A program made the translations under genes and the position numbers. This document shows positions 1 to 64,000 of a stretch of DNA of 64,000 bases, one piece after another (the first letter of the stretch is position 1; every line of letters starts with the position of its first letter). A model generated the notes under the pieces. The model ran no database searches, was not told where the DNA came from, and saw nothing but the letters and a program-made list of their open reading frames with translations. The DNA comes from Prolixibacteraceae bacterium (lineage in GTDB: Bacteria; Bacteroidota; Bacteroidia; Bacteroidales; Prolixibacteraceae): contig JAUWAB010000010.1 of the NCBI GenBank assembly GCA_030602265.1, positions 20,065 through 84,064 on the forward strand. Direction: 5' to 3'.

Positions 1-2835
1 GCCGGTCTTGCCTTTCAAAGCCTCAAGGACTTTGGCTGTGGCAACCTCAGATTCCTTGGCGTTGTCTTTACCGCTCAGCCAGGCTGTGAAAGCCTCTTTC
101 TCTTCTTCGGAAATGCCATTCTGCAAAGCATTCTCCATAATCATGGCAATGCGGTCGCGCTGAGCCTGAACACCTTCCGCCATACCGAAACCATATTCTG
201 CATTATCTTCGAACAAAGAGTTGGCCCATGCCGGTCCGCGACCCGAATCGCTGTTTTTGCGATATGGCGTGGCAGGTGCCGACCCGCCGTAAATCGATGA
301 ACAACCGGTAGCATTGGCAACCATCATCCTCTCGCCGAACAACTGGGTGATCAGTTTGATGTGAGGTGTCTCTCCGCAGCCGGCACAGGCGCCCGAGAAT
401 TCGAAGAGCGGCTGGGCAAACTGTGAATTCTTGACGTTGAGCATCTTGTCGGGCAGGTTCTCCTTGGTTTTGACATTCTTCACCAGGTAATCCCACCTTT
501 CGATTTCGTCGCGCTGGGTATCCAGTGGCACCATTTCGAGCGATTTGACTTTGGAGGGACATACATCGGCACAGTTACCGCAACCAGTACAGTCGAGCAC
601 GCTCACCTGGATCCTGAACTGGAGCCCGGGGAATGTTTTGGTTGGTGTTGCGTCTCTCAGGTCAGTTCCGGCGGGAACGTTCTCTGCTTCTTCCTTCGAA
701 AGGAGGAACGGACGGATGGCAGCGTGAGGACAAACATAGGCACACTGGTTACACTGGATACAGTTATCGGCATGCCACACAGGCACGTTAACCGCTATAC
801 CGCGCTTTTCGTATTCAGCTGTACCTGCTTCAAATGTACCGTCTTCATAGCCGACAAACTTGGAAACCGGCAGAGCATCACCTTTCTGTGCGTTGATCAC
901 ATCAACAAACTGTGTGATGTATTTCGGCCTAAGGGTCTCATCAATTTCATTTTCTTCAATAACAATATCTTTCCACTCAGCAGGAACGTCAACCTTAACT
1001 ACAGCTTCACCGGCATCGATAGCCGCGAAGTTCATGTTGACGATTTGCTCCCCTTTCATGCCATACGATTTAACAACCGCCTTTTTCATTTCCTTAACGG
1101 CCAGATCATAAGGAATAACCCCGGTGATCTTGAAGAAAGCCGACTGCATGATGGTATTGGTGCGGTTACCTAAACCAAGTTCCTCACCGATCTGGGTACC
1201 ATTGATAATATAGAACTGAATATCGTTGCATGCCATATATTTCTTCATATGGTCGGGAAGTCGCTTTTTGGTTTCCTCAACATCCCATATCGAGTTCAGC
1301 AGGAAGGAACCACCCTTTTTGAGGCCTTTGAGCACGTCATACAGATTGATGTATGCCGGAACGTGGCAGGCTACGAAGTCGGGAGTGGTTACGAGGTAAG
1401 TCGAACGGATCGGCTGGTCGCCAAAACGCAGGTGAGAACAGGTAAAACCACCCGATTTTTTGGAGTCATACTGGAAATAACCCTGGCAATATTTGTCGGT
1501 TTCCTCACCGATAATTTTGATGGAGTTTTTGTTGGCACCCACCGTACCATCGGAACCCAGTCCGTAAAACTTAGCCTGGTATGTACCTGCAGGAGAAATA
1601 TCGATTTCCTCTTTCAGTGGCAGCGATTTGAACGTCACATCATCAACAATACCGATGGTAAAGTCGTTCTTGGGTTCATTCCTTTCCAGGTTTTCATACA
1701 CGGCAAGAATCTGAGACGGAGTGGTGTCTTTGGAACCAAGTCCGTAACGTCCGCCAACGATAACCGGGGCATTCTCCCTGTTGTAGAATATGGATTTAAT
1801 GTCCAGCAATAAGGGTTCTCCTTCTGAACCGGGTTCTTTGGCGCGGTCGAGTACGGCAATCCGTTTTACTGATTTCGGGAACACCCTGAAGAAATATTCA
1901 TCGGAAAATGGGCGGAAAAGGTGAACTGCCAACAGACCTACTTTCTTGCCCTGGCTTCTCAGGTAATCAATGGTCTCGCGGATGGTTTCCGTTACAGAAC
2001 CCATTGCCACGATAATATTTTCAGCCTCGGGATCACCATAATAGGTAAACGGATGATACTCACGTCCTGTAATTTTGGTGATTTCGTTCATATAATGCGC
2101 CACGATATCCGGGACTGCATCATAGAAACGGTTACATGCCTCTTTAGCCTGGAAAAAGATATCAGGGTTCTGGGCAGTTCCGCGGGTTACCGGATGCTCC
2201 GGGTTAAGGGCCCTTTCCCTGAACTCCTGAATGGCCTTCATGTCAACGAGAGGTTTTACCTGCTCGGTGGTAAGCATTTCGATCTTCTGCAACTCGTGCG
2301 AAGTACGGAAGCCATCAAAGAACGACACAAAAGGAACCCTGGATTTAAGGGTTGACAAATGGGAAACAGTGGCAATGTCCATCTCCTCCTGCACTGAACC
2401 GGCGGCCAACATGGCAAAACCCGTCTGACGAGCGGCGTAAATGTCGCTGTGGTCTCCAAATATCGACAATGCATGGCCGGCAACGGCCCTGGCACTAACA
2501 TGGAAAACCGTAGGCAACAGTTCACCGGCGATTTTGTACATATTCGGGATCATAAGCAGGAGCCCCTGAGAGGCGGTATAGGTGGTGGTAAGCGCACCCG
2601 ACTGAAGGGCGCCATGCACGGCACCTGCGGCACCCCCTTCACTCTGCATTTCTGCCAGGCGGATCGGCCTGCCGAACATATTGGTCTTACCGTGAGCAGC
2701 CCAGTCATCCACATTTTCAGCCATATTCGACGATGGCGTAATGGGATAAATACAGGCCACTTCACTAAACATGTAACTGATGTGCGACGCAGCATAGTTA
2801 CCATCACATGTAATAAATTTCTTCTCTTTTGACAT
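1..2835 (-). CDS. nifJ: pyruvate:ferredoxin (flavodoxin) oxidoreductase, C-terminus truncated by window edge
   Basis: Minus-strand reading from ATG at 2835 gives MSKEKKFITCDGNYAASHISYMFSEVACIYPITPSSNMAE...; also contains CIQCNQCAYVCPHAAIRPF and CTGCGNCADVCPSK ferredoxin motifs and GACAGCGETPHIKLITQLFG TPP domain. Open to the left edge, so absent from the ORF track. Confidence 0.95.
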   Translation of the reverse strand, partial: MSKEKKFITCDGNYAASHISYMFSEVACIYPITPSSNMAENVDDWAAHGKTNMFGRPIRLAEMQSEGGAAGAVHGALQSGALTTTYTASQGLLLMIPNMYKIAGELLPTVFHVSARAVAGHALSIFGDHSDIYAARQTGFAMLAAGSVQEEMDIATVSHLSTLKSRVPFVSFFDGFRTSHELQKIEMLTTEQVKPLVDMKAIQEFRERALNPEHPVTRGTAQNPDIFFQAKEACNRFYDAVPDIVAHYMNEITKITGREYHPFTYYGDPEAENIIVAMGSVTETIRETIDYLRSQGKKVGLLAVHLFRPFSDEYFFRVFPKSVKRIAVLDRAKEPGSEGEPLLLDIKSIFYNRENAPVIVGGRYGLGSKDTTPSQILAVYENLERNEPKNDFTIGIVDDVTFKSLPLKEEIDISPAGTYQAKFYGLGSDGTVGANKNSIKIIGEETDKYCQGYFQYDSKKSGGFTCSHLRFGDQPIRSTYLVTTPDFVACHVPAYINLYDVLKGLKKGGSFLLNSIWDVEETKKRLPDHMKKYMACNDIQFYIINGTQIGEELGLGNRTNTIMQSAFFKITGVIPYDLAVKEMKKAVVKSYGMKGEQIVNMNFAAIDAGEAVVKVDVPAEWKDIVIEENEIDETLRPKYITQFVDVINAQKGDALPVSKFVGYEDGTFEAGTAEYEKRGIAVNVPVWHADNCIQCNQCAYVCPHAAIRPFLLSKEEAENVPAGTDLRDATPTKTFPGLQFRIQVSVLDCTGCGNCADVCPSKVKSLEMVPLDTQRDEIERWDYLVKNVKTKENLPDKMLNVKNSQFAQPLFEFSGACAGCGETPHIKLITQLFGERMMVANATGCSSIYGGSAPATPYRKNSDSGRGPAWANSLFEDNAEYGFGMAEGVQAQRDRIAMIMENALQNGISEEEKEAFTAWLSGKDNAKESEVATAKVLEALKGKTG

Positions 2836-2882
2836 GACTTTAAGTGATTTGTTTTTATTCTTAATTACTTCTTATTCAAATT

Positions 2883-4058
2883 CTAATAGAGAAAACCGAA
2901 AAGCCAGAGCGGGATCTTGTTCCCTTCTCCTGTTTCAATCATATCGGCTGCTGCGAAAATATCTCCCGAAGGTTCAGTTTTGCGGCCACCAACCAAAAAA
3001 CGGTACTGATGGTCAATCAAAAAATCAGCCCCCGTCGAACTCTTAATATCATGCCTTCCGCTCAGCTGATTTATAAAGAAGGTCTGCCTGAGATTCACCG
3101 AAGAGGTATTTTCGGGCATAATGGCATACAACAGATTGGTATTATGCATATATACCTTGTCCGGCTTTCTGGCTTCATCATCGTCGCCGTTCTGGTACAA
3201 TAAATGGATCAGGCGGGCATTCTTAAGGTATTTCAGATAGTTCATCACCGTTGCCCTGGAGGTCTTTATGGAAGATGCCAGCTTGCTCACATTGGGCGAA
3301 AGCGGCGTTTCCGAGGCTATAATATAAAGCAGTTTCCGGAGTTTGGAGAGATATTTCAGCTCTACCTGGTTGATATAGGGAATGTCAATTTCCAAAGCCA
3401 GGTTTATGTTTTTTAACAAACTATTCTCATAAAAACCTGGATTATCAATAAAATACGGATAATACCCGAATTTCAGATAGTCACTGAAATGAGCCAGGGG
3501 CTTAACTTTATCGACCACTGCCTGGGCTATGGGAATATGACCGGTAAGAATATCATTGAAAGATACTGCGGAAAAAGTCTCCCCTGTCCTGAACTGCAGG
3601 TACTCCCTGAAAGACAGCCCATCCAGATGATATAACTTCACGATACCATTGAGATCCGGATTTTCGTCGGATACCCTCAGTACCGGAGAGGCGGTGAATA
3701 CAATTTTCAGCCCGGGTATCTCATCATGACATTTTCTGAGTTCCTCCGACCAGTCGGGATATTTGTTAACCTGGTCCAGGAGCAACACCTGCCCTCCCCT
3801 TTTGGAAAATTCATCAGCAAAGGAGAAAAGTTTCCGTTTGGTGAAATAAAAGTTATTCAGGTTTATATACAGGACACTGCGGTCGTTGCCAAACTCCCGA
3901 CGGATAAAGTCAAGAATGAAGGTAGTCTTGCCAACTCCCCTGAAACCTTTAATACAGATTAACCGGTGGCTCCAGTCAATCTGTTCACGCAGCTGCCGCC
4001 CGAGTGACTTATCCGGACTATCTATCAGCGAAGCATGTATGTTGTATAAGAATTCCAA
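2883..4058 (-). CDS. AAA family ATPase (AAA_14-like), ATP-binding protein
   Basis: ICIKGFRGVGKTTFI Walker A, GGQVLLLDQVNKYPDW Walker B-like, LSFREYLQF motif typical of AAA_14/DUF4143-type ATPases. Confidence 0.75.
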   Translation of the reverse strand: MEFLYNIHASLIDSPDKSLGRQLREQIDWSHRLICIKGFRGVGKTTFILDFIRREFGNDRSVLYINLNNFYFTKRKLFSFADEFSKRGGQVLLLDQVNKYPDWSEELRKCHDEIPGLKIVFTASPVLRVSDENPDLNGIVKLYHLDGLSFREYLQFRTGETFSAVSFNDILTGHIPIAQAVVDKVKPLAHFSDYLKFGYYPYFIDNPGFYENSLLKNINLALEIDIPYINQVELKYLSKLRKLLYIIASETPLSPNVSKLASSIKTSRATVMNYLKYLKNARLIHLLYQNGDDDEARKPDKVYMHNTNLLYAIMPENTSSVNLRQTFFINQLSGRHDIKSSTGADFLIDHQYRFLVGGRKTEPSGDIFAAADMIETGEGNKIPLWLFGFLY

Positions 4059-4302
4059 AATATCATTTTATGGTGAGAGCAAATTTAACCACTTTATGCA
4101 AATTCCTGTCATGTAGAGATAGCAAAAATTGTTTTTCTCTGTAATTTATAATTAGTAAAAATAACAAGCGGATGCCACTTGTCAAATCCGGCTTATAATT
4201 TTAAAGAGGAACGGGTAAAAAAAGAGGCTGCCGGAAAAGTGAATTTATCTCGTTGAGAATTCGTCATTTGAAAACAGTTCTGTTTGGGTATATACATAAA
4301 AA

Positions 4303-4330
4303 AGGCTGTCCCTGTTCATTGGGACAGCCT
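4303..4330 (-). terminator. intrinsic terminator downstream of rho
   Basis: Perfect stem aggctgtccc/gggacagcct (4303-4312, 4321-4330); on the minus strand it is followed by a T run (aaaaaa at 4298-4303 on plus). Confidence 0.8.
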
Positions 4331-4354
4331 CTGCCTGTATATTACCATTATATT

Positions 4355-6340
4355 TTAAGAATCGGCATTCATGGAAATCAGGAACTCTTCGATAGACCTC
4401 GTCTTCATCAGCCTGTCCTTCATAAAATCCATTGCTTCGAGAGAATTCATGGAACCCAGGAAATTTCTCAGGATCCACATTTTCTCCAGAATATATTTCG
4501 GAAGCAGTAAATCTTCGCGACGTGTACTGGAAGAAGGTATATCCACAGACGGATAAATGCGCTTATTGGAAAGCTTTCTGTCGAGCTGAAGTTCCATATT
4601 ACCTGTACCCTTAAACTCCTCAAAGATCACCTCATCCATTTTGGATCCGGTTTCAGTAAGGGCTGTGGCAAGGATAGTCAAAGAGCCACCTTCTTCAATG
4701 TTACGGGCTGCACCGAAAAACCTTTTCGGCTTCTGAAGGGCATTGGCATCAACCCCACCGGAAAGCACCTTGCCTGAAGCAGGCTGTACGGTATTATACG
4801 CACGGGCCAGACGGGTTATTGAATCGAGCAGAATAACTACATCGTGTCCGCATTCAACCAGGCGCTTTGCTTTCTCCAATACCATACCGGCAACTTTTAC
4901 ATGTCTTTCTGCCGGCTCATCGAATGTTGAGGATACGACTTCGGCATTTACGCTTCTGGCCATATCGGTAACCTCCTCCGGGCGTTCGTCGATCAGAAGT
5001 ACGATCATGTAGACTTCAGGATGGTTTGCAGCAATGGCATTGGCAATTTCCTTGAGCAAAACCGTTTTACCGGTCTTGGGCTGGGCAACAATCAAACCCC
5101 GCTGACCTTTTCCAATCGGAGCAAACATATCGACGATCCGCGTTGAAAGGTTGTCATGCCCTTTGCTGACCAGTTCAAACTTTTCGTTAGGGAAAAGTGG
5201 GGTCAGGTGGTCAAACGGAAGACGGTCACGGATATATTCAGGAGAGCGGCCGTTGATTTCAAGCACCTTGATCAGCGGAAAATATTTCTCACCTTCCTTC
5301 GGCGGACGAATCGTACCCGTAATAGTATCCCCGGTTTTCAGTCCGAAAAGCTTGATCTGCGATTGTGAAACATATATATCATCGGGAGAGTTCAGGTAAT
5401 TAAAGTCTGCTGACCTCAGGAAACCATATCCCTCAGGCATAATTTCAAGTACACCGGCATTTGTGACGATACCGTCGAATTCGTAGTTTTTGTCAAAAAC
5501 GGGAGTTTCCGGTTGTTTCTCGGGCTGTTTCTCGGGTTGCCTGACAGGCGGTTTCTGCTGTTGGTTATCCCGTTTTACCTGCCAGTCAGGCTGCCTCAGC
5601 TTGCGCTGGAACCCGCCCTGGTTTTGCTGTTGCCCGGCATTCTCATTCCGCACAAATTTCTTTCGCTCTTCACCGGAGCGTTCTTCCTGCCTGGGTTTTT
5701 CCCCGACAATCTCATTTTCTTCAGGAGTTTCTGCCCTTTTCTCTGCAAGAGGAGGCACAGGAACGGTTACTTTCTCCGGCTGGGTTTCAACGGCTGGTTT
5801 TTCCACCTTAACAGGAGGAACCAATTCAACGGCGGCTTCTTCTTTCCCTTTTTCCTGGGTATCCCTGATATGGACGGGCTGTCCCGGCTTGTCCTTTGAA
5901 AATTCCTGGATAATGGCTTTCAGCTGTTCACGCCTCGAAAGCTGCTTTACTTCCTGCCTGGGTGCAGGAACCTCCGTAGCAGCCGGTTTTACCGTTTTCT
6001 CCTGGTTGTCTGTCTGCTGAGCCTGAACCGGAGGTTTACCATGAGCAGGCTTGGTGCTCTGCTTGGGTTTTCTGCCTCTCTTATTCCGCGGTGACGAATT
6101 CAGCTCTGAGGGCTCCACCTTACTGAGCTTGGGCGCCTTATCCCTTTTAACAATAGCCGGCTTTGCCCGGTTTTCATCCGGAGAAGTCTTATTCTCTGCA
6201 TTCCTGATCGCCTGGATATCCAAAATCTTATATATCAGATCCTGCTTCTTGAATGATTCTACTCTTTTAATGTTTAACTCTTTGCCAATCTCCCTCAATT
6301 CAGGAAGCAGCTTTTTGCTGAGTTCTAAAATATCATACAT
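4355..6340 (-). CDS. rho: transcription termination factor Rho with long low-complexity N-terminal insertion
   Basis: [75 protein letters not shown]. Confidence 0.97.
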
Positions 6341-6690
6341 ACTGAAATTGATTAATTACAATTGATTTTTTTGAAATACGGATTATTGAAAGGGGTTACT
6401 AACTTGACTGATTAACAGGCTGCAATATTAAAAAAAAGTTTTCTGCCTGCAAAGAAAAAACTTTAATATGTCTCAAAAAATTCAAATCTGCTTCAAATTT
6501 ACAAAAACATCCCAAAACCGGCAAACCATCGCACTAAGATAATGTTAATGATTTATAAAAATTCAGACATTTTTAATAACAAACCAGACTGAAACCGACA
6601 TAGGTTTTTTAGAATCTGATTTTTTTACCTATTTTCACACCGGCTAACGAAGCTCAATGTTTATTAATTCCGGCTAACTCCGACTTACAA

Positions 6691-7557
6691 ATGAGGCAAC
6701 TGAAAATATCCAAGCAGGTAACTAACCGCGATACATTGTCGCTGGACAAGTATCTGCATGAAATCAGTAAAGTGGAGCTGCTTTCACCGGACCATGAGGT
6801 TGAACTGGCAAAGCGCATAAAAAAAGGCGACCGCCAGGCACTGGAAACCCTTATAAAAGGCAATCTCAGATTTGTAGTTTCAGTCGCTAAACAATATCAG
6901 AATCAAGGACTTAGTCTACCCGATCTGATAAATGAAGGAAACATGGGACTGATCAAAGCTGCAGAAAGGTTTGATGAAACCCGGGGATTCAAATTCATAT
7001 CCTACGCCGTATGGTGGATCAGGCAATCCATCCTTCAGGCGCTTGCCGAGCAGGCCCGTATTGTGAGGCTTCCCCTCAATAAAATAGGATCGATCAATAA
7101 AATAAATAAAACCTTCAGCCAGTTAGAGCAGGAATTCCAGAGAGAACCTACCCAGGAAGAATTGGCCGAAATTTTAGAAACCCGCATCGACCTGGTCGAA
7201 AGTTCACTTGGCGTTTCCAGTTCGCATCTTTCGATGGATGCTCCGATTAACGATGATGAAAGCAACAACCTTTACGATGTTCTGCTGAATAACGATTCAC
7301 CGAGTCCCGACAATGAACTCATGACCAGCTCCCTCCGTAAGGAGATTGAAAGATCGCTTTCCACACTGGGTGAAAGGGAAGCGGATATACTGAGATATTA
7401 TTTCGGACTTAACGGATATCCCCCATATACCCTTGAAGAAATCGGGGCCGAATTCAGCCTTACCCGTGAAAGGGTAAGACAGATCAAGGAGAAAGCCATC
7501 AAAAAATTAAAAAATCAATACCGTAACCGTCTTCTCAGAAGTTATCTCGGGATGTAA
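6691..7557 (+). CDS. rpoD: primary RNA polymerase sigma-70 factor
   Basis: [58 protein letters not shown] and C-terminal [25 protein letters not shown]. Confidence 0.95.
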
Positions 7558-7567
7558 CTTAAGAAAC

Positions 7568-8221
7568 ATGTCTGAACGATTAATAGCACCATCCATACTT
7601 GCGGCAAATTTCAACAATTTAGGTGCCGACATTGAAATGATCAACCAAAGTGAGGCAGACTGGATTCATTTTGATGTAATGGACGGCGTTTTCGTACCGA
7701 ATATCTCCTTTGGAATCCCGGTTATTGAGCATGTTGCAAAAATTGCCGGAAAACCGCTCGATGTTCACCTGATGATCATTGATGCCGACAAATTCATCGT
7801 ACCCTTCATTGAAGCAGGTGCATCCCTGCTGACCGTTCACTATGAAGCCTGCCCCCATTTGCACCGGACGGTCTGGCAGATTAAGGATAACGGTGCAAAG
7901 GCAAGTGTCTGCCTTAACCCGCATACACCGGTCAGTTTGCTGGAAAACATTATCGTTGATCTTGATATGGTATTGCTGATGTCGGTTAATCCGGGATTCG
8001 GGGGTCAGAAATTTATTCAGGGAACCTACGACAAGGTAAAAAAGCTAAAAGAGCTGATTCAGGAAAAAAATCCGGAATGCCTGATTGAGGTTGATGGTGG
8101 CGTTAATTTTGAAACAGGTGCAGAGCTCTTTAAGGCAGGTGCAGATGTCCTTGTTGCCGGAAGTTTTGTTTTCGGTTCAGAAAACCCGGCCAAAACCATC
8201 GCCGGCCTTAAAAGGGTTTAA
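7568..8221 (+). CDS. rpe: ribulose-phosphate 3-epimerase
   Basis: APSILAANFNNLGADIEMI, HFDVMDGVFVPNISFG, LMSVNPGFGGQKFI, EVDGGVN. Confidence 0.96.
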   Translation: MSERLIAPSILAANFNNLGADIEMINQSEADWIHFDVMDGVFVPNISFGIPVIEHVAKIAGKPLDVHLMIIDADKFIVPFIEAGASLLTVHYEACPHLHRTVWQIKDNGAKASVCLNPHTPVSLLENIIVDLDMVLLMSVNPGFGGQKFIQGTYDKVKKLKELIQEKNPECLIEVDGGVNFETGAELFKAGADVLVAGSFVFGSENPAKTIAGLKRV

Positions 8222-8234
8222 TACCCTCCGGATA

Positions 8235-8783
8235 TCATCCTGCAATCATTTTCGCCGCCAAGGTATCTGCAACATGTTTACCTGCCAGTACTTCGGTAAG
8301 CCTGAGCGAAAACGCCAACGCTTTCCCTGCTCCCCTGCCGGTGACAATGTTTTTATCCTGAACCACAGCCTCTGTGCTTACTATGGCCTCCTTAAGGTGA
8401 CTTTCGAAACCCGGATAGCAGGTAGCCTCACGGTTTTTAAGCAATCCCAGTTCGCCCAATACAAGCGGGGCAGCACAAATTGCCCCCAAATACCGCCCCT
8501 GCTCGCTGAACTCAACGATTTTTCCGCGCAATCCTTCATGATTGTTAAGATTGGCAGATCCGGGCATACCACCGGGAAGGACGATCATGTCGGCCTCATC
8601 AAATGCGGCCTCACTGAAAAGCTTGTCGGCCTTCACCGTAATCCCGTGCGATCCCTCCACCTCGATGTGGCCGGAAATGGAAACAGTGGTTACGGAAATA
8701 CCGGCACGCCTCAACACATCTATGACGGTAACGGCCTCAATCTCTTCAAATCCCGCGGCCAGAGGAACGATAACCTTCTTCAT
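8235..8783 (-). CDS. DJ-1/PfpI (ThiJ) family protein
   Basis: MKKVIVPLAAGFEEIEAVTVIDVLRRAGI, IVLPGGMPGSANL, GAICAAPLVLGELGLL. Confidence 0.9.
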   Translation of the reverse strand: MKKVIVPLAAGFEEIEAVTVIDVLRRAGISVTTVSISGHIEVEGSHGITVKADKLFSEAAFDEADMIVLPGGMPGSANLNNHEGLRGKIVEFSEQGRYLGAICAAPLVLGELGLLKNREATCYPGFESHLKEAIVSTEAVVQDKNIVTGRGAGKALAFSLRLTEVLAGKHVADTLAAKMIAG

Positions 8784-8831
8784 ATTTTAAGGATATTTGA
8801 TTTCAGTAAAAATAAGGCAAAGTTCAGAAAC

Positions 8832-8860
8832 AAAAAAAGATCCCGGCAGGATCTTTTTTT
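8832..8860 (-). terminator. bidirectional intrinsic terminator
   Basis: aaaaaaagatcc-cggca-ggatcttttttt inverted repeat with T tracts on both strands, downstream of the ECF sigma gene. Confidence 0.75.
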
Positions 8861-8883
8861 CTGAATTGGAGTGAAAATATAAA

Positions 8884-9393
8884 TTAATTCGGAGCATACT
8901 CACTAAGAGATTTTTCAAGTTTTTTGCGGGTAAAAAATATCCGGCTTTTGACCGTTCCAAGCGGCAGATTAAGCTCATCTGCGATTTCCTTATACTTATA
9001 ACCCTCGAGGAACATGGTAAAAGGAATCCGGTAGTCATCCTCCAGGTCCTGGATCGTATTGTTTATTTCACGCGTACTGTAAAATGAATCCGGTGAAGGG
9101 TAAACCTTATCCCTGGTAGAGGTAATGTGATAATCGCCGGTTGAACCTTCAAAGGTATTTTTTGTTTTGATACCACGACGGTAGTCGTTGATAAACGTAT
9201 TTTTCATTATGGTATAGATCCAGGCCTTAAAGTTGGTATTCTGAGCGAATTTATCGCGATAGGTCAAAGCCTTCAGAAATGTCTCCTGGAGAAGGTCATT
9301 CGCTTTCTCACTGTCGGCGGTAAGGCTAAGTGCGTAATAATGCAGTTTGTCACTCAAACCCATTAAGGCATTATTGAACTGTACTTGAGTCAT
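8884..9393 (-). CDS. ECF-type RNA polymerase sigma factor
   Basis: ANDLLQETFLKALTYRDKFAQNTNFKAWIYTIMKNTFINDYRR and LEGYKYKEIADELNLPLGTVKSRIFFTRKKL. Confidence 0.93.
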   Translation of the reverse strand: MTQVQFNNALMGLSDKLHYYALSLTADSEKANDLLQETFLKALTYRDKFAQNTNFKAWIYTIMKNTFINDYRRGIKTKNTFEGSTGDYHITSTRDKVYPSPDSFYSTREINNTIQDLEDDYRIPFTMFLEGYKYKEIADELNLPLGTVKSRIFFTRKKLEKSLSEYAPN

Positions 9394-9692
9394 CGCTTTT
9401 AGTTTTTATTTGTTTAAGACAAAAGTACATCAAACAGAACAGAATAAAAAGATTTTTAGATATTTTTATCGGTCGATTTTGTCTATATCTCATAGAAAGC
9501 ATTTATACTCTTTATTAGCTACTGAATTTGAGGTGTTTATAAGTTTACCTATTATAATTTCGCTTTCAGAAATTTTGTTGAAAATATTCATAAGGCATTC
9601 AAATATCATATTTACATCAACCTTGAGGCAGAAAATAAGCCGTAATAAAAGCTATTTAATAGATTTGCGACGGTTGTAAAACAGAAAGAAAA

Positions 9693-11732
9693 ATGGAAAG
9701 AAAAACAGGGAACAGAACAGGTTCTTTCACATTCAGAAAGTGGTCCAGGAAAGGCTATTCATTGTTCAGGATGCTGAAAAACGTAGTCCACATCGGAGTG
9801 CTCGCTATCGTATACCATCAGGCCAGTGCCAGGGTCAACCCGGAAGTGGTGACCTTGACTTCCGACACGGTTTCCCGGTCTGTCGAGTTAGAGGAAATTA
9901 TTGTGGGCACGACACGTACTCCCCTGGTATTTCCTGATGCAGCCAGGATCGTAACGGTAATTGCTGCAAAAGAACTTCAAAAAATGCCTGCTGCCAGTCT
10001 GCAGGAAGTATTAAGGTATATCCAGGGAGTTGATATCAGACAACGCGGCCCCGCAGGAATTCAGGCAGATATTTCATTAAGGGGCGGATCCTTTGACCAG
10101 ACCATGATTCTATTAAACGGCATCAATATAACCGACCCGCAAACCGGACACCACAACCTCAACATACCCGTCAGCCTTTCACAAATCGACCGGATTGAAG
10201 TCCTTGAGGGGCCCGCATCCAGGATTTACGGACCGAATGCTTTCTCCGGAGCGGTGAACATAATCACTAAAGCAGGATTCAAAGACCATTTTCACTCAAG
10301 ATATACCGCAGGCAGTCACGGCTTTTCGGATATTGACCTGTCGGGATCCCTGAACAGCGGTAAATTTTCTCAGACCATTTCGGTCAATACCAAGTCGTCT
10401 GACGGCTATACAGACAATACCGATTTTGAGGTCCGGAATCTCTATACCCGGACGGTTGGCCGTTTCGATGAGGGAATGTTAGATCTTCAGTTAGGATTGA
10501 CCTCCAAGGCTTTTGGAGCAAATTCCTTTTACAGCGCCAGGTTTCCGGAGCAATTCGAAAAAACGGGGACTATGTTCACTTCACTCAAATGGACCGGTAC
10601 CTCTCCAATCCACCTTAGTCCGGCCATTTACTGGAGGCGTCACCACGACCGTTTTGAACTGTTCAGGAACGACAAGCCTTCGTGGTATGCGGGTCACAAT
10701 TATCACATGACAGACATCTTCGGAATGACCGTCAATTCCTGGTTCGAATCCAAACTGGGAAAGACGGCAGCAGGTGCGGAAATCAGAAATGAAAACATCT
10801 GGAGCAATGTATTAGGGGACCCTTTAAAAACACCGGTAAAAGTTCCGGGAGAGGACGCTCTTTTTACCAGGTTCAGGTCGAGGACCGGTTTTTCGCTTTT
10901 CGCGGAACATACCTGGACATGGTATAACCTATATGTGAATGCAGGGATCCTGGCCCAGAGGAATACAGACCTGGACATGAAATGGAGGTTATATCCCGGT
11001 GCGGATGTTGGCTACCAGCTATTTCCGGAGTTAAAATTATATGCAACGGCAGGTAAATCCTTACGGCTTCCTACATTTACCGACTTATATTATACAGGGC
11101 CCACCAACATCGGGAATGCTGAATTAAAACCCGAGGAGGTATTTCACCGGGAAACAGGATTAAAATATGCAAAAAGGGGGATTAACGGCCATATCAGTTA
11201 TTTTATCCAGAATGGCAAAAACCTGATAGACTGGGTAAAACTTCCGGGGAATGATATATGGCAGACTCAAAATCACACTGCTATAAGAACTACAGGATTT
11301 CAGATACATACCGATTTCCGGATTTCAGACCTCACCGCAGGCAGGTCGCCGGTAACTTCGGTTTCAGCAGGATATCATACCACGCAATTGAAGAAAGAGG
11401 AGTCTGAATACATATCCTATTATGCACTGGACTATCTGAGGCACAAACTGACCCTTAGCCTTCAGCATAAGGTTATACGGAATATTTCATCCTGGTGGAC
11501 CATCAGTTACCAGGACCGCAACGGAACCTATACCGACTACCGGAATGGCAGTCCGGAGGAAAAAGAGTATTCCCCTTTCTGGCTGGCTGACTGGAGGTTG
11601 AACTACAGCCCCGGAAAGATCGGCTTCAATCTGGAAATCACCAATATCCTGGACAGGAAATACCGTGATATTGGCAGTATTGCGCAGCCGGGACGATGGA
11701 TAAAAGCAGGGATATCCTTCAGTCTGGAATAA
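9693..11732 (+). CDS. TonB-dependent outer membrane receptor
   Basis: Plug domain PAASLQEVLRYIQGVDIRQRGPAGIQADISLRGGSFDQTMILLNGINITDPQTGHHNLNIPVSLSQIDRIEVLEGPASRIYGPNAFSGAVNIIT; beta-barrel C-terminus. Confidence 0.92.
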   Translation: MERKTGNRTGSFTFRKWSRKGYSLFRMLKNVVHIGVLAIVYHQASARVNPEVVTLTSDTVSRSVELEEIIVGTTRTPLVFPDAARIVTVIAAKELQKMPAASLQEVLRYIQGVDIRQRGPAGIQADISLRGGSFDQTMILLNGINITDPQTGHHNLNIPVSLSQIDRIEVLEGPASRIYGPNAFSGAVNIITKAGFKDHFHSRYTAGSHGFSDIDLSGSLNSGKFSQTISVNTKSSDGYTDNTDFEVRNLYTRTVGRFDEGMLDLQLGLTSKAFGANSFYSARFPEQFEKTGTMFTSLKWTGTSPIHLSPAIYWRRHHDRFELFRNDKPSWYAGHNYHMTDIFGMTVNSWFESKLGKTAAGAEIRNENIWSNVLGDPLKTPVKVPGEDALFTRFRSRTGFSLFAEHTWTWYNLYVNAGILAQRNTDLDMKWRLYPGADVGYQLFPELKLYATAGKSLRLPTFTDLYYTGPTNIGNAELKPEEVFHRETGLKYAKRGINGHISYFIQNGKNLIDWVKLPGNDIWQTQNHTAIRTTGFQIHTDFRISDLTAGRSPVTSVSAGYHTTQLKKEESEYISYYALDYLRHKLTLSLQHKVIRNISSWWTISYQDRNGTYTDYRNGSPEEKEYSPFWLADWRLNYSPGKIGFNLEITNILDRKYRDIGSIAQPGRWIKAGISFSLE

Positions 11733-11799
11733 TTTTGATCTGCAAAAGACTTCTTTGATTTATCCGAAATGTAGTATATTCGCTTAAAATTTTTCAAAG

Positions 11800-12237
11800 A
11801 TGTTAAAAGGAATATTAGCCATTTCAGGACAACCAGGACTGTTTAAGCTGGTTGCTGAAGCAAAGAACAGAATCATTGTTGAATCATTGCTGACAGGAAA
11901 GCGCATGCCGGCAAACCCTTCGGCCAAGATCAGTTCGCTGGAAGACATTGCCGTTTACACCCAAAGCAGTGAAATTTCCCTGAAAGATGTATTGAAAAAA
12001 ATTCACGGACACGAATCAGGCAATGCAGCTATCAGTGCAAAATCTTCAGATAATGAACTGAAGAAATATTTTGAAATCATTGTACCGGAATATGACAAAG
12101 ACAGGGTTTATCTGTCGGACATCAAAAAAATCATATTATGGTACAACATACTACATGAACATCAGCTGCTTGACTTCAGTGAACCGGAAGAAGAAACCGG
12201 TACGGAAGAGAAAGCAGAGCAGTCAGAACAGCCTTGA
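11800..12237 (+). CDS. DUF5606-type conserved Bacteroidetes protein
   Basis: MLKGILAISGQPGLFKLVAEAKNRIIVESLLTGKRMPA...; resembles the DUF5606 family. Confidence 0.75.
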   Translation: MLKGILAISGQPGLFKLVAEAKNRIIVESLLTGKRMPANPSAKISSLEDIAVYTQSSEISLKDVLKKIHGHESGNAAISAKSSDNELKKYFEIIVPEYDKDRVYLSDIKKIILWYNILHEHQLLDFSEPEEETGTEEKAEQSEQP

Positions 12238-12765
12238 GGTTTTACCAGGCTTTCTGGCCATCCCTGCCAAACGGTCTTTTTCAAGAAGAATACTTAAAAG
12301 TTTTGCTGTAGCCAGAGCATCGCCGGCAGCGCGGTGCCTGGCTTCATTCATAATTCCAAGTGCACTGCAGAGGTTTCCCAAAGAGTATGAGCTGTATCCG
12401 GGCATAATTTTTCTGGACAATTGTACAGTACACAATTTTTTTCTGTGGAACTCATAACCTAAGCGCGCATATTCCTCCTGAATAAACTTGTAATCAAAAT
12501 TGACATTATGCGCAACAAAGGTCCGGCCCGCAGTGAGTTCAACAATTTTCGCCGCTACCATATAAAACTTAGGCGCATTTTCCACCATTGCATTGGTGAT
12601 TCCGGTAAGACGGGTTATCGGGTAAGGAATATCCATTTCAGGATTCAGCAAAGTATCAAATACCCCGGTTACCTCCGTTCCATTATGCAAAACCACTGCT
12701 ATTTCGGTAATTTTTCCGTTTTTGTAGAAATTTCCGGTAGTTTCTATATCAACAACTGCAAACAC
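12223..12765 (-). CDS. 3'-5' exonuclease (DnaQ/epsilon-like)
   Basis: FAVVDIETTGNFYKNGKITEIAVV ExoI, AHNVNFDYKFI ExoII, HRAAGDALATAKLL ExoIII. Confidence 0.9.
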   Translation of the reverse strand: MFAVVDIETTGNFYKNGKITEIAVVLHNGTEVTGVFDTLLNPEMDIPYPITRLTGITNAMVENAPKFYMVAAKIVELTAGRTFVAHNVNFDYKFIQEEYARLGYEFHRKKLCTVQLSRKIMPGYSSYSLGNLCSALGIMNEARHRAAGDALATAKLLSILLEKDRLAGMARKPGKTSRLF

Positions 12766-12909
12766 TTATGAAAAATTGTTTATTTTTGTAATAATTAACA
12801 GGATGGAAAATTAAACATTTAATCTTTAATTCCGTTTTTTGGAGTTAAGTATTGAAAATAATTTTTATTTTTAAACAGCCATTAAATATTTAACTTTAAA
12901 ATCAGTAAT

Positions 12910-14244
12910 ATGAAAAGATTTACATTTATCGCTTTGGCTTTACTGCTGACTCTCGGTGTTTTTGCACAGAACGCCGATAACAAGTGGGCAATTGGTCTGG
13001 GTGCCGGAGGCTATTACACCAACATTGTAAATGCCACCAATGACAGGTTGGACAACGGTTTCGGTTTCACCCCGGAGCTTTATCTCAGCAGGTATCTCAG
13101 TCCTTCGTTCGATGCTTATCTGAAAACCAACATCGGATTATGGAACAGCACAACCGTGGTGAACGATCTCGACGTTGCAAACCACATGCTCAATCTGAGG
13201 TATAAATTATTTAATGACAAGATTCTTTCGGCTGACAGTAAGGTACAGCCCTATTTCTTTGCAGGCGCAGGTTTACTTCAGGACCATGACAAGTCAGGTG
13301 CAAACTGGAATGGTGGTGTGGGTTTCAAATTCCCTCTCGGCGACATTACATCGCTCTATCTTGAAGGTGGTTACCTGAGAGGTATTGAACCCGAATCAGG
13401 CAACCGCGACAGGGACGATTTTATGAAAGCAACCATTGGTCTGGAATTTAACCTTGGAAAAGGAAAAGACAGCGATGGTGACGGTGTGCCGGACAGAAGG
13501 GACAAGTGCCCGAATACACCAAAGGGAGTTGCAGTTGATGCTGACGGTTGTCCGCTCGACAGAGACGGCGACGGCGTGCCGGATTATCTTGACGAATGTC
13601 CTGACACCCCAGGTCTGAAAGAATTTAACGGATGTCCCGACAGAGATGGCGACGGTGTACCGGATCACCTTGACGAATGCCCGGATGTACCCGGACTGAA
13701 GAAGTTCAACGGTTGCCCCGACAGCGATGGTGACGGCGTGCCGGATCATAAGGATGAATGTCCGGATACTCCCCGCGGATGTCCGGTTGACGAAAAAGGC
13801 TGTCCTCTGGATTCAGACGGTGACGGTGTTATCGACTGCGAAGACGATTGCCCGAATGAACCTGGCCCAAAAGAAAACAAAGGCTGCCCGGTAGGCCTGA
13901 TCGAAATTGATATGGGGCCTGTATATTTTGATTTCGACAAATCTGTTCTGAAAGCCGAAGGCAAGGCAGAATTGGACAAACTGGTCTCTACTCTGAATGC
14001 AGCCAAAAAATATGAAGTGGTTGTCAATGGTCATACCTGCAACATCGGTGCAGAAGGTTACAATCAGGGCTTATCTGAAAGGCGCGCCCAGGAAGTTGTC
14101 AAGTATCTGACCACAAAAGGTATCAATAACGCATACGTAGGAGCTAAAGGTTATGGTGAAACTCAGCCTGCTCAGCCAAATACATCAGTTACCAACAGGA
14201 AACTGAACCGCAGGGCAGAATTCGACGTAAAAGTCCAGAAATAA
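12910..14244 (+). CDS. OmpA-family outer membrane protein with thrombospondin type 3 repeats
   Basis: Signal peptide, beta-barrel, DSDGDGVPDxxDxCPxTP repeats, C-terminal YFDFDKSVLKAEGKAELDKL...GHTCNIGAEGYNQGLSERRAQEVVKYL. Confidence 0.94.
   Translation: MKRFTFIALALLLTLGVFAQNADNKWAIGLGAGGYYTNIVNATNDRLDNGFGFTPELYLSRYLSPSFDAYLKTNIGLWNSTTVVNDLDVANHMLNLRYKLFNDKILSADSKVQPYFFAGAGLLQDHDKSGANWNGGVGFKFPLGDITSLYLEGGYLRGIEPESGNRDRDDFMKATIGLEFNLGKGKDSDGDGVPDRRDKCPNTPKGVAVDADGCPLDRDGDGVPDYLDECPDTPGLKEFNGCPDRDGDGVPDHLDECPDVPGLKKFNGCPDSDGDGVPDHKDECPDTPRGCPVDEKGCPLDSDGDGVIDCEDDCPNEPGPKENKGCPVGLIEIDMGPVYFDFDKSVLKAEGKAELDKLVSTLNAAKKYEVVVNGHTCNIGAEGYNQGLSERRAQEVVKYLTTKGINNAYVGAKGYGETQPAQPNTSVTNRKLNRRAEFDVKVQK
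13470..13860 (+). repeat. tandem thrombospondin type 3 (calcium-binding DxDGDGV) repeats within OmpA-like gene
   Basis: Five or more copies of D-x-DGDGVPD / DGDGVID followed by DxCP. Confidence 0.85.
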
Positions 14245-14269
14245 GAATTATCGTTCAAAATACGCAGGA

Positions 14270-14302
14270 ACAGTCCGTCAATTCTGACGGACTGTTTTTT
14301 TT
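14270..14302 (+). terminator. intrinsic terminator of OmpA-like gene
   Basis: acagtccgtca-attc-tgacggactgt followed by ttttttt. Confidence 0.92.
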
Positions 14303-14439
14303 ATCTGTACGCTTCTTTAAAAAAGTAAAAAAAAGGCCGGAAAATTCATAAATAGTTTGTTATTTTACAGTTACGGACAGATTTATAACCAATCTGACGA
14401 AAATTGTATTTTTTTATAATTTTTTATGTCTTATTACTT

Positions 14440-14814
14440 ATGAATGTATTTGTTGCAAAACTGAGTCCTGCAACCACTGCACAGGACTTGGAAGCACTTT
14501 TCGGAGTGTACGGTGAAATTGTATCTGCCAAAGTGATCTTTGACAGGGAAACAGGAAACTCAAAAGGTTACGGATTTGTCGAAATGAAAAATGACGATGA
14601 AGCCAGGGCTGCCATTGAAGCGCTTAACGACAGCGAAGTTAACGGCAACCAGATTGTTGTAAAAGAAGCTAAACCCAGGGAGGAACATGAAAGCAGAGCT
14701 CCGCGAAAATCTTTTCAGAAAAGAGGAGATTACCAGGACAGGCGGGGTGGTTACCAGGACAGGAGAGGTGGATACCAGGACAGGAGAGAAGGCTCTGGAA
14801 ACCGCAAATACTAA
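14440..14814 (+). CDS. RRM-domain RNA-binding protein with C-terminal YQDRRGG repeats
   Basis: MNVFVAKLSPATTAQDLEALFGVYGEIVSAKVIFDRETGNSKGYGFVEM RNP motifs; start chosen at ATG 14440. Confidence 0.93.
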   Translation: MNVFVAKLSPATTAQDLEALFGVYGEIVSAKVIFDRETGNSKGYGFVEMKNDDEARAAIEALNDSEVNGNQIVVKEAKPREEHESRAPRKSFQKRGDYQDRRGGYQDRRGGYQDRREGSGNRKY

Positions 14815-14891
14815 AGATTGATCCATTTAAACAACATCCGGAAATGGATCCTATACCCGAAATCCTGATCCGGTCGTTGTATGATTTATAG

Positions 14892-14928
14892 AAAAAGGGT
14901 TGTCTGGGTGATACAGACAGCCCCTTTT
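14892..14928. terminator. bidirectional terminator between convergent genes
   Basis: aaaaagggttgtctg...cagacagccccttttc hairpin between the RRM gene (+) and asparaginase (-). Confidence 0.7.
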
Positions 14929-15917
14929 CATTTCATTAAAGGGGGCGCCATTACCAGCTCATTTTTACCGGAAGTCCGTAATGCATAATCAAATCCGGGC
15001 TGCATCGCAAAACTGCCGGTGTTTCCATGTATGTCCAGGGCAAGATAGCCAATCTGGTGTTTCTGATGGTCCGGAATTTTGGCTGCAATGCGCATTACAG
15101 CCTCCCTGCAGGCTTCATCCGGAGTTAAACCCTGCCGCATCAGCTCCACAACAAGGAAAGAACCAAGTGTCTTCATAACCAGTTCGCCGGAACCGGTCGC
15201 CACTGCCCCCCCAATATCTCCGTCTACGAACAATCCGGCCCCGATGATCGGTGAGTCTCCTACCCTTCCGTGAAGTTTGAATGCCATTCCGCTGGTGGTA
15301 CATGCCCCGCAAAGCCTTCCCCGGCTGTCAAGCGCAAGCATCCCAATGGTATCATGGTTCCAGATCTCTTCGTTCTCGATGTTGATCACCGGCTTGAAGG
15401 TCCGGTCGGTCTTCTTCCATCGCTTCCATGCACTCCTGGCCGCAGGCGTGAGCAAATTCTCACGGCTGAACCCGTTTTTCAGGGCAAATGAGAGGGCACC
15501 CTTGCCGGTCAGCATAACATGCGGTGTCTGTTCCATCACCTTTCGGGCCACAGAAACAGGATGCTTGATATGTTCCAGAAAGGCAACCGATCCGGCATTT
15601 CCTTGCTCATCCATGATGCAGGCATCCAGTGTCACCTTACCGGTGGCATCCGGCAGCCCGCCGTATCCCACCGTAATAACTTCCGGATCTGCTTCAGCGA
15701 CTCTGACACCCGCCTCTACGGCATCAAGGGCATACCCTCCCTCCCGGAGTATCTCCCAGGCCGCCTCATTGGCCGGTATACCATGATTCCAGGTTGAAAC
15801 CACAATGGGCAACTGAACTTCCGAAGTCATTAACGGCACGGACATTACCGGACCCGACAGGGCTATTCCTCCGGAAACTCCGGATAGGGTCTGTATAAAA
15901 TTTCGGCGTGATATCAT
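14928..15917 (-). CDS. N4-(beta-N-acetylglucosaminyl)-L-asparaginase / isoaspartyl peptidase family, Tat-like signal
   Basis: MISRRNFIQTLSG leader; ATNTWN-like VVSTWNHGIPANEAAWEILREGGYALDAVEAGVRVAE; catalytic HDTIGMLALDSRGRLCGACTTSGMAFKLHGRVGDSPIIGAGLFVD. Confidence 0.92.
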   Translation of the reverse strand: MISRRNFIQTLSGVSGGIALSGPVMSVPLMTSEVQLPIVVSTWNHGIPANEAAWEILREGGYALDAVEAGVRVAEADPEVITVGYGGLPDATGKVTLDACIMDEQGNAGSVAFLEHIKHPVSVARKVMEQTPHVMLTGKGALSFALKNGFSRENLLTPAARSAWKRWKKTDRTFKPVINIENEEIWNHDTIGMLALDSRGRLCGACTTSGMAFKLHGRVGDSPIIGAGLFVDGDIGGAVATGSGELVMKTLGSFLVVELMRQGLTPDEACREAVMRIAAKIPDHQKHQIGYLALDIHGNTGSFAMQPGFDYALRTSGKNELVMAPPLMK

Positions 15918-16014
15918 ATCCTGAAAAACAATATCTGAAATAAATTTGAAATGGCTAAAATAACATTTCAATGGGTAAATTAATTATTTTTACAAGAGAT
16001 TAAGGAAAATTCAG

Positions 16015-16701
16015 ATGAAGCATTCAATAGCCACACTCCTTCTGCTGTTTGTTGCGATATTTTCAGGGGCACAGACAATAAACAGCCTGTCAGAATTCTA
16101 CAGGCAGTTTCAGGCTTCCCGCTACCAGCAGGGAATTGTAATACCTGAATATCCCATTGAGGGTTCACCACACGAGAGGGATGAATTCATCGAAGGCACA
16201 GTGGCCACCAGGTCAGATATCCGATACGAAAATGTTCCCCTGAGGTTCAATATACATGAGAATGCCGTTGAATTCAAAACTGAAGAAGGTGTCATCTTCT
16301 TTCTGGCTGCACCCGAGGTAATCGATTTTGTTCAGATTGGAGAAGACAAGTATGTATATGTACCTTATTCTATGGGCAACAGAATCCTTCGTGGTTTTTT
16401 CAGGGTAGCAACCGAAGGCAAAGCAACCCTGTTGGTCAGACAGTCAATCAATCTCAAGCAGCCTGAACCTCCTGCCCCTTATAAAGACGCCCAGCCTGCC
16501 CGATTTATCAAACTGGCTGATGAATATTATCTTAAAATCGGGCCATCCGAAGCACATAAAATTTCAAACCGGAAAGAACTGCTGCAGCTGATGGGAGATA
16601 AAAGCAGTGAAGTGGACGAATTCCTGAAAAAAAACAAGGTACGGTACAACCGGCCGGAAGATCTGATAAAGGTAACCGAGTTCTTTAACTCCCTTTTATG
16701 A
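16015..16701 (+). CDS. secreted hypothetical protein
   Basis: N-terminal signal peptide MKHSIATLLLLFVAIFSGAQ; no recognised domain. Confidence 0.7.
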   Translation: MKHSIATLLLLFVAIFSGAQTINSLSEFYRQFQASRYQQGIVIPEYPIEGSPHERDEFIEGTVATRSDIRYENVPLRFNIHENAVEFKTEEGVIFFLAAPEVIDFVQIGEDKYVYVPYSMGNRILRGFFRVATEGKATLLVRQSINLKQPEPPAPYKDAQPARFIKLADEYYLKIGPSEAHKISNRKELLQLMGDKSSEVDEFLKKNKVRYNRPEDLIKVTEFFNSLL

Positions 16702-17294
16702 TGCAAAAAATCCTGATCATATTTGCCCATCCGGCATCCCATAAATCAAAAATTAACCGCCGGCTGATCGAAGGTTTAAAGACCATGGATGGGATTACCA
16801 TTTGTGACTTATACGAAAAATATCCGGATTTCTTTATAAATGTAAAACACGAACAGAGACAACTTATTGAAAATGATATTATTATATGGCATCACCCATT
16901 GTATTGGTACAGCTGTCCGGCCTTATTGAAAGAATGGCTGGACCTCGTCCTGGAACATGGATTTGCTTATGGAAGAAATGGCACAAAGCTCCACGGAAAG
17001 AAAATCTTTAATGTTGTCACCACTGGAGGAGATTCTTCTGCCTATAATCATCCGGGTAAAAACCAGTATTCGATAAAGCAGCTGCTGGCTCCCTTTCATC
17101 AGACTGCACTGTTGTGCGGCATGCAGTACCTGCCCCCTTTTGTGGTACATGGGGCACATAAATATGATTCCGTTAAAGTCAGGCTTGATATAACCAAATA
17201 CCAACAGATTATTACCGGACTAAGGGATAATGTATTTAATGAAGAGTCGATAGCAAGCTGTAATTATCTGAATGAATTAATTACGGGGGAATAG
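16698..17294 (+). CDS. NAD(P)H oxidoreductase, flavodoxin-like fold (KefF/MdaB-like)
   Basis: ILIIFAHPASHKSKINRRL, WHHPLYWYSCPALLKEWLDLVLEHGFAYG; immediately upstream of kefC-like gene. Confidence 0.9.
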   Translation: MMQKILIIFAHPASHKSKINRRLIEGLKTMDGITICDLYEKYPDFFINVKHEQRQLIENDIIIWHHPLYWYSCPALLKEWLDLVLEHGFAYGRNGTKLHGKKIFNVVTTGGDSSAYNHPGKNQYSIKQLLAPFHQTALLCGMQYLPPFVVHGAHKYDSVKVRLDITKYQQIITGLRDNVFNEESIASCNYLNELITGE

Positions 17295-17296
17295 GT

Positions 17297-19192
17297 ATGT
17301 ACGGCGAAGATTTCTTTTTACATGCATTGATATATCTTCTGGCTGCAGTTATTTCCGTACCCATTGCACGACGGATAGGGTTAGGGTCTATTGCAGGATA
17401 TTTACTTGCGGGCATAATAATCGGACCGTTTGTCCTGGGATGGGTAGGCCAGGAAAGAGAAAAAGTAATGCATTTTGCAGAGTTCGGGGTCGTTATCATG
17501 TTATTCCTGATCGGTTTACAAATGCAGCCTTCCATGCTGTGGAATATGAGACGAACCATATTCGGAATGGGAGGCTCACAAATGGTGCTGACCAGTCTGC
17601 TACTTGCCATTGCAAGCTTTTTTGCAGGATTTAACTGGTTTCAGGCCATTGCCATAGGACTGATATTTTCAAATTCCTCTACCGGGACTGTATTACAAAC
17701 ACTTGACGAACGTGGCTTGCTGAAAAACTCAGCCGGCCGTTCTGCTCTTGCCGTTACCCTGTTCCAGGACCTTACCATCATTCCCATTCTGGCCTTGTTA
17801 CCCGTACTGGCCATGTTGGGTGGAGGAAGTACACTTGTCCAGGATAGCGAGATCTCTTCAAGTGCTTTTACATCATTTCCCGCGATAGTTCAGGTTGGCC
17901 TTATTGTTTCCATAGGTGCGGCGGTTATATATTTCGGACGGATTTTTGCCCGCCATATTTTCAGGTATCTGGCAGATACCGGCATGCGTGAAATTTTTAC
18001 AGCCGCAGCTTTGTTGCTGGTAATTGCTGCAGCCCTGGGGACATCATACGCTGGATTGTCTCCTGCCTTGGGGACATTTGTTGCCGGAGTGGTTCTTGCC
18101 GACAATGAATACAGACATGAACTGGAGGTTACCATTGAACCGTTCAAAGGATTGCTTCTGGGATTATTTTTTATTTCCGTAGGGGCAAGCATTAACTTTC
18201 TGCTGCTTGTCAGTCATCCGTTTAAGATATTTTCATTCGTTCTGCTTCTGGTTTCAATAAAATTTATGGTACTCTGGGTAGTGGCCAAGATCTTTGGACT
18301 GAAACACGGACGTGAAATGCTGTTTTCGCTTGCCCTGGCTCAGGCCAGCGAGCTGGGATTTGTTCTGGTGGCATTTTCTCAGCAGCTCAACCTTTTTGAT
18401 CATTTTACCGCCTCCATGCTGATTATCATTATCATTTTAAGTATGGCTATTACCCCGTTTCTGCTTTTGCTGAATGAGAAATATATCAGGCCATGGTATA
18501 TCAGGAGACGGAACAGGCAGGTTCCCGATGAAATCACGGAACGGAATAATAAAATCATTATCGCCGGATTTGGCCGGTTCGGACTGGTGGTTGGCCGGTT
18601 ACTGATGGCCAACGGGTTTAAGGTGACCATTCTGGACGGGAATCCGGCCAATGTTGAAATTCTGCGAAAACATGGTTTTAAATTATTTTACGGGGATATT
18701 ACCCGGCCCGAAATGCTGGAAGCTGCAGGGGTAAAGGAGGCTAAAATGCTTATCCTGACCATGGCGGAATATGACGAAGCACTGAAAATTGCCGGATATC
18801 TTAAAAAACACTATCCAAACCTGAAAATCGCCGCAAGGGCAAGGGACACGATTCACGCGTTTGAATTCTACAAGCTTGGGTTGAATATGGTACAGCGGGA
18901 GACTTTCAATTCAGCCGTTGAACTGGGTTCAAAAATTTTATCCTATATGGGATTTACCAGATACCAGGCATACAGGGCAGCCCGGACCTTCAAGCACCAT
19001 GAGGATGATATCATGTATGAACTATACCAGCACTGGCTTGAGGATGAAAATCGGTTCATTCAGGAAACAAGGCGTTTTTCGGAACAATTGGATGAGTTGC
19101 TGCAAACCGAACAGGCATTCTCTATCCATGATACCGACTATGCCTGGGACAATCCGGCATCTGACGATGAAGAATCGGGCCGTGACCACTGA
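17297..19192 (+). CDS. glutathione-regulated K+-efflux / CPA2 cation:proton antiporter with RCK (TrkA-N) domain
   Basis: GLGSIAGYLLAGIIIGPF, multiple TM helices, KIIIAGFGRFGLVVGRLLMANGFKVTILDGNPANVE. Confidence 0.93.
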   Translation: MYGEDFFLHALIYLLAAVISVPIARRIGLGSIAGYLLAGIIIGPFVLGWVGQEREKVMHFAEFGVVIMLFLIGLQMQPSMLWNMRRTIFGMGGSQMVLTSLLLAIASFFAGFNWFQAIAIGLIFSNSSTGTVLQTLDERGLLKNSAGRSALAVTLFQDLTIIPILALLPVLAMLGGGSTLVQDSEISSSAFTSFPAIVQVGLIVSIGAAVIYFGRIFARHIFRYLADTGMREIFTAAALLLVIAAALGTSYAGLSPALGTFVAGVVLADNEYRHELEVTIEPFKGLLLGLFFISVGASINFLLLVSHPFKIFSFVLLLVSIKFMVLWVVAKIFGLKHGREMLFSLALAQASELGFVLVAFSQQLNLFDHFTASMLIIIIILSMAITPFLLLLNEKYIRPWYIRRRNRQVPDEITERNNKIIIAGFGRFGLVVGRLLMANGFKVTILDGNPANVEILRKHGFKLFYGDITRPEMLEAAGVKEAKMLILTMAEYDEALKIAGYLKKHYPNLKIAARARDTIHAFEFYKLGLNMVQRETFNSAVELGSKILSYMGFTRYQAYRAARTFKHHEDDIMYELYQHWLEDENRFIQETRRFSEQLDELLQTEQAFSIHDTDYAWDNPASDDEESGRDH

Positions 19193-19215
19193 TCCCCGAT
19201 GCCCCTGAAGTGCTG

Positions 19216-22158
19216 CTAAAAGTCCATGCTTATGCCGAAAACCAGATTGCGCGGACGCTGATAAGTATAACCTTCAATGCCAAAACGGACTTCAGGATCT
19301 GTTCCCTTATAGCCGGTATAGGTGTAAACATTCTGCATGGTTGCAAAAATTCTCACCTTGCTTACATTTCTCGCCAGACTGTAAATGGAATAACCCAGAG
19401 TAACATGGTCAAGTTTTACGAAAGAAGCATCAGAAAGATAATAGTCCGACAAATACTGAGAAGTCTCCAATCCGGTTATAAGCGCATTCCTGCTGATGTT
19501 GCCCAGGAATTGCGATGGGTGGTAAACTCCCTGGCTGAGAGCTGATATCGCCCAGGTGCTGTTATATACATACTGGCCGGTATGAGACCTGACAGACATT
19601 CCAAGGTCAAGGGACCCCCATTGCAATCCGGTATGTAAGCCAAAAATAAACTCCGGAAGTGAACTTTTTCCGGCATATCTTTCATCAGAGGGATTCAGCT
19701 GATTGTCGGGTGTAGCTTCATAGACACCTTCCAAAGGCAGGCCATTGGAACCATAAACCTGCTTTTTCAGAAAAAATGAACCGGCAGGATGTCCTCCTGC
19801 CTGTACCTGTACATAGGCCGGATACTCTCCCGGAATACTGCCGGCAGAAATCCACGGCAGACCTGAATCCCCCGGAATAAGCAAATTTCCAAGACTGTTC
19901 CTGTTCCATGCACCATTCAGGCCAACTTCCCATCTGAAATTATGGGTATCTGCAGCTAACATTTTCAGGCTTGCCTCAATCCCTTTGTTCTCAATATTTC
20001 CAACACTTACAGACTGCCAATCCATTTCCTGACCCATATTTACAGGCATCCAGGCAAGCAGGTCCATGGTAGTCCGTTTGTACGCATCAATGGTTCCGCT
20101 GAGTCTGTTGCTCCAAACCGCAAAATCGAGACCTGCATTATATTCATGAATCTTTTCACGCATAACATCAGCTGCAGGAAGGTTCTCCCGGTACAGCCAG
20201 TGCCACCTGTCGCCAAAACCCGGCAAGCCTGCCGTCGGCCCCGAATAGAATCCTGTCATATAGGGGTCGGTTGACCGTGCAAAATTCGGAATTCCGGAGA
20301 TTCCGTAACTGGCTCTGAGTTTAAGCATCTGAATCCTTTGGGAATCCTTAAGGAAAGGCTCGTTGTTCAGTTTCCAGGCCATGGATATCGCCGGATAAGT
20401 GCCCCAGCTGTAGTTGTCGGAAACCGCCAAAAGACCATCCTGTCTTACTGAAGCAGCAAAAAAGTACTTGTCATTCAGATCCAGTCCTGCATGGGCAAAA
20501 AAGGAAATGAGGTTTCGGTCAGACTGATCAGCCGCAAACAGGTATTCTATACTCTTCGAATAATTCATATCCCGGTCTTCTCCAAGGCTTCCAAAATGCT
20601 GTCTTGACAAACCTCCTGTCAACGCAAAATGATTGGTCCCGGCTTTATTTCCGGTTGTGTAGTTTACCGACAGGTCAACCAGGTTATTCTTTCTGGTCTG
20701 CTTATAATTCCTGAAGGTTCCCCCACCGTTTTCCAGGTCTGCCCTTCCCGGGAAATTTTCAGGCTGGATAATTTCTCCCGCACCATTAACCGCATCATAA
20801 GCCAGATTCAAATTAGCCCTCAGCTTTGGCATGTTGTGAAACTGGTAACTGGCTTGTATGTTCCCGATACTGCCCACAATCCTCGAGAAATCCTCGGTCA
20901 TGTTCAACAGGGCAACCGGATTAACAGGAGCCAGCATATTGGGTTCACCGCCCGGCATTGTCCAGGTAAAATATTCAAACCAGCTGTCATCACGGACCGG
21001 TCGGGTCGGGTCGAAATGAAATGCCGACCGGAGCGCCTGCTTGTTGGCAAACCGGTTGTTGTTGAGCATGGCTTTCATATTGATTCTCAGCTGCAGGTGG
21101 TTATCAAGCAGTGTAGGCATGATCCCTAATGACATGATCACCCTTGAAAACTTATCGGTATCCAGAATACCATTTTCGTTGGTAAAACCATACGAAACCC
21201 TGAATGGGACACCGCCCTGCAGGCCGCTCAGACTCAGGTTATGGTCAGTACTGATGGCTGTCCGGTTAATTTCATCATGCCATACCGTTTCTGTATTACC
21301 CAGGAGTGGAACACCGGTTTGCGGAAAACGGTCGGTAACGAGTCTCCTGAATTCCGCAGCAGTCAGAACATCGACTGAACGGATAGGCTGTCCGACGGAT
21401 ACCAGTGCACTGTAGTTAACTTTCAAAGGATCACCATCCCTGGCCATCCTGGTCGTAATAATGATCACCCCGTTTGCACCCCTTGATCCGTAAATCGCCG
21501 TAGCAGCAGCATCCTTCAAAACAGTAAACGACTCAATATCAGATGAGTGTATTATACTTAGCGGATTTCTTATACCCGATACACCTGCAAGATCGAGAGG
21601 AATCCCATCCACAATATATAATGGAGTATTTGTATGCAGCGAAGATCTTCCCCTCAGGTAAAAATCAACATCATCGCCTGGTGCGCCACTCTTCGGTGAA
21701 ATCTGTGCCCCGGCAATACGACCCGCTATAAGCCCCTGAGGTGCGGTAATCAATCCCTGATTAAAATGATTCTCCTGAACTTCCTCAAAAGAGGCAGTTG
21801 GATTCTCCGCGTTCATCTGATACAAATCCAGTGTCTTTTTGTATGAAACGGCTATTGGATTTAGTTTAACACGGTAGTTATCAGCATTTCCCGTTTCCAC
21901 CTCACGATCATGGTAACCCTTTGCGGAAATTAAAAGCACCTGGCCTTCGCTGACAGTAATGGCGAATTCGCCGTTAATCCTCGAAACAGTCCCCGTAATG
22001 GTTCCCATCCTGAAGATGTTTGCACCGGCAACCGGCTCTCCCGAAATAGCATCGGTGACCCTGCCCTTTATATTTTTTTGTTGTCCGTTAACTGTTGTGC
22101 CAGAAAATATCAATCCTGCAACCAGAATAAAAAAAATTCTCCTCCGAAAGTGCCTCAT
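19216..22158 (-). CDS. SusC/RagA-family TonB-linked outer membrane protein
   Basis: Carboxypeptidase-regulatory-like N-term KGRVTDAISGEPVAGANIF, plug LYIVDGIPLD...ESFTVLKDAAATAIYGSRGANGVIIITT. Confidence 0.95.
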   Translation of the reverse strand: MRHFRRRIFFILVAGLIFSGTTVNGQQKNIKGRVTDAISGEPVAGANIFRMGTITGTVSRINGEFAITVSEGQVLLISAKGYHDREVETGNADNYRVKLNPIAVSYKKTLDLYQMNAENPTASFEEVQENHFNQGLITAPQGLIAGRIAGAQISPKSGAPGDDVDFYLRGRSSLHTNTPLYIVDGIPLDLAGVSGIRNPLSIIHSSDIESFTVLKDAAATAIYGSRGANGVIIITTRMARDGDPLKVNYSALVSVGQPIRSVDVLTAAEFRRLVTDRFPQTGVPLLGNTETVWHDEINRTAISTDHNLSLSGLQGGVPFRVSYGFTNENGILDTDKFSRVIMSLGIMPTLLDNHLQLRINMKAMLNNNRFANKQALRSAFHFDPTRPVRDDSWFEYFTWTMPGGEPNMLAPVNPVALLNMTEDFSRIVGSIGNIQASYQFHNMPKLRANLNLAYDAVNGAGEIIQPENFPGRADLENGGGTFRNYKQTRKNNLVDLSVNYTTGNKAGTNHFALTGGLSRQHFGSLGEDRDMNYSKSIEYLFAADQSDRNLISFFAHAGLDLNDKYFFAASVRQDGLLAVSDNYSWGTYPAISMAWKLNNEPFLKDSQRIQMLKLRASYGISGIPNFARSTDPYMTGFYSGPTAGLPGFGDRWHWLYRENLPAADVMREKIHEYNAGLDFAVWSNRLSGTIDAYKRTTMDLLAWMPVNMGQEMDWQSVSVGNIENKGIEASLKMLAADTHNFRWEVGLNGAWNRNSLGNLLIPGDSGLPWISAGSIPGEYPAYVQVQAGGHPAGSFFLKKQVYGSNGLPLEGVYEATPDNQLNPSDERYAGKSSLPEFIFGLHTGLQWGSLDLGMSVRSHTGQYVYNSTWAISALSQGVYHPSQFLGNISRNALITGLETSQYLSDYYLSDASFVKLDHVTLGYSIYSLARNVSKVRIFATMQNVYTYTGYKGTDPEVRFGIEGYTYQRPRNLVFGISMDF

Positions 22159-22425
22159 CTGTAATACCGCATTTTTGCCACATACCGATTCTTCCCGGGC
22201 CAGTTATGGCTTTAACCAGCCTGTTGAAAAAAAATCTGACATATAAGGCAAGATTATTCCGAAAACAAACCGGTCCAACCATCAGGTCATACCGGATTCA
22301 TTTTTACGGGACACAAAAATAGAAAAATAGTGGAAATAAAACCTAACAAATTTCCATAACATTATGTTCAAAATAAACTACAAACTCCGGAACCCGAAAG
22401 CAGTCAATACAGATATAATAGAAAA

Positions 22426-23463
22426 TCAAGGTTTTACCAATTCATAATTTTCCATGGTAACAAAAAAATCATTAATAATCCCATAAATATCAAACCATTC
22501 CCAGATGATGATTTTCCGTGGATTCTCAGGACGCTCAACCCATTGACCATCGGTAAATACGGGTGCAGGGATTTCCCTGGTTTCTGCCCATGATGGATTT
22601 TTAACCACAGCCACGGCTGCCTGGTCGAACAGGGCCCTTCCGGGAGGATTGCCCCACATACCGTAACTCTCGAACAGATTCACCGAATAGTCACCCCAGG
22701 TGTGGAATTCCCCACCATTCCGGCCTGTTACGGGAGAAGAAATTCTTGGTCCTTTACCGGGCATCCGGCGAAGGATCTGATCGCGGGAAACCATTACAGC
22801 AGCCGTTCCCGAAGGTTTTCCTCCGCGAACCAAAACCATTTCAAAAGGTACGTCCACGTCAAGAATATAGTTCATAGACGGGATATCCCAATCCTGGTTG
22901 TGTTCTCCCGGTTCGGGATAATTGGAGCCCAGCCAGACAATCCTTACATTCTTAGCTATAGCAGGCTCTTTAAGCAAGGCCAAAGCGATATTGGTCAGTT
23001 TTCCGACAGGCAATAAAACCAGTTGCTGGTCCCGTTTTTTCATGGCCTCTTCAATAATAAAATCAACCGCTTCGTGACCATCAAAGTCAGTTTCGCTTAT
23101 ATGGGCTTTAATCTCTTCGAACGAACCGTTGGCGCCTGTCTTAAGCGGAATTTTTCCGAAAAACCCACCACACAATTGCATCACCCTTTTGGCTTCCTCA
23201 TAGTGGTCACTTACATCCGATTCTTCGGAATACCCGGTGGGTGCACTGGTGGCATTCACCGTAACCCCAACCACATCAAAATGGTCACCGCTGAAAAGCA
23301 GGTAGGCCAAAGCATGCTGGTCGTCTACTTCGTTGTTGGCATCGGTATCAAAAAGTACCGGAATTTTTTGAAACGATGTCCCCTGCTTTGCCGGCTGACA
23401 TGAAATTAACACCGTAAAAAAGGCAAAGAGAGAAATAATGGATAAATTCTTCTTGTTCATCAT
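22426..23463 (-). CDS. nucleoside hydrolase (inosine-uridine preferring family), lipoprotein signal
   Basis: PVLFDTDANNEVDDQHALAYLLFSGDHFDVVGVTV (DxDxxxDD metal site), LLPVGKLTNIALAL, lipobox SCQP. Confidence 0.92.
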   Translation of the reverse strand: MMNKKNLSIISLFAFFTVLISCQPAKQGTSFQKIPVLFDTDANNEVDDQHALAYLLFSGDHFDVVGVTVNATSAPTGYSEESDVSDHYEEAKRVMQLCGGFFGKIPLKTGANGSFEEIKAHISETDFDGHEAVDFIIEEAMKKRDQQLVLLPVGKLTNIALALLKEPAIAKNVRIVWLGSNYPEPGEHNQDWDIPSMNYILDVDVPFEMVLVRGGKPSGTAAVMVSRDQILRRMPGKGPRISSPVTGRNGGEFHTWGDYSVNLFESYGMWGNPPGRALFDQAAVAVVKNPSWAETREIPAPVFTDGQWVERPENPRKIIIWEWFDIYGIINDFFVTMENYELVKP

Positions 23464-23471
23464 GTTGTTTT

Positions 23472-24950
23472 TTATGGTTTTTTCTGAATAATCATCCGCC
23501 GGTAGCTTACCAGCTCAGGTGTGCCGTTATCGCGCACTTCCAGAACGATATGCAGGTTCTGGTCACCCAGGTCATCCGGTAAGGCTATCGTTAACTTAGC
23601 CTTGTCACTATCTTCCAATGAAATATCCCCCTGATAAGTATCAGCCTCCCGATACCGGAACCAGTTGAATTTCAGCTTGTCACCGTCCGGGTCAAACGAA
23701 CGGGAAGCATCCAGTCTGATTTGTTCTCCTGGAATACCGTAAATGGCAAGAATTCTGTTGCTTTTGTCTCCGTTTACCAAGGCAACCGGCTCGCGGTTTA
23801 CCTCACCCGGCTCTTTCACTGACCATAGCAACCTGTTTTTAAAACTGTTGGTAGCCGCAGGGACCCATCTGACGAGTTCATGCTGATCCACCTCGCAAGT
23901 GGAATAGTAACTGCCTGGGAAGCCTTCCCCAAAAGGCTTGAACATGCTGCCCCAGCTACCCTGGGTTGGATCAGCCGGATCGTTCAGTCCAAAAACTCCG
24001 CTTAAGAGGTACAGGAACGAAGGAGTATCGCCTTCTCCCCCGTCGTCATAAATTTCAGACATGGGGCCGTGCCCGTTCACATCTTTCGATGTCAATGGTT
24101 TCTTATAATCCGGATCCCTGCTCCATACATAGTACCAGAAATGGCCATTGTCATAAATAACACTTCCAAGGCTTACAGGATCTTTTCCATAGGTGGGGAT
24201 AGCCGTACCAAATCCAGCACAGCTTTTCTCCTGCATAAGCCTGAAACCGGCAAAATACTCAAACGATATATCCTGAAAAAGGATTCCAAACAGATGGATT
24301 TTGGGAAGTAATTTAAAAAACGCTTCTTCCCCATGTTTTTGGCGGAAACGGTACAACGCCTGGACAAAAGTAATGGTACCACCCCAGGCCTGCACAAAAA
24401 TGGGCCGGTCATCCTCTTTTTCGAAGATCTGGATAAGAAATTCGCTTCCCTCTGAATCCTTCGGCTCGCCGTTAGGGTTCAGGCCTTCGCCGATCCAGTC
24501 ATGAAAAGAGATGGAGTCCCACGAGCTTTCCACGTACCTGTCGGCAATTTTCCCGGCAAACTTCAGCGTGTTGGTAAGCCAGATAATGGGAATGGCGCCC
24601 CTGCCGTGTTTGGTGACAGCCAGGAGGTCATCATATCCGGGCAGGTTGGGGTCATGTTTTAATAACTGCGGAAGTTCCTCCTTGTAGGCGTCCAATATAC
24701 CCATAGCTTTCGCCCAGGGGCCTTCGTCGTTATAATTAAAATCGGGCAGCTGGTTGGTTACTATCAGTGCTTCCAGATCAAAATATGAACTGTAATAGAG
24801 ATACCGGATGAAGGAGTTTCCATCATCGTGGGTCATATCCGTCAGGATAACCACCCGCGGTTTAACCGGCTTTGCATCTGGTGTGCAGGCTGAGCCAGCC
24901 AGTAATATACATAATACCAGCAGCAGGTATAATTCTTTTGAAATATTCAC
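23472..24950 (-). CDS. DUF1593-type nucleoside hydrolase-like protein, secreted lipoprotein
   Basis: RVVILTDMTHDDGNSFIRYLYYSSYFDLEALIVT..., WGGTITFVQALY; C-terminal beta-sandwich FDPDGDKLKFNWFRY. Confidence 0.88.
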   Translation of the reverse strand: MNISKELYLLLVLCILLAGSACTPDAKPVKPRVVILTDMTHDDGNSFIRYLYYSSYFDLEALIVTNQLPDFNYNDEGPWAKAMGILDAYKEELPQLLKHDPNLPGYDDLLAVTKHGRGAIPIIWLTNTLKFAGKIADRYVESSWDSISFHDWIGEGLNPNGEPKDSEGSEFLIQIFEKEDDRPIFVQAWGGTITFVQALYRFRQKHGEEAFFKLLPKIHLFGILFQDISFEYFAGFRLMQEKSCAGFGTAIPTYGKDPVSLGSVIYDNGHFWYYVWSRDPDYKKPLTSKDVNGHGPMSEIYDDGGEGDTPSFLYLLSGVFGLNDPADPTQGSWGSMFKPFGEGFPGSYYSTCEVDQHELVRWVPAATNSFKNRLLWSVKEPGEVNREPVALVNGDKSNRILAIYGIPGEQIRLDASRSFDPDGDKLKFNWFRYREADTYQGDISLEDSDKAKLTIALPDDLGDQNLHIVLEVRDNGTPELVSYRRMIIQKKP

Positions 24951-25004
24951 TGGAATCTTTTATATCTTCATTGTTTATTATCAGATCGTTACCGCGATGC
25001 GCTC

Positions 25005-25125
25005 ACTCCCGGAGGAATTGCATGCGGGTAGCAAAAACGGCCTGGAGAGAACAGGAGACCTCTGGCCGGGGTCAAACCTATTGTTGATAGCTCTGTTCTT
25101 CCCACATGTCACCCCTGCGGGACTT
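25005..25125. repeat. pair of inverted dispersed intergenic repeat units
   Basis: actcccggaggaattgcatgcgggtagca (25005-25033) and inverted related copy cccacatgtcacccctgcgggactt (about 25098-25125); another copy at 46053-46082. Confidence 0.6.
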
Positions 25126-25232
25126 ATTACATGCCTCCATAGTGGATCCTTGATGCCCCGCGATGAAACCGTGAGGCAGCTGAGGTTCTAGTTTTTGGGT
25201 GGTGTGGTTTCCAAACCGCGCCACCCATTATT

Positions 25233-26816
25233 TCAAATTGATATTTCTGCATTAAAGTAGACCCTGGGTGCTGGTTTTTCTGTTGTATAGACCAACACGT
25301 CATTGGTCTCGATCCGGTACCCTGACGGAATTCGCTTCGCTACCAGCCTGACGGTATGATTCCCTTCGGGCAGGTCATACTTCCAGGCAACTTCATGGCG
25401 GCGGTCACGAAATGCCGTGGACATGCCAATGGTTTCAACGAACTGATTATCCACCCATACTTCAAGCTCAAGAACTGCATCGGGAAGGTTGTTTTCCCTT
25501 GCTGCCCTGCCGGTCACCACATAGCCGCATCCGGAAATATCAAAGGAAATTTCAGGATTTTCATTGTTCAGCCTGCGCTGAAGGCCAGTTCTCTCTTTCG
25601 GATGAATCCCCTCGAAGGCAATTTCAAGCGGAACGCATTTCGGTGCCTGATAGAGGATATCCAGGGTTTCCCCATTATCTTTGCCGCCATTGCGCCTGAT
25701 CATTTCCACTGCATGCCGGAAACCGGTTTCATACACTTTCCTGAGCGACATATCGGTATACCGGAAATTCATATCCTCCACCTTGTCTATTCCCTGCTTC
25801 CAGTAAGCAGGGATGTTGCTGTACCCGATCATGGTCCCCAGAATTCCGGCGGCATTGGCCGGATTACAGTCGGAATCGTAACCGCAGCGGGTACTGATGT
25901 CCACCGTAGCCCCAAAATCTCCGTTTCCATACAGTAATCCGATAACGATATAAGCCGCATTGATTTTTGCATCAATATTAAACGGCCTGAAAACCCCGTC
26001 GGGACAACCTTTGTCATAAGTCCACTTTTTCTGGGCTTCAAACCAGGCTCTTTTCCAGTCATCCGGATATTGCCTGTACCATTGGATTACGTCAGCTATA
26101 CACTGATAAAATTCACTTTCAGCCGGTACCGTTTTCAGGGCTTCTTCCACAATGAATTCCATATCATCGTGAACAAATGCCAGCGCATACATGGCAGCCA
26201 CGTATATACCGCCATAAACGCCGTCACCGTAGTTCATGATGTGGCCAATGCGCCAGCCAATGTCTGAAGCGGAATTCACCATTCCCGGCGACATTAATCC
26301 GGCAAAATCGGCTTCAATCTGAAAATCGATGTCATCGGCATGCGGGTTGTTCTTCCAATGGCCCGATGCAGGGGGCATGATTCCGTTCAGAATATTATAA
26401 CGGGCAGCCTGGTTGGCATGCCACAACTGATATTCTGCATGTGCAAAAGCCAGGGCATGCAGTGAATCGGCAGCATCCAGGCCATGCTTTTCAAATACAT
26501 CCACGAAAGTCAGGTCCATGTAAACATCGTCGTACAATCCCGGGGAATTTTCATACCACCAGAGCATCTGGTTCTCGTCCCAGGGGATCGGTACATGGTC
26601 GCCAATCATGGTACCGTTCCATCTGAATTCTGTTGGACCGCCATAAGTACAGCCGATCACCTGTCCGGCCCAGCCGCCCATGATCTTGTCCTGCAGGACT
26701 GATTTCTCCATGTGGACAATTTGTCCATCCTGAAATCCGGTTGCCGTGCCGTTCTTCTCCGCATGGCATGAAAACAGAATGACTGCTGCTAAAAGAATAA
26801 GGTTATTTGACTTCAT
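25233..26816 (-). CDS. ADP-ribosylglycohydrolase family protein, lipoprotein
   Basis: LQDKIMGGWAGQVIGCTYGGPTEF, DDVYMDLTFVDVFEKHGLDAADSLHALAFAHAEYQLWHANQAAR, GYDSDCNPANAAGILGTMIG. Confidence 0.92.
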   Translation of the reverse strand: MKSNNLILLAAVILFSCHAEKNGTATGFQDGQIVHMEKSVLQDKIMGGWAGQVIGCTYGGPTEFRWNGTMIGDHVPIPWDENQMLWWYENSPGLYDDVYMDLTFVDVFEKHGLDAADSLHALAFAHAEYQLWHANQAARYNILNGIMPPASGHWKNNPHADDIDFQIEADFAGLMSPGMVNSASDIGWRIGHIMNYGDGVYGGIYVAAMYALAFVHDDMEFIVEEALKTVPAESEFYQCIADVIQWYRQYPDDWKRAWFEAQKKWTYDKGCPDGVFRPFNIDAKINAAYIVIGLLYGNGDFGATVDISTRCGYDSDCNPANAAGILGTMIGYSNIPAYWKQGIDKVEDMNFRYTDMSLRKVYETGFRHAVEMIRRNGGKDNGETLDILYQAPKCVPLEIAFEGIHPKERTGLQRRLNNENPEISFDISGCGYVVTGRAARENNLPDAVLELEVWVDNQFVETIGMSTAFRDRRHEVAWKYDLPEGNHTVRLVAKRIPSGYRIETNDVLVYTTEKPAPRVYFNAEISI

Positions 26817-26833
26817 TTCCGTTTGTTATTTGG

Positions 26834-27739
26834 TTATAATTCAGTTAATTCATTAAGCCAGGGTATGGAAGGCTGCGCTCCCATACGGGTTACAGAAAGG
26901 GCAGCTGCCTTGTTGGCCACCTGAATAGCCTCAGCCAATGATTTCCCTCTGGCCAGTTCCACCACCAGATAACCATTGAAGGTATCTCCTGCAGCGGTGG
27001 TATCTACAGCAGTAACAGGTATGCCCGCAACGTGGCCTTCAAGGCTTCCCTGACGGAAAAAGGCCCCTTCACTGCCCGTAGTTATAACAACAGACCCGGC
27101 CCCAATATCCTGAATCCGGTCAGCCAAAGTGGATACTGAACAGCCATCCATACCCGTGCCTGCAAGCAACAATGCTTCATGTTCATTTGGAGTTACCAGC
27201 GTCAGCATCGACAGAATCTCCCGGTCGATGGTCGCGGCCGGAGCCGGGTTTAGCACCACCGGAACACCGGCCGACCAGGCAATCCTGATAATCCGGTAAA
27301 CGGTTTCAATGGGTATCTCTAACTGGACCAGAACCATATCTGCACCTGCGATAATATTACGGTAATGGTCAATAATCTCAGGTGTAAGCCTGGCATTGGC
27401 ACCCGGTGCTACAGCAATGCTGTTTTCCCCGGAATCAGCCACATTGATCAGGGCAACGCCGGTAGGGACGCCACTGGTTATTTCAATGCAGGAGGTATCA
27501 ATCCTATCTGATTTATAGGATTCAAGTGCTTGCCTGCCGAAAAGATCGTCGCCCACGCAGGCTATAAAAGTTACATTCCCGCCAGCCCTGGCGGCTGCTA
27601 CCGCCTGGTTGGCGCCTTTACCGCCCTGAACCACAAAAAAGTCTCCGCCTAAAACGGTCTCCCCGGGTTTCGGAATATGGGGGACCCTGCAAATCATGTC
27701 GGTATTGGAACTACCTGCAACAACAATTTTCGGTGACAT
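26834..27739 (-). CDS. rbsK: ribokinase (PfkB family)
   Basis: GSSNTDMICRVPHIPKPGETVLGGDFFVVQGGKGANQAVAAARAGG, VDTTAAGDTFNGYLVVELARG. Confidence 0.95.
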   Translation of the reverse strand: MSPKIVVAGSSNTDMICRVPHIPKPGETVLGGDFFVVQGGKGANQAVAAARAGGNVTFIACVGDDLFGRQALESYKSDRIDTSCIEITSGVPTGVALINVADSGENSIAVAPGANARLTPEIIDHYRNIIAGADMVLVQLEIPIETVYRIIRIAWSAGVPVVLNPAPAATIDREILSMLTLVTPNEHEALLLAGTGMDGCSVSTLADRIQDIGAGSVVITTGSEGAFFRQGSLEGHVAGIPVTAVDTTAAGDTFNGYLVVELARGKSLAEAIQVANKAAALSVTRMGAQPSIPWLNELTEL

Positions 27740-27745
27740 GATCGC

Positions 27746-28747
27746 TTAATATAATCGTGATACAATAATCAGTGCCAGTCCGGCCACAAAAAGCAAAAAC
27801 ATGGCAGTCAGGAGCCCGGTTACGCCCTTAGCTCCCCTGAATTCTTTCCATATAAACACCCCCCAGAGAGCAGCCACCAAAGTAGCGCCCTGTCCAAGGC
27901 CATACGAAATGGCAAATCCGGCCTGTTCAGCAGCAATAATATTGAAGGTCATACCCAGGCTCCAGATGGCCCCGCCAAGAATGCCAATCAGGTGCAGGCG
28001 GGTGTTTCCTTTGGTGAAATAGTCGGAATAAGTAGCTTTTTCACCAGCCAGCGGGCGGTACATAAACAAGGTATTCCAAAGGAAATTGGAGATCAGCAGT
28101 CCGACGGCAAAAACCACCGATGCCGTATAGGGAGTCAGTTTGCCAGCTTCGGGATTTGCAAAATCGGGTGCCATGGAGGCGGCCACGAAACGGTAGAAAA
28201 AACCCATCAGAAATCCGGCTAACAGGGAGATCAGGATACCCTTTGTGGTGGAATTCACCGAGGAACCAGGAATTTTCCGGTAGGCCAGCGCATCAATCAC
28301 AATGGCAGCAGTAACCAGTCCAACCCCCAGGAACAGCAGTACAGGGTTGCCTAATGGGGTTGCCAGATAGTTGGTGACCACCCCTAAAACCAATGCCAGC
28401 CCGATCCCGATCGGAAAGGCTACGGCCATACCAGCTATGGCAATGGCAGCCACCAGCAGAATGTTGGCAATATTGAATACTACCCCGCCTAAAAAAGCGG
28501 ACGAGAGCGACTTGAAGTCGGATTGCGCCAGATCGGCCGTAAAACTACGGCCTTCGGTACCCGTACTGCCCGCCGTAAAGGCAAGCAACAGGGAAAGCAA
28601 CAGAACCCCGATGGCATAATCCCAGTAAAACAACTGAAACGGCCACGATCTCGCTGCCAGTTTCTGGGTATTGGCCCACGAACCCCAGCAGAGCATGGTA
28701 ACAACTGCCAGTATTACGGCCCAGGTGTAGGAATGAATGACAATCAT
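27746..28747 (-). CDS. GRP/RhaT-like (DMT superfamily) sugar transporter
   Basis: About 10 TM helices; ILAVVTMLCWGSWANTQKLAARSWPFQLFYWDYAIGVLL. Confidence 0.85.
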   Translation of the reverse strand: MIVIHSYTWAVILAVVTMLCWGSWANTQKLAARSWPFQLFYWDYAIGVLLLSLLLAFTAGSTGTEGRSFTADLAQSDFKSLSSAFLGGVVFNIANILLVAAIAIAGMAVAFPIGIGLALVLGVVTNYLATPLGNPVLLFLGVGLVTAAIVIDALAYRKIPGSSVNSTTKGILISLLAGFLMGFFYRFVAASMAPDFANPEAGKLTPYTASVVFAVGLLISNFLWNTLFMYRPLAGEKATYSDYFTKGNTRLHLIGILGGAIWSLGMTFNIIAAEQAGFAISYGLGQGATLVAALWGVFIWKEFRGAKGVTGLLTAMFLLFVAGLALIIVSRLY

Positions 28748-28867
28748 AGTTTTATCTTTTAAGTTGGTTTATTGAATGGTTTAATCTTTTTTATCACAGA
28801 CCTGATATGAGCCGGAACAGCAACCATATGGAATAGGTCCACAGTAAATGGAAATTTATATACTGAT

Positions 28868-29908
28868 TCATGATTTCACTGGTTTAATATTCCTGACAGA
28901 ATCCCTGACGATAAGTCTGGGAGACAGTTGAATGCCGATGGTGCTGTCGATGATATCGCCAGCCGTGACAGCTTCTAAAAGTATACTGACGGCCTTCCGG
29001 GCAATCTCCTCGCGGGGTTGTTCAATGGTGGTCATCGGACTACGGAGGTAAGCCGAGTAAGGCTGTTCGTCGAAGGTGACCAGCGAAATATCCTTGGGGA
29101 TGCTCAGTCCGGAATCCTGTAATGCCCTTAGCACACCCAGGGAGATCAGGTTACCCAGGGCAAAAATGGCGGTTGGCCGCTTTTTCAGCTTCAGCAGCCG
29201 GAGTGTCTCCAGGTATCCATTCTCCTCCCCGAAATCATGACCGCCAACCAGTTGATGCCTGATCCGGATCCTGAATTTCCTCAGGGCGGCCATATAGCCG
29301 GCAATACGGTCCTGACTGCTGGAGACCCCTTCAGGGCCATGAATACAAGCGATGCGCCGGTGGCCCGACTTAATCAGATGCTCAGTCGCCATATAGGCCC
29401 CCAGATAGTTATCGCATGTAATATAGGGGACCGGAGATCCGGGGAAATAGCGGTCGATGGCCACTACAGGAATTTTGCGGTTCCGGAAATGGCAGACATG
29501 GTCACAACTTAAACCAACCGGTGCTAAAATAATTCCATCAACCTTCCTTCCTGCTAATAACTCAAGCAGTTCCTTTTCGGATCCCGGATCATCCTGACTG
29601 TCGCACAGTATCAGCGAATAGCCCTGCTTTCGCAGTTCCATCTCAATGGTTTTGGCCACTGAGGCAAAAAAAGGATTGGAAATATCGGGAACGATCAGCC
29701 CGATGGTTTCGGTACGTTCAAGCTTCAGGCCACGGGCAATCCGGTTTACAGAATAACCAAATTCAGCGGCAGCACTGACAACACGCCGGCTGGTAGCTTC
29801 ACTGATCCGGTGTGCTGCAGCTTTTCCGTTCAACACCCTCGAAACAGTGGTAACCGACAGTCCCAGTCTGCCGGCAAGCTCCTTAATATTACTTACATTG
29901 CCTTCCAT
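28868..29908 (-). CDS. LacI-family transcriptional regulator
   Basis: NIKELAGRLGLSVTTVSRVLNGKAAAHRISEATSRRVVSAAAEFGYSVNRIARGL HTH; periplasmic-binding-like domain. Start taken at MEGNVSN. Confidence 0.95.
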   Translation of the reverse strand: MEGNVSNIKELAGRLGLSVTTVSRVLNGKAAAHRISEATSRRVVSAAAEFGYSVNRIARGLKLERTETIGLIVPDISNPFFASVAKTIEMELRKQGYSLILCDSQDDPGSEKELLELLAGRKVDGIILAPVGLSCDHVCHFRNRKIPVVAIDRYFPGSPVPYITCDNYLGAYMATEHLIKSGHRRIACIHGPEGVSSSQDRIAGYMAALRKFRIRIRHQLVGGHDFGEENGYLETLRLLKLKKRPTAIFALGNLISLGVLRALQDSGLSIPKDISLVTFDEQPYSAYLRSPMTTIEQPREEIARKAVSILLEAVTAGDIIDSTIGIQLSPRLIVRDSVRNIKPVKS

Positions 29909-29943
29909 TTCAACCCATACAAATATAAAACGATTTTCGAATG

Positions 29944-29959
29944 GCGCAAACGTTTGTGC
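29944..29959. promoter_or_regulatory. candidate LacI-type operator
   Basis: gcgcaaacgtttgtgc, 16 bp near-perfect palindrome (one mismatched pair) with central CG, between divergent lacI-type gene and CBM9-like gene. Confidence 0.65.
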
Positions 29960-30050
29960 AATTTTTTTCAATTTTACCGGAAATCACGGCCACAACTGTT
30001 TCCGGTTCCAAAACTTTGCCTACATTTAACCACAAATCAATCTTTTTAAT

Positions 30051-30704
30051 ATGGAATCCAAATTTATCCAGGTTGTCCGGTTAAAAGAATCCGGAACCGT
30101 GCAAATAAAGGAAGGATCTGCAATCATTGATAAGCAGGCCATTAACCATCCGATATCAGTCGTCAACTGGAAATCATTCCCCTACTCTCCTGAAGTCAGT
30201 TTTCGTATTGCTCATACGGAATCCCATATCATCCTGAAGTTCAATGTAAGGGAGAAAGCAGTCAGGGCAGTCGAAACCAGAATAAACGGTGAGGTTTATA
30301 AAGACAGTTGTGTCGAATTTTTTGTTTCCATAGACGGCAAGCATTATTACAACTTTGAATTCAGCTGCATAGGAACACCTCATATCGCATATGGTGAAGG
30401 GCGCCACAACCGTCAGTATCTTCCTGAAGAGGTAATCAGGCAGATTAGGATAGAATCTTCACTCGGGGATAAACCTTTTGAAACTAAAACGGGAGATTTT
30501 GCCTGGGAGCTGACGGCTGTCATCCCGGTAAGCACCTTCATCCACCATCCGGGAATCCGGTTAAGCCAGTTGAAAGCTACCGCCAATTTTTACAAGTGTG
30601 GGGATGAACTTCCGGAGCCGCATTTTGTGACGTGGAATCCGGTAGGTACGGAGCAGCCGGATTATCACCGGCCGGAATTTTTCGGCAAACTGGAATTTGA
30701 ATAA
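30051..30704 (+). CDS. carbohydrate-binding family 9-like protein
   Basis: PEVSFRIAHTESHIILKFNVREKAVRAVETRINGEVYKDSCVEFFVSIDGKHYYNFEFSCIGTPHIAYG...; CBM9-like. Confidence 0.85.
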   Translation: MESKFIQVVRLKESGTVQIKEGSAIIDKQAINHPISVVNWKSFPYSPEVSFRIAHTESHIILKFNVREKAVRAVETRINGEVYKDSCVEFFVSIDGKHYYNFEFSCIGTPHIAYGEGRHNRQYLPEEVIRQIRIESSLGDKPFETKTGDFAWELTAVIPVSTFIHHPGIRLSQLKATANFYKCGDELPEPHFVTWNPVGTEQPDYHRPEFFGKLEFE

Positions 30705-30730
30705 CCTTATCAGCCAACCAAAAACCAAAG

Positions 30731-33700
30731 ATGAGAAGACGGGAATTTATCAGGTCAGCGGCAGCCGGTACTGCCTTACTGACCACATCGGGTGTACTGA
30801 TCTTTAACTCCTCCCCTGCCACTGAGCCGGGCGAATACACTGCCGGACTGCAGTCGGCACGGTTGATCCCGGTAGCCTACGAGACAGACATTGCAGTGAT
30901 CGGGGGGACCACAGCAGCCATAGCCGCTGCAGTAACTGCCAGGGAACAAGGTGCTTCTGTATTCCTTGCCGCACCTGAACCATATCTGGGCGAAGACATT
31001 TGCGGAACTTACCAGCTGTGGGCTGATGCCCGGATTGCCGGAGAAACTGCATTAGGGGCAAAACTGTTTCCCGGTGAACTGCCAACTCCCATGCACATCA
31101 AGAAAACGCTGGATGAAGAGCTGATCGCGAACAAGGTCGACTTCCTTTATTCCAGTTACGTGACCGATATCATTACCGACAGCACCGGAAGACCTGCCGG
31201 AGTAGTTATAGCCAACCGGTCGGGACGCCAGGCTGTAAAAGCAAAGGTTATCATTGATGCAACCGCCCGGGGTCTCGCAGCCAGACTGGCAGGAAGCAAA
31301 TTCCGGGAATATCCCGTAGGCCAGCATCCGTTCAGCTTCATTGTAGTCGGTAATCAACCCAGGGAAATAAACGGTGCAACCGTGAAACGGATGCCTCAGA
31401 AGATTAAAGTCAGGGACCAGGAATACGAGGCCCTGGAATACACCCTGAACCTGTATATGAAAGACAGCTCCTGGAAGTCGTTCTGCCGGGCAGAAAATGA
31501 AGCGCGCGACCTTACCTGGGACCCCGGCCAGGTGGATGCTTCGGACCTGCTGTTTCAGGTTCCGCCGGATCCGGTCGTTGGCAAAACGCCATATGACCGG
31601 ATACAGAATCAGATCATACCTGAAGGCGCATTTCAGCCAGCTGACCACGATAATATTTTCCTGTTAAGCGGCATGGCCGATATCCACCGGGAAACCATGG
31701 CTTTACTGCTGCAACCCTGCGGACTGGTCCGGTTTGGTGAATCCATCGGAACCAGTACTGCTGAACTGGCCCGATCGATCCGCTTGTCGGATTTCCACTA
31801 TGTGAAGGGGGATCTGAGGTCTGACCTGATTTCAGGCGATACCGGGGAAATACTTGAAGGACTCCGGCCGTCGCTGAACCGGGGTTCTATAGGCGCTGAA
31901 AGCACCGCTCTGCCTGTTTTAGGCACCTACGATGTGGTGGTCATGGGAGGCGGTACCGCCGGTGCCCCGGCCGGGGTCGGCGCATCCCGGAACGGCGCTA
32001 AAACCCTGGTCCTGGAATACCTGCACGGCCTCGGAGGCATGGGTACCCTGGGCATGATCGGCCGTTACTGGGATGGCTACCGGGAAGGTTATACCCTGGA
32101 AGTGGATGCAGGCGTCCGGGCCATCGGGGGTGATCACCCAAGACAGAAAAAAAGACTGGACGAATGGGTATTCGACTGGAAAACGGAATATTTCAGGCGT
32201 GAAATACGAAACACCGGCGGTGAGATCTGGTTTGGCGTTCTGGGTATCGGGGCTTACGTATCGGACGGAACCGTGAAGGGAGTGGTTGTGGCCACACCGG
32301 CAGGCAAAGGTATTGTGCTTGCCCATACCGTTATCGACTCCACCGGAAGCGCCGATATCGCTATCGCCGCAGGTGCCGGGTATGAATATACCGATGGATT
32401 ATCGGTGGCCGTACAGGGCTCCGGTATGCCGTTTAAAAATCCCGACGATCATTATAACAATACCGACTGGACTTTCACCAACGACACGGATATGCTGGAC
32501 GTGTGGCGTACTTTTATAATAGCCAGGGATAAATTCGCCGAACACTACGATATCGGGAAACTCCCTCAGACCAGGGAAAGACGGCGCATGACCGGGGATT
32601 ATACCGTTTCCGTATTAGACATTTATAACAAAAGGACCTATCCGGATACTTTCTCGATACACGTCAGTTCATTCGATACCCACGGATTTACCGAAGATCC
32701 GTTTTTTTCCCTGCGATGGCCCGATGAAAGCACCAAACATATAACCGCGCTGGTGCCTTTCAGGGCACTGCTGCCAAAGGGCCTGGAGGGAATAGCCTTA
32801 ACCGGGCTGGGTGCCAGTGCCCACCGGGATGCCATGCCGGTCATACGCATGCAACCCTGCCTCCAGAACCAGGGATACTCCATGGGCTGGGCTGCAGCCA
32901 TCGCTGCAGAAAACAAACAGCTGATCCGCCAAATCAACCTGAAAGAACTTCAGAAGAAACTGGTCGGAATAAAAAACCTGCCGGAAGGTGCCTGCGATTA
33001 TACAGATAACTATCCACCATCCATACTGCAAATCCAGGAAGCAGCCAAAAATGTGGTCAATGATCTCGAAGGCCTTGAAATTCTTCTGTGGGATACCGAA
33101 CGTTCGATACCCGTTATGGAGGACTTCTTTTACATGAGTCGCAATGAGGAACATAAACTCGTGTACGCCAGAATCCTGGGCATGATCTTCAACCCTGCCG
33201 GATGGGAAGTCCTGAAGAATGCAGTGGACCAATATGACGAATGGGACGAGGGATGGAATTTCACCGGGATGGGACAGTTCGGCAGGAGCCTGAGTTACCT
33301 CGACAGTCTGATCATCGCCCTGGGCAGGACGAAAAAAAGCGAAGCCATTCCTTCAATCGTCCGGATGGCCAAAAAACTTACTCCGGAGAGTGAGTTCTCT
33401 CATTTCCACGCCGTAGCTATTGCACTGGAAACCATTGGAAACCAAAGCGGTTCAGAAGCTTTGTACCAGCTGCTCCGGTTGCCGGGTATTACCGGTCATG
33501 CCATGACCGATATCGAAACCGCCCGGAAACTTACGCCCAAAAGTCATGTGGATACTTCCACCAGGAACAATTCACTCCGGGAACTGATCCTTGGCCGGGC
33601 ATTGTTCCGGACCGGCGACAAAAACGGCCTGGGTAAAGAGATCCTTGATACCTATTCCAAGGACTTACGCGGCCATTATTACCGGCATGCCAGCGGAGTG

Positions 33701-33745
33701 CTTAGGCTCTATTCAGCTCCGGCCGTTCCTGAAATTGAGTTATAG
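30731..33745 (+). CDS. FAD-dependent oxidoreductase, two FAD/Rossmann modules, Tat-like signal
   Basis: MRRREFIRSAAAGTALLTTSG; YETDIAVIGGTTAAIAAAVTAREQGASVFLAAP and YDVVVMGGGTAGAPAGVGASRNGAKTLVLEYLHGLGGMGTLGMIG. Confidence 0.9.
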   Translation: MRRREFIRSAAAGTALLTTSGVLIFNSSPATEPGEYTAGLQSARLIPVAYETDIAVIGGTTAAIAAAVTAREQGASVFLAAPEPYLGEDICGTYQLWADARIAGETALGAKLFPGELPTPMHIKKTLDEELIANKVDFLYSSYVTDIITDSTGRPAGVVIANRSGRQAVKAKVIIDATARGLAARLAGSKFREYPVGQHPFSFIVVGNQPREINGATVKRMPQKIKVRDQEYEALEYTLNLYMKDSSWKSFCRAENEARDLTWDPGQVDASDLLFQVPPDPVVGKTPYDRIQNQIIPEGAFQPADHDNIFLLSGMADIHRETMALLLQPCGLVRFGESIGTSTAELARSIRLSDFHYVKGDLRSDLISGDTGEILEGLRPSLNRGSIGAESTALPVLGTYDVVVMGGGTAGAPAGVGASRNGAKTLVLEYLHGLGGMGTLGMIGRYWDGYREGYTLEVDAGVRAIGGDHPRQKKRLDEWVFDWKTEYFRREIRNTGGEIWFGVLGIGAYVSDGTVKGVVVATPAGKGIVLAHTVIDSTGSADIAIAAGAGYEYTDGLSVAVQGSGMPFKNPDDHYNNTDWTFTNDTDMLDVWRTFIIARDKFAEHYDIGKLPQTRERRRMTGDYTVSVLDIYNKRTYPDTFSIHVSSFDTHGFTEDPFFSLRWPDESTKHITALVPFRALLPKGLEGIALTGLGASAHRDAMPVIRMQPCLQNQGYSMGWAAAIAAENKQLIRQINLKELQKKLVGIKNLPEGACDYTDNYPPSILQIQEAAKNVVNDLEGLEILLWDTERSIPVMEDFFYMSRNEEHKLVYARILGMIFNPAGWEVLKNAVDQYDEWDEGWNFTGMGQFGRSLSYLDSLIIALGRTKKSEAIPSIVRMAKKLTPESEFSHFHAVAIALETIGNQSGSEALYQLLRLPGITGHAMTDIETARKLTPKSHVDTSTRNNSLRELILGRALFRTGDKNGLGKEILDTYSKDLRGHYYRHASGVLRLYSAPAVPEIEL

Positions 33746-33776
33746 TAACCATAGATTCATCCTAAAAGTATACCAC

Positions 33777-34901
33777 ATGCCTGTCGAAATCAGGGAAATC
33801 TCTAACCGGTCAGATTTAAGGGAATTTATTTATCTCCCGGAAAAACTACATAAAGACCACAAAAACTGGGTACCACCTGTTTACCTGGATGAATTTGAAT
33901 ATTTTGATCCGGACAGAAATCCGAATTTCGCACATTGCGACACCATAAGACTGCTCGCATATGACGGAGGAAAGCCGGTTGGCAGGATCATGGGGATCAT
34001 TCACCATGAATACAACCGTGTCCAAAACGAGCAGCATGCAAGGTTTTCATGGGTTGAAACACCTAATGACCAGGAGGTTTTCAATGCCCTGATGACCGCT
34101 GTGGAAGACTGGGCAAGATCCAGGGGCATGACCCATATCGTCGGGCCTCTGGCCTTTTCAGATAAAGATCCCCAGGGATTTCTGGTGGAGGGATTCGAAC
34201 AGCCGGTAACCATTGCTACTACCTGTAATTTTCCTTATATGATTAACCTGACGGAGAATTGCGGTTTTTCTCCAAAACTGGACCTGGTCGTCTACCAGAT
34301 TCCTGTTCCGGAGAAATTACCACCCTTCGCTGCCAAAGTGCTGGAAAGGTTTTCCAGACGGAATGGGGAACTGAAAGTCCTGGAATTTACCTCACGCCGG
34401 AAAGTAAAACCATATATTCGACCAGTACTTCAGCTGGTTAATGAAACATTCACCGGCATTTACGGATTTTTTCCTTTCACGGAAAAGGAGATGGACAATA
34501 TGGCCAACCGGTACCTCTACCTAATTGACCCAAGGTATATCAAGATTATTGTGAATGCCGCCGGCGAAGTAGTGGCCTTCATACTTGGCATGGACGACCT
34601 CAGCGAAGGCTTCCGGAAGGCAAAAGGGCGGTTGTTCCCGTTCGGACTGATCCACCTGCTGATTGCTGCCAAAAAAAGCCGTCAGCTGAACCTGTTGTTA
34701 GGTGCCATCAGGCCTGATTACCAGGGGCGGGGACTGGATATGCTGATGGGGTCCAGGCTCCTGGAATCGGCTAAAAAAGCGGGGAAAACCGTAATGGACT
34801 CCCATCTCGAACTGGAAACCAACCTTAAAGTCAGGGCTGAAATGGAACGAATGGGTGGCAAGGTGTACAAACGATACAGGATCTGGGAAAAAGAACTGTA
34901 G
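33777..34901 (+). CDS. GNAT-like acyltransferase fold protein (conserved hypothetical)
   Basis: MPVEIREISNRSDLREFIYLPEKLHKDHKNWVPPVYLDEFEYFDPDRNPNF; start ATG 33777 selected over the ORF-track start, which overlaps the upstream gene. Confidence 0.75.
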   Translation: MPVEIREISNRSDLREFIYLPEKLHKDHKNWVPPVYLDEFEYFDPDRNPNFAHCDTIRLLAYDGGKPVGRIMGIIHHEYNRVQNEQHARFSWVETPNDQEVFNALMTAVEDWARSRGMTHIVGPLAFSDKDPQGFLVEGFEQPVTIATTCNFPYMINLTENCGFSPKLDLVVYQIPVPEKLPPFAAKVLERFSRRNGELKVLEFTSRRKVKPYIRPVLQLVNETFTGIYGFFPFTEKEMDNMANRYLYLIDPRYIKIIVNAAGEVVAFILGMDDLSEGFRKAKGRLFPFGLIHLLIAAKKSRQLNLLLGAIRPDYQGRGLDMLMGSRLLESAKKAGKTVMDSHLELETNLKVRAEMERMGGKVYKRYRIWEKEL

Positions 34902-34904
34902 TAG

Positions 34905-35978
34905 CTACAACCACCGGTTTTTCCTGAAAAAGTATAACATGACGAGCGCCACCATGATCATTACCAGCCAGATGGCCGGATAGCCAAATTTCCAGGTAAG
35001 TTCAGGCATATGGGCAAAATTCATCCCATATACTCCAGCAATAAAGGTCAACGGAATAAAAATGGTGGCAACAATGGTCAGTGTTTTCATCACCTGATTC
35101 ATTCGCTGGTTTTGTATGGAGAAAAACAGATTGGTACTGCTCTCCAGCGATGCGGCAATAAAATCACAATTATCGAGTAAAGTCAGGCTAAGGTCCTTGA
35201 TCTCATCAAAATACTTTTTATGCCTGTTTTCAACAAAATGAAGCCCTTCGCGTCCGGCAACTATGGAAAAATCCTTAATGGGCTGGATTGCCTTGCGGAT
35301 GATATGGACTATTTTTTTTGTTTTCTCAATCTCAAACAATAAAGCAGTGGACAAACTCTTTTCCGGATTCTGCATCCCTAACATTTCCGATTCCTTATCA
35401 AGCAACTGCAGCGTCCTGAAATAATTATCCAGAATGGATTCCAGCATGGTAAAGAGCAGATAATCAGGTCCCCGTTGTCTTAAAATCCCCTTATTCTCCC
35501 GCAACCGTACACGCAAGTGACCAAAATGGTCTGACCTCTTCTCCTGAAAGGACACAAGATAATTCTTTCCAAATACAAAACTGATCTGTTCTGTACTCAT
35601 ATCCTTACTTGCCGGTACCGTTGATTTAATGGTAACAAACGAAAATTCCTCAAACTCCTGGAATTTGGGCCTTTGGTTGACATCCAGTATATCCTGGATA
35701 ACCAGATGGTGTATGTTGAGTTTTTGACAAATTTTGACAATCGTTTCCGAATCTGAAAGTCCGTAAATATTGAGCCAGTAATACTTGTCCCGATCATCAA
35801 AATATCCGACCTCATCAGCCTTCACAGATTCAAATTCTGAGAAATTATCTTTATTATATACAAATAACTGTATATCAACACCTTCATCCGACTGACTTCC
35901 GGTAAATACAAAACTGTTCGGATCAGTCTTTTTCCGGTTGAGTAGTTTAAATGCACCTGCCGGCTTAAAATATTCCAT
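34905..35978 (-). CDS. corA: magnesium/cobalt transporter CorA
   Basis: C-terminal FIPLTFIAGVYGMNFAHMPEL GMN motif and two TM helices. Confidence 0.95.
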   Translation of the reverse strand: MEYFKPAGAFKLLNRKKTDPNSFVFTGSQSDEGVDIQLFVYNKDNFSEFESVKADEVGYFDDRDKYYWLNIYGLSDSETIVKICQKLNIHHLVIQDILDVNQRPKFQEFEEFSFVTIKSTVPASKDMSTEQISFVFGKNYLVSFQEKRSDHFGHLRVRLRENKGILRQRGPDYLLFTMLESILDNYFRTLQLLDKESEMLGMQNPEKSLSTALLFEIEKTKKIVHIIRKAIQPIKDFSIVAGREGLHFVENRHKKYFDEIKDLSLTLLDNCDFIAASLESSTNLFFSIQNQRMNQVMKTLTIVATIFIPLTFIAGVYGMNFAHMPELTWKFGYPAIWLVMIMVALVMLYFFRKNRWL

Positions 35979-36075
35979 ATACCAGGTTATTATGGATTTT
36001 CAATTCAAATATACCAGAATATCTCCGGATGATAGTAATGACTGTTCAGATAAATAGCTCGGCAAACCATTCGGT

Positions 36076-36675
36076 TCACCGGAATATTTTATCTATGGCG
36101 ATTACCGGCATATTATCCAGGTCGCTGAATGCATTGATCAGTCCGGCACAATGGTAATCCCGGTAATTTTCCAGGGTAATCCTGCGGATGGAGATTTCAC
36201 CTGAACCGAGCAATTTTGCCCTTTGGGTACCGGGAAGCAAAGGTGTATCCGGAGTATACCAGGCCTGTCCTTTCCTGAAAACCAGGTTGGAGGCAAAGCT
36301 GTCGGTCAGGCACCCATTCTGTACAATAATGATATCATCGCAATCCCCCCTTTGTGCAAAAAGTTTTTCCAGCTGGTCGCGCTGTGCAAATTTCAGGTGG
36401 TAATCGATGGTATCCGCTTCCACCAGTTTCAGGCTCTCGATTTTGCGGTAATGGTAAGGGATAAATTCCACAGAGTGAATCATTTCGCCATAGATGACCC
36501 GGCAGCGGTAAAGACCCAGCCGGCATTCTTCAGGAACCTGCACTAAGTTCTCGAGGTTTTCAGCCATTTCAATGCCGAAAAGCTCCTTGCGGGAAGCATT
36601 AAACCGCCGGCTGTGCCATCCGGCGTTTACCAGCCGCCCTTCTTTAACCTGTATGGTTTCAAGCAACCGGCACAT
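36076..36675 (-). CDS. aminotransferase class IV (aminodeoxychorismate lyase-like)
   Basis: ETIQVKEGRLVNAGWHSRRFNASRKELFG; DDIIIVQNGCLTDSFASNLVFRKGQAWYTPDTPLLPGTQRAKLL; overlaps pabB. Confidence 0.85.
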   Translation of the reverse strand: MCRLLETIQVKEGRLVNAGWHSRRFNASRKELFGIEMAENLENLVQVPEECRLGLYRCRVIYGEMIHSVEFIPYHYRKIESLKLVEADTIDYHLKFAQRDQLEKLFAQRGDCDDIIIVQNGCLTDSFASNLVFRKGQAWYTPDTPLLPGTQRAKLLGSGEISIRRITLENYRDYHCAGLINAFSDLDNMPVIAIDKIFR

Positions 36676-37639
36676 ACACCTTCTTTATCATTTCGTCATA
36701 TTCACTCCGGGCATCGCTCTGAAAAGTGATCCCTCCCCCACTTTTGAACACCAGTCCGTTACCGGTATCCTCAACAAACCGGATCATAACGGCACTGTCG
36801 ACTGTTTTGCCGTCGAAAATCCCGAAAACTCCGGTATACCATCCCCGGTCATAATTTTCAGCCTTCCGGATGATCTCCACCGTTTTGGGTTTTGGGGCGC
36901 CAGTGACGGAGCCGGCAGGCAGCAACTCCCTGAAAATATCGCCCAACCTGCCTTTCCATCCATCCTTCAACTTACCGGTAATGGCCGAGCTGACCTGGAT
37001 CAGGTCCCGGCGATTGGTGTGCAGTCGCTCCGTATACCGGAAGCGTTCAACAGTTACCTCGTCAGCCACCCGGCTCAGATCATTCCTGATCAGGTCGACA
37101 ATGGTATGGTGTTCCGCAATTTCCTTACTGTCTTCCAACAATAGCGTCTCTGCATCCGGATCAGTTGCATCGGCCGTGCCCTTCATCGGATGTGAGGAGA
37201 TTACACCATCCTCGCTGATCGTGATGAAAGTTTCCGGAGAGAAACAGGTAAATACCCCTGGTAAATGGATTTTATATCTGGCTTTACTTATATGGAACAG
37301 TTCCTTCAGGGAAAGATTGGCATTGATCCGGGTCGGCTGGGTATAGTTCAAAAGAAAAGTATCTCCACGCAGGATGTGGTCCATGACCACGCGGAATCCT
37401 TTCGTGTACAATTCCGGAGAAACCGGTTGGATATCCCATACGGTTAATGGTTTGGCATAGTCGGATTCCGGCATATTTCCGTTCCGGGAAGTTTTGTACC
37501 AGATGCTGCATTCCGGCTGGCCAACAGGTTCAATGATACCCTTTTCAGCAAATGCATCAGTAAGGAAAACAAATGGCTGACCACTGCGTCCCAATTCATT
37601 CATTTCGGTAAATAACCTGCCGGCATCGAGTATCTTCAT
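36659..37639 (-). CDS. pabB: aminodeoxychorismate synthase component I
   Basis: ISSHPMKGTADATDPDAETLLLEDSKEIAEHHTIVDLIRNDLSRVADEVTVERF; LLPAGSVTGAPKPKTVEIIRKAE. Confidence 0.92.
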   Translation of the reverse strand: MKILDAGRLFTEMNELGRSGQPFVFLTDAFAEKGIIEPVGQPECSIWYKTSRNGNMPESDYAKPLTVWDIQPVSPELYTKGFRVVMDHILRGDTFLLNYTQPTRINANLSLKELFHISKARYKIHLPGVFTCFSPETFITISEDGVISSHPMKGTADATDPDAETLLLEDSKEIAEHHTIVDLIRNDLSRVADEVTVERFRYTERLHTNRRDLIQVSSAITGKLKDGWKGRLGDIFRELLPAGSVTGAPKPKTVEIIRKAENYDRGWYTGVFGIFDGKTVDSAVMIRFVEDTGNGLVFKSGGGITFQSDARSEYDEMIKKVYVPVA

Positions 37640-37714
37640 ACTGCAAAAGTAATATCCTGCAGTAATATTGAATAATGTTTCAGGAGGAGAGATAAAATTC
37701 AGGAGAGAAAAGCC

Positions 37715-39028
37715 CTATATATAATCCAGAATCTGCCCGGAAATCTGTTTCAGGGAAATTTCTGCCACTTTGGTCTGGTATTTAACAGAGATCAGGCGTT
37801 CCTCAGCATCGAGCAGGCTCTTCTGGACCTCACGGAGTTCGAGGCCTGCCAGGTTCCCAAGCTTATATCGTTCCAGCGCAATTTCCAGGTTCTCACGGGC
37901 AACCTCAAGATTTTGCTCCTCAAGTCTCAGCAGGCGGATATTATTCTGGTACGCATAATAAATCGTCAGCAGGTCAGCCTTGATGGCCTGTTCCACCTCC
38001 TGATACTGGACCCTTCGGTTCTCCACCTCAATAAGGGCATTGGTTTTCTCCCTTCTCCGGTTATATCCGTCGAAGATATCCATGCCGATGGTCAGTCCGT
38101 AGTTCATCCCCCTGACATGCTGATTGCTGGTATTTCCGGTTCCGAATCCGCTGTAGTTATAGGTATAACCCGAAGAAAGCGTCATATAGGGATAAGACCG
38201 CGATTCGATGATTTTGTGGTCCAGTTCGGAAATAACCTGATTTTTTGAGGCAATCTGCAAACTGGTATTAAAGTTAAGGGTCTGATCGAGCAATTCCTCG
38301 TATACCAGGTTCTCATCGATCCGGATCAGGGTGTCCTGAAGGATAAAACTGACGCCAACATCTTCAGCAGCCATGAGCTCGTTCAGTCGGATCTGCGATG
38401 CGCGCAGAACCTCATTCTGACGGGCATACCTGGAACTGTCTGCATTCAGATAGACAAGCGACTGAAGGAGTTGCAGCTTGGAGGCCGCTCCCAGCAGATA
38501 GCGCTGTTCATCAATCCTCACCCGCTCTTTCGAAAGGGAAACCGCATAAGCGAGGTTTTTATAAAGCGTAAGTTGCTGGATATAATAGTTATACTCGGCA
38601 ACAATTCCTGAAACCAGGTTTTCCACCGACATCTGGGTATTGAGGTCCCCCATCCTCTTCAGCTCACCCAGTTTCTCATAGGTTGTCTGAACCTGATATC
38701 CCCGGAATATGGTCATACCAAGATTGATACCGGCAGACCCTGATGTATTGTGAATGTTTGAAGACAGGTTACTGCCTCCTTCGCGCAGGTTCTGGGTGGT
38801 ACTGTTTACTGTACCCCCAAACCGGTTGGTAGTCGTTATAACGGGAAGCATACCCGCATTTCCCCTGGAAAGATTGTTCGCAGCAATATCTTCCCTGTTG
38901 CGGATCACCTGGATGGAATAATTGCGCTCCAGCCCGGTGGCGATACACCTGCTAAGGTCATATACCTCCTGAGCTTCCGCCTTAACAAACAAGGATATCA
39001 GCAAAAGGAACAAAATCTGAAGTCTCAT
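37715..39028 (-). CDS. TolC-family outer membrane efflux protein
   Basis: MRLQILFLLLISLFVKAEAQEVYDLSRCIATGLERNYSIQVIRN...; coiled-coil repeats; start trimmed to ATG 39028. Confidence 0.92.
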   Translation of the reverse strand: MRLQILFLLLISLFVKAEAQEVYDLSRCIATGLERNYSIQVIRNREDIAANNLSRGNAGMLPVITTTNRFGGTVNSTTQNLREGGSNLSSNIHNTSGSAGINLGMTIFRGYQVQTTYEKLGELKRMGDLNTQMSVENLVSGIVAEYNYYIQQLTLYKNLAYAVSLSKERVRIDEQRYLLGAASKLQLLQSLVYLNADSSRYARQNEVLRASQIRLNELMAAEDVGVSFILQDTLIRIDENLVYEELLDQTLNFNTSLQIASKNQVISELDHKIIESRSYPYMTLSSGYTYNYSGFGTGNTSNQHVRGMNYGLTIGMDIFDGYNRRREKTNALIEVENRRVQYQEVEQAIKADLLTIYYAYQNNIRLLRLEEQNLEVARENLEIALERYKLGNLAGLELREVQKSLLDAEERLISVKYQTKVAEISLKQISGQILDYI

Positions 39029-39029
39029 A

Positions 39030-42000
39030 CTAATTGCTTTTCTCGGATTCAACGGGTTCAACATGTGATTCGGTAATAATTTTGGTCTCACTGGAAACCG
39101 ACATATAAATGGCCGGTACGACATACAAGGTCAGGAAGGTAGAGATGGTCAGCCCGCCCACAACGGCAACCCCCATGGCTACCCGGCTCTGGGCGCCTTC
39201 TCCCCAGCCTAATGCCAATGGGAGAACACCGAGGATCGTAGACAAACTGGTCATCAGGATCGGTCTGAAACGGGCCGCCGAGGCATACCGGATGGCATCT
39301 CCCTTCGAATATCCGGCATTTTTACGCTGGTTGGCAAATTCCACGATCAGAATTCCGTTTTTCGATACCAGTCCGATCAGCATGATGATACCAATCTGAC
39401 TGAAAATATTCATGGTAATATTGAAGTACCACATAAATAACAGGGCACCCGTCAAGGCAAGCGGTACGGTCATCATCACAATGATCGGATCCTTGAAACT
39501 TTCAAATTGTGCCGAAAGCACCAGGAAGATCAGTACGATAGCCAGGAGGAAGGCAAACATCAGACTGGAGGAACTTTCCATAAAGTCCTTGGAGTCACCC
39601 GCAAGCGCTGTTCTGAACGAGTCGTCAAGCACTTTTTGGGCGATCAGGTCCATTTCTTCCAGGCCCTGACTGATGGTTTTGCCCTCAGCGAGGCCCGATG
39701 AGATGGTTGCTGCCACAAAACGGTTATAACGGTAAAGCTGTGGTGGAGCGGTAGATTCCTGAAGTTCCACAAAATTGTCGAGCTGTACCATTTGCCCGAA
39801 ATTATTCCTGACATACAATGATTTCAGGTCGAGGGGTTTATTGCGGTCATCCCGGGCAAGCTCACCCAGGATCTGGTATTGTTTACCGTTCATAATAAAA
39901 TAGCCGAATCGTTGTCCACTGAGTGCTAACTGCAGTGTCTGACCAATATTCTGTGTGGAAACGCCCAGCAGGTTGGCTTTGTCGCGGTTAATCACAATCT
40001 GAAGTTCAGGTTTGGTAAACTTGAGGTTGACGTCGGCCATAACGAAGGTTGGATTACTGTTTACCTCGGCCATAAATTCGGGCAGGATTTCCCGGAGTTT
40101 CTCAATGTTGGGAGCCTGCAATACATACTGTATGGGCAGTCCGGCACGTCGTCCGCCAAAGGTTGACTGCTGGATCACATTGGCCCGGGCGCGGGTTTTC
40201 TTTCGCAACTCCGCAGTCAGCTGATTGGCGATCTCCTGCTGGCTGCGTTGCCGCTGAGCAGGGTCGACCAGCAATACACGCACGAAACCACCTCCTCCGC
40301 GGATCATGGAAGTAACCTTATCATACTCCGGGATGGTCCGCTCCACCAGCTCGGCAATTTCTTCTATGTAGCTCAGGGTAAACTCATAAGTCGCCCCTTC
40401 CTGGGTGGTAATGTTGACATTAAGCTGGGACCGGTCTTCCAGTGGGGCCATTTCCGCCGGAATTACTCTCCAAAGGGTGTAAATCAATACAAAGGAAACA
40501 CCTAAAATCGCCAGGGCAATAAACCTGGTTTTTAAAAAGCTGTCGAGTGAATTCTGATAGATATTATTGATGGCTACAAAAAACTTCTCGGTGAAATTAT
40601 AAGCCTTACTCCTTTTATGCCTGGTCTTCAGCAACTTGGTAGAGAGCATAGGCGTAAAGGTCAGGGCCACAAAAGAAGAAATGGCCACCGCACCGGCGAT
40701 AACAATACTGAATTCCCGGAAAAGCCGTCCGGTCATCCCCTCCAGGAAAACAATCGGGAAAAACACGGCCACCAGGGTGATGGTCGTGGAGATGATGGCA
40801 AAGAATATTTCATCTGATCCCTTAAGACCGGCCTCCAGAGGCGTCATCCCCTGTTCAATTTTCACATAGATATTCTCCATCATCACAATGGCATCGTCAA
40901 CCACCAGACCGATGGAGAGCACAATGGCCAATAGTGTCAGTACGTTAATGGTAAAGCCTGCAATATACATGACAAAGAAGGAACCTACCAGGGAAACCGG
41001 GATAACCAGGATCGGAATTATGGTGGTCCTCCAGTCACGCAGGAAAAAGAAGATAATGATAACCACCAGGAAAAAGGCCAGATAAATGGTACTCTGCACC
41101 TCCTTGATGGAGGAACGGATATAAGAGGTATTGTCGAATCCGATATCAACCATCACATCATCCGGAAGGTCTTTCTCTATAAATTCCAACCTGCGGTAGA
41201 CCTCATCCACGATGTCGATATGATTGGCACCAGGCTGTGGGATCAAAACAGTAGAAACCATGGGAATCCCGTTCATCTTGGCAATACCGCGCAGATCCTG
41301 AGGCCCAAGCTCTGCCCGGCCAATATCCCTGACCCTGACAATCTGGTCGCCCGTTTGTCTCAGTATAAGACTGTTGAATTCTTCAGGAGTAGTCATCAGT
41401 CCAAGCGCCCGGATGGTCAGTTCGGTGGCTGTCCCTTCAATACTTCCTGCCGGAAGTTCCACGTTTTCACGCAGGATCGCATTCCGAACATCCAGAGGAG
41501 TCATCTGGTAACCAGCCAGTTTGGCCGGATCAAGCCATATACGCATGGCATAGCGCTTTTCACCCCAGATCATCACTGCACTAACGCCGGAGATGGTCTG
41601 CAACTGTTCCTTAAAGGTAAGATCAGCTATTTCGGATAATTCAAGAAGCGTTCTTTTCGGACTTTTAACAGCGATCATCATAATCGGGCTGGCATCTGCA
41701 TCGGCCTTCGAAACCGTCGGCGGGTCACAGTCGCGCGGCAGAAACCGCTGTGCCTGGGATACCTTGTCACGAACATCGTTGGCTGCCGTCTCCATATCGA
41801 CCGACAACTCAAACTCCACCGTGATGCTGCTTCGTCCCTGGCTGCTCCGGCTGGTAAGCGTCCGGATGCCGGGAATTCCGTTGATGGACTGTTCCAGAGG
41901 TTCTGTGATTTGTGTCTCGATTACGTCGGAATTGGCTCCCGGATAGGAAGTATCCACAGAAATGATGGGTGGGTCAACACTGGGGAATTCCCTGATCCCC

Positions 42001-42095
42001 AGATAGGTCATCCCGATCCCCCCAAACAGGAGGATAACCAGGGAGAAAACCGTGGCCAGAACAGGTCGTTTTATACTTACGGATGAAAGACTCAT
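39030..42095 (-). CDS. RND-family efflux permease (AcrB/MexF-like)
   Basis: SLSSVSIKRPVLATVFSLVILLFGGIGMTYLGIREFPSVDPPIISVDTSYPGA; FFPIVFLEGMTGRLFREFSIVIAGAVAISSFVALTFTPML. Confidence 0.97.
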   Translation of the reverse strand: MSLSSVSIKRPVLATVFSLVILLFGGIGMTYLGIREFPSVDPPIISVDTSYPGANSDVIETQITEPLEQSINGIPGIRTLTSRSSQGRSSITVEFELSVDMETAANDVRDKVSQAQRFLPRDCDPPTVSKADADASPIMMIAVKSPKRTLLELSEIADLTFKEQLQTISGVSAVMIWGEKRYAMRIWLDPAKLAGYQMTPLDVRNAILRENVELPAGSIEGTATELTIRALGLMTTPEEFNSLILRQTGDQIVRVRDIGRAELGPQDLRGIAKMNGIPMVSTVLIPQPGANHIDIVDEVYRRLEFIEKDLPDDVMVDIGFDNTSYIRSSIKEVQSTIYLAFFLVVIIIFFFLRDWRTTIIPILVIPVSLVGSFFVMYIAGFTINVLTLLAIVLSIGLVVDDAIVMMENIYVKIEQGMTPLEAGLKGSDEIFFAIISTTITLVAVFFPIVFLEGMTGRLFREFSIVIAGAVAISSFVALTFTPMLSTKLLKTRHKRSKAYNFTEKFFVAINNIYQNSLDSFLKTRFIALAILGVSFVLIYTLWRVIPAEMAPLEDRSQLNVNITTQEGATYEFTLSYIEEIAELVERTIPEYDKVTSMIRGGGGFVRVLLVDPAQRQRSQQEIANQLTAELRKKTRARANVIQQSTFGGRRAGLPIQYVLQAPNIEKLREILPEFMAEVNSNPTFVMADVNLKFTKPELQIVINRDKANLLGVSTQNIGQTLQLALSGQRFGYFIMNGKQYQILGELARDDRNKPLDLKSLYVRNNFGQMVQLDNFVELQESTAPPQLYRYNRFVAATISSGLAEGKTISQGLEEMDLIAQKVLDDSFRTALAGDSKDFMESSSSLMFAFLLAIVLIFLVLSAQFESFKDPIIVMMTVPLALTGALLFMWYFNITMNIFSQIGIIMLIGLVSKNGILIVEFANQRKNAGYSKGDAIRYASAARFRPILMTSLSTILGVLPLALGWGEGAQSRVAMGVAVVGGLTISTFLTLYVVPAIYMSVSSETKIITESHVEPVESEKSN

Positions 42096-43225
42096 TGCAT
42101 TCTGTTTTCAATGTTCTGATTGGTAACCAGGGTATCCAGCTGAACCGGTATTCCCTGCCTTAACTGCAAAATGGCGGTAGTAAGGAGTGTATCCCCGAAT
42201 TCAAGGCCCTCCCGGATCTGAATCTGTGATTCAGTCCTGAGGCCAATTTTTACCAGACGTTCTTCTGCCTTGCCATTTGAATAGACAAAAACTTTCTCAC
42301 CCGACATTTCCGGAATGACTGCCTCTGAAGGAATGGAAACTGCATTTTCTATCTGAGACAACAACAACCGTACACTGGCAAACCGGCCTGGTTTCAGCTC
42401 CTCATTGGTATTCGGATAAAGTGCCCGGGCTATAATGGTACGGGTATTTATATCAACTTTGGGATCAATGGCATATACATTGGCCGTAAAGGTTTTCGGT
42501 ATTCCGTCGATAACGAAGGTGATAGGGTATCCGGTGGTAATTTCACCGGCGTATCTTTCGGGAACGGAGAATTCGATTTTGAGCGGACTGATTTTGACCA
42601 GCCTGACAATTTTGGTCTGGGTAGTGGCGAAAGCCCCCTCGCTGATCATCCGCAGACCGACAATCCCATCGAAAGGAGCCCGAAGTTCTGTCTCCGAAAT
42701 CCTGGCCTGAATCAGCAGGATATCAGCCTCTAACGACTGCAGTTCGGTGGCTACCTGGTCATAACTCTCACGGCTGATGGCATCCCGGTCCAGTAACTGC
42801 CGCTGACGGAATTCCCTCTCCTCCGTCAGTTTTTTCTGGGCCTGTAGCTTGAGCAACTGTGCCTGGAGTGGCCGGTCATTTATTTTAGCCAAAAGGTCAC
42901 CCTTTTTTACCCGGGTTCCTTCGTTAAAATATATGCCTATTACTTTCCCGGAGGTCTCAAATGCAAGTTCTACTTCCTCATCAGGAATAAGAGATCCTGT
43001 GCTGTAGATCAGTTCATTCATCCGGGTAGGTACAATTACATAACCACTGGCATAAAGTGCCTGACCACCCCCGCGCAAACCCTGCCCCCTCATGGGAGGC
43101 CCTGCCTCAGTCTGCGGCTTATTCATTAAAGGTTTAAGCTTGGGATACAGGATAATCCCAAGAACAACAATAATCAGAACCACCGTAATGGCTATTCTGA
43201 TTAACTTTTTACTACTCAATGCCAT
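42092..43225 (-). CDS. RND efflux periplasmic adaptor subunit (membrane fusion protein)
   Basis: GKVIGIYFNEGTRVKKGDLLAKINDRPLQAQLLKLQAQKKL; LRAPFDGIVGLRMISEGAFATTQTKIVRLVKISPLKIEFSVPERY. Confidence 0.95.
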   Translation of the reverse strand: MALSSKKLIRIAITVVLIIVVLGIILYPKLKPLMNKPQTEAGPPMRGQGLRGGGQALYASGYVIVPTRMNELIYSTGSLIPDEEVELAFETSGKVIGIYFNEGTRVKKGDLLAKINDRPLQAQLLKLQAQKKLTEEREFRQRQLLDRDAISRESYDQVATELQSLEADILLIQARISETELRAPFDGIVGLRMISEGAFATTQTKIVRLVKISPLKIEFSVPERYAGEITTGYPITFVIDGIPKTFTANVYAIDPKVDINTRTIIARALYPNTNEELKPGRFASVRLLLSQIENAVSIPSEAVIPEMSGEKVFVYSNGKAEERLVKIGLRTESQIQIREGLEFGDTLLTTAILQLRQGIPVQLDTLVTNQNIENRMQ

Positions 43226-43456
43226 TGATTATTTTATTTTAAAAACCTAAAGGTATAATAAATGTTCAAACAGATTTGTTTGACTTATATTATGCCTGAA
43301 AGTTAAATGTAATCAACCATTTTTTATCGTCCCATTGTTTTAATCCCTGGCATTCAGTAAATAAGTAATGAATATTAGTGACAGCAGCTGGTCAGGGCAA
43401 AGAGGACTGACCCGGAAAACCAATGGCATTTCAGCGCATAACCGATGCCATAAGTG

Positions 43457-44668
43457 TTATTTACTCAGGGTAAATCCGGTACCTGCCGGCCTGAATACAG
43501 GTTCAACAATCAGGGTACGGGCGTCCTTTGTCAGGGTAATTTTCCAGAAATGATCTATGGTAACCGCCTCAGCAAGCCACCAGTAATCATCAGCATTCTT
43601 GGTTTCACGAACGGGTGCCCCCCATCCTCCGTCTCCCAGATAAACAATTCCGTTTTCATCGTCCTGCCGGTTGTTACGGATCGGGACAGTTTTTTTATAG
43701 GCGTGGTCATGGGCTTCAATGACCAGATCAACGTTGTGTTTTTCGAGTACAGGAATCCATTCATTTCTGATCTTCACCGGGATTTCCCCGTCAAAATCAC
43801 GTACACTTGGCCAGGCAGCCACATGGTATTGCACAAGCTTCCACCTGACATTCCTGTTCGTTTCCAGCTGTTGGTCAAGCCATCCGGTCTGCTCCGACAC
43901 ACTGGTGGCATGGTCGGTATCCAGGGTAACCAGTACCAGATCCTGTCCAAAATTCAGGGCATAATAATTACGTGGCTCCGGGACAATAAACCGGTTGAAA
44001 TAGAAAGGCGCCTTATCCCTGGTCTGATTGTAACCTCCGTCAATTTCATGATTGCCTATCGCCGGGACTACCGGGATCCTTCGGCCGTCGGCCGTGATCA
44101 TCTGTTCATGCCAGTCGTCGAACCATTCGTCCCATTGCTGTTCGCTGAGTGCAGTAGCGATAAAATCGCCGTCGAAAATCACGAAATCGGGATTCTGTCT
44201 GGCCGCCAGTTCGTTCATCTCCCTTCGGACTTCCCTTCTGGATCGGGAATCACCGCCGGCAAGAATGACCAGGTCACGCTTGCCCCTGGTGTCAGGGATG
44301 GTCGTGAAATGAAATTTATCCGGACTTTGGGGATGGTTGATCACCACGTAATAGCTGCGGTCCGGCTTAAGCCCGGTAAGCTCGGCGGTATGGATCCATC
44401 CGGAAGTTTCGTCAAATGTAAATGTCGTTGCCTGGACATATTTCCACTTCCGGGGTTTCGCATCAGGCGATTCTGCATACCTTAAAATATTGGACCCCAT
44501 CTGGCTGTCGGTACGCCAGGTGATGGTCATGGTCGTGGAAGGGTCATTCTGCCATGTCAGTACAACCTGACGGGGCTGCATGGCATCCATCGAATCCTGG
44601 GCCCAAAGCTCAAATCCGGATATTATTACCACAATGGATAATAAAATCCCCAAAATCATTCGTTTCAT
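43457..44668 (-). CDS. purple acid phosphatase-like metallophosphoesterase
   Basis: Fibronectin-like N-term TMTITWRTDSQMGSNILRYAES; LAGGDSRSR, VIFDGDFIATAL, VPAIGNHEI, VDLVIEAHDHAYKKT. Confidence 0.93.
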   Translation of the reverse strand: MKRMILGILLSIVVIISGFELWAQDSMDAMQPRQVVLTWQNDPSTTMTITWRTDSQMGSNILRYAESPDAKPRKWKYVQATTFTFDETSGWIHTAELTGLKPDRSYYVVINHPQSPDKFHFTTIPDTRGKRDLVILAGGDSRSRREVRREMNELAARQNPDFVIFDGDFIATALSEQQWDEWFDDWHEQMITADGRRIPVVPAIGNHEIDGGYNQTRDKAPFYFNRFIVPEPRNYYALNFGQDLVLVTLDTDHATSVSEQTGWLDQQLETNRNVRWKLVQYHVAAWPSVRDFDGEIPVKIRNEWIPVLEKHNVDLVIEAHDHAYKKTVPIRNNRQDDENGIVYLGDGGWGAPVRETKNADDYWWLAEAVTIDHFWKITLTKDARTLIVEPVFRPAGTGFTLSK

Positions 44669-44772
44669 AGATATTTTTTTGAATTTTACCTCATCAACAG
44701 ATATCCTAAAAAACATCCGGTGAGAAGAATGGTTTGATGATGTGTAAAATAAAATAGCCAGCCTTTCCCGGT

Positions 44773-45411
44773 TTATATTGATATTCCCGTTAAGTAAGTA
44801 ACCAATAATGAGATCAGGACAAAAAGAAGTATAGAGATACCGGCAATTTTATTGAACCACCACAATACCCTGAGGTTAAACCGGTGCTTAAAAACATTGA
44901 CAAGGGCGGTAAGCATGAACCACCATCCGCAGGCTCCCAGAAACACACCGGTAACCAAAAACAGGTTTTGATAGGGATGATCGATGTTGAAACTCATTCC
45001 GGAGCTGGCAAAAAGAGCCAGGAATGCAAAAATGGCTATGGGATTGGTAAGGGTCAGAAAGAACGTGGATGTCAGATCCTGAAATGGTGAATATCCCTTC
45101 CTTTTGAATTTCTTGAAATCACTGACCGGGTTCTTGAAAAAAATGTACAGTCCAAGTGCCACTACCGCAGCGGATCCGACCACCTGGAAGGTGAGTTGGT
45201 ATACCCGGATAACCTCAATGATAAAGGTAAGACTGTAGCCGGCAACAACCGCATATACCAGGTCGGCCAGGGCAGAACCCAGGCCGGACATCAGGCCTGA
45301 GGCTTTTCCCTTGTTGACCGTTCTCTGGATGATCAGAATACCAATAGGCCCCACCGGCATAGCCACCAGGAAACCTATTACAATACCCGTTATCAGTAAA
45401 TCGAAAAACAT
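44773..45411 (-). CDS. LysE-family translocator
   Basis: GIVIGFLVAMPVGPIGILIIQRTVNKGKASGLMSGLGSALADLVYAVVAGY. Confidence 0.92.
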   Translation of the reverse strand: MFFDLLITGIVIGFLVAMPVGPIGILIIQRTVNKGKASGLMSGLGSALADLVYAVVAGYSLTFIIEVIRVYQLTFQVVGSAAVVALGLYIFFKNPVSDFKKFKRKGYSPFQDLTSTFFLTLTNPIAIFAFLALFASSGMSFNIDHPYQNLFLVTGVFLGACGWWFMLTALVNVFKHRFNLRVLWWFNKIAGISILLFVLISLLVTYLTGISI

Positions 45412-45499
45412 AGTTCAAAAATAATTTTTTTTGTTTCAAATACTCTAAATCCTCACCGGAATGGCTATTTTCGGGATTTATTTAAAATTTTCTGATGAT

Positions 45500-46033
45500 A
45501 TGGAAGAATTAACCGTAGGAACAAGGGTAGACCACCCAAGATATGGAGAAGGAATTATCAGTCGCGTCAATCTGGTTGCTTACGAGGTATTCTTTGCCCG
45601 TGGCGGTAAAGTTGAAATTACCAAACGCAGTAACGACCTGACTGTCATCGAACTAAAAGAGGAAACCCGCCCGAAGAACATGCTGACGCTCCAGGAAGTG
45701 GAGCAGGTTTTAGTGGATGTATTGGACCGCTTTAACGGCCTTTCGTATACATCACAATTGGGTGAGAAGTGGACCGGGGGCACGATGGACCTCAAGCCGG
45801 CCAATCCTGAGCTTAAATCAAAAGAGATCCCGATCGAGACCTTTTTTCACAAAATCGTAATGATCCGTGACCGGATGCGCGTACTTGAACAGAATATCAA
45901 TTCCCATCCGCGCCTGACAGACGAGGAGAAGGTCAACCTTCAGCAATATATTACCAGGGTATACGGATCGCTGACCACATTTAATATTCTGTTTGCCGAT
46001 AAGGAGGACTATTTTGTCGGGGCGAAATCGTAG
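45500..46033 (+). CDS. conserved hypothetical protein
   Basis: MEELTVGTRVDHPRYGEGIISRVNLVAYEVFFARGGKVEI; complete ORF with good codon structure; start by internal ATG 45500. Confidence 0.65.
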   Translation: MEELTVGTRVDHPRYGEGIISRVNLVAYEVFFARGGKVEITKRSNDLTVIELKEETRPKNMLTLQEVEQVLVDVLDRFNGLSYTSQLGEKWTGGTMDLKPANPELKSKEIPIETFFHKIVMIRDRMRVLEQNINSHPRLTDEEKVNLQQYITRVYGSLTTFNILFADKEDYFVGAKS

Positions 46034-46052
46034 TTCATTTCTGTACCTATTG

Positions 46053-46082
46053 TGCTACCCACATGCAATCCCTCCGGGATTG
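46053..46082. repeat. dispersed intergenic repeat unit
   Basis: tgctacccacatgcaatccctccgggattg; matches the reverse complement of 25005-25033 (tgctacccgcatgcaattcctccgggagt) with few mismatches. Confidence 0.6.
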
Positions 46083-46135
46083 AACGGGCAAGAGCAACGA
46101 AATGATAATAAATAACGCAGATAAAATACATTTAA

Positions 46136-47032
46136 ATGAAAACACTTATAACCCTGACTATGATGCTATTATCGATACCGGGCTGGTCACAGAACCATAC
46201 CCTGAAATTATGGCCGGGGGGTGCTCCAGACTCGAACGGCATTACCGTGCCCGAGGAGAAATTCGACGGGGTAAGGGTCAGAAACGTTTCCGATCCGGAG
46301 ATGTATGTATTTCTGCCCAAATCTGAAATCAACACCGGTGTGGCCGTCGTGATTTGTCCGGGCGGCGGCTATGGCATGCTGGCCATGGACCACGAGGGCT
46401 ATGACCTGGCCGTTTGGTTAGCCGAACGGGGTGTTGCCGGGATCGTACTGAAGTACAGGTTGCCAAACGGCCATCACCTGGTTCCGGCGGGAGACGCCCG
46501 CAGGGCACTCAGGATGGTAAGGGCCCACGCAAAGGAATGGGGAATCACCCCTGAGAAAGTGGGCATTGCCGGTTCTTCGGCGGGAGGCCATCTTGCTTCG
46601 ACAGTCGGGACCCGCTTCGATACGGGCAATCCGGAGGCGGCTGAGGTGATCGACAGGCAAAGCAGCCGACCCGATTTTATGCTCCTCCTCTACCCCGTTA
46701 TCACCTTTAAGGAAGAGTTTGGCCATATGGGATCCAGGAAAAACCTCATCGGGGAAACCAACGACTGGAAAATGATCAGTTTATACAGCAATGAGTTGCA
46801 TGTAACACCGGAAACACCTCCCACGTTTCTGGTTTTGGCTGACGACGACAAAGCGGTGGTCCCAAGAAATTCCGTGGAGTTTTATTCTGCATTGAAAGTC
46901 AACGGCGTACCGGCAGAGATGCATATTTTTCAGCAGGGAGGCCATGGCTTCGGTATGCGAAAAAACAATCTGCCGGCCGACCGGTGGCCCGAGCTGTTTA
47001 TGGACTGGCTGAAAGCGGTAAAATTCCTATAA
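46136..47032 (+). CDS. alpha/beta hydrolase (acetyl esterase-like)
   Basis: AVVICPGGGYGMLAMDHEGYDLAVWLAERGVAGIVLKYRLP; VGIAGSSAGGHLAS; GHGFGM. Confidence 0.93.
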   Translation: MKTLITLTMMLLSIPGWSQNHTLKLWPGGAPDSNGITVPEEKFDGVRVRNVSDPEMYVFLPKSEINTGVAVVICPGGGYGMLAMDHEGYDLAVWLAERGVAGIVLKYRLPNGHHLVPAGDARRALRMVRAHAKEWGITPEKVGIAGSSAGGHLASTVGTRFDTGNPEAAEVIDRQSSRPDFMLLLYPVITFKEEFGHMGSRKNLIGETNDWKMISLYSNELHVTPETPPTFLVLADDDKAVVPRNSVEFYSALKVNGVPAEMHIFQQGGHGFGMRKNNLPADRWPELFMDWLKAVKFL

Positions 47033-47068
47033 ATCTCAGCTGCTAATACCCTGCCGCATTCGCTTGTA

Positions 47069-48985
47069 TCAATCCCTGTAATCGGGAGTGTTCGGGACCA
47101 GACCTACACTACCTAAAAAATCAAGGCAGGCGGCACTGACGTCATACTGTCCTTTGTATTTTTCGCGGGTCTGCTGAATAGTCTCCACAAAAGGCTGTTG
47201 GTTTTCGATATATAGTAATGAATTGACGGCCATCAGGACCAGGTGTGGATTATTGCTCAGGCAGAAGATTTTCAGGCTCTCAGCAGCGTCTGTATCCCCG
47301 AAAGATCCAAAAGCTATGGCCGAAGCCAGAACAGCCACCGGCGGATACTCATCAGACATCGCCTGTAAAATCTTATCCCTGTAAGGCATCAGGATTTCAG
47401 GCGATTGACTTCTCAATCCGAGAATACTCCAGTACCTGACCACAGGATTTTGGTTTGAAAGCCTTTCCATTTGTCGTTCTGCGATTTCCGCACCCCTGAA
47501 ACCAGAGAGGGAGGCTGTTTCAAAAATATCCTCCAATGGATATTGCTCATCATCAAGACGGAATTCATAAGGTGTTGATAAAGCCGATATCCTGGCGATT
47601 TCATATTCCGGAAGAAACATCACGTCCCGGGATCTCAGGACTTCTTCTCTCAAGAGCTTCCTTATGTTCTCCAAAATCCCTGAATATTCCGGATCACCGG
47701 CTAAATTGGTGGTTTCCCACAGGTCGTTTTCAATATCGAACAAAAATTCAGCGGGACGGGGTTCAAAGAGGCTTTTCTGCAAAGGATTGAGCCGGTTGGC
47801 CTGCAGATCCTGCCGCATCAGTTGCTTGATTTCCCCGATTTCCATATAGCGGATAAACCGCAATTCATTGATGTACGGCATAAAGTTCCGGCTGTAGACA
47901 AAGCGACCGTCGGTTACGGTTCGGACCATGTCGATTCCGTTATCAGAGCGGTCGTTTGAGAGATAAAGGTGGTCAACAGGTTCGGAGCGTCTGTCACCCA
48001 GGAACGGCCGGCCTTCCAGATGTCCGGGGATCTCCCCGCCCGCCAGGCTGATGATGGTGGGAGCCAGATCAGTAAAATCAATGAGCTCATCGGTAACCAC
48101 TCCACTGGTTCCCCAGGGTGAGAGGTGTGCAAAGGCCGGGGGAAACCAGATGACAAACGGCACGCGGTAACCATAATTGATACCGTTGGTTTTACCTCTG
48201 GGCATTCCTTCGCCGTGGTCGGCATAAAAAAAGATAATGGTACTGTCCTTCAGGTTGTCGGCCTCGAGACGGGCCAACAGCAGTCCGATCCTTTTATCGG
48301 TAAGGCTTATGGAATTATAAACCCTGGCAAACTGTTTCCGCATTTCCGGTGTATCGAGGTAGAAAGGAGGCATTTCAAATGCATTGTCGCCTGTTATTTC
48401 GTCGGGCGAAAGATGATTAAGGACCTGGTTACGATACCATTCGAAGGGTTCAGTCATGGTTTTTGACTGATGCGACTCCATGAAATTGAAGACGGCAAAG
48501 AAAGGTTGTCCGGGATCTCTGTTCCACCACCCCGCCTTATTGGAGCTTTCATTCCAGGCTTCCTTGATGAAGGCTTCCTCACCGGCTACATTGTAATCGG
48601 TTTTTGCATTGTTGGATGTATAGTATCCGGCCTGCTGAAGGTAATACGGGAATCCCTTGATAAAACCGGGTACCTGAAACTTGCTCCGGTGGTTGCCGGT
48701 GCCCGTCTGGTAGGTTTTCACACCGGTGATAATCGCGGTACGGCTTGGAGAGCATACCGTTCCGGTCGAGAAAGCATTGGTAAACCGTACGCCTTCGGCT
48801 GCCAACTGGTCGATAACCGGTGTTTTCGCGTATTTATTCCCGTAACAGCCAATAAACTGCGGGGAAGTATCTTCGATTGTCACCCAAAGGATATTGGGCC
48901 TTACGGGTTTCTCCCGGTTCCCGGCAAGCGATTGATGGGAGAACAATACCGGCAATGCGAGCAGCGAAATAGTCAGGTTTTTCAT
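47069..48985 (-). CDS. type I sulfatase, C-terminal HEAT-like extension
   Basis: RPNILWVTIEDTSPQFIGCYGN; CSPSR formylglycine motif in TGTVCSPSRTAIITG; DSTIIFFYADHGEGMPRGK. Confidence 0.94.
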   Translation of the reverse strand: MKNLTISLLALPVLFSHQSLAGNREKPVRPNILWVTIEDTSPQFIGCYGNKYAKTPVIDQLAAEGVRFTNAFSTGTVCSPSRTAIITGVKTYQTGTGNHRSKFQVPGFIKGFPYYLQQAGYYTSNNAKTDYNVAGEEAFIKEAWNESSNKAGWWNRDPGQPFFAVFNFMESHQSKTMTEPFEWYRNQVLNHLSPDEITGDNAFEMPPFYLDTPEMRKQFARVYNSISLTDKRIGLLLARLEADNLKDSTIIFFYADHGEGMPRGKTNGINYGYRVPFVIWFPPAFAHLSPWGTSGVVTDELIDFTDLAPTIISLAGGEIPGHLEGRPFLGDRRSEPVDHLYLSNDRSDNGIDMVRTVTDGRFVYSRNFMPYINELRFIRYMEIGEIKQLMRQDLQANRLNPLQKSLFEPRPAEFLFDIENDLWETTNLAGDPEYSGILENIRKLLREEVLRSRDVMFLPEYEIARISALSTPYEFRLDDEQYPLEDIFETASLSGFRGAEIAERQMERLSNQNPVVRYWSILGLRSQSPEILMPYRDKILQAMSDEYPPVAVLASAIAFGSFGDTDAAESLKIFCLSNNPHLVLMAVNSLLYIENQQPFVETIQQTREKYKGQYDVSAACLDFLGSVGLVPNTPDYRD

Positions 48986-49324
48986 GATTTAAAATTTTCA
49001 GGAGTATAAAAGTAGTATTATATTCAGTGAAGCATAAAAGCCTGAGCAACATTTTATGAATCAACCAGATTTTGGAATGTCAGAATATTAGAATATCAGA
49101 GTATTTGAATGATGGGGATTGGGGAGAGTTATGGTAGTCGGAATGGCTTCTTTGGCTGCCAGGTTATCTTCATATAATCAACACATCCACCTTGTTCGGT
49201 CAACAATTTATGCTCTTTAGTGGGAGGAAATCATCATCGGAATATGAATTGCTTCCGGAATGCATTTCCAACAGATACCTCTGTGATAATGGAAGCATTA
49301 CATCAGACCAACTCAGGGTAATCC

Positions 49325-49540
49325 GTGAATATCTTATGTACTTTTGACGATGTAGTATTATACCGGGCACATTGTCACCGGTATGAAGGAGAACTACTTT
49401 CTAAGATCAAAATACACCAGGCTACCAATTTGTGCTTCGGAATGGGTAAAAATAACAGGACTCTTTTTATCGCCGGAGGTAAACGAACCTATGCTATGGA
49501 AACCCTTCAGGAAGGATTCAATGTTGTCGAAATCCATTAG
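49325..49540 (+). pseudogene. possible C-terminal remnant of an SMP-30/gluconolactonase-like gene
   Basis: YEGELLSKIKIHQATNLCFGMGKNNRTLFIAGGKRTYAMETLQEGFNVVEIH resembles the C-terminal strand pattern of SMP-30/gluconolactonases (G-LL-KI-...-TN-CFG---NRTLFI--G); no intact gene. Confidence 0.45.
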
Positions 49541-49765
49541 CATGTCTGAAGTAAAAGTGATAAGCATACCAGCCTAAACCATCGCCAAAAATTTATTTCA
49601 TTATTTGACAATCAAAAAAATTATTTTTATTAATTTTAAAACCTGAACCAAAACCACGAGTTATGCCCCAGGATAACAAATCATTCAGGTTAATGCGCCT
49701 GCTTTTTCGATCCATTCATTTTAATTTAATTGACTATTTACTTTTTAAAGCATCGATCTTATAGT

Positions 49766-50530
49766 ATGTATTTAATGTATGTTGATGAGAGTGGTGATGT
49801 AGGATGTGCGAATAGTCCCACAAGATATTTTGTACTTTCTGCTATAGTTTTTCACGAATTAAAGTGGAGGTCATCACTGGACAGTCTAGTCAGTTTCAGA
49901 AGAATGCTCAGAGCTACCAAGGGATTAAAGCTTCGTGAAGAAATTCATTGCACAGACTTTATCAACCGGCCGGGAAAGCTTATACGGATAAAAAGAAATG
50001 ACAGGCTGGACATAATGAAAAAGTGCGTTGATTGGATAAACGGTCATGAATTCATGAATGTTTTTAGTGTGGTTGTAGATAAGAAAAGCAGAACAGATGA
50101 CATTTTTGAATTGGCATGGAATACCTTAATAATGAGGTTTGAAAATACAATTCGCTCGAACAACTTTTCTGGCCCACGAAATCCCGATGAAAGAGGAATA
50201 ATATTGTCCGATAATACGAATGGAGAAAAACTCACGAAGCTAATTCGGAAAATGAGGCATTTTAACACCATCCCAAATAAGAAAGAGTATTACCAGAGCG
50301 GTTACCGGAATTTAAAGCTTGAATATATAATTGAAGATCCGATATTCAGAGATTCACAGAATTCGCTTATTCATCAAATGAACGACGTAGTGGCATATTG
50401 TGTAAGGCAAAAATATGAGCCAAACGCCTACATGAAAAAACAAGGTGGGCATAACTTTTACAAAAGACTGCTTAATGTTTCAACGAAACATGTAAGTAAA
50501 AAAAACAACTATGGGATTGTTGAGATTTGA
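49766..50530 (+). CDS. DUF3800 domain-containing protein
   Basis: MYLMYVDESGDVGCANSPTRYFVLSAIVF, ILSDNTNGEKLTKLIRKMR, LIHQMNDVVAYCVRQKYEP. Confidence 0.88.
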   Translation: MYLMYVDESGDVGCANSPTRYFVLSAIVFHELKWRSSLDSLVSFRRMLRATKGLKLREEIHCTDFINRPGKLIRIKRNDRLDIMKKCVDWINGHEFMNVFSVVVDKKSRTDDIFELAWNTLIMRFENTIRSNNFSGPRNPDERGIILSDNTNGEKLTKLIRKMRHFNTIPNKKEYYQSGYRNLKLEYIIEDPIFRDSQNSLIHQMNDVVAYCVRQKYEPNAYMKKQGGHNFYKRLLNVSTKHVSKKNNYGIVEI

Positions 50531-50542
50531 GTAAAAAAAAAA

Positions 50543-50558
50543 GGTGGTCGAAACCACC
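50543..50558 (-). terminator. intrinsic-terminator-like hairpin oriented for the minus strand
   Basis: ggtggt-cgaa-accacc preceded on plus by a run of A (minus strand: GGTGGTTTCGACCACCTTTTTTTTTT). Confidence 0.6.
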
Positions 50559-50801
50559 GGGGGAATCCTACTTTAAAGACGAGCTTAATTTCAGATTCAC
50601 TACAAATTTCGTAAATATTTTTGATTTAAGCAAATAGATAGACCGATATAAAAATATAAAGAAAAATTTTCCATTAAAAAGAAGATTGAATAGATAAATG
50701 AAGGAATGTATTATCCGTGTACTTACTCACTTGTATTTTTATCGGGTTGATTAACAGCTGTATATAAATAGTATGCATATTTGCGATATAAAAATTGTAA
50801 T

Positions 50802-51059
50802 ATGAGCAGAGAAAATAAGGTAAAGTCAACTTTCACCATAAGCCCGAGGCTTCTTCATTATCTGTCACAACTGGCAGAGATGGAGAGCAGGAGCAATAGT
50901 AACATGATTGAGAGGCTGGTTGAGCGGGAGTTCGAAAGGCTAAAAGATTCCGGCGTAAAGTTTGAATTATATCCAGGAGACAGGGATGTAATTGGAAAAG
51001 GTAAAGATGAAGCTCTAACTAAAAAGTATAACCAATTTGTTGCTGGCAAAAAAAAGTGA
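50802..51059 (+). CDS. small ribbon-helix-helix-like protein
   Basis: MSRENKVKSTFTISPRLLHYLSQLAEMESRSNSNMIERLVEREFERLKD; RHH/CopG-like pattern. Confidence 0.5.
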   Translation: MSRENKVKSTFTISPRLLHYLSQLAEMESRSNSNMIERLVEREFERLKDSGVKFELYPGDRDVIGKGKDEALTKKYNQFVAGKKK

Positions 51060-51060
51060 T

Positions 51061-51231
51061 ATGGGAAAAGAAATTGTTATTGCACCTGCAAATACTGCAG
51101 GGCAGGTAACAGAGCTTGGGAAAATTTTGTGAATGAAATCGGTACCCAGTGCCGAAGACATTCAAATGGAGAAGATTCTCAAAGTGGCCATGGAGAATGC
51201 TGCCGAAATGGAAGCTGAACTTGGTGTGTAA
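51061..51231 (+). pseudogene. possible interrupted small ORF downstream of RHH gene
   Basis: MGKEIVIAPANTAGQVTELGKIL*MKSVPSAEDIQMEKILKVAMENAAEMEAELGV in one frame with an in-frame TGA at 51130-51132. Confidence 0.35.
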
Positions 51232-51616
51232 ATTGAACTCTGTCCGGTGGTATTTTTCATTCATTTCAAATGTAATATTTTTCTCCAAGATTCAACTCTT
51301 AAAAGCTGCTTTGAACAGGAACAGGGCTCTCACAAGGGTGGCGACCGAAGGGAGCCATTTGTATCTTTAACTGATTCGTTAACAGCCTATTACCTAAAAT
51401 CTGATCGAATTAAGAAACTTAAGGATGCTGTTAAAAACAAAAACGGGATAATTATCCTGTTTTTATATTTTCTATAATACCAAAACTCCATTTCAAAATA
51501 ATTCAAGTTGCTGAACTACAGGGGGATTACAAATTATTTAAAATAATTTCATATTGATAAACAGCGAATGATTATTTTTTGTACCTTGCAAGCACCTGTA
51601 AACCAAAATCATTCAA

Positions 51617-52528
51617 ATGACAGAACAACCTAAACTTTATAAACTGCTCGAACTTATCTTATATTTATCAAGCGGAATCAGAAGAACACTGGAAGAGATT
51701 TCAGAGAGATTTGAAATCTCGGAACGGACTGCCCTCCGTTATCTTCAGACCCTCCGGCAGGCAGGATTTATCATATCGCGGCCAAGAAACGGATATTATC
51801 AGATTGAAAAAAATTCGCCTTATTTCCGGGAGCTGGATGAATTACTCCACTTTTCGAAGGAAGAGGCCTTTATCCTTCAAAAGGCCATTCATTCCATCAG
51901 TAATGAAAATTTGCTGAAACAGAATCTGATCAGAAAATTGTATGCGCTGTATGATTTTGAGCGGGTAGCCGATACGATTGTAAAACAGGAGCATTCGGAG
52001 AACATCCATCAGCTGATAAGGGCTATCCAGCAGAAGCAGCAGGTAGTTTTGAAAGATTATCAGTCGGCCAACAGCAACGAGGCCAGGGACCGTTTGGTGG
52101 AGCCATTTGGTTTTACGACCAATTATGTGGCTATCTGGGCTTACGACGTAGATGACGGTCAGTGTAAAACCTTCAAGAATACCCGTATTGGGTCTGTATT
52201 AATTACCGGTGAGCCGTGGAAACATGAAAAATACCATGCAGCGATGCCTTTGGACGTATTCCGTATCGATGATCCCGTGCAGGTAATGGTCAAACTTAAC
52301 CTTACCATCCGGGCGTGCGAACTTTTAAAGGAGGAATACCCCCTTGCCGAAACCTGCATAATGCCCGGCGAAAACGGAAGTTTTGTATTTGAAGGGCCCG
52401 TAAGCGGTTTGGAAGGTGTTGGCAGGTTCATTATGGGCCTGGCCGGTGAGATCGAGATAATTTATCCGGAAGATCTGAAAATTTTTATCAAAAAGAAAGC
52501 AGAAAAAATTTTAACTGACATTAGTTGA
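51617..52528 (+). CDS. HTH + WYL-domain transcriptional regulator
   Basis: KLLELILYLSSGIRRTLEEISERFEISERTALRYLQTLRQAGFIISRPRNGYYQI; VVLKDYQSANSNEARDRLVEPFGFTTNYVAIWAYDVDDGQCKTFKNTRI. Confidence 0.9.
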   Translation: MTEQPKLYKLLELILYLSSGIRRTLEEISERFEISERTALRYLQTLRQAGFIISRPRNGYYQIEKNSPYFRELDELLHFSKEEAFILQKAIHSISNENLLKQNLIRKLYALYDFERVADTIVKQEHSENIHQLIRAIQQKQQVVLKDYQSANSNEARDRLVEPFGFTTNYVAIWAYDVDDGQCKTFKNTRIGSVLITGEPWKHEKYHAAMPLDVFRIDDPVQVMVKLNLTIRACELLKEEYPLAETCIMPGENGSFVFEGPVSGLEGVGRFIMGLAGEIEIIYPEDLKIFIKKKAEKILTDIS

Positions 52529-52806
52529 CAGTTTGGATACTGACATTTGGGAACCGAAAATATTTAGAAAACCGAAAAATATACAAGTTATGTTATACCA
52601 TTCGAACCGTCAGCTACTAGGAAATTTTTATTGTTTTTGTTACTACCGTATTTGGTGGTTAAAATCAAGTTGGAAATTACTGAGATTAAATGATCGGTCA
52701 TAATAACCAATACAAATTCAATGCTATTTAACAAGCTAATTATCAGAGAACTAACTAAAATAGAAATATAAACATGCGAGGACAAAAAATATAAAAGCGA
52801 AATAAT

Positions 52807-53463
52807 ATGCGAATACATTTAAAAATCAAAACAACAAACGAGGTCATTCCTTTTGACCATCAACCCTTATTGACTGGAACAATCCACAAGTGGTTGGGCT
52901 GGAATGATGAACATGGCGAGGTTTCCTTGTATTCCTTCTCTCAACTTGAAGGCGGAAAGGCAACACCTAAGGGATTGCGTTTTGAACGAGGAACATCCTT
53001 TTTCTTTAGTACCTACAATTCCGATTTGATAAAGAAATTGATTGGTGGCATACAAGCCGATCCAACCCTATTTCATGGATTAACCGTACTTGAGATTATT
53101 ATTCAAGAAGACCCTGATTTTACTAATCGAGAATTATTCTTTGTTGCAAGTCCAATTTTCATTAAAAGAAGAAATGGCGAAAAGGTTGACCACATTATCT
53201 ATAATGACCAACGAGCCAATGCTTGCCTCAAGGAGACCTTACTTTCAAAGATGCAAAAAGCCGGTATAAACGATGAAACTTTGCGAATCACGTTTGAGAT
53301 TGATTATCCGAAAGCAGGCACAAAGAAAATTACATACAACGGTGTACAAAACCGCGCCAATTGGTGCCCAGTAGTTATCGAAGGCAAACCCGAAACAAAG
53401 TTGTTTGCGTGGAATGTGGGTCTTGGAAATTCAACAGGAATTGGGTTTGGAGCAATAAAATAA
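52807..53463 (+). CDS. cas6: CRISPR-associated endoribonuclease Cas6
   Basis: N-term RIHLKIKTTNEVIPFDHQPLLTGTIHKWLG and C-terminal glycine-rich GLGNSTGIGFGAIK typical of Cas6; adjacent to cas genes. Confidence 0.9.
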   Translation: MRIHLKIKTTNEVIPFDHQPLLTGTIHKWLGWNDEHGEVSLYSFSQLEGGKATPKGLRFERGTSFFFSTYNSDLIKKLIGGIQADPTLFHGLTVLEIIIQEDPDFTNRELFFVASPIFIKRRNGEKVDHIIYNDQRANACLKETLLSKMQKAGINDETLRITFEIDYPKAGTKKITYNGVQNRANWCPVVIEGKPETKLFAWNVGLGNSTGIGFGAIK

Positions 53464-53473
53464 ATCAAGTGAT

Positions 53474-54019
53474 ATGTTATACGTCGTAAAATATTCAGGT
53501 CCGTTCGGGTTTATCAAACCCTGGACAGCAGTACGTGATGGCAAAACATTCAGCCAACAATTCCTTACGCCATCAATAATTGAAGGAATAAGACAAAAAT
53601 TGGAAGTTAGTTCCATCGTTCGACACAAGTTGACTTATTCGTCAATTAGTGTTCAACAAGAACAAACGCAAACACGTGGTTGGGAGAAGAAAACCCAACA
53701 GAAAATAATGGTGCGCAACCAATCAATTCTTGAACGTGGCGTAATGATCAACCCGATTCTTTACTTGGCATTCCCGAAAGAGGAAGAAGCTCATAAATGC
53801 GCAACGCAGCACATTTGCTTGTGCCGCAATGAAGATGTGCTTTTCCCCGATCCTGAAATAATCAAATTGGACGAAAAGGAATTTGACCAACTAACCGGAT
53901 TTGAATTGCGGTTTGGCGAAAGTGACAAGTCGTTTTTAGTAGGCTTCAGTCGGTTCAACGATGCAGAACCTATGTACGGATGGTTGGAAATTGCAGGTAA
54001 ACCCGTTAGTGGAATGTAA
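53474..54019 (+). CDS. cas5: Cas5-like CRISPR-associated protein (divergent; possibly Cas5p/PGING type)
   Basis: YVVKYSGPFGFIKPWTAVRDGKTFSQQFLTPSIIEGIRQKL; position between cas6 and cas3; overlaps cas3 start by 1 nt. Confidence 0.75.
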   Translation: MLYVVKYSGPFGFIKPWTAVRDGKTFSQQFLTPSIIEGIRQKLEVSSIVRHKLTYSSISVQQEQTQTRGWEKKTQQKIMVRNQSILERGVMINPILYLAFPKEEEAHKCATQHICLCRNEDVLFPDPEIIKLDEKEFDQLTGFELRFGESDKSFLVGFSRFNDAEPMYGWLEIAGKPVSGM

Positions 54020-56160
54020 TGAAAAACCTCGACCACATATTAGCCAAAGGGGAAGAGAACGGACGTGTTACGTTGGTTCAGCATTTATCAGAAGTTGCAA
54101 CGCTCGCTGAAAAAGTAGCACAGCATCTTGGTTTAGATACATCCATTGCCAGAAAGGGTGCTATTATCCACGACATTGGCAAGGCGAGTTCTCTTTTTCA
54201 AAATACTTTGAAGAAGAATTTTCAACGGCAACCCGGATACTTGTTCCGGCATGAATTGGCATCCCTGTTTTTCATTTCATTCCTAAATAAAGAAGAAAAG
54301 TATCCTGTAATTGACATGATTGTGGCTCACCACAAATCTATTTATAAGGATGTGGGCGGAAAAGGCTTACTCGATTTAGATGAAAACGAACCAGAGGTTT
54401 TTGAGAAGCATATCAAAGGTTTTGATGTTTGGAGCAAAGATGCCCTATCGATTTTGGAGAATCTCAAAATTGAAACCAAGCCGATATCTGTTGATCAAGC
54501 TAAAGAAAGTTTTTACGAAGTAGTTGATTATTGCCACTCCAAAAAGTATGGTTATTCGCAATGGAAAGGCGTTTTGATTGCTGCCGATCATTTGGCCTCG
54601 GCAATGAGTGGCTATATCAAACCTTTGGAACGAAAGCTTTTCGTTATACCTGATTTGAACTATTACCACTCCCGAAAAAGCGAGTTGTATCCGTTATCCT
54701 TGATTTCGACAGATGATACCCGCAAACACACCTTGGTTACGGCTCCAACCGGAGCAGGGAAAACCGACTTTCTGATTCGTCGTTGCACCGGGCGCGTGTT
54801 TTACACCCTGCCATTTCAAGCATCGATTAACGCCATGTACGAACGGATTAAAGCCGATTTGAAAAATACCGATGCCGATGTTCGCTTGTTGCATGCGGCT
54901 TCAAGCATCAAGTTGGAGAATGGAACGGTTGAAGAAAAGATACTTCAGCGACATATTGGAGCTTCGGTTAAGGTGCTTACTCCGCACCAAATGGCTTCGT
55001 TGGTATTTGGGACAAAAGGCTACGAAGCCATGATTGCCGACATCAAAGGGTGTGATATCATACTCGATGAAATCCACACATATTCCGAAACAACACAGGC
55101 CATCGTTCTAAAGATTGTTGAAATACTCTGCAATATAGGTTGCCGCGTGCATATTGGAACAGCTACCATGCCATCGGTTTTGTACGATCGGTTGGTTGAA
55201 ATACTGGGTGGTGCCGACAACATTTACGAGGTGAAACTAACCGATGAGGTATTGGATACTTTCAACAGGCACATCATCCACAAAGCAGAATCGGTAGAAG
55301 CGTTGAGCAACGTTATTGACGAAGCCATTCAACAAAATCAAAAAATCCTGTTGGTTTGCAATCAGGTAAAACGTGCTCAGTCTCTATTTGAAGATCTATC
55401 TGAAAAGTATCCTCATGTTGAACGCATGTTGGTGCATAGCCGCTTCAAACGAGGAAGGCGAAGCCAATTAGAATCCGATCTGCGAAACATTTACAACAAC
55501 AGCACTGAGGCTTGCTTGGTGGTTTCAACCCAAGTTGTTGAAGTGAGCCTGGACATTAGTTTCGACCTGATGGTTACTGAGTGTGCCCCAATCGATGCGT
55601 TGATTCAGCGCTTTGGACGTATCAACCGCAAGCGTTCTACTGAAACAATTGGTCACTACAAACCCATTTATGTACTTGCACCGCCCATCGACAAAACCGG
55701 TGCTATGCCTTATGGATTGGAAGTATTACAACGAACTTATGAAGCATTGCCCAATGGCAATTTGATGAAAGAACGTGAGGCGCAATCGATAATCGATACC
55801 GTTTATCCCTCTATTGAATTTGTTAACATCGACTTGAATACCGTGTTCAAAGATGGAAAATGGATGATCAAAGAGCTTTGGCACAATTCCAAATCTGCAT
55901 TACTGGAAACACTGGATATTGATTCGGCTGCCTGTATTGACGAAGCGGACAAAGAACTCTACGACTCTTCGTCTTATGAAGAACAGGCAAAAATGGAAAT
56001 TCCGGTTTCGTACCGATCGGTGGGCTATCGGGGCTTGGACAAATCGACCAACGGCTCAAAACCCATTGTCATTCCGTCGAAGGCATACGATAATGAATTG
56101 GGTTTTCTTGTTGACTTTGCCAAACCCGAGTTTTACAATGTTTCATTACGATTTCTATAA
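54019..56160 (+). CDS. cas3: CRISPR-associated HD nuclease-helicase Cas3
   Basis: HD motifs HLSEV, IIHDIGKAS, RHELASL, IVAHHKS; Walker A TAPTGAGKTDFL; DEIH box; LVVSTQVVEVSLDISFDLMVTECAPIDALIQRFGRINRK. Confidence 0.96.
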   Translation: MKNLDHILAKGEENGRVTLVQHLSEVATLAEKVAQHLGLDTSIARKGAIIHDIGKASSLFQNTLKKNFQRQPGYLFRHELASLFFISFLNKEEKYPVIDMIVAHHKSIYKDVGGKGLLDLDENEPEVFEKHIKGFDVWSKDALSILENLKIETKPISVDQAKESFYEVVDYCHSKKYGYSQWKGVLIAADHLASAMSGYIKPLERKLFVIPDLNYYHSRKSELYPLSLISTDDTRKHTLVTAPTGAGKTDFLIRRCTGRVFYTLPFQASINAMYERIKADLKNTDADVRLLHAASSIKLENGTVEEKILQRHIGASVKVLTPHQMASLVFGTKGYEAMIADIKGCDIILDEIHTYSETTQAIVLKIVEILCNIGCRVHIGTATMPSVLYDRLVEILGGADNIYEVKLTDEVLDTFNRHIIHKAESVEALSNVIDEAIQQNQKILLVCNQVKRAQSLFEDLSEKYPHVERMLVHSRFKRGRRSQLESDLRNIYNNSTEACLVVSTQVVEVSLDISFDLMVTECAPIDALIQRFGRINRKRSTETIGHYKPIYVLAPPIDKTGAMPYGLEVLQRTYEALPNGNLMKEREAQSIIDTVYPSIEFVNIDLNTVFKDGKWMIKELWHNSKSALLETLDIDSAACIDEADKELYDSSSYEEQAKMEIPVSYRSVGYRGLDKSTNGSKPIVIPSKAYDNELGFLVDFAKPEFYNVSLRFL

Positions 56161-56172
56161 AAAACAATAGAT

Positions 56173-57486
56173 ATGATAGCAGCAAATATTGGAAAAATCT
56201 TTCTGGATGCTTACAACGAAAAGTATCAAAGCAAATACTCAGCAAAAGAGTTTTTCGTTGAGAAGTATTACAAGATCTTCTTTAACCACAATAAGTACAT
56301 GATGTCTGCTGGCAATTCTCCCTTAGAAAATCCCAAAATTAGTTGGGATAAGATGAGAACAGGACAGATACCTTATGAAACGGTTGAGAAAAGAAATGAT
56401 CGATTTACTAAAACGGTTGATAAGATTGATGCGGGGCCGGCTGATGCCAGCATTGCCATTGGTTTTCCAACATTGGATTTAACAGCCACTACATCGGGAC
56501 AAGTAACCAACCTCGATCTGCCAATTAAGACCGATGATATTTATTTGTCGTGGATTGGCAGTGGTTTGGGAATTGGTGTACAAAGTGGGTTGTCGCTTCT
56601 ATTCAGCAACAAACAAATTTTGCTTGATCTGTTCGAGGGTTGGCAGGTTTATCGCGATTATTTAAACAGTACACCCGGCCTAAGAGGAAACCAAATCAAC
56701 ACATGGAACGGTCAATGGATTGCTCATCGTTACGACAAACTGAGCTATGATGCGGCAAACCCAACGGCATTATTCAATCCATTTGGGGCAATGAAAGACG
56801 GGGGGATGGAGGTAAATACCCAATCGTGGACAAAAGTTCTAATTGGTATCGCCCGCAATTTTCCCGAAACATCGTTAACAGCGTATGTTTATAGCTTGGG
56901 ACAAATGAATATTACCGTGGGCTTTGTTCCATTTAATTTGCCTCGCATCCGGCAGCCGTTCGAACTCTATGACAAGTATTTCGGTACAACCAAACGAGAA
57001 CAAGTTGAGCAATTGTTTGGGACAGCGATAGGCTTTACCAAAGCTTGCCAGATGGGGGCAATTGGTGTAAATGCCCTTGAACCAAAAGGGTTTAGGGACA
57101 GTATGAACAAAGGGGTCGTTCCGAAATACAATCCTACCGATGAAGAAAAAACAATCAATTTTAACACTTATCAAATATGGTTATTAGCTATGTTGAACAA
57201 TGAACAATTATGGGAAAAGGCGCAACAGATTGCGACTACCCTCAACTCTTATTCTTTGAGCGATAAAAATGCAAAAAAGGTGAAAAGTCAAGAAGTAACA
57301 AATCTTTTGGCTTCAGTGAATAAAAAGCAGTTTATCGAATCATTAATCGAAATTGTAAAAGGAAGTCTGGAAACCGATCAGCTGGCCGAAATTGCAGAAA
57401 TCATCCACTCAATGCCTGTCGATAATGTGCCTTACTTTCTAACCTTAATCCGTTTTCAATACGCAGTAGTAAATAAAAAATCTTAA
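56173..57486 (+). CDS. Cas8-like large subunit (437 aa; candidate Csp2-type)
   Basis: Located between cas3 and cas7; no recognised CXXC pairs; assignment rests on genomic position and recollection of the PGING subtype. Confidence 0.6.
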   Translation: MIAANIGKIFLDAYNEKYQSKYSAKEFFVEKYYKIFFNHNKYMMSAGNSPLENPKISWDKMRTGQIPYETVEKRNDRFTKTVDKIDAGPADASIAIGFPTLDLTATTSGQVTNLDLPIKTDDIYLSWIGSGLGIGVQSGLSLLFSNKQILLDLFEGWQVYRDYLNSTPGLRGNQINTWNGQWIAHRYDKLSYDAANPTALFNPFGAMKDGGMEVNTQSWTKVLIGIARNFPETSLTAYVYSLGQMNITVGFVPFNLPRIRQPFELYDKYFGTTKREQVEQLFGTAIGFTKACQMGAIGVNALEPKGFRDSMNKGVVPKYNPTDEEKTINFNTYQIWLLAMLNNEQLWEKAQQIATTLNSYSLSDKNAKKVKSQEVTNLLASVNKKQFIESLIEIVKGSLETDQLAEIAEIIHSMPVDNVPYFLTLIRFQYAVVNKKS

Positions 57487-57497
57487 AACGAATAACT

Positions 57498-58547
57498 ATG
57501 AATGCTTACATTTATTTAAGAGCGTTAAAACACGCAGAACACACAGTCTTTTGTGTACAAGAAGGTCAGAAAACCTATTTCGATTCTCAGTTTAATCGGG
57601 TTGTCGCTTATTCGAGTGGACAACAGGTAAAACGGTCGATCCTCGATTCACTCACTTCAAATTTGAATGTCCAAATGGCACCCATTACATTCAATTATAA
57701 TGTGAATGCAAAGAAGGAGCTTGAAAATAAAGAACCATGGTCTCCATGTGATCCTTCATATGTAGATCAGTTGCTTGGTGGTTGGATGCGCGCTGGAGAT
57801 GGCATCACTGTAAAACGCCGGAGTCCATTATCTATTTCTGCCATGCGCCCCATTCACCCATTGCTTGCCGGAACCGACAAAGAGAATCTTACTTTCGACC
57901 GAAGCGATAAACCCGACAGACATCCCGTGAATGTGAGATTGGGAGATAAATTGATGACCGATGAAGAAATTGACGAATTTTTGGCGACCAATAACCGTAC
58001 ACTTCCACGTCGAAATTGGATTCCTGACAATGTCCGTACGGGTGGCTTGTTCGTTTACGATGTTGCAATCGACCTGCGCACCCTCTTTTCGGTTTCAACC
58101 AATCAACATGAGCCCGAATTGTCGAAAGATAAAATTGAAGACTTAAAAGCAAAAGGCTGGGTCGAAAGTGAAAATGTTTTTGGTAAATGTTTGGTTCTTC
58201 CAAAAGAAGAACGTGAGAAAGTGATCCCAGCCTTGGCAAGTGCTTTGCTAAATTGGCGCATTACTTCGAACCAAGCCCGCACCTTCAGCTTGATGGAAAC
58301 CTTGGCAGTTGCAATCAGTAACAATGCCAATAAACTGGCTGGGGCAATCCGTGCAAAACTGATCGAAGATGGTGAAAAACCAAAGGCTAAACCAATTATC
58401 GATGAAACTGCCGGAGCCGATGTTTTTGTAACCCTTCCATGTTCAAACTATGTGGTTACAGTCAACGAAAGTGCGGATGCTCTCGAAAAGGCAGAACAAA
58501 AGCTTATCAACCTAATGATGGCATTCGATTACGAAAATCAGTTGTAA
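57498..58547 (+). CDS. cas7: Cas7-like backbone protein
   Basis: Starts MNAYIYLRALKHAEHTVFCVQEGQ; RRSPLSISAMRPIHPLLAG; C-terminal VALSNNANKLAG-like helix; position before cas4. Confidence 0.75.
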   Translation: MNAYIYLRALKHAEHTVFCVQEGQKTYFDSQFNRVVAYSSGQQVKRSILDSLTSNLNVQMAPITFNYNVNAKKELENKEPWSPCDPSYVDQLLGGWMRAGDGITVKRRSPLSISAMRPIHPLLAGTDKENLTFDRSDKPDRHPVNVRLGDKLMTDEEIDEFLATNNRTLPRRNWIPDNVRTGGLFVYDVAIDLRTLFSVSTNQHEPELSKDKIEDLKAKGWVESENVFGKCLVLPKEEREKVIPALASALLNWRITSNQARTFSLMETLAVAISNNANKLAGAIRAKLIEDGEKPKAKPIIDETAGADVFVTLPCSNYVVTVNESADALEKAEQKLINLMMAFDYENQL

Positions 58548-58567
58548 AAAAAAATGAGAACTAAACT

Positions 58568-58599
58568 TAGCCTGATTGGTATTTTTACCAGTCAGGCTA
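58568..58599 (+). terminator. strong hairpin between cas7 and cas4 (terminator or processing element)
   Basis: tagcctgattggta-tttt-taccagtcaggcta: 14-bp stem with one G:T-type pair; no downstream T tract. Confidence 0.6.
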
Positions 58600-58617
58600 C
58601 AAATTTATTATCTCATC

Positions 58618-59130
58618 ATGCTCACCACCGGAACCCATTTCAACTACTACCTCATTTGCCACCGGAAACTCTGGTTGTTTGCAAATGGGATAAGGATGGA
58701 AAATACCTCAGAGTTGGTTTACGAAGGCAAATTAGTGCACGAAACCAGCTACCCGCGGCGTTCGGAGAAGTACCAGGAAATAGAGCTGGATGGCATCAAA
58801 ATCGACTATTACGACCCCAGAAATAAGGTAGTGCACGAAATCAAGAAGTCGGACAAACACGAGGAAGCCCACGAGTGGCAGGTAAAATATTACCTGTTTG
58901 TCCTGGAACAAAACGGAGTTGAAGGTGCTACCGGATTACTCGAATATCCCAGGCTTCACAAGACTGCCGAGGTGTTGTTGACTACTCCCGACCGGGAAGT
59001 CATCCGGGAAATGACATATAACATTGAGAAGATCATCCATCAGGAAAATTGCCCCGACCGGATTTCAAAGTCGCTGTGCAAAAATTGCAGCTATTTCGAT
59101 TTTTGCTGGAGCGGCGAAGAAACCATATAA
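58618..59130 (+). CDS. cas4: CRISPR-associated exonuclease Cas4
   Basis: MLTTGTHFNYYLICHRKLWLFANGIRME, HEIKKSDKHEEAHEWQVKYYLFVLE, C-terminal CKNCSYFDFCW cysteine cluster; start set at ATG 58618. Confidence 0.93.
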   Translation: MLTTGTHFNYYLICHRKLWLFANGIRMENTSELVYEGKLVHETSYPRRSEKYQEIELDGIKIDYYDPRNKVVHEIKKSDKHEEAHEWQVKYYLFVLEQNGVEGATGLLEYPRLHKTAEVLLTTPDREVIREMTYNIEKIIHQENCPDRISKSLCKNCSYFDFCWSGEETI

Positions 59131-59154
59131 AATGTTTCACGTAATAAAATTAGT

Positions 59155-59202
59155 ATGTTACATTTAGTAAGTTACAAAATGTAAGTTATAAAATGTAAGT
59201 TA
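59155..59202. promoter_or_regulatory. iterated palindromic element upstream of ATPase gene
   Basis: tgttacatttagtaagttacaaaatgtaagttataaaatgtaagtta: dyad ttacaaaatgtaa plus direct repeats aaaatgtaagtta at 59176-59188 and 59190-59202. Confidence 0.5.
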
Positions 59203-59215
59203 ATTAAAAATAAGT

Positions 59216-60361
59216 ATGGGAAAAAAGCAATTTGTAAATCCATTTCCGGTGACAACCTATCTCGGCCCTGATTACTTCTGCGACCGGTCAGACGAGACGT
59301 CTCAAATGATCAGCAATATCAGAAACGGAAGTTCGACAACTGTCATCGCACTCAGACGTATTGGTAAAACCGGACTTATTCACCATTTGTTAGGAAAGCT
59401 TCCGCCAGAATGGAAAGGTATTTACATAGATATTCTTGAAACAGAAACCCTGAACCAATTTCTAAACTTGCTTGCAACATCTATAATAACCACTATTCCG
59501 GAAAAAAGCAGTTTAGGCCGTCGCTTCTGGAGCCTGTTGAAGTCGCTGAGACCTGTTATTAGCTATGATGCGCTCACCGGCTCCCCCCAGGCTTCATTCG
59601 ACATTAAAACACACGAGGTCGAGAATAACATCCAGGCCATTCTTCAGTTTCTGGAGAATCAAAAGTTTAAAATCGTTATAGCCATCGATGAGTTTCAGCA
59701 AATAACCCGTTATCCGGAGAAAAACACTGATGCCTGGCTCAGATCAAGGATTCAGCAATTAAAGAACGTGGTCTTCATATTCTCCGGCAGTCAGCAGCAT
59801 CTTATGACCGAGTTGTTCGCTTCGCCGCAGCGGCCTTTTTTCAGAAGTACATTAATTATGAAACTTGAAAAATTGAACCAGGTAGTTTACCGTGACTTTA
59901 TTGTTTCCACTTTTAAAAGGCACAAGAAGATTATCGCTCCGGAGACAGCACAGGAAATGATTGAGTGGACCAACACACACACTTACTATGTACAGCAATT
60001 ATGTAACCGGGTGTTCGCGTCAACAATAAAGGAAGTCACGCCGGAGCTATGGAAACATCAGGCACTCCTGTTACTGAAAGAACAGCAGCCGGTTTTTTTC
60101 ACCCTGCGGAATATGCTTACGAATCCTCAATGGCAAATGCTTAAAGCCATTGCACATGAAAAAATAGTTTATCAGCCAACCGCAAAAGGTTTTTTAACCA
60201 AGTATCATTTGGGGACATCGGCAACTGCTTTGCGCTCGCTAAAAACGTTAACTGGCTATGAGCTTGTAATCAAAGACTTCGACGCTCAAGGAGTTTCGTT
60301 TTACAGTGTTTATGATGTCTTTTTACAACGTTGGGCTGAACTTTCAACACAACAGACATAA
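59216..60361 (+). CDS. ATP-binding protein (ATPase_2/COG1672-like AAA ATPase) inserted between cas4 and cas1
   Basis: TTVIALRRIGKTGLIHHLLG P-loop, KIVIAIDEFQQITRYPE Walker B, VFIFSGSQQHLMTELF sensor, C-terminal winged-helix-like region; stop 3 nt before cas1. Confidence 0.85.
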   Translation: MGKKQFVNPFPVTTYLGPDYFCDRSDETSQMISNIRNGSSTTVIALRRIGKTGLIHHLLGKLPPEWKGIYIDILETETLNQFLNLLATSIITTIPEKSSLGRRFWSLLKSLRPVISYDALTGSPQASFDIKTHEVENNIQAILQFLENQKFKIVIAIDEFQQITRYPEKNTDAWLRSRIQQLKNVVFIFSGSQQHLMTELFASPQRPFFRSTLIMKLEKLNQVVYRDFIVSTFKRHKKIIAPETAQEMIEWTNTHTYYVQQLCNRVFASTIKEVTPELWKHQALLLLKEQQPVFFTLRNMLTNPQWQMLKAIAHEKIVYQPTAKGFLTKYHLGTSATALRSLKTLTGYELVIKDFDAQGVSFYSVYDVFLQRWAELSTQQT

Positions 60362-60364
60362 CCA

Positions 60365-61369
60365 ATGAAGAAAACCTATTACCTGCTCAATCCCGGGCGC
60401 TTGCAACGGAAAGACAATACCTTAAAATTTACACCTTTCGACGAAGAGGGAAAGGAGGAAAAGCCACGTTTCCTGCCGGTTGAAAATGTAGGTGAGTTGT
60501 ATTGTTTCGGGGCTCTTGATGCCAATTCGGCGTTGTATAATTTTCTGGGACAAGAACAGATACCGGTCCATTTTTTTGATTACTACGAAAACTACACCGG
60601 ATCATTTATGCCCCGGGAATCGTTGATCTCAGGAAAAATGCTGATAGCCCAGGTCAAGTTCCAGCAAAACATGAGAAAACGGATAGATTTGGCCCAACGC
60701 ATACTTGAAGGGGCAAGCCATAATATGCTGAAAAACCTGAAGTATTATAACAGCCGGGGGAAAGACCTCATGCCTCTGATTGAAACTATTGAAGATCTGG
60801 AAAAGAAAATTCCGCTGACGAAATCAATTCCGGAGTTAATGGGGATCGAAGGGAATATCCGGAAAAATTATTACGACGCTTTCAATCTCATTATAAATGA
60901 CTTTACCATGGGCAGGCGTAGTTATCAGCCGCCACTCAGTGAAATTAATGCGCTTATCTCGTTTGGGAACATGATGTGTTACAGTCAGTGTTTGAAAGCC
61001 ATTCACCAAACCCAACTCCATCCGGCCATCAGCTTCCTTCACGAGCCAGGCGAGCGCAGGTTTTCTTTTTCGCTGGATGTAGCCGAAATATTTAAACCAC
61101 TTCTGGTTGACCGGACCATATTTAAGGTAACCAATAAGAAAATGATCCAGCTGCATCATTTTGAAGAAAACCTGAACCGGATAATTCTTAAATCCAATGG
61201 CAGGAAAACATTTATTGAGGCGTTTGAAGAACGGTTGAACGAAACCATCGCGCACCGGACGCTTAACCGCTCCGTCAGTTACAAGCATCTGATCAAGCTG
61301 GAGTGTTACAAAATCCAGAAGCATTTATTGGAAATTGAAGAATACAAACCGTTTAAAATGTGGTGGTGA
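60365..61369 (+). CDS. cas1: CRISPR-associated endonuclease Cas1 (I-B-like)
   Basis: [81 protein letters not shown]. Confidence 0.96.
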
Positions 61370-61632
61370 TGTACATAATCGCGATGTATGACGTAGGCGA
61401 AAAACGGGTAGGCAAAATGCTCAGGCTCTTCAGGAGGTATCTGAACTGGATACAGAATTCAGTATTTGAAGGAGAAATCAGCGAGGCTAAACTTTTGGAA
61501 CTCAAATATAAGTCACTTGAGATAATGGATGCTGAAACCGATAGTCTGATTATTTTCAAAACGAGGCAGGAGAAATGGCTCGACAAGGAAATTGTTGGCA
61601 AAGAAAGGCAAACGCTCGATACATTTTTGTAG
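61369..61632 (+). CDS. cas2: CRISPR-associated endonuclease Cas2
   Basis: [47 protein letters not shown] overlap with cas1 stop. Confidence 0.96.
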   Translation: MYIIAMYDVGEKRVGKMLRLFRRYLNWIQNSVFEGEISEAKLLELKYKSLEIMDAETDSLIIFKTRQEKWLDKEIVGKERQTLDTFL

Positions 61633-61856
61633 CCGGGTCGTCGAACCGCAGCGAAATCAGGATTTGAGAGTAACTACAGGTTATAATTCTTACATAAAAG
61701 TTCTTTGACATACTGAAATTCAACTACATAACTCAAGTTGTCGATAGTCAGGCAAAAATGCGTTCAATTCAATCGACAACTTTTCAGCAAAAAATTCCTA
61801 CTTTTGAGAAAGCTAACCATCTTATGGTCAGCTTATTTTTTTAAGTCGTCGAACGA
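61633..61856 (+). promoter_or_regulatory. CRISPR leader
   Basis: AT-rich region between cas2 and repeat 1; Bacteroidetes -7-like TActTTTG at 61799-61806; repeats end in ATTGAAAC on the plus strand, placing the leader on the left. Confidence 0.75.
61810..61841 (+). terminator. terminator-like hairpin with T tract inside the leader
   Basis: aagct-a-accat ctt atggt-c-agctt followed by attttttt. Confidence 0.55.
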
Positions 61857-63963
61857 CTATCAATCGTACCAGCGTGGAATTGAAACATTTCAATGCGTAT
61901 CCATGTGCTGTTTGCAGATGGCCTATCAATCGTACCAGCGTGGAATTGAAACTAGATGCATCCGGTTTGTTCAGGTAACGTTCATGCCTATCAATCGTAC
62001 CAGCGTGGAATTGAAACCTTTCATGTTTCACTGTCATGACATTATCCCAACATTCTATCAATCGTACCAGCGTGGAATTGAAACATAGTCGGCGGGTACT
62101 TCTGTTGCGCCCTGAGTGCTATCAATCGTACCAGCGTGGAATTGAAACATGATAATATGGAATGCACAGATGTGTGTTATGACCTATCAATCGTACCAGC
62201 GTGGAATTGAAACGGGCGACGTGGGCCTGGGGATCGAGTTCCCGGTAACTATCAATCGTACCAGCGTGGAATTGAAACATGCCTGCAAGTTCACCGCCAT
62301 GAAATATTCCCACTATCAATCGTACCAGCGTGGAATTGAAACTGTAACGAAAGCCGCGCACCAGGCATACCCTTCAGCTATCAATCGTACCAGCGTGGAA
62401 TTGAAACATCTGGCGACCAGGCCGATTCCGGGTTGGGAATATTCTATCAATCGTACCAGCGTGGAATTGAAACCGGTTAAGCCGGTGCCATCGTTGTAAC
62501 AGATCGTACTATCAATCGTACCAGCGTGGAATTGAAACGCAGTATCGACTGATAAAATTGCTTGGAGAGTGGGACTATCAATCGTACCAGCGTGGAATTG
62601 AAACGATAAACATTTACGCAGATTGTTCGATTCTTTCCCCTATCAATCGTACCAGCGTGGAATTGAAACCCGAGATCCTGGCCGATCTGGTGGCCACCCT
62701 CAACTATCAATCGTACCAGCGTGGAATTGAAACAGCAGACTTATAAGAATATCCAGTCATCGATCAACTATCAATCGTACCAGCGTGGAATTGAAACCGA
62801 AAGCGATGATGTACTCTGTTAATCCACGCCACTATCAATCGTACCAGCGTGGAATTGAAACAGAAAAGTTTGATGCACAAGGTGATACCGTATTAAACTA
62901 TCAATCGTACCAGCGTGGAATTGAAACTTGAACCAGAGAATTCTTTTTTTGCTGGGGTTTACTATCAATCGTACCAGCGTGGAATTGAAACTTGAACCCG
63001 CTGGCTGTTGCGAAAGCTGCTGCTAACTATCAATCGTACCAGCGTGGAATTGAAACTTACTACAATCGACATATCATTACTTCCCTACTGCTATCAATCG
63101 TACCAGCGTGGAATTGAAACTTATGAAGCTGATGGCATCTCCGCCTTTGCCGCATCTATCAATCGTACCAGCGTGGAATTGAAACTCGATCCATTGATCC
63201 AGGTGCGGAGCGGTGCCGGCTATCAATCGTACCAGCGTGGAATTGAAACTGAGGACGTCGGGAATTTGACCGGGTGGCGGAATTCTATCAATCGTACCAG
63301 CGTGGAATTGAAACAAAAGCAGGCTGCTGTCATACCGTTCTGGGCGCTCTATCAATCGTACCAGCGTGGAATTGAAACCCAGGCACCTCTATATATTATA
63401 TTACCTGGATCCCTATCAATCGTACCAGCGTGGAATTGAAACTCGATCCATTGATCCAGGTGCGGAGCGGTGCCGGGCTATCAATCGTACCAGCGTGGAA
63501 TTGAAACCCCTGGGGGCGACGTATGTACTGAAGGATCATAACTATCAATCGTACCAGCGTGGAATTGAAACATATTTCACATCGAGGGAATGAATGCGAA
63601 AAGGCTCTATCAATCGTACCAGCGTGGAATTGAAACATGACGCTATGATTCTGATATCCCAGGGACTTGGCTATCAATCGTACCAGCGTGGAATTGAAAC
63701 ATATACACTCGATAGAACCTGATTCTGTTTTGGATCTATCAATCGTACCAGCGTGGAATTGAAACTATCGATGAATATCGTAACGATATCGAGATGGAAA
63801 ACTATCAATCGTACCAGCGTGGAATTGAAACTTGTAACCGATCCCGACCCGGTTATAGTCGTAAATGCTATCAATCGTACCAGCGTGGAATTGAAACAAT
63901 TTATCAGTCATTTTATTAACCGAAAAACTTGCTCTATCAATCGTACCAGCGTGGAATTGAAAC
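61857..63963 (+). CRISPR. CRISPR array, 33 repeats of ctatcaatcgtaccagcgtggaattgaaac (30 bp), 32 complete spacers of 34-37 bp, open at right edge
   Basis: Repeats read by eye as identical, starting at 61857, 61923, 61988, 62055, 62119 ... 63868, 63934; the final 37 nt (63964-64000) are spacer plus what may be the first base of the next repeat. Confidence 0.99.
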
Positions 63964-64000
63964 TTAGGCACTATTGTTTTAGATGACCTTTGGAACGCTC

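Follow-up and report, generated by a model that had tools for sequence, protein, structure and literature searches.

A self-regulated, DNA-binding switch that resembles Orc1/Cdc6, rather than a spacer-capture enzyme, is the most likely identity of the AAA+ ATPase encoded between cas4 and cas1 in a type I-B CRISPR locus of a Prolixibacteraceae bacterium, and its putative control site and recurrent position before cas1 suggest on/off switching of CRISPR memory formation. On balance, we lean towards a regulatory cassette that controls its own promoter and, when situated upstream of cas1, cas1-cas2 as well. The window, i.e., the whole analyzed stretch of 64,000 nucleotides, contains a complete I-B locus from cas6 to the array, as established by profile searches and PADLOC, with the following features:

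From 51617: WYL regulator, at the upstream end of the I-B locus
From 52807: cas6
From 53474: cas5
From 54019: cas3
From 56173: cas8b
From 57498: cas7
58576 to 59130, + strand: cas4 (PF01930, 183.5 bits; PADLOC Cas4b), stop codon at 59128-59130, true start likely near 58618
59158 to 59198, + strand: putative operator array, three tandem 13-bp palindromes with a 14-bp period (TTACATTTAGTAA, TTACAAAATGTAA, TTATAAAATGTAA; units at 59158-59170, 59172-59184 and 59186-59198)
59201 to 59208, + strand: position of the putative -7 box, TAATTAAA in the window
59216 to 60361, + strand: AAA+ ATPase of the ATPase_2 family with a C-terminal winged helix, 381 aa
59354 to 59371, + strand: P-loop RRIGKT (residues 47-52), from the alignment of 74 homologs
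59684 to 59692, + strand: Walker B IDE (residues 157-159), from the same alignment
60218 to 60256, + strand: predicted recognition helix of the winged helix (residues 335-347), from AlphaFold2 (pLDDT about 97) and arm covariation
60365 to 61369, + strand: cas1 (cas1b, I-B; TIGR03641, 451 bits), ATG 3 nt past the ATPase stop
61360 to 61632, + strand: cas2 (PF09827, 72.4 bits)
61857 to 64000, + strand: CRISPR array with a 30-nt repeat, 33 copies up to the window end, where it runs off

The original prediction, an open reading frame between cas4 and cas1 whose stop codon precedes cas1 by 3 nt, was borne out, and its premise that cas4 and cas1 are normally contiguous also holds, since most of 77 related I-B loci show either a 4-nt overlap or a spacing below 210 bp between the two genes. 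Within the window array, the repeat-spacer units at 63156-63219 and 63413-63476 are identical, so that one spacer occurs twice.

The ATPase exceeds the curated cut-off of Pfam ATPase_2 (PF01637; 34.7 vs 33.2 bits), and homologs reach 42.6 bits (L120) and 39.3 bits (L071). The P-loop (RRIGKTG, residues 47-53) and Walker B motif that had been read from the sequence are nearly invariant across the 74 homologs; in the Walker A motif of the window copy (ALRRIGKT), Ala takes the place of the consensus first Gly. AlphaFold2 modeling with these 74 homologs as input (mean pLDDT 96) yielded an AAA+ core followed by a C-terminal winged helix, in which residues 335-347 form the predicted recognition helix and residues 351-355 and 361-365 the wing strands; this is the architecture that, together with Walker A and B, characterizes ATPase_2 proteins. 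The closest solved structures are the archaeal ATPases 2qen and 2fna, followed by Orc1/Cdc6 on origin DNA (2qby_A, E 1.8e-11, TM about 0.55), with TnsC and RuvB ranking lower. The two archaeal proteins, PABY2304 (2qen) and SSO1545 (2fna), belong to the same family by Pfam score and likewise combine AAA+ and winged helix; their structures were deposited without a named function, whereas the window ATPase has an iterated operator and a cas1 neighborhood. Orc1/Cdc6 initiators (fold matches 2qby, 2v1u) share the fold and the winged helix and bind repeated DNA sites; in contrast, their identity to the window ATPase is about 12%, and the predicted sites of the latter lie at a promoter. Searches of the window ATPase by profiles and structure found no nuclease or toxin domain, and profile searches and PADLOC matched no CARF domain. 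The window copy was the sole homolog found in its own genome, and plasmid and phage searches returned distant relatives only.

Among the upstream regions read, nearly all ATPase homologs are preceded by tandem palindromes. In a period scan of 120 upstream regions, 81 (67.5%) scored above the 95th percentile of the 612 controls, and in 78 of them the period was exactly 14 bp; the window array scored 24 against a control 95th percentile of 11.5. Under a stricter definition, which requires two or more 13-bp palindromes with a spacing of 14 bp, the array was present in 91 of 113 homologs, compared with 4.4% of shuffles, and as a sequence pattern it is a new finding. The four-base palindrome arms vary among homologs (TTAC, ATAC, ACGC, ACAC, TAAC, ATCT and others). 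In 61 of these 91 homologs (8% in shuffles), a TAnnTTTG box, the -7 box of Bacteroidota promoters, is located no more than 75 nt from the ATG. From the end of the last clear palindrome down to this box, the distance is 16-18 nt in 30 cases and 2 nt in 11, values that differ by one palindrome unit. The box of the window copy has drifted, reading TAATTAAA vs TAATTTTG in L062/L063 and TATCTTTG in L102; it is probably decayed and the copy's own promoter weak, and cas1-cas2 are therefore probably read through from upstream. In a genome-wide pattern search, matches to the operator unit with 0-1 mismatch were confined to the window array, and other matches (2-3 mismatches) occurred at about control level; the operator being one of a kind in this genome, any control through it would be local.

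Variation in the arms points to the ATPase itself as the operator binder. After removal of whole-protein distance, arm differences correlate best with protein windows 329-346, which rank first among about 182, and none of the 500 permutations, which leave relatedness in place, reached the observed value. This segment corresponds to helix 335-347 and a wing in the AlphaFold2 model; a comparison of whole domains, winged helix vs ATPase, failed to separate them for operator covariation. The earlier suggestion of an accessory factor is thus supported in its regulatory part, as operator arms co-vary with the recognition helix. Its other parts, spacer-capture remodelling and toxin-like control, found no support, given the lack of a nuclease or toxin domain and the absence of the operator motif from the CRISPR leader of the window locus.

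We hypothesize that the cassette is self-contained and consists of an operator-promoter and an Orc1/Cdc6-like AAA+ protein that ends in a winged helix. The ATPase would bind the tandem 13-bp palindromes ahead of its own gene and control its own promoter, most likely as a repressor and in an ATP-dependent manner. Because the gene lies directly upstream of cas1, transcripts from the ATPase promoter would continue into cas1-cas2 and place the adaptation genes under the same control; in the window, where read-through from the cas promoter is probable, the bound array may act as a roadblock. We infer the binding, the sign of control, the ATP dependence, the signal and any benefit to CRISPR. L288 and L293 carry a second matching array between ATPase and cas1, through which cas1 could be controlled directly. 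A further 5 of 90 homologs are flanked by matching arrays; in the window, none lies 3' of the ATPase.

The ATPase occupies the I-B cas4-cas1 gap in the window and in G060 (77% identity), L102 (72%), G027 (54%) and G030 (52%), and the effector set of L102 differs from that of the window (cas3 30% identical). In other Bacteroidota, type II loci have homologs of another clade, with cas9 on one side and cas1 on the other (L118, L120, L281, L283, L288, L293); Cas1, Cas2 or Cas9 is confirmed by PADLOC models in L118, L120, L281, L283, L139 and L119. Altogether, an ATPase adjoins cas1 in five genomes with I-B loci and in eight or more loci of type II. In L119, the ATPase is divergent from cas1-cas2 and no cas9 lies within the DNA read. 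An earlier picture of a purely I-B, mostly solitary family was discarded: it came from an I-B Cas1 query, and reading the neighbors revealed divergent type II Cas1.

For an estimate on an unselected set, 395 genomes of the class were searched for ATPase and cas1 alike rather than chosen by cas1, which gave 98 ATPases and about 150 cas1 matches. Six ATPases lie immediately 5' of cas1; with the window left out, 5 of 97 remain against a chance expectation of 0.011, a figure that assumes about 3300 genes per genome. These five are all type II and related to each other, hence not five independent events. Since the I-B and type II groups are separate in the trees, with free homologs in and around both, the association with cas1 probably arose at least twice. 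The counter-scenario of solitary homologs plus an insertion unique to one strain is true of its first half, as about 90% of sampled homologs lie away from cas1; the cas1 position itself recurs in both types. The ATPase is present in 5 of 77 I-B loci and does not show the consistent presence within a subtype that marks core Cas proteins. No published description of an ATPase-cas1 association was found in the open-licence literature. Another tight co-directional pairing exists in the family: in one group of relatives (L065-L070 and L072-L074), the ATPase ends 2-10 nt before a gene that, judged by eye, resembles lipoate-protein ligase.

The ATPase is maintained by purifying selection, whether or not the CRISPR locus is intact. 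Between the window and L062, pN is 0.135 and pS 0.763 (pN/pS about 0.18), near the values for cas1 of the same pair (0.104 and 0.802). In L134, L285 and L290, an intact ATPase adjoins decayed cas genes, and the comparison of L134 with L285 gave pN 0.121 and pS 0.723.

The main rival, which we regard as doubtful yet worth weighing, treats the ATPase as a hot-spot passenger. In this view, a single-gene cassette, mobile or selfish, regulates itself alone and lands in the cas4-cas1 and cas9-cas1 gaps, where it is tolerated and leaves adaptation unaffected. It stands because the gap takes unrelated passengers and the ATPase has been lost in near relatives. The cas4-cas1 gap exceeds 300 bp in 22 of the 77 I-B loci with both genes, and most of these large gaps hold other genes: ten contain a 23S_rRNA_IVP four-helix gene and five a GxxExxY (PDDEXK_3) gene, compared with five for the ATPase, besides others. 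Among genomes with close Cas1, G060 carries the ATPase, G097 no gene and G023 a four-helix gene. In the Cas1 tree, the sister of the window is G025, whose gap of 105 bp retains about 55 bp of an ATPase 3' end (scores 43-53, reached by 0 of 2000 shuffles; 53 vs at most 36 in a panel test), and the gene was therefore once there and then lost. This loss with cas4, cas1 and cas2 kept, and the lack of the ATPase in G097, count against the switch, as do the large share of homologs away from cas1, the degenerate -7 box of the window and the intact ATPases next to decayed cas genes. Candidate scars in L202, L028 and other gaps were not clearly above shuffles, and only L004/G025 was accepted; in L207, the score slightly exceeded shuffles (53 vs 48).

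In 25 genomes of the family, four-helix genes lie in the cas4-cas1 gap in 6 of 177 copies, itself far above chance, and ATPases in 4 of 21. The four-helix control points to a general hot spot, so enrichment alone is no proof of ATPase function and its weight as support is reduced. Against the passenger, the per-copy rate of the ATPase is higher than that of the four-helix gene (P 0.013; 3 of 20, P 0.053, with the window left out), the type II clade retains the cas1-adjoining ATPase across several families, and neither a transposase nor a target duplication nor clearly defined ends were found. On the other side, matching arrays flank the ATPase like element ends in L119, L123, L138 and L155, and a free relative (75%) is nested within the cas-linked clade; since L123, a free copy, likewise has an array downstream, such arrays may be element ends instead of a means to control cas1 directly.

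Other inhabitants of these loci have repeats of their own. Four-helix genes occupy the cas4-cas1 gaps of L005, L009, L014, L016, L017, L027, L201, L209 and L217, most with low-complexity short tandem repeats on either side, inverted between sides (e.g., GATTGA.. upstream and ..TCAATC downstream), like a stem cuttable from RNA. GxxExxY (PDDEXK_3) genes with their own repeats nearby lie in the cas4-cas1 gaps of L008, L030, L197, L212 and L189, and four-helix passengers occur in the cas1-cas2 gap of L016, L186, L210, L212 and L214. A CRISPR-like array in L294 (3484-5746) was rejected as a long tandem repeat of about 120 bp, a mimic in simple repeat searches.

ATPase_2 proteins are related to STAND NTPases. 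That the ATPase is a stand-alone STAND-type defence sensor riding by chance in defence loci is nevertheless improbable: it has matches to the PADLOC candidates PDC-S27 and PDC-S01 and, in L071 only, to nSTAND6 below threshold (22.2 vs 27.7 bits), but every match is weak, there is no effector domain, and homolog neighbors, judged by eye, are mostly housekeeping or unknown rather than defence genes. About equally improbable is a direct role in helping Cas1-Cas2 to capture, trim or place spacers, like Cas4, Csn2 or IHF: although the cas-linked ATPase always adjoins cas1-cas2, in two CRISPR types, and L139 and L119 combine ATPase, cas1-cas2 and an array without cas9 in the DNA read, the gene is patchy and lost in close relatives, no cas gene lies near most homologs, the leader is without the operator motif, and the protein is without a nuclease domain.

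For the self-regulated switch, the closest functional parallel is Csa3a, a Sulfolobus DNA-binding regulator whose gene adjoins the adaptation genes that it controls, according to its description (PMC4333418). Csa3a belongs to the CARF family and acts as a MarR-like activator, unlike the present protein, which has a P-loop ATPase and no CARF domain. A deep clustering survey linked genes of other function to adaptation modules; those mentioned in the main text include RNase H, DNA polymerase and membrane genes, among others, but no ATPase_2 gene (PMC10910872). L139 is a counter-case to the switch: at 99-5304, the ATPase lies between a 34-repeat array and a convergent cas2-cas1, an arrangement in which the ATPase operator is not upstream of cas1; the 14 kb read contain no cas9. 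More tentatively, I-B loci and type II loci may each have independently recruited a dedicated Orc1/Cdc6-like ATPase switch to a fixed position before cas1, where it would gate expression of the adaptation genes through an evolving palindromic operator.

How spacer acquisition, which carries a risk of self-immunity, is limited is poorly understood for most CRISPR types. If the regulatory reading is true, an operator-bearing ATPase that separates the effector genes from those for adaptation would offer a simple means of uncoupling memory from interference, and arms that track a single helix would provide a testable code for a large, seemingly uncharacterized group of Bacteroidota AAA+ proteins.
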